Assembly: GCA_936920195.1 (NCBI GenBank)
Contig: CAKZHE010000083.1
Span: 1-43,819 of the forward strand
Length of the DNA stretch: 43,819 bases
Source of the DNA: an uncultured cyanobacterium
Lineage (GTDB): Bacteria; Cyanobacteriota; Cyanobacteriia; Cyanobacteriales; FACHB-T130
Direction: 5' to 3'
The notes below the pieces were generated by a model that was given only the letters and a program-made list of their open reading frames with translations, was not told the DNA's origin and ran no database searches. A program made the translations under genes and the position numbers. The number at the start of each line of letters is the position of its first letter. Positions within the stretch are counted from its first letter, which is position 1. Positions 1 through 43,819 of this stretch are shown in pieces.

Positions 1-326
1 TATTCGACTGAACGGCAGTTTTTCTTGAACTGCGGGTATCCTTTCTTTCCTGAAATAGATTTCCGGCAGTTGTCGTAAAACCGAGCAATTGAAGAATAGG
101 CTCTTTCTACTGCTGCCTGACAAGCATGGGAATTTAAAGCTTTAACAAAGGGAAATTCGGCTCTCAATGTGGTATTGTAGCGATATAGCTCTTTTTGCCC
201 TACCCCTCGGTTGTCCATCCAAAAGCGAATGCACTTATTACGAACGAATTGAGCAGTTCTAATCGCTTCGTCTATCGCCTGGTATTGAGTTGTTTTTCCT
301 TTGGCTTTAAATTCTAGGACAAACAT
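1..326 (-). CDS. tnpB: TnpB-type RNA-guided nuclease (IS200/IS605 OrfB), N-terminal part
   Basis: Reading the minus strand from the ATG at 326 gives 108 codons without a stop, running off the left edge. The protein starts MFVLEFKAKGKTTQYQAI and continues with RTAQFVRNKCIRFWMD, SHACQAAVERAYSSIARFYD and SGKKGYPQFKK. This is the conserved N-terminal pattern of cyanobacterial IS200/IS605 OrfB (TnpB) proteins. TnpB is known as an RNA-guided DNA nuclease of the transposon. The RuvC motifs, the zinc finger and the right end with its guide RNA would lie left of the window. An in-frame TGA 24 nt upstream makes this ATG the only possible start. No frameshift is visible in the part present. Whether the gene is intact cannot be judged here. 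Confidence 0.85.
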   Translation of the reverse strand, partial: MFVLEFKAKGKTTQYQAIDEAIRTAQFVRNKCIRFWMDNRGVGQKELYRYNTTLRAEFPFVKALNSHACQAAVERAYSSIARFYDNCRKSISGKKGYPQFKKNCRSVE

Positions 327-369
327 TTGACGTGGGCAACTTCTACATCAAAACTATATATAACACAAG

Positions 370-397
370 AAAAGCCGTCCTAGAAGGACGGGGCTTA
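370..397. repeat. Hairpin at the end of the IS200/IS605-type element
   Basis: AAGCCGTCCT at 372-381 pairs with AGGACGG plus CTT at 385-395, with GG bulged out and a short loop. The hairpin lies 45 nt upstream of the tnpB start. Sub-terminal hairpins of this kind are recognised by the Y1 transposase of IS200/IS605 elements, so the left end of the element is probably within about 400-420. The exact boundary cannot be set without an empty site. Confidence 0.55.
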
Positions 398-466
398 TAT
401 CCCATTAATTTTGGTCAAGATGCCGCTGGAGTTAACCCCGTCACAGGCACTTCCACTAGGGAAAGT

Positions 467-1174
467 CTAGGCTGTCGCTAAGACACTGGTGAATGGGGCA
501 ATCGCTTCCCAGTGCAGAACATCCTGGAGCAGCGCCTGATAGCCTTTGACATTGGGATGCAAACCATCGCGGCACATTTGCTGACTGCACCAGTAACTCC
601 CCCGCTGCTGCCACAGATCAAAAATATCCAAATAGGGAATTTGGCGCTTTTGGCAGGCTAACCGGGTAGCTTCTTTGTAGCGATATTGATCGCGATGGTT
701 GTAGTAGAGGCATTCCATAAACGGCATCTTGCTTTCTTCCACTGGAACCATACCCACAAATAGTACCGGACAAAGATGCTGCGATCGCTCCAATAAATGA
801 TCTAATTCCCGTTGAAAAACCTCAAACTCAGTAAAATTCTTGCCATCAATTCTCCCCAGTCGCGCTGAGTCATTCACGCCCAAGGATAAAATAATCGCAT
901 CGGGAACGCGGTTCCGCAATTCCCCGCGATGGCGAAACTCATTTTCCAAGCGTACTGCTACTTGCTTCACCCCATCTCCCCGCACTCCCAAATTATAGAG
1001 CGCGTGTCCGGGAGTATCTGGACAAATCCAGCGCCGTCGCAGTCGCTCTACCCAACCACCACCTTCTGGATCGCCATATCCATAGACAATACTATCTCCA
1101 AGGGCAACTAATTTCAGGGGATGAGGATGCTTCTGGCGGGAAGGCTCCCAAGTCGGGGCAGCAAGTGTTGGCAT
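467..1174 (-). CDS. SGNH/GDSL-family hydrolase
   Basis: A 235-residue protein with the SGNH blocks in order. Block I is VALGDSIVYGYG (nucleophile Ser near residue 28), block II is NLGVRGD (near 62), block III is LSLGVNDS (near 98) and block V is DGLHPNVKGY (near 205) with the catalytic Asp and His. Enzymes of this family hydrolyse esters, either lipids, acyl groups or acetylated sugars; the substrate cannot be read from the sequence. There is no signal peptide or membrane segment, so it is probably cytoplasmic. The gene stands alone and is divergent from the zinc-ribbon gene that follows. The class is clear, the substrate unknown. Confidence 0.9.
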   Translation of the reverse strand: MPTLAAPTWEPSRQKHPHPLKLVALGDSIVYGYGDPEGGGWVERLRRRWICPDTPGHALYNLGVRGDGVKQVAVRLENEFRHRGELRNRVPDAIILSLGVNDSARLGRIDGKNFTEFEVFQRELDHLLERSQHLCPVLFVGMVPVEESKMPFMECLYYNHRDQYRYKEATRLACQKRQIPYLDIFDLWQQRGSYWCSQQMCRDGLHPNVKGYQALLQDVLHWEAIAPFTSVLATA

Positions 1175-1363
1175 AGATTTCAGAATTAATTGCTAGTTTT
1201 TGGCAAAACTTTGATACAAATTTACACAATTTTAAAATATCTTGGCTATTTTCGATCCGGTCTAGAAAATTTTAAATATCAACTGTCGGCTATTAATGGG
1301 CAAAGTGCTAGCAGAGCATTTAGGATCTATACAGATCCTTTTTTTGCACGCGAGGAGATACCA

Positions 1364-1744
1364 GTGAACGAAAACAGCCCCAAAACCTTTCAAATCAACC
1401 TTTCCAATCTGAGCTTTTGGCTGGCGATCGCCGGAATTGTCTGGTTACTAGGGGCAGTGGGCTTGGGCTGGTTAGTGAATGGCGTATTAATTCTGTTCGG
1501 TTTAATGATTTTAATCCCCATTCTAGGGGTTTTTGGGTTTCGCTGGTGGCTGAAACGGAATATTATTGAGGATAAGTGTCCGATGTGCGACTACGAATTC
1601 CAAGCCCTCAACAATACTGAAGCCGAGTGTCCTAGTTGCAAGGAACCTTTAAAAATCAACAATGGACGCTTTCAGCGCTTGACTCCCCCCGGCACCATTG
1701 ATGTAGAAGCCGTGGAAGTCACTGCTCAAACCATCGAAGACTAA
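1364..1744 (+). CDS. Small membrane protein with C-terminal zinc ribbon
   Basis: I place the start at the GTG at 1364 because GAGGAG lies 6 nt upstream (1352-1357). The open frame reaches back to 1190, but that part overlaps the region upstream of the hydrolase and reads unlike a protein. From this GTG the protein has 126 residues. Two hydrophobic stretches (roughly 16-36 and 38-60) form a membrane hairpin. A basic turn (WWLKRN) follows, then CPMC and CPSC 20 residues apart, a typical four-cysteine zinc ribbon. A short acidic tail ends the protein. I do not recognise a named family. The arrangement suggests a membrane-anchored protein with a cytosolic metal-binding domain. Confidence 0.7.
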   Translation: MNENSPKTFQINLSNLSFWLAIAGIVWLLGAVGLGWLVNGVLILFGLMILIPILGVFGFRWWLKRNIIEDKCPMCDYEFQALNNTEAECPSCKEPLKINNGRFQRLTPPGTIDVEAVEVTAQTIED

Positions 1745-1751
1745 GTTCTTT

Positions 1752-2189
1752 TTAGGAAGATTTGCGACTAGAAATCGAGAAAGTGTAGTTATGTTGACCG
1801 CCAGCGCGATCGCCTACATAAATCCGATAAGTACCAGGCAGCCAAACCCCAGAAATTTCTGGATTTTCGCCGGAAGTAGGATCGGCGATCGCGCAGAAGC
1901 GGTCTTTTGGTCCTTCAATTAACAGCGTTGGCTGTCCGCCCCCAGTGATACTAAAACGTAGATAATCATTGCGCTGGGTTATCTTGACTAAATGATTAGC
2001 CTTAGAACTAATATAACCACAATCCTTAGTGCTAACTGAACCCCCCGATTGTCCTTGAAGGGCAATCGGGTCAGTTTTTAAAGTCGCACCCACTTCAATG
2101 GTGGGGTCATTGCTGCGAGCTACGCCGGGAGCGCTCAAAATTAGTGCTAAGGCTGTAGGTACGATTGCCCAGATAGGTTGGTTTTTCAT
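1752..2189 (-). CDS. Small secreted protein, function unknown
   Basis: A 145-residue protein with a classic signal peptide: two N-terminal charges are weak (MKNQ), then a hydrophobic core IVPTALALILSAPG and a likely cleavage site near ARS-ND (about residue 26). The mature part is about 120 residues and predicted to be mostly beta strand. It contains GVWLPGTYRIYVGDR and ends HNYTFSISS, which resembles bacterial pre-peptidase C-terminal type beta sandwiches, although I cannot confirm that. Two cysteines in the mature part could form a disulfide. Its 3' end faces the zinc-ribbon gene, with only 7 nt between the two stop codons, so the pair is convergent. Confidence 0.7.
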   Translation of the reverse strand: MKNQPIWAIVPTALALILSAPGVARSNDPTIEVGATLKTDPIALQGQSGGSVSTKDCGYISSKANHLVKITQRNDYLRFSITGGGQPTLLIEGPKDRFCAIADPTSGENPEISGVWLPGTYRIYVGDRAGGQHNYTFSISSRKSS

Positions 2190-2429
2190 CTCTATGACCT
2201 TATGCCTTCCTTAAAATCGTTCTTAATTTCATTCTGCTACTCTTATTGACTCTTGATGGCGGTATATGTTCCTATTTATCAACTGGCACGTGCTTTTTTT
2301 AAGGGAATAGAAAATATAATTCTACTTTTTTAAATCTAAATCAAGAGAAATAAAAGCAGTTTTTCAATGGCGCGATCGGGAACAGTTGCCAATAACAGGA
2401 CATCTTCCCTTCGGCTTGCCCAAGTTCTG
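2190..2429. other. Intergenic stretch without a gene
   Basis: No frame of convincing length or composition was found. The stretch holds the upstream region of the secreted-protein gene and AT-rich DNA leading to the repeat-type promoter at 2430. GCACGTGC followed by seven T at about 2286-2300 is a palindrome without a loop and is a weak terminator candidate only. Confidence 0.4.
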
Positions 2430-2446
2430 TTCACATTAAATTCACA
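2430..2446 (+). promoter_or_regulatory. Tandem 11-bp direct repeat, candidate regulator site (copy A)
   Basis: TTCACA at 2430-2435 recurs at 2441-2446, exactly 11 bp later, with AT-rich DNA between. Tandem hexamers one helical turn apart are the usual layout of sites for OmpR/PhoB-family response regulators. The same block occurs at 12215-12231 at nearly the same distance from a start codon (74 nt here, 73 nt there). Binding is inferred, not shown. Confidence 0.4.
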
Positions 2447-2503
2447 ATTTATGTTTATGGTGACAATTAAAAGGCTAGAAATCTAAATAAGTCTATTGAG
2501 GGT

Positions 2504-2614
2504 GTGACTGCGATCGCGCAGCAAATTATAGTTGAAAAACACCAAGGTGGCATCAGGGTTAATTCGGAGGTTGGTCTTGTTACAGAGTTTATGCTCTCCC
2601 TACCTATCAAATAG
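2504..2614 (+). pseudogene. Collapsed kinase gene: start codons fused to HATPase tail
   Basis: The frame GTG at 2504 to TAG at 2612 encodes 36 residues. It starts MTAIA, as the kinase at 12288 does. It continues [20 protein letters not shown] and ends [10 protein letters not shown], which matches the last 32 or so residues of the HATPase domains of the three neighbouring kinases ([11 protein letters not shown]...GTEFIISL). The junction is GCGATCGCG at 2510-2518. The living kinases carry the same octamer just before this ARQII segment, and the 12288 gene has a one-base variant of it (GCGATAGC) in its first codons. The simplest reading is a kinase gene of several kilobases lost by recombination between two HIP1 octamers. 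The G of the ATP lid is also changed (GLVTEF rather than GxGTEF). It can still be translated as a short peptide, but no function is expected. Confidence 0.75.
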
Positions 2615-2661
2615 TTAAGGATAAAATAGTCATGTACGCTCTCACACAGGAGAAACGAGTT

Positions 2662-5600
2662 ATGAAAGTAATTTCCAATTTACTAGGTTATCAAATCACT
2701 CAGCAATTATACGCAGGTACGCGCACCCTCGTCTATCGAGCTATCCGTACCGACGACCAACAACCCGTTGTCATTAAACTCCTGCGAAACGAATACCCCA
2801 CCTTCAATGAAATCGTTCAGTTTCGCAACCAATATACCATTACCAAAAATTTCAACTTTCCTAGTGTTATTCAACCATTAACTTTAGAAACATACCACAA
2901 TAGCTATGCCTTAGTTATGGAAGACTTTGGCGGAGTCTCTCTATCTGACTATCTGAAGATAGCCACAGATGAAAGCCAAAACCCCAAATCTTTACCTTTA
3001 GCAGAATTTCTGAATATCGCCATCCAACTGACAGATATTCTCCACTATCTCTACCAAAACCGCGTTATTCACAAAGATATTAAACCCGCCAATATTTTAA
3101 TTAACCCAGATACCAAGCAAATCAAATTAATTGACTTTAGTATTTCTTCCCTGCTGCCGCGAGAAACCCAAGAAATCCAAAATCCTAATATTTTAGAAGG
3201 AACCTTAGCCTATCTCTCTCCCGAACAAACCGGGAGAATGAATCGCGGCATTGATTATCGCAGCGATTTTTATTCCTTGGGGGTAACATTCTATGAATTG
3301 TTAACCGGGGAACTGCCCTTTGTGTCAGCAGATGCCATGGAATTAGTCCATTGTCATTTAGCTAAACACCCAATCCCCATTCATCAAATTAATCCTCAAA
3401 TTCCCTTAGCTTTGTCAGAAATAGTCAGCAAATTGATGGCAAAGAATGCTGAAAATCGCTATCAAACTGCCTTGGGAATCAAGCAAGATCTAGAGATTTG
3501 CTTAGAACAATTACAAAGAATAGGTAATATAGAAAGCTTTAAATTAGGAGAGCGAGATATTAGCGATCGCTTCACTATTCCCGAAAAACTCTATGGCAGA
3601 GAAAAGGAAGTAAATCAACTCTTAGCCGCCTTTGAAAGAGTCAGCACAGGTCACACCGAAATGATGCTGGTGGCGGGATTTTCAGGTATTGGTAAAACTG
3701 CCGCAGTCAACGAAGTCCATAAACCCATTGTCCGGCAACGGGGTTATTTCATCAAAGGCAAATATGACCAATTTAATCGGAACATTCCTTTTAGCGCCTT
3801 TGTCCAAGCCTTCCGGGACTTAATGGGGCAATTATTATCAGAATCTGACGAGCAACTACAAGCCTGGAAAAACCAGATTTTAGCAGCCGTAGGAGACAAC
3901 GGACAAGTCTTAACTGAAGTAATTCCTGAATTAGAAAATATTATTGGCAAACAGTCACCAGTCACAGAATTACCTGGCAGTGCCGCCCAAAATCGCTTTA
4001 ATTTACTCTTCCAAAAATTCGTCAAAATCTTCACCAGCAAAGAACATCCCTTAGTGATGTTTTTAGATGACTTACAATGGTCAGATTCCGCATCCCTAAA
4101 TTTATTGAAATTACTCCTGCAAGAGACGGGATATTTATTGGTATTAGGTGCTTATCGGGATAATGAAGTCTCGCCAGTGCATCCATTTATCTTAACAGTG
4201 AATGAGATCGTTAAAACTGGGGTAACTGTAAATAAAATTACCTTACCACCTTTAAGCGAACCAGATATGAATCTGTTGATAGCAGATACGTTAAATTGTG
4301 AGTTGTCTCTGGCTCAACCATTAACAAAATTAGTTTATCAAAAAACCCAAGGAAATCCTTTCTTTGCTACCCATTTTCTCAAAGCATTACATGATGATAA
4401 GCTGATTAGCTTTGATTGGGATATCCAACATTGGCAATGCGATATTGCCCAAGTTAAAGCTTTAGCGATCGCTGATGATGTGGTAGAGTTTATGGCTTTG
4501 CAATTGCAAAAATTGCCGACACAAACTCAGGATATGCTCAAGTCAGCGGCTTGTATTGGAGCCGAGTTTGATTTGAATACCTTAGTTATTGTTAGCGAGC
4601 AATCGGCAGGAGCGACGGCTACGGCTTTATGGAAAGCATTGCAAGAAGGCTTGGTAATTCCCACCACCAGAATTTATAAATTCTTTACCCAATTGGAGAG
4701 TGAAGAAGCCTTTAATAGTTCAGCCAATCCAACTTATCGGTTTTTGCACGATCGCGTTCAACAAGCTGCCTATTCTTTGATTCCAGAGTCTGAACGCGCG
4801 ATCGCTCATTACCACATCGGTCAACTGCTGCTGCAAAAAATATCCCCAGAAACTAGAGAATACCGCATCTTTGAACTCGTCAATCAATTAAACTATGGGA
4901 CAGCTTTAATTACCGAACAAACCGAACGCGACGAACTCGCTAAACTCAATCTCATCGCCTGTCGCAAAGCGAGAGTCGCTACCGCCTATAAAGCAGCGCG
5001 TGAATATGCCGCAGTGGGATTATCTTTGTTGGGAGAAAATACTTGGCAACAGCAATATGAAATGAGTCTCGGCTTCTATGAATTAGCGGCGGAGGTGGCA
5101 ATGTTATGCGGTGACTTTGAGGCGATGGAACAGTTTATTGATCTTGTCATCCAACAGACATATTCTTTACTGGAACAGGTCAATATTTACCGCATTAGGA
5201 TTCAAGCCAAGACTTCCCAGCGTCAACTCAGTGAAGTGTTGGAGATCGGCATCGATCTTCTACAAAAGCTGGGCTTAACAATCAATGAATCACCCACACC
5301 AGAAGATATTCAACAGTCAGTTCAAGCAATTACAGAACTGATTGGCGATCGCAAAATAACAGATTTTGTTTACCTCCCTGTGATGACAGATGCGAACAAA
5401 ATTGCTATTACCCAGATTGCCAGTAGCATCATGTCAGCAATTTACACCAGTGGCTCTCCTTTGTATTCATTACTAGCTGCCTTATTAGTCAAATTATTCC
5501 TACAACATGGCAATATATCTGTTTCTTCTACCAACTATGCTTGCTATAGTGTAGTTCTTTGTAATATGCAGCAAAATATCGATTTAGCGGCACAATTTGG

Positions 5601-8055
5601 GCAGTTGGCATTGAATGTGGTATCAAAATTCGATGATAAAGCAAGTAAACCTGAAGTATTTTTGCTGCTAGGTTTTTTTATTCTCCACCGCAAATCTCAC
5701 CTCAAAGAAACGCTACCCCTGTTGAGTGAAGGTTACATACTGGCGCTAGAAGTGGGAAATCTGGAATACGCTGGATATAATGCTAACACTTTTTGTCGAT
5801 ATTCTTTTTGGTGCGGTCAACCCCTTGCTAACTTGGAACGAGAAACGCACACCTACTATAATACTTTAGTGCAATTAAAGCAATTGGGAACAGCTAATTA
5901 CTGTCTGATTTATTGGCAAGTAATTTTAAATTTAATGGGTTTTGCAGAGCATCCCACCATTTTGTCTGGCTCGGCTCTCCAAGAGACAGAATTTCTCCCC
6001 TTTCTGCGGTCTGCAAATGATTTATATGGATTATTTGTTTTCCATTCATATAAGTTGACCCTTTGCTTTTTATTTGGTGAAGTTGAGCAAGCTAACAACC
6101 ATGTACTTGAGTGCAAAAATTATTTCATGGGGTGTGCGGGAACCATTGGTGAACCTGTATTTTATTTCTATGATTCATTAATTGCCATATCACAATTGAG
6201 CCAACCGTCCAGCGACATATCAACTGTATTAGAGCGAGTGGCACAAAATCAAACTCAATTACAGCTATGGGCGCACCATGCACCAATGAATCACCAGCAT
6301 AAGGTTGATTTGGTAGAAGCTGAAAAATATCGAGTGTTAGGAAAAACAGCCGAAGCAATTGAGTTTTATGACAAGGCAATTTCTGGAGCCAAAGCCAACG
6401 AATACATTCAAGAAGAAGCGCTAGCCAACGAACTTGCGGCAAAATTCTACCTCGACTGGGGCAAACAACGGATAGCTCAGGAGTACATGACCGAAGCCTA
6501 CTACGGCTATGCTCGCTGGGGTGCAAAAGCCAAAGTCGCTGATTTAGAAAATCGCTATCCCCAATTACTTGCCCCCATATTACAGCAAACCCGTTCTCCC
6601 TTCTCCACTCGCGAAACCATCTTTGCCTTGGGGACTGTCACCTCCACCAGTGGAGCAACTTCCAGCAGTAGTGTCTCAGATAGCCTAGATTTAACCGCTA
6701 TTCTCAAAGCTTCTCAAACTATGTCAGGTGAAATTGAACTGGAAAAACTGGTTTCTGCGTTACTTTCTATCGTCATCGAAAATGCTGGGGCTGATAAATG
6801 CGTATTCATGCTGATGCGAGACGATCGCTTACTAGTTAAAGGGTCAATTACTGAAGGTACGGAGCCAGTTGTATTGCAGCGTGTTCCTGTTGAAGAGAGT
6901 CAAGATATTCCCCTAAAACTAATTTACAAAGTCAAGCATAGCCATCAGACGATTGTTCTACTGGATGCAACAGCAGATCCCACCCTAACTAATGATTCAT
7001 ATATTGTACGTCAGCAACCCAAGAGTATTTTTTGTAGCCCGATTTTACATCAAGGGAAATTGAAGGGCATTTTATATCTAGAAAATAACCTGACGGTGGG
7101 AGCGTTTACCAGCGATCGCATTGAAGTCCTGAATCTAATTTGCGCTCAAGCTGCTATTTCCTTAGAAAATGCCCGTCTGTATCAAGCGGCACAACAAGCC
7201 TTAAACGATCTCAAACAAGCTCAATTGACTATTGTCCAAAGTGAAAAAATGTCAGCCTTGGGGAATTTAGTCGCAGGAGTGGCGCACGAAATTAATAACC
7301 CCGTTGGTTTCCTCAATGGTAATATTCAACCTGCTTTAGATTACATCAGCGATATTTTCCAATTGTTCGATCTAGTTCAAGAAAAATATCCTCAATTGCA
7401 CCCAGATATTCAAGCAAAAATAGAAAATATTGAGCTAGATTACATCCGAGAAGATTTACCAAAGTTAGTTAGCTCGATGCGGGAAGGGGTAAAGCGAATT
7501 GCCGATATCAGCACCAGTTTGCGAACCTTCTCCCGTGCGGATACTAACTACCCGGTTGCCTGCAATATCCATGATGGAATTGATAGTACCATTATCATCC
7601 TCAAACATCGCCTTAAAGCTAACGAAATTCGTCCCGAAATTAAAGTAATTAAAGAGTATGGAAATTTACCCCAAATCGAATGTTATGCCGGACAGCTAAA
7701 TCAGGTATTTATGAATTTGTTGAGCAATGCCATTGATGCGTTAGAAGAATCAAATCAAGGGCGTAAGTATGCAGGCATTGCCAATAAAATTACTATTAAA
7801 ACTGAGTTGTCAGAAGATAAAAATCAGGCAATAATTCGGATTAAAGACAATGGAATTGGCATGAATGCGGAGGTTCGGAATCAAATTTTTGAGCATTTAT
7901 TTACTACAAAAAATGTAGGGAAAGGGACGGGATTGGGATTGACGATCGCGCGGCAAATCATTGAAGAAAAACATCGAGGTAAAATCGAAGTTAATTCTAG
8001 CCTAAATAACGGTACAGAGTTTATTATCTTGCTCCCAATTAAAGAGCGGATTTAA
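2662..8055 (+). CDS. Ser/Thr kinase - AAA ATPase - GAF - histidine kinase fusion (HstK type)
   Basis: I prefer the ATG at 2662 (1797 residues). AGGAG ends 9 nt upstream, and the protein then begins like its paralogue ([16 protein letters not shown]). An ATG at 2632 adds 10 residues. Residue numbers below count from 2662. Residues 5-270: protein kinase fold with VVIKLL (Lys39), [10 protein letters not shown] (Asp139), IDFS in place of DFG (Asp158), and SPE in place of APE. Residues 310-560: AAA/STAND ATPase with Walker A GFSGIGKT (339-346) and Walker B VMFLDD. Residues about 750-1320: helical, TPR-like. Residues about 1342-1510: GAF. Residues about 1520-1797: histidine kinase with AHEINNP (His1542), N box [15 protein letters not shown] and GKGTGLGL. 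The whole protein has no membrane segment. Such fusions are known in cyanobacteria as HstK-type kinases. The ligand of the GAF domain is unknown. Confidence 0.93.
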
Positions 8056-8132
8056 AAGTTAATAACCTGAATTGCTGGCAATAAATTTAAGTTGGCGATC
8101 GCTTTTTTCTTGACATCTCTTAGGGAACGATA

Positions 8133-10820
8133 ATGAAGTCTCAAGCTAATTCCGCTAAAACTCTACCTTTACAACTTGTTCTAGTAGTTCCGTTCGTGTT
8201 GCAAATCTTTGCTGCCGTTGGACTGACTGGTTATCTATCATTGCGAAATGGACAGAAAGCAGTCAATGATGTTTCCAGTCAGTTGCGGCAAGAGATGAGC
8301 GATCGCATTAACCTGGAAGTCCTCAACTATTTGGAAAGACCTTATATTGTTGGACAAGTTCTAGTTGCGGCGGCTCAAGAGGGGCGGCTTGATTTAACAG
8401 ATGTCACCAAACTAGAACAAACTTTTTGGCAATTAGTCAGCAAAGAAACCGTCAACTTCATTGAAATGGCTCTGGCTGATGGCACAGATATAGGAGTAGA
8501 AAATACTCCTAGCCGAGGTATTATAGCTTTTGTTGGGAACAAAGCATATCTACCTCAACGCAAAATTTACCAACTTGGTGATAGAGGTCAACGGATAGCG
8601 TTGATCAAAATTCAACCAAATTTTGATCCTCGAAATCGGCCTTGGTACAAAAATGTTCAAAAAGCTGGAAAGCCTATTTGGACAAAGCCTTTTTTGGGCA
8701 GTGCCGATCGAGCTATTTCAATTGCCTTAACTCAACCTATATATGACAAAAATGGCGCGTTATTGGGCGCTCAAAATAGTATCTTTCGCATTGAAAAAAT
8801 TCATCGTTTTCTTAGTTCTGTCAAAGTAGGCCAGACAGGACAAACTTTTATCATCGATCGTTCTGGTCAATTGATTGCAAGTTCAAGGCTCGACAAGCCT
8901 TATAACATTGAACCCCAAAAAAATGATTTACAACAAATTCCCGCTGTCAAATCTGAAAATTCTGTCATTCGTGCCACCGCCCAAGCAATTCTGGATCGCT
9001 TCGGGACTTTTAATGCCATTGCCGAAAGCCAACAACTGGATTTTATGCTGGCAAATCAGCACCAGTTTGTTCAAGTTTCAACTATTCGCAACGAACGAGG
9101 CATCGATTGGCTGAGTGTCATTGTTGTCCCAGAATCAGATTTTATGGCAGAAATTGATGCCAATACCCGCAGCACAATTTTCCTCTGTTTGGGGGCATTA
9201 GTTTTGGCAACAATTCTGGGGATTTATACCTCCCGATGGATTGCCCAGCCGATTTTGAAATTGCAGCAAGCTAGCGAAGCCATTGCCACAGGGGAACTAG
9301 ATCGCCGGGTGGAAATGAACGATATTAAGGAGTTAGCTGGGTTGGCGATCGCATTCAACCAAATGGCAACGCAACTCAAAAGTTCCTTTACGGAACTCGA
9401 AGATCGGGTGGCAGAACGCACGGTAGAACTGCAACAAGCGAAAGAAGTTGCTGATAGTGCTAACCAAGCCAAGAGTTCTTTTTTGGCGAATATGAGTCAC
9501 GAACTTCGCACCCCTTTAAATGGAATTTTGGGTTATGCCCAAATCCTCGATCGCTCCCCAACATTATCCCAGAAAGAACGGCAGGGAATTAATATTATTT
9601 ACCAATGCGGTTCTCATTTACTTACCCTGATTAACGATGTCCTCGATCTATCCAAAATTGAAGCCCGCAAACTAGAACTGTATCCTAGTGCTTTGCATCT
9701 GCCCTCTTTCCTACAAGGGGTGGTAGAAATTAATCGCATTCGTACCGAACAAAAAGGCATTGATTTTAAATTTTATGCCGACGATCGTCTCCCCACTGGA
9801 GTTTACGCCGATGAAAAACGCTTGCGGCAAATACTGATTAATCTACTTGGTAATGCCATTAAATTTACTGACAAAGGCAGCGTCACTTTTAAGGTTGAAC
9901 AGAACGGGGAGAAAATTCGTTTCCAGGTACAGGATACTGGAGTAGGGATGACTCCAGAACAGGTGAAAAAAATCTTTCTCCCCTTTGAACAAGTGGGGGA
10001 TCTCAAAAAACAAACGGAAGGGACTGGATTAGGACTAGCAATTAGTCAGAAAATTGTTTCCATTATGCAGAGCAAAATCACAGTAGAAAGCGTCTTGAGT
10101 GAGGGCAGTACGTTTTCTTTTGAAGTAGAACTGCCGGAAGCCAAAGATTGGGCGACGACTTCTAGAGCCATGCAGCAAGGTGTTGTCACTGGATATCAGG
10201 GGGAAAAACGTAAAGTTTTGGTGATTGATGACCGTTGGGAAAATCGATCGGTGTTAGTGAATCTACTAGAACCGATTGGGTTGGAAATTATCGAGGCAAG
10301 CAATGGTCAAGAAGGTCTAGAACAAACCTGGAATGAATCGCCAGATTTAATTATTATCGACCTAGCTATGCCTGTGATGGATGGATTTGAGTTTTTGCGG
10401 CAAATGCGATCGCATCCTCAACTCAAAGATCGCATTGTAGTGGTTTCTTCTGCTAGTGTATTTGATATCGATCGTCAGAAAAGTCTTGATGCTGGGGGCA
10501 ATGATTTCTTGCCAAAACCCGTTCAGGCTGACACCCTCCTAGAACTGCTAGAAAAATATCTTCAACTGACTTGGATTTACGAGGTTAATCAGAACCAAAA
10601 TGCTGCGATTAACCTTGATCAAATGGAACCGCCCAGTCCAGAAATTTTACAGCAACTAGCTGAATTAGTTCAAGATGGCGAACTTGATGGTGTCGTGGCG
10701 ATCGCCCAACAAATTCAGGAGACTCATGCGAACTTTGCCCAACAACTGATTTATTTATCAGAGGAGTGCGAACTTGTCAAGCTCCGAGCCTTAATTCAAA
10801 AATATCTTGTTAATTTTTAG
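8133..10820 (+). CDS. Membrane hybrid histidine kinase: Cache - HAMP - HisKA - HATPase - receiver
   Basis: An 895-residue sensor. Membrane helix 1 is at about 11-36 and helix 2 at about 346-368 ([19 protein letters not shown]). Between them lies a periplasmic Cache-type domain (RPWYKNV..., [16 protein letters not shown]) that usually binds small ligands. HAMP follows (369-422), then a coiled coil ([20 protein letters not shown]). HisKA has [10 protein letters not shown] with His456, HATPase has NLLGNAIKF and TGLGLAISQ, and the C-terminal receiver has VIDD and IIIDLAMP with Asp743 and the conserved Lys in LPKP. All catalytic residues are present, so it should be active. AGGGA precedes the ATG. 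It lies 78 nt after the HstK-type gene and only 12 nt before the next gene, which suggests one operon. Its HisKA class differs from that of its four neighbours. Confidence 0.93.
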
Positions 10821-10832
10821 GAACAAAATTTT

Positions 10833-12110
10833 ATGCCTTCTTCAGCTCAACCTTTTATCCTGATTGTGGATGACAATGCCACCAACTTGTCCATTCTTTC
10901 TAAAGCTTTGAAAGCCGCAAATTATAAAGTGCGAATGGCCACCGATGGCGAAGATGCTCTAGGACAAGTAGAACGGGCTAAACCAGAACTAATTTTGCTT
11001 GACATTCAAATGCCAAAAATGGATGGTTTTGAAACCTGCCGCCGCCTCCAGTCAAACCCTGCCACTGAGAATATACCAATCATTTTTATGACGGCGCTAA
11101 CGGATACCGAAACCAAAGTTAAGGGCTTATCTCTGGGAGCCGTAGATTATATTACCAAACCTTTTGAACAAGAGGAAGTATTAGCGAGAGTCAAAGTCCA
11201 CTGGCGATTAAAACAACTCACCGACTCATTAGAACAACAGGTAGCAGAACGAGCCAAGGCACTTCAACAAGCCCAAATCAAACTAATTCAAAGCGAAAAA
11301 ATGTCCGCCCTCGGCAATCTTGTGGCTGGGGTTGCCCACGAAATTAATAACCCGTTGGGGTTTATTTCTGGCAATATTAAAGAAGCGATCGCTGCTGTAG
11401 TTGATCTGAAAGAATACCTGCAACTCTATGAGGAAAAATGCCCTATTCATAGTCAGGAAGTTGCCGCAAAAGCTGAGAAAATTAACTTGGAATATATTTT
11501 AGAAGATTTACCTAAGATGCTCTCTTCCATCCAAGTAGGGTGCGATCGCATCAAAGGTATCAGTACCAGTTTGCGAACTTTTTCCCGGGCAGATAAAGAT
11601 TATCAAGTTCCTTTTAATATTCACGAAGGCATCGACAGCACCATTCTCATCCTCAAGCATCGTCTCAAAGCGAACGAAAATCGTCCCGATATTGAAGTCA
11701 TTACGGACTATGGCGATCTGCCTCTGGTTGAATGCTTCCCCGGACAACTCAATCAGGTATTTATGAATATTCTGGCGAATGGCATTGATGCCTTAGAAGA
11801 ATCAAATACTGGGCGTAGTTTTGCTGAAATCAAGACCAATCCCAACCGCATCACTATTCAAACTTCAGCGACAGAAAATCAAGTCAAAATTATTATTGCT
11901 GATAATGGCATAGGGATGAGCGAGGAAGTTAAAAAGAAGATGTTTGACCACTTATTTACCACCAAAGCAGTTGGTAAAGGGACGGGATTGGGATTAGCGA
12001 TCGCACGGCAAATTATTGAAGAAAAACACCAAGGTAGCATCAGCGTTCATTCAGAAATTGGTGTTGGTACAGAATTTATTATATCCTTATTCATCAAGCA
12101 ATATAGATAA
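10833..12110 (+). CDS. Receiver-first histidine kinase
   Basis: A 425-residue soluble protein. Residues 8-125 form a CheY-like receiver with VDDN (Asp13, 14), LLDIQMPKMDGFE (phospho-acceptor Asp57), Thr in FMTAL and Lys in TKPF. A coiled coil (about 125-150) leads into a histidine kinase with [20 protein letters not shown] (His169), NQVFMNILANGIDAL, ADNGIGM and [14 protein letters not shown]. It starts 12 nt after the hybrid kinase, with AGGAAC upstream, so the two are surely co-transcribed. The order receiver then kinase suggests that phosphorylation of the receiver, perhaps by the hybrid kinase just upstream, controls the attached kinase. That step is inference. There is no DNA-binding domain. 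Confidence 0.92.
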   Translation: MPSSAQPFILIVDDNATNLSILSKALKAANYKVRMATDGEDALGQVERAKPELILLDIQMPKMDGFETCRRLQSNPATENIPIIFMTALTDTETKVKGLSLGAVDYITKPFEQEEVLARVKVHWRLKQLTDSLEQQVAERAKALQQAQIKLIQSEKMSALGNLVAGVAHEINNPLGFISGNIKEAIAAVVDLKEYLQLYEEKCPIHSQEVAAKAEKINLEYILEDLPKMLSSIQVGCDRIKGISTSLRTFSRADKDYQVPFNIHEGIDSTILILKHRLKANENRPDIEVITDYGDLPLVECFPGQLNQVFMNILANGIDALEESNTGRSFAEIKTNPNRITIQTSATENQVKIIIADNGIGMSEEVKKKMFDHLFTTKAVGKGTGLGLAIARQIIEEKHQGSISVHSEIGVGTEFIISLFIKQYR

Positions 12111-12123
12111 TATAAATATTTTA

Positions 12124-12159
12124 CAGGACTTACACAGAACCTCTATATATAGCGTTTTG
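12124..12159. repeat. Dispersed AGGACTTAC repeat, copy 1
   Basis: The block CAGGACTTAC at 12124-12133 is followed by CA, CTCTATATATAGCGTTTT. Related copies lie at 29602 and 43742. AAGTCCT at 12207-12213 is the inverse of AGGACTT at 12125-12131, so this copy could be one end of a 90-bp element lying between the kinase genes. Confidence 0.5.
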
Positions 12160-12188
12160 TAGGGGCAATCCCCCCGTGGTTGCCCCTA
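12160..12188. terminator. Hairpin, candidate terminator after the three-gene kinase operon
   Basis: TAGGGGCAA (12160-12168) and TTGCCCCTA (12180-12188) form a perfect 9-bp stem with an 11-nt loop. It lies 50 nt after the stop of the receiver-first kinase. There is only a weak T run after it, so it may be a dispersed hairpin repeat that serves as a terminator on either strand. Confidence 0.4.
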
Positions 12189-12214
12189 TTTCTAGGATAG
12201 TTGCTCAAGTCCTA

Positions 12215-12231
12215 TTCACATTAAATTCACA
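12215..12231 (+). promoter_or_regulatory. Tandem 11-bp direct repeat, candidate regulator site (copy B)
   Basis: TTCACA at 12215-12220 and again at 12226-12231 with TTAAA between. The block TTCACATTAAATTCACAATT is the same as at 2430. It lies 73 nt before the ATG of the second HstK-type kinase. Its conservation in front of both a living gene and a collapsed one marks it as part of the ancestral promoter. Confidence 0.45.
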
Positions 12232-12287
12232 ATTTATATTTATTATTATCTTGAGAAGACGGGAAACCAAAGAGGGCTATTAAGGGT

Positions 12288-15200
12288 ATGACTGCGATAG
12301 CAAACTTACCAGGCTATCAGATCGTCGAGGAACTTTACGCGGGTACGCGCACTATTGTTTATCGAGGTATCCGTATCCGCGATCGCCACCCCATCGTGAT
12401 TAAAATTTTGCGAAACGAATATCCCAATTTTACCGAAATTCTCCAGTTTCGCAATCAATATACTATTGGCAAAAATCTCAACTTTCCTAGCCTTATTCAA
12501 CTCCTGAGCCTCGAACCATACCAGCATACCTATGCCTTAATCATGGAGGATTTTGGGGTAATTTCCCTGCCAACTTATCTCAAAACGCTCATAAATCAAG
12601 CCCAACTATCTCCAGCTTTACCTTTAGCAGAATTTCTGCAAATTGCCTGCCAACTGGCAGATATTCTCCACTATCTTTACCAAAACCGAGTTATTCACAA
12701 AGATATTAAACCCGCCAACATTTTAATTAATCCAGAGACTAAACAAATTAAATTAATTGACTTTAGTATTGCCTCCCTGCTGCCAAGGGAAACCCAAGAA
12801 ATTCAAAATCCCAATGTTTTAGAAGGAACCTTAGCCTATCTTTCTCCCGAACAAACTGGCAGAATGAATCGCGGCATTGACTATCGCAGCGACTTTTATT
12901 CCCTGGGAGTGACATTTTATGAATTATTAACCGGAGAATTGCCCTTTGTCTCCGAAGATGGGATGGAATTAGTTCATTATCATCTGGCGAAACAGGCTAT
13001 ACCTATCGATCAAATTAACCCAGATATTCCCGTAGTTTTGTCAGCCATTGTCAGCAAGTTGATGGCGAAAAATGCTGAAGATCGCTATCAGAGTGCATTA
13101 GGACTGAAACACGATCTAGAGATTTGTTTAGTTCAGTTACAAGATACAGGCAAAATAGAAACTTTTGAAATTGGTCAGCAAGATACTAGCGATCGCTTTA
13201 TTATCCCCGAAAAGCTCTACGGTAGAGAAAAAGAAGTAGCTCAACTATTAGATGTCTTTATGCGGGTAGCCTCTCCCCAAGGGACAAAAGCCAATACAGG
13301 CAACACCGAAATGATTCTAGTCGCTGGTTTTTCTGGTATTGGGAAAACCGCCGTTATCAATGAAGTTCATAAACCAATTGTTCGCCAACGCGGTTATTTT
13401 ATTAAAGGCAAATACGATCAATTTCAACGTAATATTCCCTTCAGTGCCTTTGTGCAAGCTTTCCGCGACTTAATGGGGCAATTGCTCTCGGAATCCGATC
13501 TGCAAATCCAAACCTGGAAAACCAAAATTCTCACAGCATTGGGAGATAACGGACAAGTTTTAATTGATGTCATTCCCGAATTAGAAGAGATTATCGGCCA
13601 ACAGCCCCCAGCCGCCGAACTGTCAGGAACTGCGGCAAAAAATCGCTTTAATTTGTTATTCCAAAAATTTGTGCAAGTCTTTACCAGCATTGAACATCCT
13701 TTAGTTATATTTTTGGATGACTTGCAATGGGCAGATTCAGCCTCTCTGAATTTATTGCAATTACTGATGCCAGATACCAAACATTTATTAATCTTAGGAG
13801 CCTATCGAGATCATGAAGTTTCTCCGGTACATCCCTTGATTTTAACAGTTAACGAAATTATCAAAGCTGGGATAACAGTCAATACCATTACTTTATCTCC
13901 CTTAAGGGAAATAGATTTGAATCAGTTGGTCGCAGATACCCTGAATTGCGAACTATTGCTGGCGAAAGTCTTAACCAAGTTAATCTATCAAAAAACCCAA
14001 GGAAATCCTTTTTTTGCCACTCAATTTTTCAAGTCATTATACAACGATCGGCTGATTAAATTTGATGGGGAGATTGGTAATTGGCAGTGCGATATTGCCA
14101 AGATCAAAGCCTTAGCCATTACTGATGATGTGGTAGAGTTTATGGCTTTGCAGTTACAAAAATTACAGCCAGAGACTCAAAATATTCTGAAACTAGCGGC
14201 TTGTATTGGAGCCGAATTTGATTTGCATACCTTAGTAATTATCAGCGAAAAATCTGTCGGAAAAACAGCCATGACTTTATGGAAAGCATTACAAGAAGGC
14301 TTAGTAATTCCCACCGCTAGAATCTATAAATTCTTTGCCCAAGCAGATAAAGAAGAAGTTCTTCAAACTTCAGCCAATCCAACTTATCGGTTTCTGCACG
14401 ATCGCGTTCAACAAGCTGCCTATTCTCTGATTGCCCCTGCTGAAAAGCAAACAACTCATTTCTCCATTGGGAAGTTACTTCTACAAAACTTGTCCTCCTC
14501 AGAGCGAGAAGAACGTATTTTTGAAATTGTCAATCATTTAAACATTGGCAAAGAATTAATTACTGCGGCAAGTCAACAAAAAGAACTAGCTGAACTTAAT
14601 TTATTAGCTGGCATCAAAGCTAAAGCTGCTACCGCATACGTGGGGGCATTTGCATATATTACTGCGGGGATGGAACTTTTATCCCCGGATTGCTGGGAAC
14701 AAAATTACCATCTAAGCCTATCGTTTTTTAAAGAACGAGCCGAACTAGAATATTTAACGAGTAACTTTGCACAGGCAGAACGTTGGCTTCAGCAAGCTTT
14801 AGAAAAGGCGAAATTACCCTTAGAAAAAGCGGAAATTTATAATATGGCGATTGTGCAATATACTATGCAGGCTAAGTATCCTGAAGCTATTCAAGCTGGT
14901 CGGCAAGCCCTAGTATTAGTTAATATTTATTTGCCTGAAAAAGACTTTGATACAGTATGCAATACCGAACTAGCACTAATTCAAGAAACCTTGAAAAACC
15001 GTTCATTTTCTGACTTGTGCGATTTGCCAATTATGACCCAGCCAGAGCAAAAAATCGCCATCAAACTATTAATTAGTATGGGACCGCCTACCTATCGCTC
15101 CCATCAAAGATTGTGGTCGGTAATTTGTGCAAAAGCGGTTAATTTATGCCTGCAATATGGTAATACACCAGAGATTGGATATATTTATCCTGCATTTGGT

Positions 15201-18200
15201 GGCTTACGCGGATACGCACTGAATAATTACCAGGATACGGAAAAATTACTGGATGTTACGCTCCAGCTAATGCCAGTCTTTAATAATAAATCAGCCGAGA
15301 GCGTGGCTTATCTGATGATTGGTAGCTCTCTCAGACATTGGTCGCATCCGTTAAAAGTTGCTAGTCAAGATTATCTCCTATCCTATCAAGCAGGCTTAGA
15401 TTCTAGTAATTTACAATATGCGGCCTACGCCTTTGGACATAATATGTATTGTCGGTTTTATCAAAGTATTTTCCTCGAACATTTGTTTGAGGAAATCGCA
15501 GAATCCTTGGTTTTTAGTCAGAAATATAAAAACCAGTGGGCGATTGATTTATTCCTAGGTGGTCAGATCGTTTTGGCTGAATATATTGGGATGGCAGTTA
15601 ACTTCAGCGAATCCGATTATTTAGCCCAATGTCGCCAGCATAAAAATTGGCAAGTCATTTGTATTTATAACATTTTGAAAAGTCAGTTGCTGTTCGTTTA
15701 TGAACGGTGGGAAGAAGCATTTGCATACAGCGCCCAAGCGGAATCGGAAATCGTTAATGTGGCTCCCCAAGGCTTGTTAGTCTATGTTTATCATTGCTTT
15801 ATTTATGCACTTTTATTAATCGTCCAGTATCCTAACTTGCCCCAGGAGCAACAGTTAAGTTGTTGGGAAAAGATTTTTATTTGTCAGCAACAACTGGAGG
15901 TTTGGGCAGCGAAAAATCCGGTTAATTTTCTACATTTATGCTGTTTAGTTAAAGCCGAAATAGATCGGGTTTCTGGCAATTTTTTAAAGGCGATAGATAA
16001 TTACGATCGCGCGATCGCTGGAGCAAAAGAATCTAAACATATTCAAGAGGAAGCGATCGCCAATGAACTAGCTGCCAAATTTTATCTCGGCTGGGGCAAA
16101 GAAAAAGTAGCGCAAGTCTACATGACTGAAGCCTACTACTGCTATGTTCGCTGGGGAGCTAAAGCCAAAGTAGAGGATTTAGAAAAACGTTATCCCCAAC
16201 TCCTATCATTTGTCCTGCAACACCCGCACGCGGCAGATTCATTGAAAGAAACAATCGCGCCGAAAACGATTGCTCTTAACCAAACTTCTAGCAGTATTTT
16301 GGAAGGGCTAGATTTGGATATCTTGCTCAAAGCTTCTCAAGCAATTTCTGGAGAAATTGAACTTGAACGACTTTTGGCAACTCTCTTAGAAATAGTGATT
16401 ACTAATGCGGGGGCAAGTAAGTGTATTTTATTACTTCAACAAGATTTACAGTTAAAAGTAGTGGCTCTGATAGAAGAGGGAAAATTGCCGGAAATATTAC
16501 CATTCATTCCCCTAGAATTAAGCTCAGATCTAGCCCTTAGTTTGGTAAATACGGTTAAGCGAACTTTGAAACCTCTGGTATTAGCAGATGCGAGGATAAA
16601 TTCTCAGTTTGCGGCTGATAGTTACATCCAAAATCACCAGCCCAAAAGCGTTCTTTGCAGCCCAATTTTAAATCAAGGGCAGTTGATTGGAGTTTTATAT
16701 TTAGAAAATAATCTCACGGTGGGGGCGTTTACAAACGATCGCGTCGAGTTGCTCAACTTAGTTTGCGTTCAAGCCGCAATTTCTTTACAAAATGCCCAAC
16801 TTTATCAAAATTCCCAAAACTATGCTCAACAGTTAAGTCAATCTGTCGCCAAATTGCAGGCGAATGAAATTCGCTTCCAAAATTTAGCTAATAATATTCC
16901 GGGGATGGTGTATCAATTCCGAATGGCGGTAGACGGGGCAATTTCCACTCCCTACGTCAGTTCTGGTTGCCTAGATTTGTATGAAGTGGAGCCAGAATTG
17001 GTAATGGCAGGGAAATTTAGTCTTTACACTCTGCATCATCCTGACGATAACCCAGCCATTGAAAAAGCGATCGCCTATTCTGCCCAACATCTCACTCCCT
17101 TCGCGCAAGAATGGCGAATTATTCTGCCTTCAGGCAAGGTGAAATGGATTCAATCTGCGGCTCGCCCAGAACGACAGACAGATGGGGCAATTCTATGGGA
17201 TGGAGTGGTAATTGATATTAGCGATCGCAAACGGATTGAAGCCGAACAAACCCGCCTGCTAGCAATTCTAGAAAGTACCTCAGACTTTATTGGCACAGCC
17301 GATCCCAGCGGTAAAAATCTTTATCTCAATCAGGCTTGGCGCAATCTTTTAGGTGTAGAAGATGGATCGGGACAAAAGGGAAATGAAATTGACAAATATC
17401 ACCCAGATTGGGCAACAGAAATAATCGTCAATCAGGGCATACCAGAAGCTATCCGTTCTGGTATTTGGGTGGGCGAAACAGCAGTAATCGATCGGTATGA
17501 ACGGGAAATTCCAGTTTCTCAACTTATCCTGGCTCACAAATCGAGTGATGGCGAATTAGAGTATTTTTCTACGATTGCTAGAGATATTAGCGATCTCAAA
17601 CAAGCTGAACTGGCTGCCGAACAAGCCCAATTGCAAATGATTCAAAGTGAAAAAATGTCAGCATTAGGTAATCTTGTCGCGGGGATTGCCCATGAAATGA
17701 ATAATCCTTTGGGATTTATTTCCGCCAGTCTTAAACAAGCTCAACCTACTCTAGTAGATTTGATTGCCCACTTGCGATTGTATCAACAAAGTTTTCCCCA
17801 TCCCAGCCATGAAATTCTCGCTCATGCCGAAGAAATTGACTTGGAATATAGCTTAGAAGACTTGCCAAAAATGGTTAATGGGATGGAAATGGCGTGCGAT
17901 CGCCTCAAAAATATTAGCACCAGTCTCCGTACTTTTTCCCGTGCTGACAAAGACTATAAAGTATTATTTAATATCCATGAAGGCATCGATAGTACAATTT
18001 TAATTCTCAAACATCGTCTCAAAGCCAACGAACATCGCCCAGAGATAGAAGTAGTCACTGAATATGGAAATTTACCCAAAATTGAATGTTTTCCAGGTCA
18101 ATTAAATCAGGTATTTATGAATATTTTGGCAAATGCCATTGATGCTTTAGATGAATCAAATATTGGCAAAAGTTTTGTAGAGATTAATGCAGATACTAAT

Positions 18201-18452
18201 CGAATTACTATTGCCACATCATTAGACAACTCAGGAATACAAATTAGCATTGCCGATAATGGTCGAGGGATGAGTGAGGAAGTGAAGCAAAAGATTTTTG
18301 AGCATCTATTTACCACGAAGGGAGTAGGGAAAGGCACGGGGTTGGGATTGGCGATCGCGCGGCAAATTATTGAAGAAAAACATCAAGGTCAAATTACTGT
18401 GAACTCAGCAATTGGTTTTGGCACCGAGTTTATTATATCTTTACCAAGTTAA
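12288..18452 (+). CDS. Ser/Thr kinase - AAA ATPase - GAF - PAS - PAS - histidine kinase fusion
   Basis: A 2054-residue paralogue of the 2662 gene with two extra PAS domains. Residues 5-270: kinase fold with [16 protein letters not shown] and IDFSIA in place of DFG. Residues 310-560: ATPase with GFSGIGKT and VIFLDDLQW. A long helical repeat region follows. GAF is at about 1341-1507. PAS 1 at about 1529-1647 has a PAC-like end VVIDISDRK, and PAS 2 at about 1657-1767 ends IARDISDLKQ. The histidine kinase at about 1780-2054 has AHEMNNP (His1802), with Met where the paralogues have Ile, then NQVFMNILANAIDAL and [14 protein letters not shown]. The start MTAIANLPGYQI is supported by AAGGG upstream and by identity of the promoter region with that of the relic at 2504. 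It is soluble and probably transcribed from its own promoter. Confidence 0.93.
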   Translation: MTAIANLPGYQIVEELYAGTRTIVYRGIRIRDRHPIVIKILRNEYPNFTEILQFRNQYTIGKNLNFPSLIQLLSLEPYQHTYALIMEDFGVISLPTYLKTLINQAQLSPALPLAEFLQIACQLADILHYLYQNRVIHKDIKPANILINPETKQIKLIDFSIASLLPRETQEIQNPNVLEGTLAYLSPEQTGRMNRGIDYRSDFYSLGVTFYELLTGELPFVSEDGMELVHYHLAKQAIPIDQINPDIPVVLSAIVSKLMAKNAEDRYQSALGLKHDLEICLVQLQDTGKIETFEIGQQDTSDRFIIPEKLYGREKEVAQLLDVFMRVASPQGTKANTGNTEMILVAGFSGIGKTAVINEVHKPIVRQRGYFIKGKYDQFQRNIPFSAFVQAFRDLMGQLLSESDLQIQTWKTKILTALGDNGQVLIDVIPELEEIIGQQPPAAELSGTAAKNRFNLLFQKFVQVFTSIEHPLVIFLDDLQWADSASLNLLQLLMPDTKHLLILGAYRDHEVSPVHPLILTVNEIIKAGITVNTITLSPLREIDLNQLVADTLNCELLLAKVLTKLIYQKTQGNPFFATQFFKSLYNDRLIKFDGEIGNWQCDIAKIKALAITDDVVEFMALQLQKLQPETQNILKLAACIGAEFDLHTLVIISEKSVGKTAMTLWKALQEGLVIPTARIYKFFAQADKEEVLQTSANPTYRFLHDRVQQAAYSLIAPAEKQTTHFSIGKLLLQNLSSSEREERIFEIVNHLNIGKELITAASQQKELAELNLLAGIKAKAATAYVGAFAYITAGMELLSPDCWEQNYHLSLSFFKERAELEYLTSNFAQAERWLQQALEKAKLPLEKAEIYNMAIVQYTMQAKYPEAIQAGRQALVLVNIYLPEKDFDTVCNTELALIQETLKNRSFSDLCDLPIMTQPEQKIAIKLLISMGPPTYRSHQRLWSVICAKAVNLCLQYGNTPEIGYIYPAFGGLRGYALNNYQDTEKLLDVTLQLMPVFNNKSAESVAYLMIGSSLRHWSHPLKVASQDYLLSYQAGLDSSNLQYAAYAFGHNMYCRFYQSIFLEHLFEEIAESLVFSQKYKNQWAIDLFLGGQIVLAEYIGMAVNFSESDYLAQCRQHKNWQVICIYNILKSQLLFVYERWEEAFAYSAQAESEIVNVAPQGLLVYVYHCFIYALLLIVQYPNLPQEQQLSCWEKIFICQQQLEVWAAKNPVNFLHLCCLVKAEIDRVSGNFLKAIDNYDRAIAGAKESKHIQEEAIANELAAKFYLGWGKEKVAQVYMTEAYYCYVRWGAKAKVEDLEKRYPQLLSFVLQHPHAADSLKETIAPKTIALNQTSSSILEGLDLDILLKASQAISGEIELERLLATLLEIVITNAGASKCILLLQQDLQLKVVALIEEGKLPEILPFIPLELSSDLALSLVNTVKRTLKPLVLADARINSQFAADSYIQNHQPKSVLCSPILNQGQLIGVLYLENNLTVGAFTNDRVELLNLVCVQAAISLQNAQLYQNSQNYAQQLSQSVAKLQANEIRFQNLANNIPGMVYQFRMAVDGAISTPYVSSGCLDLYEVEPELVMAGKFSLYTLHHPDDNPAIEKAIAYSAQHLTPFAQEWRIILPSGKVKWIQSAARPERQTDGAILWDGVVIDISDRKRIEAEQTRLLAILESTSDFIGTADPSGKNLYLNQAWRNLLGVEDGSGQKGNEIDKYHPDWATEIIVNQGIPEAIRSGIWVGETAVIDRYEREIPVSQLILAHKSSDGELEYFSTIARDISDLKQAELAAEQAQLQMIQSEKMSALGNLVAGIAHEMNNPLGFISASLKQAQPTLVDLIAHLRLYQQSFPHPSHEILAHAEEIDLEYSLEDLPKMVNGMEMACDRLKNISTSLRTFSRADKDYKVLFNIHEGIDSTILILKHRLKANEHRPEIEVVTEYGNLPKIECFPGQLNQVFMNILANAIDALDESNIGKSFVEINADTNRITIATSLDNSGIQISIADNGRGMSEEVKQKIFEHLFTTKGVGKGTGLGLAIARQIIEEKHQGQITVNSAIGFGTEFIISLPS

Positions 18453-18507
18453 GGACTAATATAGCGTACATTTTCTAGTATAAGAAAAAAAGTTGAAGAA
18501 ATGAGTT

Positions 18508-21500
18508 ATGAATGAGATTTCAGATCGGCCAGATTATCCAATAGGCGATCGCCTATTGCTAGCTCTGAGAGACAGGCAATTACACACCCTATTTGAGACA
18601 ACTTTAGATGCGATCGCGATCGCCGATGACCAAGGACGTTATTTAGATGTTAACTCCGCTGCCTGTGAATTATTTGGCTTAGAAAGGGAACAACTTTTAG
18701 GCTGCTACATTTGTCAGTTTGCCGAATCAAAATTTTATTTTCAGCAAGTATGGCAAGAATTTCAACACCAAGAAAAAGTTCGAGGTGAGTTCCGCTTAGT
18801 GCGGACAGATGGCGATATTCGGATAGTAGAATATGCCGCGACAGCCAACTTTTTACCCCACTGTCATCTGTTAGTAATGCGAGATATTACCGCCTACAAA
18901 CAGGCAGAGGCTCAAGTCCGAGAACTGACACAACAGCTAGATAGACAAGTTCGCTTACCTGTCAACGAATTAGCCCAAACCCAAGCTCAATTACAGCAAT
19001 CGCAGCAACGACTAGAAAGCATTTTGAATTCCATTGAAGGAGTGGTATGGTCAATTCATCCAGAAACCTTTGAAACAATTTACATTAACCCCGCAGTAGA
19101 GCCAATATTTGGCTGTGCGGTGGCAGAGTTTTTTGCTAACCCTAACCTCTGGTTGGAAATCATTCATCCCGACGATCGCAGTATCATTACTAATGCTTTT
19201 ATCCAACTGGAAGAAAAGGGAAAAACCAGAAAAGAATATCGGATTATTCGCCCCGACGGACAAGTGCGCTGGCTATCTGTTAACTCTTATTTAGTTTATG
19301 ACCAAATCGGAAAACCAATTCGGATTGATGGGATTACCACTGACATCAGCGATCGCATTGAATCCCAAAGTCGTCTACAGCAAATTGCTCGCCACATTCC
19401 TGGCATTATTTATCAGTTTCGCCAACGTACTGATGGAACTTTCCATTTTCCCTACGCCAGCGAAGGAATGCGAGAAATTTATGGTCTTTCTCCCGAAGAA
19501 GTCTGCGAAGATGCTGCTAAAATTTTTAGCCTTATTCACCCGGATGACCTAGATTTTATTACTCAATCTCTTCTTGATTCTGCCACTCATCTCACCCCTT
19601 GGCACTGCAAATATCGAGTTTGTTTAGCCGATGGACGAATGCTCTGGTTACTTGGTAATGCTACGCCTCAGCGAGAACCTGATGGCAGTACCTTATGGCA
19701 TGGCTATATTCGGGATATTAGCGATCAAAAAAATCGTGAAATCGCCTTCCGTGAATCCGAAACTAAATTTACCACTATTTTTAATACCAGTCCAGATCCG
19801 GCTTGGATTTCCACGCTAACAGCCGGACGTTGTTTGAATGTCAATGAAAGTTTGTGCCAATTATTAGAGGTTACAGCTCCAGATATTATTGGTAAAACCT
19901 GTGTAGAAATTGGACTTTGGGACGACCTGAAAGATTTATATTACTTCCGACAAACCTTAATTAGAGAAGGAAGTATTCAAAATTTTGAAGTAGTAATTCG
20001 GACTTCTTCAAGACAAGCTAAAACCGTTTTGATGTCAGCGACAGTCCAACGACTGGATGGACAAGATTGCGTAATTGGTATGCTCAAAGATATTAGCGAT
20101 CGCCAACAGGTAGAAACCGCCCTCAGAAAAAGTGAGGCGCGCTTTCAAAGAATTGCCCTATCTTCACCCGGCATCATCTATATTATTGTCCACCATCTCG
20201 ATAAATCCAAATATTTTGAATATATCAGTTCCGCCGTTACCGAAATTTTTGAAGTCAGTGTTGAACAGGTAATGGACAATATCAATGTTTGTTTGCAACT
20301 GTTTCATCCCGATGATATGGCTAGGTTTGGTCAAGCAGTTGCTCATAGTATTGAAACCTTGCAACCGTTTCAGGAGGAATGGCGGATTATTACCCCAACC
20401 GGAAAGCTTAAATGGATACAGGCAAGTGGTCGCCCTGAACGTCGGGAAAATGGAGAAATTGCTTGGTATGGCATCATGTTAGATATTAGCAAACAACAGG
20501 TGGCACTTCGCGAACGTAAAGCCGCCCAATTAGAACTTGAGCAGTTTTTTAATATTGCCCTCGATCTCCTTTGTATTGCCGATCTTAATGGTTATTTTCG
20601 CCGCCTGAATTGTGCTTGGGAAACAATTCTTGGCTATGACGTTTCAGAATTGGAAGGTCAACTCTTTCTCGATTTTGTTCATCCTGACGATATCGCTGCC
20701 ACCTTAGCAGTGATGTCTGACTTGAGCGAACAGAAACCAATTATCCAGTTCACTAATCGCTATCGAGCTAAAGATGGGAATTATCGATATATTGAATGGC
20801 GATCCTTTCCCTGTGGAGATTTGATTTATGCTGCCGCCAGGGATATTACCGAGCGCAAACAAGCAGAAATAGAAAATTGGCAGATGCAGAATTTTCTGAA
20901 CTCAATTATTGAAAATATTCCTAATATGCTCTTTGTCAAAGATGCTAAAAATTTGCAATTCTTACGGTTTAACAAAGCTGGTGAAGAATTACTTGGATAT
21001 CCTAAAGAAGCATTATTAGGAAAAAATGACTATGACTTTTTTCCGCCAGCAGAAGCAGACTTTTTCATTGCGAAAGATCGAGAAGTTCTAGCCCAAGGAA
21101 ATGTGCTAGATATTCCAGAAGAACACATTCAAACCAAGCATCAAGGCACTCGCATCCTACATACCAGAAAAATTCCCATTCTTGATGAATTCGGCAATCC
21201 CAAATACTTACTAGGGATCTCCGAAGATATTACTGAGAGTAAACAAGCTGAAATCCAACTCAAAGAAATATCTGAGCGGTTGTCCTTGGCACTCAAGTCT
21301 GGGGGAATTGGCTGTTGGGAATGGGACTTAGTAGATAATACCCTCCTTTGGGACGAGCGGATGTACGAGCTATATGGTGTAAATAAGAACTCTAATTCCA
21401 GATTAGCTTACGACATTTGGGCAAATGGAATCCATCCTGACGATCGCGATGCCGCCCAAACATTAGGCTACCAAACTATTTTAGGAGAAGCAGAATATAA

Positions 21501-23058
21501 TACGGAATTTCGAGTTGTTCATCCTGATGGCAGCATCCATTTCATCAAAGCATTTGCGCTAGTTCGACGGGATGCGGAGGGAAATCCGCAAAAGATGATT
21601 GGGGTTAACTTTGATATTAGCGAACAGCAAGCTGCGCTGCGCGATCGCCAACGTCAAGAACAAGCTTTGCGGTTAATTGTTGAAGGTACAGCCGCCAAAA
21701 CAGGCGAAGAATTCTTCAAAACTTGCGTGCAATATCTTGCTCAAGTATTAGAAGTTCGTTATGCTTTTATTGCCGAATTTATTGACTCGGAAAAATTAGC
21801 AGCTAAAACTCTAGCATTTTGGATAGGAGACAACTTTGGGGATAACTTTACTTACAATTTAGTTGGTGCGCCCTGTGAAAATGTTTATACTCAAGGCGAG
21901 TTGTGTATATACCCAGATTCTGTGCAGTCACTTTTTCCTCAAGACGCTGATTTAGTTACTCTCCAAGTGCAGAGTTATGCTGGTTTGCCAATTATTGATA
22001 CCGATGGCAATTCCTTGGGATTGCTGGCAGTTTTGGACAACAAACCGATGGTACAAAATATAGAAATGCAGTCAGCAATCTTGAGAATATTTGCTACTCG
22101 TGCGGGGGCTGAAATGGAGCGAATGCAGTCGGAAGCAGCATTGCGAGCATCAGAAATCCAACTGCGCCAACAAACGGAAGAGTTAGAAGCAATTCTCAAA
22201 AAGTTGCAAAATACCCAAACTCAATTAATTCAAGCTGAAAAAATGTCAAGTTTGGGGCAATTAGTTGCTGGAGTTGCCCATGAAATCAATAATCCCGTCA
22301 GCTTTATTTATAGCAATATTCAACCTGCCACTAATTATGCTAGTGACTTAATTGAGTTAGTTCACCTTTACCAACAACATTATCCAAGTCCACCCCAGGC
22401 GATCGCTGATTTGACAAAAAATATTGACTTTCAGTATTTAGCTATGGATTTTTCTAAGTTGCTGGCATCAATGAAAACTGGAGCAACACGCATCAAGGAT
22501 ATTGTTAAATCTCTACGAACTTTTTCGCGCCTAGATGAAGCAAATTTCAAAGCCATAGATATTCACGAAAATATCGATAGCACTTTGGTTATTTTACAAA
22601 ATCGCTTGAATGGTCGAGCGGGAGAGCCAAAAATTCATGTCATTAAAAATTATGGTGATTTACCGCTAGTTGAATGTTATGGTGGTTTATTGAATCAGGT
22701 ATTTATGAATTTGTTTGTGAATGGGATTGATGCCATTGAACAACAGCGAGAAAGATTAGAATTAGCGGGGGATTTTGATTATACTGGTAAGATTATTATT
22801 ACAACTGCCATTACTTCCGAAAATCAGGTGTTGATCTCAATTCAAGACAATGGATGTGGAATGAGTCCAGAGGTGCAAGCCCAAATATTTAATCCATTTT
22901 TTACTACTAAACCGATTGGTAAAGGTACAGGGATGGGGTTGGCAAATAGCTATCAAATTATTGAAGAACAACATCAAGGTAGTATTTTAGTGAATTCCAC
23001 TCTAGGAGAAGGTACAGAATTTGCCATTACATTATCAATCAAGGTAAGGATTAGATAA
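18508..23058 (+). CDS. Soluble multi-PAS sensor histidine kinase with GAF domain
   Basis: A 1516-residue protein without membrane segments. I count eight PAS domains, starting near residues 25, 166, 289, 420, 544, 675, 792 and 919; most end with a D-I-(S/T)-(D/E/K) motif linked to a short helix. Several carry HPDD, typical of PAS_3 folds. A GAF domain follows (about 1051-1215), then a histidine kinase with [20 protein letters not shown] (His1258), NQVFMNLFVNGIDAI, QDNGCGM and GKGTGMGLANSYQI. PAS domains may bind haem, flavin or small ligands; none can be assigned by eye. It starts 55 nt after the previous gene and could belong to the same transcript. There is no receiver domain and no output domain. 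Confidence 0.93.
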   Translation: MNEISDRPDYPIGDRLLLALRDRQLHTLFETTLDAIAIADDQGRYLDVNSAACELFGLEREQLLGCYICQFAESKFYFQQVWQEFQHQEKVRGEFRLVRTDGDIRIVEYAATANFLPHCHLLVMRDITAYKQAEAQVRELTQQLDRQVRLPVNELAQTQAQLQQSQQRLESILNSIEGVVWSIHPETFETIYINPAVEPIFGCAVAEFFANPNLWLEIIHPDDRSIITNAFIQLEEKGKTRKEYRIIRPDGQVRWLSVNSYLVYDQIGKPIRIDGITTDISDRIESQSRLQQIARHIPGIIYQFRQRTDGTFHFPYASEGMREIYGLSPEEVCEDAAKIFSLIHPDDLDFITQSLLDSATHLTPWHCKYRVCLADGRMLWLLGNATPQREPDGSTLWHGYIRDISDQKNREIAFRESETKFTTIFNTSPDPAWISTLTAGRCLNVNESLCQLLEVTAPDIIGKTCVEIGLWDDLKDLYYFRQTLIREGSIQNFEVVIRTSSRQAKTVLMSATVQRLDGQDCVIGMLKDISDRQQVETALRKSEARFQRIALSSPGIIYIIVHHLDKSKYFEYISSAVTEIFEVSVEQVMDNINVCLQLFHPDDMARFGQAVAHSIETLQPFQEEWRIITPTGKLKWIQASGRPERRENGEIAWYGIMLDISKQQVALRERKAAQLELEQFFNIALDLLCIADLNGYFRRLNCAWETILGYDVSELEGQLFLDFVHPDDIAATLAVMSDLSEQKPIIQFTNRYRAKDGNYRYIEWRSFPCGDLIYAAARDITERKQAEIENWQMQNFLNSIIENIPNMLFVKDAKNLQFLRFNKAGEELLGYPKEALLGKNDYDFFPPAEADFFIAKDREVLAQGNVLDIPEEHIQTKHQGTRILHTRKIPILDEFGNPKYLLGISEDITESKQAEIQLKEISERLSLALKSGGIGCWEWDLVDNTLLWDERMYELYGVNKNSNSRLAYDIWANGIHPDDRDAAQTLGYQTILGEAEYNTEFRVVHPDGSIHFIKAFALVRRDAEGNPQKMIGVNFDISEQQAALRDRQRQEQALRLIVEGTAAKTGEEFFKTCVQYLAQVLEVRYAFIAEFIDSEKLAAKTLAFWIGDNFGDNFTYNLVGAPCENVYTQGELCIYPDSVQSLFPQDADLVTLQVQSYAGLPIIDTDGNSLGLLAVLDNKPMVQNIEMQSAILRIFATRAGAEMERMQSEAALRASEIQLRQQTEELEAILKKLQNTQTQLIQAEKMSSLGQLVAGVAHEINNPVSFIYSNIQPATNYASDLIELVHLYQQHYPSPPQAIADLTKNIDFQYLAMDFSKLLASMKTGATRIKDIVKSLRTFSRLDEANFKAIDIHENIDSTLVILQNRLNGRAGEPKIHVIKNYGDLPLVECYGGLLNQVFMNLFVNGIDAIEQQRERLELAGDFDYTGKIIITTAITSENQVLISIQDNGCGMSPEVQAQIFNPFFTTKPIGKGTGMGLANSYQIIEEQHQGSILVNSTLGEGTEFAITLSIKVRIR

Positions 23059-23104
23059 TCATTGTTTTTAGCCTCTGATGCACCTTACGCTCTGGAGTTT
23101 GACT

Positions 23105-23683
23105 TTAAAGGGTTTGAACAAAGGCGTTGACGGCATCATATTGATCTGCCATTCTGGAATAAAATTCGAGCGATCGCAAGTCCAATTCTGGTAATAATTC
23201 ACTTTTATTCACCAACTCATACCCATTTAACCGCAAACAATAAACTGAAATTAACCCATCTTCCCAAAACCACACCTCTCGCACTCCGATGCGGCGATAG
23301 ATTTCCAAGATGTTAATGCCGCCACTTGTCACCACAATCTCAACTGCCAAGTCTGGCACTGATTTGCGTTGCCCCAAACAATAAGATTCGTCTGGCTCCT
23401 TTCGTGCCGCCAATTCCTTCATCCCAATGGTGGTACTGCCCCGCCCATAAAAACGAATGTTTTTCTGGCGCATATAAATTTCTAGAAGTTGTCCTAAAGT
23501 ATTTCTAGGTTCTTCATGGGCATCAGATAATGGAGCCATAATTTCCACGCACCCATCCAAATAAGTTAACCGCGCCCCAGTACCTGCTAAATCTACATCC
23601 AACTTTTCTAGGGTTTCCCATGTCACATTGGACAATAAAACTTCCCCTGTACTAAATCCGGCTTCAGAAATTGCGACAACCAT
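23105..23683 (-). CDS. Uma2-family putative endonuclease (DUF820)
   Basis: A 192-residue protein of the Uma2/DUF820 family, which is greatly expanded in cyanobacteria and has a restriction-endonuclease-like core. Visible motifs are LTYLDGCVEIMAPLSDAHE, the catalytic pattern VPDLAVEIV (Asp then Glu-Ile-Val about 11 residues later than the ESYCLGQ segment), ILEIYRRIGVREVWFWED and an aromatic-rich beta end. The biological role of the family is unsettled, with mobile DNA and stress suggested. The gene is convergent with the PAS kinase, with 46 nt between stops. GGAAGG lies upstream of the ATG. Confidence 0.88.
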   Translation of the reverse strand: MVVAISEAGFSTGEVLLSNVTWETLEKLDVDLAGTGARLTYLDGCVEIMAPLSDAHEEPRNTLGQLLEIYMRQKNIRFYGRGSTTIGMKELAARKEPDESYCLGQRKSVPDLAVEIVVTSGGINILEIYRRIGVREVWFWEDGLISVYCLRLNGYELVNKSELLPELDLRSLEFYSRMADQYDAVNAFVQTL

Positions 23684-23767
23684 TTAACTTACCTTCCACA
23701 ATCCTGCTTAAAAAGCTCAAGCATCCTATTCATGCTTCAAGTTTAGCTGGTTTTTGACATTAGACAA

Positions 23768-24208
23768 TTATTCCACTACCACGCTACTCATAGGATTGAG
23801 GGGAATACTAAACATAAAATAGATTACTCCAGTTCCTAAGAGCGCTACTGCTAGACTAAATAGCAGTACCCAATTATCGGCTGGTTCATAGGTATCTTCA
23901 TCAATGTTGTGACTTACGCCAAAGTAATGCTTAGTACAAAATAAGACTGTCACCAACCCCACCAAAGAGAACAGTAAACCTAATCTCCAGCCATTGCCGG
24001 GAGTAGTGGGCATAGGCGGATGAAAGGCACGCAAACGGACAATGACTACGCCAAAACCCATCAAAGCGATCGCTGTCCGCATCCAAGCTAAGTAAGTCCG
24101 TTCGTTGGCTAAGTGATCGCGGACTCGCGAAGGATTTAGTCTGCCCTTTTGCCGAGTTTCCTTGGTTGGTTTGGATAGTAGCATAGATAGCGCCCTAGTT
24201 CTAAACAT
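23768..24208 (-). CDS. DUF202 (YidH-type) membrane protein
   Basis: A 146-residue protein with the DUF202 signature RDHLANERTYLAWMRTAIAL near residue 30-50. Three membrane helices follow: MRTAIALMGFGVVIV, WRLGLLFSLVGLVTVLF and WVLLFSLAVALLGTGVIYFMF. An internal ATG at 24184 gives an N terminus 8 residues shorter; neither start has a strong ribosome site. The function of the family is unknown. It lies 105 nt downstream of the CadD pair on the same strand, which may mean one transcript. Confidence 0.85.
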   Translation of the reverse strand: MFRTRALSMLLSKPTKETRQKGRLNPSRVRDHLANERTYLAWMRTAIALMGFGVVIVRLRAFHPPMPTTPGNGWRLGLLFSLVGLVTVLFCTKHYFGVSHNIDEDTYEPADNWVLLFSLAVALLGTGVIYFMFSIPLNPMSSVVVE

Positions 24209-24313
24209 AGATTACCAAAACTTGGGAGGAATTGCCGCAATGGAAAATACAATTTGGCTGAAATCAGAAAAAATAAGGCTAGTTTTAGGGATCAACCGTT
24301 TTCCACCGGGCTG

Positions 24314-24964
24314 TTAATGGAGCAGCTGGTAAGTTTCGCTTTCGAGCAAAATAAAAATTCCGATCCCAATCAAGACAAATGGCACAATTTGATGACCGTA
24401 GCGAGTTAAAATCTTGGCGATCGCCGGATGCTTAGTTAACCAATAAGCGATCGCGCACCAAATACCGATCATCAGCAAGAATATAGTGACAATTACTCCT
24501 AAACTTGCCCAATGGCTGTTGGCAAATAACGGCACATAAATCCCAATATTATCTCCCCCATTGGCAAAGGTGACGGCAGCAACTTTATAGGTTTCCGGGC
24601 TAATCAAAGTGGCGAGCAATGGTATAGCTGACACATCAGGAGTAACAGTTTGAATTTCCGGCTCTTCTGCCGATGATTGGGAAAATCCCCGACTGGGCGA
24701 TCGCCAATGTTGAATCCCTATGGCAATTGGTACTAAACCCAGTAAGCCAATCCAAGTTTTTGGAATGAATAAGCCCCCAAAGAAACCGGGCAAGCTCATT
24801 ACCAGAATGGCGGTAAATCCTAGATACTGACCGACAACAATATGTCGAGGTTTAAAAGTAGCATTTACCTGGGCAAAGAACAACATTAAAATCACAATGT
24901 CATCAATATTCGTTGCCACAAAGGAGGTAAATCCAGCCATAATTGCTCCAGCCAGCCAATTCAT
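24314..24964 (-). CDS. CadD-family cation (cadmium) resistance transporter, copy 1
   Basis: A 216-residue protein with about six hydrophobic helices and the motif ATNIDDIVILMLFFAQVN near the N terminus, the signature of the CadD/cadmium-resistance transporter family. A second family motif is FANGGDNIGIYVPLFA (about 135-150). The middle loop is hydrophilic. The family is known from plasmid cadmium resistance in Gram-positive bacteria; in cyanobacteria the substrate is not established. It follows its paralogue after 35 nt on the same strand, and the two probably arose by tandem duplication. Confidence 0.85.
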   Translation of the reverse strand: MNWLAGAIMAGFTSFVATNIDDIVILMLFFAQVNATFKPRHIVVGQYLGFTAILVMSLPGFFGGLFIPKTWIGLLGLVPIAIGIQHWRSPSRGFSQSSAEEPEIQTVTPDVSAIPLLATLISPETYKVAAVTFANGGDNIGIYVPLFANSHWASLGVIVTIFLLMIGIWCAIAYWLTKHPAIAKILTRYGHQIVPFVLIGIGIFILLESETYQLLH

Positions 24965-24999
24965 TAAATTTTAGATTTGGGTTAGTGATGCTTATAAAA

Positions 25000-25719
25000 T
25001 TAGACGATCTTGTGGGATTTTGGCAGAACTGCTTCCGTGGTAACTGGCGTTTCGCGCTTTTTGACTAAACCCCCTAAACACAAACAACTAGCAATTAGGG
25101 ACAACAGGCTTAAAGCTTGACTGTCTAAGACAATAAATGCGCCTAAACCAATTAAGATAAAAGGCACTGCCGTATTTCCATAGCGACTCATTAAGTTGGC
25201 GATCGCTGGTTGTTGAGTCAATTTATCCGCAGCATAGCACCAAACTCCCACCAACAACAGAAAAACTGCCCCAATCGCTACCAAGCCTACCCAAGAACTG
25301 TTGGCAAACAACGGCACATAAATGCCAAGATTGTCGCTGCCATTAGCAATGGTAATTGCCGCCACGCTGCAAGTTTGGGGACTTAAAAAACTAGCGAAAG
25401 GCCAATTGGGAGATTCATTTACCTCTTCTTGATTGTTCTCCTCATCTTCCCGATTCAGCAACTTACTCAAACCAACTGCAATTGGAATTAAACCTAGCAA
25501 TCCAATTACAGTTCGCGGCACAATAAAACTGCCAAAGAATCCCGGCAAGCTCGCCACCACCAACAACACAAAACCTATATATTGACCGAATACAATATCG
25601 CGACGGCGAAAGGTTGTATTTATTTGGGCAAATAACAGTACCAAAATCGCCATATCGTCAATATTGGTAGCAGCAAAAGCGGTGATGCCTGTGGGAATTG
25701 CCGTGATTAATTCGTTCAT
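25000..25719 (-). CDS. CadD-family cation (cadmium) resistance transporter, copy 2
   Basis: I choose the ATG at 25719 (239 residues). AGGGTGAG precedes it, and the first residues MNELITAIPTGITAFAATNI then line up with the paralogue MNWLAGAIMAGFTSFVATNI. A frame from 25767 adds 16 residues. The motifs ATNIDDMAILVLLFAQIN and IANGSDNLGIYVPLFAN are present, with about six helices. The C-terminal tail after the last helix is basic and longer than in copy 1. The gene is divergent from a LysR regulator, which is the most likely controller of the pair. Confidence 0.85.
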   Translation of the reverse strand: MNELITAIPTGITAFAATNIDDMAILVLLFAQINTTFRRRDIVFGQYIGFVLLVVASLPGFFGSFIVPRTVIGLLGLIPIAVGLSKLLNREDEENNQEEVNESPNWPFASFLSPQTCSVAAITIANGSDNLGIYVPLFANSSWVGLVAIGAVFLLLVGVWCYAADKLTQQPAIANLMSRYGNTAVPFILIGLGAFIVLDSQALSLLSLIASCLCLGGLVKKRETPVTTEAVLPKSHKIV

Positions 25720-25791
25720 CTCACCCTGCCCTGTTGGCGAAAAGTGCTTAAATCTTGGCTGGTTCATCTATTTCACTTTAAGGAAATTCAA

Positions 25792-25829
25792 TGATAAAAT
25801 CAAATATTCTTTTTTGTTAAAACGATAAC
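25792..25829. promoter_or_regulatory. Inverted repeats between cadD copy 2 and lysR, candidate operator
   Basis: TGATAAAATCA at 25792-25802 is a perfect inverted repeat with a 3-nt centre. GTTA (25816-25819) and TAAC (25826-25829) flank AAACGA. Both lie in the short divergent region. LysR regulators bind dyads of the form T-N11-A here, so this is a candidate, not a demonstrated, site. Confidence 0.35.
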
Positions 25830-25863
25830 TAAAAGTAATTAACAATTCGCCAGGTTTGACGAC

Positions 25864-26820
25864 ATGGGGATGACTCTCGATCAATTACGGATATTTCTGG
25901 CTGTGGCACAGCACTTGCACTTTACCCGCGCCGCCGAGGAACTCTACATCACTCAGCCAGCGATTAGCGCCGCCATCCAAAATCTGGAAAATGACTATGG
26001 CGTGAAGCTATTCGATCGGATTGGTCGTCATGTGGAAATTACCGCTGCTGGTCAAATGTTACAGGAAGAGGCGAAGAAAATTCTCGACCAAGTGGTGCTG
26101 ACTGAAAGGGGGTTGCGGGAATTAAATAATTTGCAGCGGGGGGAGTTAAAGTTAGGATCGAGCCTCACCATCGGTAATTATTGGTTGCCCAGCAAGCTCA
26201 GTCAGTTTAAGCAGCAATATCCAGGAATCTCTGTTCACTGTACTTTGGGCAATACGGAAGCTATTTGTGTGGGTACGGCGACGGGATTGTTCGATCTGGG
26301 TTTGATTGAAGGGGAAGTGAAGCCGACGCTGAAGAGTTCTTTGGAACAAGAGGTAGTGGCGAGCGATCGCTTAGTGATTGTCGTCGGTAAGTCTCATCCC
26401 TGGTTTGACCGTCCTGTAGTCACTTTAGCAGAATTGCAGACCGCTGATTGGGTGATGCGGGAACCCGGTTCTGGCACTCAGCAAAGGTTTGAGCAAGCTT
26501 TATTCAATTGGGGTATCGATCCCACTACTTTAAATGTCACCCTAGTTTTCAGCAGCGGCAATATGGTGAAGGCGGTGGTGGAAAGCGGTGTGGGAGCAGC
26601 AGCAATTTCTGAGTTGATGGTGACGAAGGAATTACAACTCTCGACGCTGCGAACAATACAAGTCGTCAGTACCGTTGAGAGTAATGGTAAAGCAAGTGGG
26701 AAGCGATCGCCTAAAAATCCCCCTGCGTTTGAAATTGTCCGCCCCTTTTTGAAGCTGAAACACAGGCAGCGCTTTCAAACCAGACTTTCAGCCGCTTTTG
26801 AGCAAATTTTAATTCTTTAG
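25864..26820 (+). CDS. LysR-family transcription regulator
   Basis: A 318-residue regulator. Residues 3-62 hold the winged helix-turn-helix with LRIFLAVAQHLHFTRAAEEL, YITQPAISAAIQNLE and LFDRIGRHVEITAAG. Residues about 90-300 form a LysR substrate-binding domain (LKLGSSLTIGNYWLP, GLFDLGLIEG, DWVMREPGSGTQQRFE). A second ATG (25870) is equally possible. The gene diverges from the CadD pair. LysR regulators usually control such a divergent neighbour and themselves. Sequence features in the ligand domain resemble CysB/RbcR-like cyanobacterial LysR proteins in a general way only, so the effector is unknown. Confidence 0.92.
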   Translation: MGMTLDQLRIFLAVAQHLHFTRAAEELYITQPAISAAIQNLENDYGVKLFDRIGRHVEITAAGQMLQEEAKKILDQVVLTERGLRELNNLQRGELKLGSSLTIGNYWLPSKLSQFKQQYPGISVHCTLGNTEAICVGTATGLFDLGLIEGEVKPTLKSSLEQEVVASDRLVIVVGKSHPWFDRPVVTLAELQTADWVMREPGSGTQQRFEQALFNWGIDPTTLNVTLVFSSGNMVKAVVESGVGAAAISELMVTKELQLSTLRTIQVVSTVESNGKASGKRSPKNPPAFEIVRPFLKLKHRQRFQTRLSAAFEQILIL

Positions 26821-26918
26821 CAGGTTTTTTGGGCAGTTGACCAAATTTGACCTGAGACGAAATTTAAAGTACGCTATTTCTATCGAGATACTGTAATTAA
26901 GTCTTCAGAGCTTCCTCC

Positions 26919-27263
26919 ATGTTGAAAAAATTTAGAGGCGGATTTCTACTGTTTTTCGGATATCTACTTTCTCCCCTATGCTGGTGGAACGATTTATTTT
27001 TTAATTTGCCAATTGCTTACTTTTTCGGATATTTATGCAGCTTGATTTCTCCCAGCTTATTGTGGCCTAGTTCCATTGCTGGGTACTGGCTCTCTAATGT
27101 TGCCGGAATTTTATTGATGCAAATTGGCGCTTTGGATATAATCCAAACCCAAGAGCGCAATTGGCAGAAGGAATTATGGACAGGAGTTTTATCTTCAACT
27201 GTCTATACCATTGCCATTGTGGTATTAGTCCAATTGAAAATTCTGGACACCCCTAATCTATAG
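26919..27263 (+). CDS. Small conserved-looking membrane protein
   Basis: A 114-residue protein with about three membrane helices (FLLFFGYLLSPLCWWNDLFF, YFFGYLCSLISPSLLW, IAGYWLSNVAGILLM) and one near the C terminus (VYTIAIVVLVQL). The segment IIQTQERNWQKELW between helices is charged and likely exposed. I do not recognise a named family. The gene is on its own after lysR and ends at a repeat-rich region. Confidence 0.65.
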   Translation: MLKKFRGGFLLFFGYLLSPLCWWNDLFFNLPIAYFFGYLCSLISPSLLWPSSIAGYWLSNVAGILLMQIGALDIIQTQERNWQKELWTGVLSSTVYTIAIVVLVQLKILDTPNL

Positions 27264-27325
27264 ATGGGGAGGTGGGGTGATGGGGTGATGGGGTGATGAG
27301 GAGTTGGGGTGATGAGGAGTTGGGG
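27264..27325. repeat. GGTGATGGG-type tandem repeat tract, copy 1
   Basis: A G-rich tract built from the unit TGGGGTGA with variants TGAGGAGT. The same unit recurs at about 37749-37803 and 43673-43737. Such short tandem repeats are common between genes of filamentous cyanobacteria. Confidence 0.7.
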
Positions 27326-27564
27326 TAGGCTGTTGACTTTGTGAGTTTTTGGGCAATTTTATTCATGCAATAAATGTGTCTACTTTCCCCTAACTGGTTC
27401 CTAGGCTCTGCCTGGGAACCGATATCAAGAGGCTCTGCCTCGCGTGGCGATTATCCGAGGCAGAGCCTCTCAATGGGCATTCCCAGGCAGAGCCTGGGAA
27501 CGAGTAAACAGATCAGAAACTGCATGAACAGAAAACCCCTAAAAGGCACAAAGTCAACAGCCTA
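27326..27564. mobile_element. Fold-back (MITE-like) element with 44-bp terminal inverted repeats
   Basis: The ends TAGGCTGTTGACTTTGTG (27326-27343) and CACAAAGTCAACAGCCTA (27547-27564) are a perfect 18-bp inverted repeat. After an 18-nt imperfect part, TTCATGCA (27362-27369) pairs with TGCATGAA (27521-27528), so each arm is 44 bp. Inside are three more palindromes: GGTTCCTAGG...CCTGGGAACC (27396-27420), a perfect 15-bp pair AGAGGCTCTGCCTCG / CGAGGCAGAGCCTCT (27428-27470) and TTCCCAGG...CCTGGGAA (27480-27500). No transposase is coded. It lies between two convergent genes, so it could also end transcription from both sides. Confidence 0.7.
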
Positions 27565-27582
27565 GGCGCTACCCCTACATAC

Positions 27583-28599
27583 TCAAATGGAGTAAGCCAG
27601 CGGAAAAGATTTGGCATCCTTGGGCTGAATGTAAACTTGCTGTTGGGGTTTCAGACTCAATTGGTCATAAACTTCTCTTTGCAAGACAACATTGATAATT
27701 TGACCATCATCCAAAACTAATTCTGCTCTGACTTCCCAACCCAAATTAACGATGCGGTTAATTTTCGCTGTGGCAGAGGTTCCGTTGGGTTTCGTGTCCA
27801 GGATTACATCCTGGGGACGGAGAAAAACTTCTGGAGCAGCCGTTTCAAATTCATTGCCCCTGAAGATGTGCGAAGAACCAGGTAAAACGTTCACTGGTCC
27901 AATGAAACTCATCACAAAGGGAGTGGCTGGTTGGTCATAAATTTGGGCTGGCGAGCCTACTTGTTCAACTCTGCCTTTGTTCATCACCACAATTTCATCG
28001 GAAACTTCCATTGCTTCCTCTTGGTCGTGGGTGACAAAAACAGTGGTGACATGGACTTCATCGTGCAAGCGGCGCAACCAGGCACGCAAGTCTTTGCGGA
28101 CTTTGGCATCCAGCGCGCCAAAGGGTTCATCAAGCAGCAGCACTTTTGGTTCTACGGCAAGAGATCTGGCTAAGGCTACCCGCTGGCGCTGACCTCCGGA
28201 GAGTTGGGAGGGGTAGCGATCGCCCAATCCTTGTAATTGGACTAAATTGATTAATTCTTCTACTCGCGCATTAGTTCTGGCTTTAAGAGCATTGCGAATT
28301 TCTAAGCCAAATGCAATATTTTGACGGACTGTCAAGTGCTTGAAGAGGGCATAGTGCTGAAATACAAAGCCAATATTGCGTTCTTTGACGCTCTTGCCAG
28401 TGGCATCTTCGCCTTCAATGAAGATTCTGCCAATGTCAGGGTTCTCTAATCCCGCAATCAACCGCAACAAAGTGGACTTACCAGAACCGGATGGACCAAG
28501 CAAGGCGACGAGGGAACCACTTTTGATGTCTAGGCTCACTTGGTCAACGGCGTGAAAACTACCGAAACGCTTGGAGATATTCTCAACTACGATTGTCAC
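27583..28599 (-). CDS. cysA: Sulfate/thiosulfate-type ABC transporter ATPase
   Basis: A 338-residue ABC ATPase of the CysA type. Walker A is GPSGSGKST (35-43), the signature is LSGGQRQR (near 134), Walker B is [13 protein letters not shown], and the switch His lies in FVTHDQEE. The C-terminal 100 residues fit a regulatory OB-like domain ([25 protein letters not shown]). The start is a GTG at 28599, with AGGGGG about 8 nt upstream. CysA normally couples with CysT and CysW and a sulfate-binding protein; none of them is in this window, so it must partner with subunits encoded elsewhere. Molybdate or other anion ABC ATPases are alternatives. The symbol is my best guess. Confidence 0.85.
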
Positions 28600-28777
28600 T
28601 GGTGCTACCCCCTAGGCATATACTACTGTTTATCGATCAAATTATCGTAGTTTAAATGATAGGCGATCGCAAGATCGAAAACATACTATTTTGGAATTTG
28701 GCCTGAAATTTATTCGGCATTCCCCATTCCCAATGGTTGATGAGTGCTGTCAAATCACCCCCATTTTTTAGTTCGCC

Positions 28778-29599
28778 ATGAAAATAAAAGATATTACTTA
28801 TATCTCTGGTAAAATAGTTTTGTTTATATTGCTGCTGGCAATCTTTTTTAATCCTTTTGCCATTGTCAATGCGGGAGAAAGAGGCGTAATGATGCGATTT
28901 GGGGAAGTGCAGCCCCAAATTTTAAAAGCGGGAATTCACCCGATTATTCCGATAATTGATATAGTTAAAAAATTAAGCGTGCGGGTGCAAAAGCAAGAAA
29001 TTTCGGCGGAAGCTTCTTCCAAAGACTTGCAAAATGTTTTTACTGATGTTGCCCTCAACTGGCATATTCTTCCTGAAGAAGTTAAGGCTATTTTTGAAGA
29101 AATTGGCGATGAAACAGCGGTAATCGATCGCATTATTAATCCCGCTGTGGAGGAGGTTTTGAAAGCAGTGATGGCTCAGTACACGGCGGAGGAAATTATT
29201 ACCAAACGGGAGGAAGTAAAAGGAGGAGTAGACGTACTATTAAATAGTAGATTGGCAAACTACCATGTTGCTGTTGACGATATCTCCCTGGTTCACGTTC
29301 ACTTTTCCCGGCGATTTAGCGATGCTGTGGAAGCCAAACAAATTGCCGAACAAGAAGCAAAAAGGGCTGATTTTATTGCGCTGAAAGCGATTAAGGAAGC
29401 TGAGGCAAAGGTAAATTTAGCTAAAGGGGAGACAGAAGCCTACAGGCTACTGCGAGAAAATTTGACCCCAGAAATCCTCCAAAGACAAGCTCTAGAAAAA
29501 TGGAATGGGAATTTACCTTTGATTGTGGGGAAAGAGGGACAAAAATTTTGGGATTTAAACCAATTTTTGCAAGAAAGTGATAGGCGATCGCGCAATTAG
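28778..29599 (+). CDS. Prohibitin/SPFH (band 7) membrane protein
   Basis: A 273-residue protein. One N-terminal membrane helix (about 12-32, IVLFILLLAIFFNPFAIVN) is followed by the band-7 start AGERGVMMRFGEVQPQILKAG. The SPFH domain runs to about 185, and a charged helical segment (KQIAEQEAKRADFIALKAIKEA) forms a coiled coil at about 185-225, ending QALEKWNGNLPLIVGK, all typical of prohibitins. These proteins form ring-like membrane scaffolds that shield proteases or organise lipid domains. It is divergent from the cysA-like gene. Confidence 0.88.
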   Translation: MKIKDITYISGKIVLFILLLAIFFNPFAIVNAGERGVMMRFGEVQPQILKAGIHPIIPIIDIVKKLSVRVQKQEISAEASSKDLQNVFTDVALNWHILPEEVKAIFEEIGDETAVIDRIINPAVEEVLKAVMAQYTAEEIITKREEVKGGVDVLLNSRLANYHVAVDDISLVHVHFSRRFSDAVEAKQIAEQEAKRADFIALKAIKEAEAKVNLAKGETEAYRLLRENLTPEILQRQALEKWNGNLPLIVGKEGQKFWDLNQFLQESDRRSRN

Positions 29600-29601
29600 T
29601 C

Positions 29602-29627
29602 AGGACTTACGCAACGCCTCTATAGAT
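29602..29627. repeat. Dispersed AGGACTTAC repeat, copy 2
   Basis: AGGACTTACGCA followed by CGCCTCTATAGAT; same core as the copies at 12124 and 43742. It lies directly between the prohibitin stop and a protease relic and may have replaced the front of that relic. Confidence 0.5.
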
Positions 29628-29780
29628 GGCACAATTGAATGCTTAGAGTTACCTGGTGGCAAAGATCCGCTTTTGGGAGTAATTCCTTTAGAAGCGTTGG
29701 GATTAGAAATAGATTTGCAAAATCAAGTTTTGAAACCTTTGCCTATTAGCCCCACAGAGACATATTTGACAATTCTATAA
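29628..29780 (+). pseudogene. 3' relic of a clan AA (retropepsin-like) aspartic protease
   Basis: Fifty residues remain: GTIECLELPGGKDPLLGVIP, then LEALGLEIDLQNQVL and a tail PISPTETYLTIL. This is the C-terminal pattern of cyanobacterial clan AA proteases of about 120 residues, with the LLGxxPLE motif. The first half with the catalytic Asp-Thr-Gly is missing, and the reading frame runs upstream into the AGGACTTAC repeat and the prohibitin tail. So it is a decayed fragment, not a working gene. Confidence 0.6.
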
Positions 29781-29827
29781 TCATCCAAACCGTAGTTATT
29801 CTTGGAGTAGGTGCGATTTGGTTAATA

Positions 29828-29954
29828 AAGTAGGTGGTCAGAATTAAAGTAGAAAATAACAGGACGTTTGTAGTTGGGCTTTAGCCCTAATCCGGAGGGC
29901 TAAAGCCCAACTACAAACTTTTGCATATAGTCGTTTATTTATGACCACCTACTT
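29828..29954. repeat. 127-bp fold-back element with nested perfect hairpin
   Basis: Outer ends AAGTAGGTGGTCA (29828-29840) and TGACCACCTACTT (29942-29954) are a perfect 13-bp inverted repeat. Inside, 29866-29888 and 29896-29918 form a perfect 23-bp stem (GTTTGTAGTTGGGCTTTAGC and its inverse) with a 7-nt loop. No protein is coded. It looks like a short non-autonomous element and could act as a terminator for the minus-strand gene that ends 16 nt away. Confidence 0.65.
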
Positions 29955-29970
29955 ATTTGGTTGTGGGGTT

Positions 29971-30384
29971 CTATATTGGTTTTACCATATCTCCAAGTTC
30001 GGGATTTTCAAAAGGAACCATTTCAGGCGAAGATTCTACTATCTCTTGTTCTGGCCAATTATTTGCGAATGGTACACCACGCAGTGGCGTTTTAATACTT
30101 CTGCTTGTATTTCTCTTTTTATCTGATTCAATGGTAGACATTTTAGGTTGTATGTGTGTAACTACACCTGTACCTTTGACTATTTCTAAGTAGCCCAAAG
30201 ATTCACCAGTATCTAGATCTTTAATGTCTTCATCACTCAAAGTATAAATCAGGATCTTCATGCCTGTTCTGATACCGTGTTCTTCCCCCCTATTAATCAC
30301 AATTTGACAGTTATTAATTATTTTAACAACTTTGGCAGGGAATACTGGGCTGGTTAAATTGTTTTTGGCTTCTACACTATTCAT
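29971..30384 (-). CDS. Unknown protein with FlgT-C-like beta domain
   Basis: A 137-residue protein without a signal peptide or membrane segment. Residues about 15-80 read like the small beta domain seen at the C terminus of FlgT: AKVVKIINNCQIVINRGEEH, GIRTGMKILIYTL, DLDTGESLGYLEIVKGTGVV. The resemblance is in pattern (V-N-x-G-x-x-x-G-(I/V)-x-x-G then D-x-x-(T)-G-E-x-L-G) and I cannot confirm homology by eye. The second half is polar and probably disordered. Its ATG starts 1 nt after the stop of the upstream gene (TAA A ATG), so the two are co-translated partners. Confidence 0.7.
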   Translation of the reverse strand: MNSVEAKNNLTSPVFPAKVVKIINNCQIVINRGEEHGIRTGMKILIYTLSDEDIKDLDTGESLGYLEIVKGTGVVTHIQPKMSTIESDKKRNTSRSIKTPLRGVPFANNWPEQEIVESSPEMVPFENPELGDMVKPI

Positions 30385-30385
30385 T

Positions 30386-31030
30386 TTAAGTTTCCTTCGC
30401 TAGAACAAACTGAATCCAATTTTTAGTAATTCCTGGCTTTACCAATATTTTAGCTATTTCTTCAGTATTTTGGTTTCTTACTTTTTGCCATATATCTTGA
30501 TACTCATCTTCTATTTTAAGTATTTTAGCTTGAATTAATCCATTATATTGAATGTTATTAACTTCTCCTATCCCTATACAAGCCTCGAATTCATCATGCC
30601 AAATATAATAAAAAGATACAAAGCTACCTATAGCAAGTAAATCAGATCTTTCAAGTAATAAAATAAATTCTGATCCTTTTGGTTTTTGAATTACAGAGAG
30701 TATTTTAGGCGTTAAGCGATGTTTTAATTTTTCTTGAATTTCTAGGTTTTCTTTTTTTATACGTTCGTTTTCATCTGTAGTTTTGTTGACTTCCTCAAAA
30801 TTTTTCCAGGCTGAATGAGATAAAGTCCCGATTAACAGCCAGAATAAGGCAAAGATAATTATAATAACTATAATTATCGCAAATATTGAAACCTCTATTT
30901 TGGCAGTATTGGGAATTATCCAAAGTATAACAGATAATCCTGCTGTCAATATAAAGCTTAAAAAACTCAGCAGCGGACCACTAACTGCGTTGAAACTATC
31001 CCATAAATTACCCCAAAAAGTTTTTTTCAT
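30386..31030 (-). CDS. Unknown membrane-anchored coiled-coil protein
   Basis: A 214-residue protein. Two membrane helices lie at about 14-38 (GPLLSFLSFILTAGLSVILWI) and 46-68 (VSIFAIIIVIIIIFALFWLLI), then a coiled coil (about 75-105, VNKTTDENERIKKENLEIQE), then a soluble domain of about 105 residues. The soluble part has IGSFVSFYYIW and IGIGEVNNIQYNGLIQAKIL, reminiscent of the beta domain of its partner. No known family was recognised. Local A+T content is higher than in the flanking genes, which may point to later acquisition. Confidence 0.7.
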   Translation of the reverse strand: MKKTFWGNLWDSFNAVSGPLLSFLSFILTAGLSVILWIIPNTAKIEVSIFAIIIVIIIIFALFWLLIGTLSHSAWKNFEEVNKTTDENERIKKENLEIQEKLKHRLTPKILSVIQKPKGSEFILLLERSDLLAIGSFVSFYYIWHDEFEACIGIGEVNNIQYNGLIQAKILKIEDEYQDIWQKVRNQNTEEIAKILVKPGITKNWIQFVLAKET

Positions 31031-31117
31031 TTTGTGTTTAAATGAATGATAGCGATCGCATCTCTATAATCGCAGGCGAAACCCAACTAAGGTGAGCCTG
31101 AGTTTCGCCATTTCTCA

Positions 31118-31261
31118 TCAACTTACTTCGGCTAAAATTAGTTCGGGTTGCGGAATAGTTGTTGATGCTGTTGCTACTACTTCATCGGGAGAAAATTCTA
31201 TAGAAACGTTTTCAATTGCATCGTCATGGTGGCAATTGATCAAACTGAAGTTTTCACTCAT
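31118..31261 (-). CDS. Small acidic ORF, uncertain
   Basis: A 47-codon frame from ATG at 31261 to TGA at 31118. It encodes MSENFSLINCHHDDAIENVS and then an acidic tail ending ELILAEVS. GAGAGAAAG precedes the start by about 5 nt. It is too short for a firm call, and no family is recognised. It lies downstream of chlH after the hairpin repeat and may use the same transcript. Confidence 0.35.
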   Translation of the reverse strand: MSENFSLINCHHDDAIENVSIEFSPDEVVATASTTIPQPELILAEVS

Positions 31262-31288
31262 GGTACTTTCTCTCTATTTTGACTAAAT

Positions 31289-31347
31289 GCAGAGACGTTC
31301 CACCGCAGAGACGTTCCACCGCAGAGACGTTCCAGCGGAACGTCTCT
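31289..31347 (-). terminator. Three 16-bp tandem repeats ending in a perfect hairpin, after chlH
   Basis: GCAGAGACGTTCCACC is repeated at 31289-31304, 31305-31320 and, with one change, 31321-31336. The last copy forms AGAGACGTTCC (31323-31333), a 3-nt loop and GGAACGTCTCT (31337-31347), a perfect 11-bp stem. It lies 14 nt after the chlH stop on the minus strand. It has no clear T tract, so termination is likely but not certain. Confidence 0.6.
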
Positions 31348-31360
31348 ACTATTTTGCCAT

Positions 31361-34300
31361 TTATTCCACGCCTTCAATTCTGTCTTCAACTTCCTGGTAT
31401 AAATCGCGCAGCATTTGCAAATTGCTCTCGCTGGTTTCCCAGTAACCTCGTCCATTCACTTCCAACAGCGTCGAAACCACCTTGCGGAAAGAATGCGGAT
31501 TCAGGTTCATCAACCGCTGCCGCATCGCCTCATCTTGGATAAAGGTGGCATTGGTATCCTCATAAATCCAATTGTCCACCGCTCCCGCCGTCGCACTCCA
31601 CCCCATCGTATTCACCAACCGCTTGGAGAGTTCCCGCACCCCCTCATATCCATGACTCAGCATCCCCTCATACCATTTCGGATTCAGCAACTTTGTCCGC
31701 GCATCCAGTCGCACAGTTTCCGATAAAGTCCGCACCTGAGCATTCGCCGTAGTCGTGTCGGCAATGTAACTAGCCGGAGTCTTGCCATCCCCCCGCAACT
31801 TCGCTACTACCTTAGTCGGATCGGAGTCGAAATAATGGCTGACATCGGTCAAACTAATCTCAGCCGAATCCAGATTTTGGAACGTAACTTCCGCAGTTTT
31901 CAAAGTCGTTTCAAACAACTTTCGCGACTGTTCCATCGTCCCCGGATTGTCGGAACTGAAGGCAAAAGATTTGCGACTCAGGTACATATCTTGTAACTCC
32001 GATTCGCTTTCCCAAGTGCTATTTTCCACCGCCAAATTGACATTAGAAGAATAGGAACCAGAAGCATTGGAGAACACCCGCGTCGCCGCTTGCCGCAAAT
32101 TAATCCCCATCTCCGCTGCCTGTTCCAGCGCGTGTTTGCGGATAAAGTTCATTTCCAATGGTTCCTCCGCCTCCGCCGCCATCTTCACCGCTTGGTCGAG
32201 CAAATTCATCTGATTGATAAACAAATCTCGGAACACTCCCGAACAATTAATCACCACATCAATCCGAGGTCTACCCAATTCTTCCAAAGGAATCAACAGC
32301 AATTTATTCACTCGCCCCAAGGCATCCGGCACGGGTTTAACCCCCACCATCCACATAATTTGCGCTAGCGATTCCCCATAGGTTTTGATGTTGTCCGTTC
32401 CCCACAGCACGCAGGCAATAGTTTCCGGATACTTGCCATTATCCGCCACTTGGCGAGCAATCAATCGGTCTACAATTACCTTCGCAGACTTCACCGCCGC
32501 CGTGGTCGGAATTGATTGCGGATCGAGGGCATGAATGTTTTTACCTGTAGGCAAAACATCGGGATTCCGAATCGGATCGCCACCCGGACCAGGAATAATA
32601 TATTCCCCTTCCAATCCTTTAATCAAAGCCCCCAATTCATTGTCCGCACAAACCTGTTTTAAACAGAACTCCAAATACTCAAATAAAGGCTTGATTGGCT
32701 CCGGATCAACTTTGGGATAACCCGCCTCGTGCAGCGCCGCAATCCAAGGTTCCTTCTTGCCCATATTGAAGAAATTGAGCTTAGAAACCAGCGAAACTCG
32801 CCCCTCTGCATCAGTCTTTTCCTTCACCAAAGCCGCCACAGCAGCGCGACTTGCCAAAGTAATTTCCTGCAACAACTGCACATCCGCTAAATGACCGCGA
32901 TCGCTCCCCGCATAAATCTCTTCAATCTTCCGCCCCAAACTATTCGCAATAATTCTGGGCAAACTGACAATGTTTTCCTCTTCCCGGTCCAGATTGCTAA
33001 TATTAACCAGCGTGGCGATCGCTTCCTCTGCTGTCGGTGGTTTGCCAATTACGTGCAACCCACAGGGCAGCAACCGCGACTCAATCTCCATCAACTTCCC
33101 ATACACCAAGCCAATCAAATTATCCCGCTCCTCTGCCGACATATCCTTGGCATCCTTCTCCGGCAAAGCAATGTCCCTGTCCAAATTCACCAACCGACAC
33201 TTGTCCGCAATGCTATCCACAATCGGGATGCCCCGCCCCGTATCCTTCAAAGTTTGGTAAGAAGCAATTAGCTCGCTTAACTCCTTCAACCCCTTATACA
33301 ACCCCGCATTTTCCGCAGGCGGAGTCAAATAAGAAATCGTCTCTGCATAACCCCGCCGCTTCGCAATCGTCGCCTCGCTGGGATTATTCGCCGCATAGTA
33401 ATACAAATTCGGAATGCTGCCAATCAAATTATCGGGGTAACAATCCCCCGACATCCCCATTTGTTTCCCCGGCATAAACTCCAGCGAGCCATGCGTCCCA
33501 AAGTGCAGCACCGCATCCGCCCCCCAAACCCGCTCCAAATAGGTGTAATAGGCCGCAAACCCGTGGTGGGGACTGGCAGAACGAGAAAACAGCAACCGCA
33601 TCGGATCGCCTTCATACCCAAATGTCGGCTGCACCCCAATAAACACATTCCCGAAGTGCTTGCCATAAATCAACAGATTCTGTCCATCGCTGTTCAGATT
33701 TCCCGGTGGCGGTCCCCAATTTTCCTCCAACCGCTCGGAATAGGGAGTCAACTCCTCATACTCCTGCACCGACATCCGATAGGCAATATTCAACTCCGGA
33801 CTGGCGTACTGCGCTTGAGCATCGTGAATCACCTCCTGCATCAGTTGTTCTGCCGACTCTGGCAACTCCGGCAAATCATAGCCATTGTATTTCAGCGCCT
33901 TCATCACCTGGTAAATCGAACCAAACACATCCAAATAGGCCGCAGTTCCCACATTGCCCTTATCCGGCGGGAAACTAAACACCGTAATTGCCAACTTCTT
34001 TTGCAACTTCGGCTTGCGACGCAGATTTGCCCACTTCATCGCACGAGACGCGATCGCCTCAATCCGATCTTGCAGCGCGATCGCCTTCCCCGTCGTCCCA
34101 TCCCGTCCTGATAAAATAATCGGTTCAATCGCCCCATCCAACTCCGGAATCGCAATTTGCAGCGCCACCTGAATCGGGTGCAATCCCAAATCGCTGTCTT
34201 CCCACTCCTCCGTAGTTTGGAACACAATCGGCAGCGCCACCATATAGGGACGATTCAGCCGCTGCAACGCCTCAATCGCCTTGGGATGATCCTGCCGCGC

Positions 34301-35347
34301 CGGACCCCCCACCAGCGCAAAACCTGTCAGCGACACCACCGCATCCACAATCGTGATATGGCTTTTGCCTGCATGGTCAAAAAAGTACGCCTCAATCGGT
34401 TTAGAAAAATCCAAACCCCCCGCAAACACCGGAATCACCCGCGCTCCCATCGACTCCAATTCCTGCACCATTGCCACATAGTGAGCATCATCCCCCGTCA
34501 CCAAGTGCGTCCGTTGCAAAACCAAGCCAATACAGGGAGCCAAAGGATCTTTCAAATCTGCGGAAATATCCCCACGGCTGTTGAACCAGTTTAGATATTC
34601 CTTGATATCCTCAAACATCAGCGGCGCGAGCGGATGCCAAATCCCCATATCCGGATACGTCACCGGCTCTTGGTATTGAATCGCCGCCGAATTCAGCATC
34701 AAGCCCTTGAACACATACCGATCTGCCAACATCAACAGGAAATTTTCCAGGTTTTCTGCCGAGCCACCCAACCAATATTGGAAACTCAGCATAAAGTTAC
34801 GGGCATCCTGCGCCTTCTCAATTGGCAGGTACTTCAGCACCTTGGGCAGAGTTTGCAGCAACTTCAGCATCCCATCTTGGAACGAACCACCGGACTTTTC
34901 CTTCCGCTTCCGCATAAAGTCGCCAATGGCGCTCTTGGACTGTCCCAGTTGTGCCAACGAGAAACTGCCCATTTTGTTGAGGCGCATCACCTGGGGCATC
35001 GAGGGAAATACTACCGCCACGTCCAGGCGATCGCGGTAGGGTTCCACCGCCGTCACCAGTTTCTCGGCGAGATCTTCAATAAAGATTAGGGAAGCAATGA
35101 AAATATGGGCTTCAGCCAGCTCAGTTTTTAAATCTTCGTAATTTTCTGGGTCCCGGAGTTCTTCTAGCAAATATCCGCTAATTTCAATCGCTAGTTGGGG
35201 ATGGTTCTCATTAATTGAGCGGACAGCGGCGGAGAGGGCGCTTTGATATTGCGGTTCCAGGACGACATAGACCACCTTTAGTAGCGAGCGTCCCCGAATA
35301 TTATCTGGGGCGATGTGGCGAATGGTGGACTTGACGCGAGTAAACAT
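31361..35347 (-). CDS. chlH: Magnesium chelatase subunit H
   Basis: A 1328-residue protein, the usual length for ChlH. It binds protoporphyrin IX and, with the ChlI-ChlD ATPase, inserts Mg2+ at the branch point to chlorophyll. The N terminus reads [20 protein letters not shown]. Typical segments are the cobaltochelatase/CobN-like region with [20 protein letters not shown] (near residues 618-637) and the C-terminal [15 protein letters not shown]. No frameshift or stop is seen across the 4-kb frame. AGGAG stands 10 nt before the ATG. The soluble enzyme acts in the stroma-like cytoplasm, partly at membranes. The gene is alone, with an AT-rich upstream region shared divergently with the GNAT-like pair. 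Confidence 0.97.
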
Positions 35348-35768
35348 AATGGTTGAACTCCTACGATGCGCGTTCTCTTCTACACAAGGATCGGCAGTCT
35401 CGATTGCAATTAGCTATGCTTGAGTGTTTTTACCAGAAAATGCCTGCCTTATGGACATTTTTCGTCGATCTGAAACAAATTGATATAAAAAATGCAATCT
35501 TTTTTTACATTTCTTGACAAAATTGCCATCTTTTGCTTAAATATTGGCTTATAAAACTTTATGTATTGAAAATTTTCAGCCTAAGCTACTCCTAGCTACT
35601 GCTTTCCAGAGAGATGACACTGTGAAATAATCTCACTGCCTAACCAAAAATAAACTCTTAATTTATTACTTGGTTTTTATAGCTCTAAACCCATTTCTTG
35701 GAAAAGACTAAGCGCTTTTTCTTTGATATGCTGTAAGGCATCTGAGGAATGAAGGAGCAAAGCTTTAC
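35348..35768. promoter_or_regulatory. Divergent regulatory region between chlH and the GNAT-like pair
   Basis: No gene is seen in this AT-rich 421 bp. On the + strand TTGACA at 35514-35519 and TAAATA/TTAAAT at 35537-35543 are 17-18 bp apart, a good sigma-70 type promoter for the GNAT-like gene with a leader of about 220 nt. AAGGAG at 35752-35757 is the ribosome site of that gene. The chlH promoter should lie on the opposite strand; I could not pick it out. Confidence 0.4.
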
Positions 35769-36422
35769 ATGATATTAGCTAATTTTCCTAATCAACAATC
35801 CCCTGAACAGGTAAACTTAGTGAAGTGTCGCCAAGAACTCCCAGCACTCGATATTCAGTTGAACTACCCTATTCAGCTTCTTCAAGTCCAAAACCAACAG
35901 GTAGTAGATGCCATCCTGACTGAGGTGACTGATAAGCACCTTGAGGATGCCAAAACTCTTTGGGAACCGCTGCTGGGAGGGAGTGGTGAAGATGATGAGT
36001 ATTGGAACTGGGTAAATAAAAGTCGTCGAGCGAAGTTGCTACCAGGAGATGAGTTGTATGCTATTGAGTGCGAGGGTATTACTCAAGGGTTGATGATGCT
36101 TGATGTCTTGAAAAAACGCTGTCAGATCGAATTTCAATTGCGGCGGCGGTTGGTATATATTAGTGCTTTAGCGACTGCCCCGTGGAACCGACCTGCGATC
36201 GCCAACCCTCCAATCTATAAAGGAGTTGGCGGTAATCTGGTGGATTTTGCGATTGCCCGGAGCCAAGAACTAGGTTATCAAGGCAGAATAGGGTTACACG
36301 CCCTTTCCGGTGCGTTAGGCTTTTACAGAAAGCTTAGAATTGGACTATTAGATTGCGGTTTCGATCCTGAAGAGCCAGATCGCCTTGTGTACTTCGAGAC
36401 TTTACGGATAGATGAAATATGA
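35769..36422 (+). CDS. GNAT-like acetyltransferase-fold protein
   Basis: A 217-residue protein. The C-terminal half resembles a GNAT fold: a strand LVYISALATAP, a loop followed by YKGVGGNLVDFAIARSQELG in place of the acetyl-CoA binding turn, a strand GRIGLHALSG, and ALGFYRKLRIGLLDCGFDPE near the end, as in (A)xxFYxxxGF of GNAT enzymes. The N-terminal 100 residues look unrelated to GNATs and include YWNWVNKSRRAKLLPGDEL. A strong AAGGAG supports the start. Its stop overlaps the next start by ATGA, so the two are translationally coupled. The family call is tentative; substrate unknown. Confidence 0.6.
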   Translation: MILANFPNQQSPEQVNLVKCRQELPALDIQLNYPIQLLQVQNQQVVDAILTEVTDKHLEDAKTLWEPLLGGSGEDDEYWNWVNKSRRAKLLPGDELYAIECEGITQGLMMLDVLKKRCQIEFQLRRRLVYISALATAPWNRPAIANPPIYKGVGGNLVDFAIARSQELGYQGRIGLHALSGALGFYRKLRIGLLDCGFDPEEPDRLVYFETLRIDEI

Positions 36423-37090
36423 CTCAATCACTTCCGGCTCAGTCGAAATCCGTACCATCAGATGTTGATCGCCATCAACGTCTGATGGAACTGATTGAAG
36501 CAGAAGATGGTGCTAATGGAGAAGTTGGTTGCGGACGAGATTGGGGAAACAGGCTTTCTAGCTATTTGAGTACCCGGGGAATTGCTCTTGAGGATGAAAA
36601 ACTGAAAAGTCTGTTGCGAAAACATTTAGGACAAGTTCTCAGGGAGCCAGATTTTGATTCAATTGCTACTCAGATTCAGCGTCAGATTGAATATTTGGTA
36701 GTTCAAGGTACTAACAACTCCTTGAGTAGTGACTCTCCTTTAGCAAAAGTAGCAGAATATATTCCTACAGAAGAACTTAAAAATTTATTTCAGTCACAAA
36801 TCGCCGATTTTTGCGATCAAAATAGCTTAGAAAAATTGATTCAGGTTAGTCACCAAATTATCCACAAGGCGCTGCTCCAACCCCGACACACTTGGCCTCA
36901 ACCAATTTGGGTGCTGAGAAGTGAAAGACAAATTTATATCGCTCAGGCCGCCGGAATTGAAGAGGCGATCGCCAAAGTCAAAACTCAGTATCGCCAAGAA
37001 ACAGGAAAATTGGTGGTTATTAAAGTTGGAGGTATTCTAGCCCCAGATCAAGTTATCTGTATCTCAGAATTCATGCCCATAAATTACTGA
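36419..37090 (+). CDS. Unknown protein, partner of the GNAT-like protein
   Basis: A 223-residue soluble protein that I do not recognise. It has a polar N terminus, a helical middle part (ILVVQGTNNSLSS region, LAKVAEYIPTEELKNLFQSQ, SLEKLIQVSHQIIHKAL) and a C-terminal beta-rich part (QIYIAQAAGIEEAIAKVK, LVVIKVGGILAPDQVI). No catalytic motif stands out. It overlaps the GNAT-like gene by 4 nt (ATGA at 36419-36422), so the two proteins are probably made in fixed ratio and may bind one another. Confidence 0.65.
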   Translation: MTQSLPAQSKSVPSDVDRHQRLMELIEAEDGANGEVGCGRDWGNRLSSYLSTRGIALEDEKLKSLLRKHLGQVLREPDFDSIATQIQRQIEYLVVQGTNNSLSSDSPLAKVAEYIPTEELKNLFQSQIADFCDQNSLEKLIQVSHQIIHKALLQPRHTWPQPIWVLRSERQIYIAQAAGIEEAIAKVKTQYRQETGKLVVIKVGGILAPDQVICISEFMPINY

Positions 37091-37124
37091 GTTGTTACGC
37101 TCGATCTGGACAATTAAAATATAC

Positions 37125-37748
37125 CTACTCCAATGGAGTTGCTGAACCCTCTGCCTCTAATATCATTAGCGGCAGAATCTGTTCCACTTGCCAGCCTGGA
37201 AGCGTAAAATTTTGAGATATTTTCTCAGAAGTATATGCCTCTGCTGCTGCAAACTCTGATTCTTTGACCAATAGGACTCGCGCTACACTCAAGGGAACCT
37301 GTAAAAATAAATTACTAGCCAAAAATGCTCCAGCGGCTAAGAACAGTCCCAGGATACGCCACTGAGGTAAAAATGCTGCTGTGGTAGCTACCACAGGGGC
37401 AGCAAAATAAATTTGCCACAGTACCCAAAATAAGAACACTGCCGCTACAACTGCGACAATCTGATTGCTGGAGCTTTTAAATAAAGTTAATATTTTTCGT
37501 TGGCGATCGCTCAATTTCTCTGGTTTAGCCGATACTGCCACAATGCTAAATATACAGAACGGTCGGAATAATTGCATCCACAGAATTGGAATAATTCCGA
37601 CAGTCGCGACTAATAAAATTTCTAGCCATACAGGTAACAAAGGATCGCCCACTGCTAGTCCCAGCCAAGTAATTTCCAAAAAGATCGGAAATGCTGCCAA
37701 ACCAGCGAAATGAATCCATAAAAAAGGTTCTGACCAGAAGGAGCGCAT
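37125..37748 (-). CDS. Conserved cyanobacterial membrane protein next to infB
   Basis: A 207-residue protein with about four membrane helices. It starts MRSFWSEPFLWIHFAGLAAF, the beginning of cyanobacterial proteins named low-complexity tail membrane protein that lie beside infB. Its tail here is short and acidic (ILEAEGSATPLE) and not low-complexity. The role is unknown. It follows infB on the same strand, 154 bp downstream, with repeats between them. Confidence 0.65.
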   Translation of the reverse strand: MRSFWSEPFLWIHFAGLAAFPIFLEITWLGLAVGDPLLPVWLEILLVATVGIIPILWMQLFRPFCIFSIVAVSAKPEKLSDRQRKILTLFKSSSNQIVAVVAAVFLFWVLWQIYFAAPVVATTAAFLPQWRILGLFLAAGAFLASNLFLQVPLSVARVLLVKESEFAAAEAYTSEKISQNFTLPGWQVEQILPLMILEAEGSATPLE

Positions 37749-37893
37749 AGTTGCGGGTGGTGGGGTGATGGGGTGGTGGGGTGATGGGGTGATGAGGTGG
37801 TGGGAGCAAAAACTTATTCCCTATTCCCTATTCCCTATTCCCTGTTCCCTATTCCCTATTCCCTGTTCCCTGTTCCCTATTCCCCACCCCCCA
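37749..37893. repeat. Two tandem repeat tracts between infB and the membrane gene
   Basis: 37755-37803 is built of GGTGGGG/GGTGATG units. 37816-37885 is built of about ten heptamers TTCCCTA or TTCCCTG, a cyanobacterial short tandem repeated repeat. No spacers, so it is not a CRISPR array. The sequence suggests slippage-prone DNA. Confidence 0.8.
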
Positions 37894-37902
37894 TTCATTC
37901 GC

Positions 37903-40900
37903 TTAATTAGGCGACAAAGTACGCCGCTTACTAACCATTTGATAGGCTTCGATGATATCGCCTTCCGTCCAGTCTTTGAACTTGTCAACGCCGATGCCGC
38001 ACTCGAAGCCAGCATTGACTTCCTTCGCATCTTCCTTCAACCGTTTCAGGGAATCAAGTACGCCCTCATAAACTACTTTGACACCTCGACGCACGCGGAC
38101 GCGGCAATTACGCACTACTTTACCCGATAGCACATAACAGCCGGCGACAGAACTGCGTCCCACCGGGAAGATAGCCCGCACTTCCACTTGACCTAGGGGT
38201 TCTTCCACCATTTCCGGCTCTAATAAGCCTTCCATTGCCCCTTCAATGTCATCCAACATCTTGTAGATGATGTTGTATTCCCGCACATCCACAGATGCTT
38301 GGTCAGCGGCTTGTCTGGCTCCCGTCGCTAAGGTGGTATTAAAGCCCACAATTACCGCGCCACTAGCTGCTGCTAAGTCCACATCCGTCTCTGTTACTTC
38401 CCCAGGAGCCGCTAACAATACCCGAATTTGCACTTCATTTTGGGGTAGTTGCTTCAGCGACCCTAGAATTGCTTCTACGGAGCCTTGTACGTCCGCTTTC
38501 AGGATCAAGTTGAGTTCCTTCAGTTCCCCTTCTTGAGCCTGAGCCGACAAGGAATTGAGGGTAACGCGCCGGGAAGCCATCACCTGTTGCAGGCGAGACT
38601 GGCGTTGCTCATCACTTCTAGTAGAAGCGATCGCTCGGGCTTCTTTTTCACTGGTGAAGACTTCAAAATCGTCTCCTGCCTCTGGCACATCGCTCAAGCC
38701 CAACACCTCCACTGCAAAGGAAGGTGTAGCAGCACTGACGCGATGACCCCGGTCATCAATCATGGCTCGAACTTTACCAAACACCGAACCAGCTACCAAG
38801 GTGTCTCCTACCCGTAGGGTGCCATTTTGCACCAGCAGCGTAGCCACCGAGCCTCTAGACTTATCTAGATTGGCCTCAATTACTGTTCCCTTGGCTGGAC
38901 GATTCGGATTTGCCGATAGTTCTCCCACCTCTGCCACCAGCAGAATCATTTCCAACAGCGTATCCAGATTTTCGCCCTTGATAGCGCTGACTGGTACCAT
39001 AATGGTATCGCCGCCCCATTCTTCGGAAACTAGACCAAATTCGGTTAGTTCTTGCTTCACCCGCTCTGGTTGAGCATCTGGCTTATCAATTTTGTTAATT
39101 GCCACCACAATCGGTACTTCCGCTGCTTTGGCGTGGCTGATGGCCTCAATCGTTTGGGGTTGAACGCCGTCATCCGCCGCTACCACCAGAATGGCGATAT
39201 CCGTGACTCGCGCTCCCCGGGCTCGCATGGCGGTAAACGCTTCGTGACCGGGCGTATCTAGGAACACCACCTGTTGCGTCTTGCCATCATGCACCACATC
39301 AACGTGGTAAGCCCCAATGTGCTGAGTAATTCCCCCAGCTTCCCCTTGAGCCACTTTAGTTTTGCGGATGGAATCCAGCAGAGTGGTTTTACCATGATCC
39401 ACGTGACCCATGATGGTCACTACAGGCGGACGGCGCTGGAGGCTTTCCAAATCGCCCACATCAATCATTTCTGTAATTTTAGTCGCCGCCGCAGTTTCCT
39501 GGGCGGTTTCGACTTTGATCCCAAACTCTTCTGCCACCAGTGTTGCAGTGGGAATATCCAGAGTTTGGGTAATATTAACTGCTAACCCCTTAAAGAACAA
39601 CTTTTTGATAATTTCTGTTTCTGGCACCATGAATACCACTGCCAATTCCCGGACATTTGTCCCACTGGTCAGCGTTACCACTTCTGGACGTTCCGGAGCA
39701 GCCTTCTGATCCCGACGCTTCGAGTTTTCCCTGGCAGCCGCTGCCGCCTCGCGTTCGCTCTTGGTAGTGGCCTTCTTGGTTTGGCGACCGACTGCCGCAG
39801 TCACTGTGGCTGGTTGAGCCGCCCGAGGCGCTTTTGGCTTCGGCGGACGAGCGACAGATAAGCTGACTACAACTGTCTCTGACAATTCTGCTAAGTCATC
39901 TTCTAAATCGTCATCCTCATCCAGAATTGTCTGGCGGCGCTTCACCTTACCTGCGCCCTTGCGATTTAGGCTTTCTTCTTCCTCCTCCTCTTCCCAGCCC
40001 TTGCTACGTGGCTTAGGCGGACGTGGCGGAGTCGGGCGCTTCAGTTCCAAATCTACTGGTGCTGGCTTCTCTGGTTTCCGATTCAGCCCTGGGACTTCAT
40101 CTTCCTCGCTTCTCGTCCCAGTAGCGGCTCCTTCCCCAGGTCGGGTTGGCCTCGATCCAGTTTTGGCCAATTCCAGCCTTTGCGGTTCCTTAACTGGTCC
40201 GCGAACCACCTTACGTTGAGGGCGTTGCAGTTCTGGCAGGGGTGCAGAAGACCGACTTGGTGCTGCTTCCCCGCTTTCGGTTTTGGCGGTTGGTTTATTA
40301 ATTGCTGGGGGTTTATTCACTGATGGCTGACTGACTTTGGCAGCCGCCACTGGTGTTTCCACCTTAGCCCGCTTCAGAATTGGCTTCACAGGCTGCACAA
40401 TCGCGGCAATATCCTGTAGCGGTCTGGCTGGAGGTTCCGCCACTGCTGGACGAATTACCGTTGGTTCTGTTGCTACCGCAGGGGTTTCCGCCACTGCCTC
40501 AGTTGTAGTAGATACCTCTGCCTCTTGGAGTTCTGGGACTTCCGAAGCAGTCGGAGTTAATTCCGCATCCTGCTGACCGGGACGTACCGGTCGGTTAAGT
40601 GTTGTTGGCTTCATAGGCGAGGCTGTTGGCTGTTTATTTGGCGGTTGAGGGGGTGTCGCCACCTGCACCCGTTGTTTGATATTAGAACCCAAACCGGCAC
40701 CAGATTGATGTTTAATTTCCAAAATTTGTTGCTTGTGCTGTTCTCGATTTCTGTTATTAGGGGGGGATGGTAAGTTGGGTTTTCTTTCCCCCGCCGTTAC
40801 ATTAACACTCCTTTTGGTTGCTGCCACTGGGCGGTTGGCTGGTTTTTCCGCCGCCGCGCGAATGGCCTGGGCTTCTGATTCTGTAATCGTACTGCTATGG

Positions 40901-41004
40901 CTTTTGACCGAAATATTAAGCTGATCGCAAATAGCTAGAATGTCCTTGTTTTCCAAGTTCAATTCCCGTGATAATTCGTAAATTCTGACTTTGCCGTTGT
41001 TCAT
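37903..41004 (-). CDS. infB: Translation initiation factor IF-2
   Basis: A 1033-residue factor. The N terminus [20 protein letters not shown] is the IF2_N domain. A long Pro/Ala/Lys-rich linker (about 60-450) is usual in cyanobacteria. The G domain follows with G1 GHVDHGKT (near 533), DTPGHEAF, and [10 protein letters not shown] (NKxD), then the C-terminal domains ending with the fMet-tRNA binding part [13 protein letters not shown]. The family binds initiator tRNA and the 30S subunit in a GTP-dependent way. AGGGGC lies upstream of the start. The gene comes after ylxR, with a 373-bp gap. Confidence 0.97.
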
Positions 41005-41377
41005 CCACTATGCCCCTCGTACCTACCAGTTGTCCTGCTATGACTGTTTGTTTGTTTTGGTTGTCCGTTGTCTGTTTTCCCTCTTAGTCTTGAGTCGTGA
41101 GTCCTATAGTGGGGATTAGTGAGTAGAGAGTCACATCACGCTCCGCAATGCTTTTGGCTACTGACCACTGACCAACGAAATCACAGCAAGCCAGCTGGCT
41201 GCCCCAAGAAAATGCCCAATACCTCCTCTCTAATCTTGCACAAATCTCTAAAAAACTGGGGCGGTCTTAGTTCCCGCGTACATCAGGCATAGTTAATCGC
41301 GACTTGCTGATTATTTTGACTCTGAATCACCTCCTAATTTCATCGGAAAAAATATTCCTGTTTTAATTCTAACCAGT
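41005..41377. other. Gap between ylxR and infB
   Basis: No gene of convincing length is seen. A 12-bp perfect palindrome AGCCAGCTGGCT lies at 41189-41200. ACTGACCACTGACCA at about 41160-41174 is a short tandem repeat. The gap may hold an infB promoter. Confidence 0.4.
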
Positions 41378-41629
41378 TTAGTTGGTTGGTAATCGCTGCC
41401 ACAAGGTCTGATATATTGCTTCTGGGATCGGGACTTTGAGCGATCGCCCTAGTCGATTTTTTTTCCTAGCCGCTTCCAGACATCTTGCTTGCCGACAAAG
41501 ATAGGCCGAACGTCCCATCCCCTCATCTAATTGTACCTGTCTAGAAGGATAGACTCGGATAATTCTCCAGAACTCCTCTTTATGACCGATTTGGCGACAG
41601 CTGGTGCAGCGGCGATAATTGGGTTTCAT
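41378..41629 (-). CDS. ylxR: YlxR-family RNA-binding protein
   Basis: An 83-residue protein of the YlxR/DUF448 family. The start MKPNYRRCTSCRQIGHKEEF and the block GRSAYLCRQARCLEAARKKN are the family signature (RxCxxCR and GRGAYxC). It is a small basic RNA-binding protein, known in Bacillus as RnpM, a modulator of RNase P, and is usually encoded between nusA and infB, as here. It starts 60 nt after the nusA stop. Confidence 0.93.
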   Translation of the reverse strand: MKPNYRRCTSCRQIGHKEEFWRIIRVYPSRQVQLDEGMGRSAYLCRQARCLEAARKKNRLGRSLKVPIPEAIYQTLWQRLPTN

Positions 41630-41689
41630 AAATCAGACCGGGGGTGAAAAGCAGCGATAGGCGAAGTCCAAAGAGCGATCTTATCTGCC

Positions 41690-42979
41690 CTAGGTTTCTT
41701 TATCTTCAGTCGCTACTTTTCCAGGGAGACTTACCTCTACATCCTCATCTTCATAGTCATCATCATCCTCATAGTTATCTTCTTCGACATCAACATGGAA
41801 CTGCGCGGCCTCAATCTGAGCTTGGATTTTGGCACTTTCGGCGGCATGATCGTATTTAGCGGCATCTTTGATGTCGATTTTCCAGCCAGTTAACCGTGCC
41901 GCCAGCCGCACGTTCTGTCCTTCTTTGCCAATTGCCAAACTGAGTTGGTCTTCTCCCACTAAAACGTGGGCTTGACGACCATCTGGATTAACCAGCAGCA
42001 CCTCATCTACCCGTGCCGGACTAAGGGCATTGGCAATGTAGGTGGCGGGGTCTGGAGACCAGCGGATGGCATCGATTTTTTCGCCGCGCAATTCGTTGAC
42101 TACTACTTGGATGCGAGAACCTCGCGCCCCAATACAAGCGCCGACGGGATCGACATCTCGTTCTAGGGTATCTACGGCGATTTTAGTCCGGGGACCGACG
42201 TGGCGAGAGGGCGGGTTAGCTTCCCTCGCGACGGCGACAATCCGCACTACTTCATCTTCAATTTCTGGGACTTCGTTCGCAAACAGATAAACTACTAAGC
42301 CAGCGGCGGCTCTGGAAACTACCAGTTGGGGTCCGCGATGGGGACCTTCCCGGACTTTTTTCAGAAACACCTTAAAAGTAGCGTTGATCCGATAGTTATC
42401 GTTGGGTAGTTGCTCCCGTTTGGGCAGTTCGGCTTCCACTTCTGTTTGTCCAAAGCCGCTAGTAACTGCCATCAGCACTGATTGGCGTTCAAACCGCAGG
42501 ACTCTGGCTTGCAGGACTGTGCCTTCCAGGTCTTGGAATTCCTCCTGTACCAGTTTGCGCTGTTGATCTCGCAGTTTTTGGGCGAGAACCTGTTTGGTTT
42601 GGATGGCAGCCATCCGTCCAAATTCCCCTTGGTCTGGAGTGACATCCAACACTACGGAGTCTCCCAGTTGGGCTTCGTCAGCGACTTCTTGAACTTCTTT
42701 GAGGGAAATTTGATGGTCGGTGTTACCAACTTCTTCAACAATTACTTTGGTGGATAAGATCCGAAAACCTTCTTCTTCTACGTCTAGATCGACTTCAAAG
42801 TTATCAAAGTATTGTTCGTCAAAGTGGAAGCGGTCGAGGCGCTGGGCGCGGCGATAGCGTTCGTAGCCCTTGAGGAGGGCTTCCCGCAGGGCGGCTTGAA
42901 CGGCGTGCCGGGGTAAGTTGCGCTCTCGACTAATATTTTCGATTAAGTCTTTTAGACCGGGCAAACTAACTATTGACAT
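41690..42979 (-). CDS. nusA: Transcription elongation/termination factor NusA
   Basis: A 429-residue protein from the ATG at 42979, which has GGAG 8 nt upstream; the ATG at 42985 is only 2 nt from it and less likely. Order: N-terminal domain ([20 protein letters not shown]), S1 domain (about 130-200), KH1 and KH2 with [20 protein letters not shown] and [20 protein letters not shown]. It lacks the C-terminal acidic repeats of the E. coli protein and has instead a short Asp/Glu-rich tail. It binds RNA polymerase and nascent RNA and modulates pausing and termination. It is followed by ylxR and infB. Confidence 0.95.
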
Positions 42980-43045
42980 AGGCATATCTCCATGAACTTT
43001 AAGTTAAAAGGAAAAAGTAATTTCTAGCTTTTGCCTTTGAACTTT

Positions 43046-43504
43046 TCACTTCTCCTCTAGCTGTACTTTGGCGATCGCGTCGCGAGGAATGGCGATCGCT
43101 CTTCCTTTTTGGTTGATGTAAACTGCTTTTTCATCCCTGCTGATTAATTGCCCAGTCCATTCTTGTTGCCCTTCTTTAGCAGCAATGGCACTGACAATTA
43201 CACCAAAACCTTTGAATGACACAAATTCCTGATCGCTACTTAGCTGTCGGGAAATTCCCGGACTGGAAATCTCCAGTACATAGGCATCAGGAATCAGATC
43301 GGTTGCGTCCAAAGCGGCTTCTAGCGCTCGACTCATTTGTTCGCAGTCTTGCAAGCTAGTGTTTGAGACAGGGTTGCGAATGTCCACTCGCAGGGCTGGG
43401 GGGCGCTGATGAGTATGAAAAACCGCCCCAACAACTTCCAATCCCAAACTGGCAGCAATGGGGGCTGCTAGTTCTACGATTTGAGGGATTAGGGGATGAG
43501 TCAT
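43046..43504 (-). CDS. rimP: Ribosome maturation factor RimP
   Basis: A 152-residue protein with the family pattern LELVG.. VVGAVFHTHQRPPALRVDIR, then SRALEAALDATDLIPDAYVL and EISSPGISRQL, and the C-terminal SH3-like part. It assists 30S subunit maturation. GAGGTAG lies 6 nt upstream of the ATG. It is the first gene of the rimP-nusA-ylxR-infB operon. Confidence 0.93.
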   Translation of the reverse strand: MTHPLIPQIVELAAPIAASLGLEVVGAVFHTHQRPPALRVDIRNPVSNTSLQDCEQMSRALEAALDATDLIPDAYVLEISSPGISRQLSSDQEFVSFKGFGVIVSAIAAKEGQQEWTGQLISRDEKAVYINQKGRAIAIPRDAIAKVQLEEK

Positions 43505-43521
43505 AAAAAACTACCTCACAA

Positions 43522-43619
43522 CAAAAAAAGTGGGCTGACACCCACTCCCTGTCAAAATTTCTTCCAAGAAGTCCGCTCGCGAATCTGAGTCGATTCGCTA
43601 GTTTTCCTAGTCTATACCA
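43522..43619 (-). promoter_or_regulatory. rimP leader: extended -10 promoter and terminator-like hairpin (possible attenuator)
   Basis: On the minus strand TGGTATAGA (43619-43611) is a likely extended -10. The leader of about 100 nt contains GCGAATC...GATTCGC (43579-43598, 7-bp stem) and AGTGGG (43546-43541), a 6-nt loop and CCCACT (43534-43529), followed by six more T, with a total run of T at 43529-43523. This intrinsic-terminator shape ends 18 nt before the rimP ATG. A short alternative stem TGACA/TGTCA (43554-43550 with 43540-43536) would clash with the terminator stem. Confidence 0.5.
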
Positions 43620-43672
43620 TTTTCCCAAAGGCTGTGGTTTTGTCCCACCTCCCCATCTACTAGGGCTGTTTC

Positions 43673-43804
43673 ATTCTGAGCTAAAAATTTGGGAGGTGGG
43701 GAGGTGGGGTGATGGGGTGATGGGGAGGTGGGGTGATGAAGACAGGACTTACGCAGTTGCTCTGCATATAGCGTTTATGGTGCGTTACGCTGCGCTAACA
43801 CACC
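43673..43804. repeat. G-rich heptamer tract, dispersed repeat copy 3 and small palindrome
   Basis: 43673-43737 holds repeats of GGGAGGTGGGGTGATG. 43742-43777 is copy 3 of the AGGACTTAC repeat (with CTCTGCATATAGCGTTT). 43779-43804 is GGTGCGTTA, an 8-nt centre and TAACACACC, a hairpin repeat well known from cyanobacteria. No coding frame is seen at this edge. Confidence 0.6.
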
Positions 43805-43819
43805 CTACTAATAGAGGTG

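What the first reader, a model, noticed from the sequence alone, without database searches (positions are those of the whole stretch)
2504..2614. A kinase gene collapsed between two HIP1 octamers
The 36-codon frame joins the start of an HstK-type gene (MTAIA) to the last HATPase residues. The join is GCGATCGCG. The living paralogues have a HIP1 site at the matching place in the ATPase (before ARQII), and a HIP1 variant in their first codons. So an entire kinase gene of perhaps 6 kb seems to have been removed by recombination between HIP1 repeats, leaving promoter, start codon and tail. This would be a direct footprint of HIP1-mediated deletion.
Basis: partly seen in the sequence, partly recalled or inferred. 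Interest (0 to 1): 0.7.

Follow-up and report, generated by a model that had tools for sequence, protein, structure and literature searches.

The report
Kinase gene collapsed at HIP1 octamer
A 36-codon scrap in a cyanobacterial genome joins the promoter and first codons of a giant signalling kinase to the last 34 codons of one, with the join inside a HIP1 octamer, so it looks like the scar of a deletion between two short repeats.

Summary
Window 2416-2517 is the promoter and start of an HstK-type gene (77% identical to 12201-12301). From 2510 on it is the end of a histidine-kinase ATPase domain (79% to 11997-12097). The switch falls inside GCGATCGC at 2510-2517. A paralogue on C27 (1934 aa) has exact HIP1 at both places in the same frame, the only shared word of 8 or more bases between its first 90 and last 210 bases. 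Of 77 such tails in the genome this alone lies in a short frame. G364, same order, keeps eight tandem HstK-like genes before matching HK and RR-HK genes. So at least one kinase was probably lost from an array; whether one (about 5.5-6 kb) or several is open. Special HIP1 machinery is not shown: 14 of 102 usable repeat pairs in intact paralogues contain HIP1, 0 of 21 simple indels between two congeneric genomes lay at HIP1, and none of the eight G364 genes has HIP1 in its first 60 bases. HIP1-bordered deletion is known since 1993 (citations only). G364 has a second, decayed orphan tail behind the same rare promoter motif.

The parts
2430..2447 (+). 18-base promoter-region motif TTCACATTAAATTCACAA (two TTCACA hexamers 11 bases apart)
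   Evidence: Identical before three intact HstK starts in the genome (window 12215, C27, C135) and once in G364; found in 2 of 388 sampled class genomes
2416..2517 (+). Left half: upstream region and first codons of an HstK-type gene
   Evidence: 77% identical to 12201-12301; 2421-2517 is 77% to C135:17324-17417
2504..2614 (+). 36-codon chimeric frame (GTG start, TAG stop)
   Evidence: Translation; the only one of 77 tail matches in the genome in a short open frame (47 aa stop to stop; the other 76 have 366 or more)
2510..2517 (.). HIP1 octamer GCGATCGC, the join
   Evidence: Similarity switches from starts to tails inside it
2510..2614 (+). Right half: last 34 codons and stop of a histidine-kinase HATPase domain
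   Evidence: 79% to 11997-12097; 74% to C27:22806-22914; tail profile 57.7 bits; 80% to a tail in G364
2662..8055 (+). Next HstK-type gene (likely true start 2662; longest frame from 2632); 47 bases lie between the remnant's stop and 2662
   Evidence: Pfam Pkinase, AAA_16, GAF, HATPase_c; spacing like that of tandem HstK genes in C27 (39) and G364 (23-85 in 6 of 7 gaps, 355 in one)
8133..10820 (+). dCache-HAMP hybrid histidine kinase (anchor of the cluster)
   Evidence: Pfam; 66% identical best match behind the array in G364
10833..12110 (+). Receiver-histidine kinase (anchor); its tail carries an exact HIP1 at 11997-12004
   Evidence: Pfam; 63% match next to the HK in G364; HIP1
12288..18452 (+). 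Intact HstK-type paralogue with the same promoter motif; GCGATAGC in first codons, GCGATCGC in the tail (18351-18358)

Best explanation
The 36-codon frame is what is left of one or more tandem HstK-type kinase genes. A deletion joined a HIP1 octamer in the first codons of the leading gene to the HIP1 octamer in the ATPase domain of the last deleted gene, leaving promoter, start site and 34 C-terminal codons in one reading frame just ahead of the next kinase gene. The likeliest route is short-homology recombination (replication slippage or single-strand annealing) over 8 identical bases. Shown: the chimeric structure, the switch inside the octamer, the kinase-cluster setting. Inferred: that the left parent had a perfect octamer, that a single event did it, the mechanism, and that the frame has no function of its own.
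For: Two-sided homology with a sharp switch in the octamer. The C27 paralogue carries exact octamers at both places in the same frame, and this is the only shared word of 8 or more bases between its first 90 and last 210 bases. The remnant is the only one of 77 tail matches in a short frame. The upstream motif otherwise stands only before intact HstK starts in this genome. The number of HstK genes beside the matching HK and RR-HK pair varies: eight in G364, one in G448, none next to it in G141 and G006. In one search (15 of 46 first-look candidates in G000 scored) no other copy matched at more than 79% over more than 30 bases, so a mis-assembled chimera of present copies is unlikely.
Against: No close strain with the intact gene was found (only one genome of genus g1 among those searched). 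The nearest relative of the left half has GCGATAGC, not HIP1, and 0 of 8 array genes of G364 have HIP1 in their first 60 bases, against 7 of 8 in their last 180. The two halves are nearest to different genes, so 'one gene' is not proven. One-to-one correspondence with the G364 array is not established: the 2662 gene is nearest to array gene 7 (69%), not to gene 8 (63%), which holds its position. The frame is open, but the neutral chance of that is 0.52-0.86 in a simple simulation without indels, so openness does not tell decay from use; 3 of 16 conserved residues are privately changed, against 0-4 of 16-18 in intact tails.
Confidence: 0.82

Rival explanations
1. A narrower reading of the best explanation: the deletion is real, but HIP1 is incidental. 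Any 8-base repeat pair could have been used, and HIP1 was used only because it is frequent. No HIP1-binding or HIP1-cutting factor is involved.
For: In four intact HstK-type genes, 102 direct-repeat pairs of at least 8 bases span at least 4.5 kb; 14 contain HIP1 (C27a 5 of 28, 12288 6 of 49, C135 3 of 13, 2662 0 of 12). 0 of 21 simple indels of 15 bases or more between G001:C3 and G004:C57 lie at HIP1 (0 of 10 of 30 bases or more), although HIP1 is dense there (242 in 180 kb). A gene missing in G005 against G003 shows no HIP1 at the break.
Against: 14 of 102 is a minority share. Published statements link HIP1 to a deletion border and to illegitimate recombination (passages in PMC11395459 and PMC4390886; originals not held).
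Confidence: 0.6
2. The short frame is a maintained leader: the deletion was kept because it puts the next kinase (2662-8055) behind the array promoter, and the in-frame mini-ORF keeps ribosomes moving up to 47 bases before its start.
For: The join is in frame; shifting it by one or two bases ends the frame after 8 or 9 codons. Promoter motif and a GAGG before the start are kept. G364 also has an orphan, though decayed, ATPase tail behind the same motif and ahead of an HstK gene.
Against: The G364 tail is of another tail type (nearest G364 gene 6, score 58; against the window remnant only 27, within the shuffle range) and is out of frame with the GTG that aligns with the remnant's start, so nothing is conserved as a peptide. 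No transcription data.
Confidence: 0.15
3. Assembly or binning artefact: two unrelated copies joined in a short-read assembly.
For: The genome is in 326 contigs and the remnant lies 2.5 kb from the contig's end.
Against: Neither half is near-identical to another copy found in the genome (best 79% and 77%, apart from a 30-base piece at 90%; 15 of 46 candidates scored), which a chimera of present copies would require. An 8-base overlap is far shorter than assembly words (general knowledge).
Confidence: 0.03
4. The similarity on the left is chance and the piece is only a 5'-truncated tail.
For: The tail carries HIP1 natively in most relatives compared (13 of 15 intact tails listed).
Against: The left half matches HstK promoters over about 100 bases including an identical 18-mer found in only 2 of 388 sampled genomes, and runs up to the octamer.
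Confidence: 0.02

Closest known systems
[quoted passage not shown] 1993)
   Same: A deletion involving HIP1 in a cyanobacterium. Title seen in the reference lists of PMC6331805 and PMC11395459; [quoted passage not shown] The paper itself is not held.
   Different: That one was found in cadmium-tolerant cells (title). This one is an older natural scar in a kinase cluster, in frame, with both halves diverged from their nearest relatives by about 20%.
HstK / cbSTKIII dual kinases (Alr2258 and relatives of Anabaena; survey PMC2176072, passages read)
   Same: Neighbours and both parents are kinases with a Ser/Thr-kinase start, GAF and a histidine-kinase end; adjacent duplicates such as Alr0709 and Alr0710 are known, and the survey speaks of domain shuffling, deletion and duplication.
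   Different: The remnant has no kinase domain left, only start codons and the end of HATPase_c.
Microhomology-mediated deletion pseudogenes in bacteria (general knowledge)
   Same: An 8-base direct repeat, one copy kept, the intervening DNA lost.
   Different: The repeat is the genome's own over-represented octamer.

Membership tests
HATPase_c histidine-kinase tail | Matches the C-terminal part of the profile | tested here: met
   Pfam 78-109 of 111, 16.6 bits, below gathering 26.4; own tail profile positions 7-40, 57.7 bits
HATPase_c histidine-kinase tail | Complete ATP-binding domain | tested here: not met
   Only the last 34 residues are present
HstK / cbSTKIII gene | HstK-type promoter region and start | tested here: met
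   77% over about 100 bases to the 12288 gene; identical 18-mer
HstK / cbSTKIII gene | Ser/Thr kinase, GAF and HisKA domains | tested here: not met
   Absent from the 36 codons; present in the 2662 and 12288 genes (HisKA there below Pfam's cut-off)
HIP1-bordered deletion | One octamer at the join | tested here: met
HIP1-bordered deletion | Intact relatives carry the octamer at both borders | tested here: met
   Met by one paralogue: C27, both exact and in the same frame. C135 start only; 12288 tail exact, start one mismatch; G364 array 0 of 8 starts, 7 of 8 ends
HIP1-bordered deletion | Orthologous undeleted allele in a close strain | not testable with these tools
   No other genome of the genus among those searched; the G364 array is only similar in layout
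HIP1-bordered deletion | HIP1-specific mechanism rather than any microhomology | tested here: inconclusive
   14 of 102 repeat pairs; 0 of 21 indels in one genome pair

The most novel reading that the evidence does not exclude
HIP1 octamers sit in phase at the start and in the ATPase end of some HstK genes, so tandem arrays can shed their leading gene in frame by HIP1-HIP1 recombination and so re-promote the next kinase. The remnant here and the decayed orphan tail behind the same rare promoter motif in G364 would be two independent cases, which would make HIP1 a standing device for turnover of signalling arrays.
Probability: 0.08. Interest if true: 0.65.

Novelty: new member of a known kind. 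Interest (0 to 1): 0.4.

Why it matters
What HIP1 does is still open (Elhai 2015, PMC4390886, passages read). Natural scars in which both parents can still be recognised help to test whether HIP1 promotes deletions or is merely a common repeat. This one is clean on the structure but does not settle the mechanism, and the single indel control points towards 'merely a common repeat'.

Tried and rejected
Synteny in the same family: relatives of the genes at 1190-1744 and 1752-2189 lie side by side in all five family genomes fetched, but no HstK cluster lies in the 19 kb taken around them, so they give no undeleted allele. A gene missing next to them in G005 compared with G003 has no HIP1 in the 60 bases printed at either G003 break or the 130 bases at the G005 break. 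The one scan of genome contigs with the 1752-2189 protein gave 3 loci (Trichocoleus sp. FACHB-40, a metagenome-assembled cyanobacterium and Hyella patelloides), 38-51% identical, so none very close; the tool may leave out records of the window's own genome.

Search for further collapsed genes of the same form (start codon, one codon, HIP1, then a codon and CAR-ATH): 173 of 388 genomes have matches. I tested 50 sites (30 fetched automatically, 20 chosen from the printed list, which was itself incomplete); only the window's own runs into a full ATPase tail from its start (59.0 bits). The next best from the start is L124 with 10.6 bits over 15 residues. L131 and L135 match far inside long kinase frames.

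The idea that tail swapping between paralogues also breaks at HIP1 (the 10833 gene's tail is 87% to G364 gene 5 after the octamer and 76% before it) was looked at and left as too weak. Loss of coding constraint in the remnant could be neither shown nor excluded. The table of HIP1 sites in own HstK genes printed 15 genes; 10 of the 20 regions fetched gave no row under my text filter and were not counted.

In the indel control seven complex gaps were not scored. In one search the shuffles kept base composition only, and the best of 300 shuffles reached 10.5 bits against 12.3 for the G364 tail, so that profile evidence alone is weak; the DNA alignment (58 against at most 40 in 500 shuffles) is stronger.

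Full report
What is there. The window is the whole of contig 83 of a 5.7 Mb cyanobacterial genome (G000, 326 contigs). G004, in the same family, appears to be Trichocoleus sp. FACHB-40, because contig lengths agree at 261,582 (inference). At 2504-2614 there is a 36-codon frame with a GTG start. Its left side, 2416-2517, is 77% identical to 12201-12301, which is the upstream region and start of the intact HstK-type gene 12288-18452, and 77% (from 2421) to the start of a second such gene on C135. Its right side, from 2510, is 79% identical to 11997-12097, the end of the receiver-histidine kinase, and 74% to the end of an HstK-type gene on C27.

The join. Around GCGATCGC at 2510-2517, the 24 bases to the left match three kinase starts at 19, 16 and 13 of 24 but eight tails at 5-8 of 24. 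The 24 bases to the right match the starts at 5-6 of 24 and the tails at 19-21 of 24. The switch therefore lies within the octamer. The gene C27:17106-22910 (1934 aa) has an exact octamer in codons 3-5 and another in its ATPase domain, both read as A-I-A, so a deletion between them would give an in-frame product of the same shape as the remnant. Its first 90 and last 210 bases share one exact word of 8 or more bases, and that is HIP1. C135 has the octamer at the start only. Gene 12288 has GCGATAGC at the start and GCGATCGC in the tail. The starts of the other two close family members, 2662 and C27:22950, have no octamer.

It is an orphan. The 12288-type ATPase tail has 77 matches in the genome. 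The other 76 lie in open frames of 366 residues or more; the remnant's is 47. In the DNA search no other copy in the genome reached 80% identity to either half, apart from one 30-base piece at 90% (15 of 46 first-look candidates were scored), so it is probably not a chimera of present copies put together by the assembler.

The setting. In G364 (same order, another family) eight HstK-like genes in a row precede matches of the window's 8133 and 10833 genes. Five of the eight were scanned (genes 1, 2, 5, 7, 8): all five have Pkinase, GAF and HATPase_c, and four have AAA_16. G448 has one HstK there. In G141 and G006 the HK and RR-HK pair stands without any next to it. So the number of kinases at this place changes between lineages. 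The seventh G364 gene carries GCGATCGCGCAGCAAATT in its tail, the same 18 bases as the remnant, although over the whole tail the remnant is nearer to G364 gene 5 and to the window's 12110 tail (77% each) than to gene 7 (66%). By position the window's 2662 gene corresponds to G364 gene 8, but by sequence it is nearer to gene 7 (69% against 63%), so the two clusters cannot be matched gene by gene. The remnant's stop lies 47 bases before the 2662 start; the gaps between the G364 genes are 55, 46, 23, 48, 355, 48 and 85 bases. The remnant thus has the promoter of an array's leading gene on its left and a gene end in array spacing on its right. One gene or several may have gone.

A second orphan tail. 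The 18-mer TTCACATTAAATTCACAA occurs in 2 of 388 sampled class genomes: four times in G000 (before three intact HstK starts and before the remnant) and once in G364. There it lies between array genes 5 and 6 and is followed by a stretch reading IVVKEHQSILEVELVVDRGAHLYRRLTV. This aligns with the tail of G364 gene 6 (67 of 103 aligned columns; score 58 against a maximum of 40 in 500 shuffles). It does not align with the window's remnant beyond the shuffle range (27), so it is probably a separate loss. No exact HIP1 is left at its join.

Mechanism. Short-homology deletion over 8 bases is the simplest account. Whether HIP1 is more than a convenient repeat is open. In four intact HstK-type genes, 14 of 102 direct-repeat pairs (at least 8 bases, at least 4.5 kb apart) contain HIP1. 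Between G001:C3 and G004:C57, of one genus, none of 21 scored simple indels of 15 bases or more has HIP1 at its ends, in sequence with 242 HIP1 in 180 kb; seven complex gaps were left out. The sample is small, only 10 indels were of 30 bases or more, and the genomes are not G000. In the G364 array, 7 of 8 genes have HIP1 in their last 180 bases but 0 of 8 in their first 60, so the start octamer is not a general feature of HstK genes.

Function. The frame is probably a remnant without function. It is open, but so would half or more of neutral copies be (0.52-0.86 for 0.3-0.05 changes per site, point changes only). Private changes at conserved residues are 3 of 16, within the range of intact tails (0-4 of 16-18). 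That the deletion put the 2662 gene behind the array promoter is plausible and untested.

Literature. [quoted passage not shown] its reference list holds Gupta et al. 1993, which I could not read. PMC4390886 (passages read) says there is some indication of a role in site-specific recombination and, at much lower efficiency, illegitimate recombination, and no evidence linking it to homologous recombination. PMC2176072 (passages read) describes the cbSTKIII or HstK family with adjacent duplicates and domain shuffling. My searches listed no paper that I recognised, from its title and the start of its abstract, as describing such a collapsed HstK gene; the library holds open-licence papers only.

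Noticed in passing
2430-2447 and 12215-12232; also C27:17039-17056, C135:17391-17408, G364 C6:2255845-2255862: The 18-mer TTCACATTAAATTCACAA, two TTCACA hexamers 11 bases apart, is found five times in 388 sampled genomes, each time before an HstK start or an orphan HstK tail. It looks like a dedicated regulator site for these genes (inference).
   Followed up: partly
G364 C6:2255648-2256002 (between array genes 5 and 6): A decayed second orphan HATPase tail behind the same motif, most like the tail of the next gene.
   Followed up: partly
10833-12110: The tail of the receiver-histidine kinase is 87% identical to the tail of HstK gene 5 in G364 but 59% to that of its best match there, which suggests exchange of tails between paralogues.
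   Followed up: partly
12150-12218: A dispersed intergenic repeat: 96% copy on C273 of the same genome, and short 82-100% matches; 48 of 388 class genomes, own included, have a match.
   Followed up: no
G000 C322:1239-1373: Another HstK-type start with one TAA inside its match, in a 3.2 kb contig: a possible pseudogene or contig-end piece.
   Followed up: no
L029 and L031 (G003, G005): A 736-codon gene present beside the 1752-2189 homologue in G003 is missing in G005, with no HIP1 at the break.
   Followed up: partly
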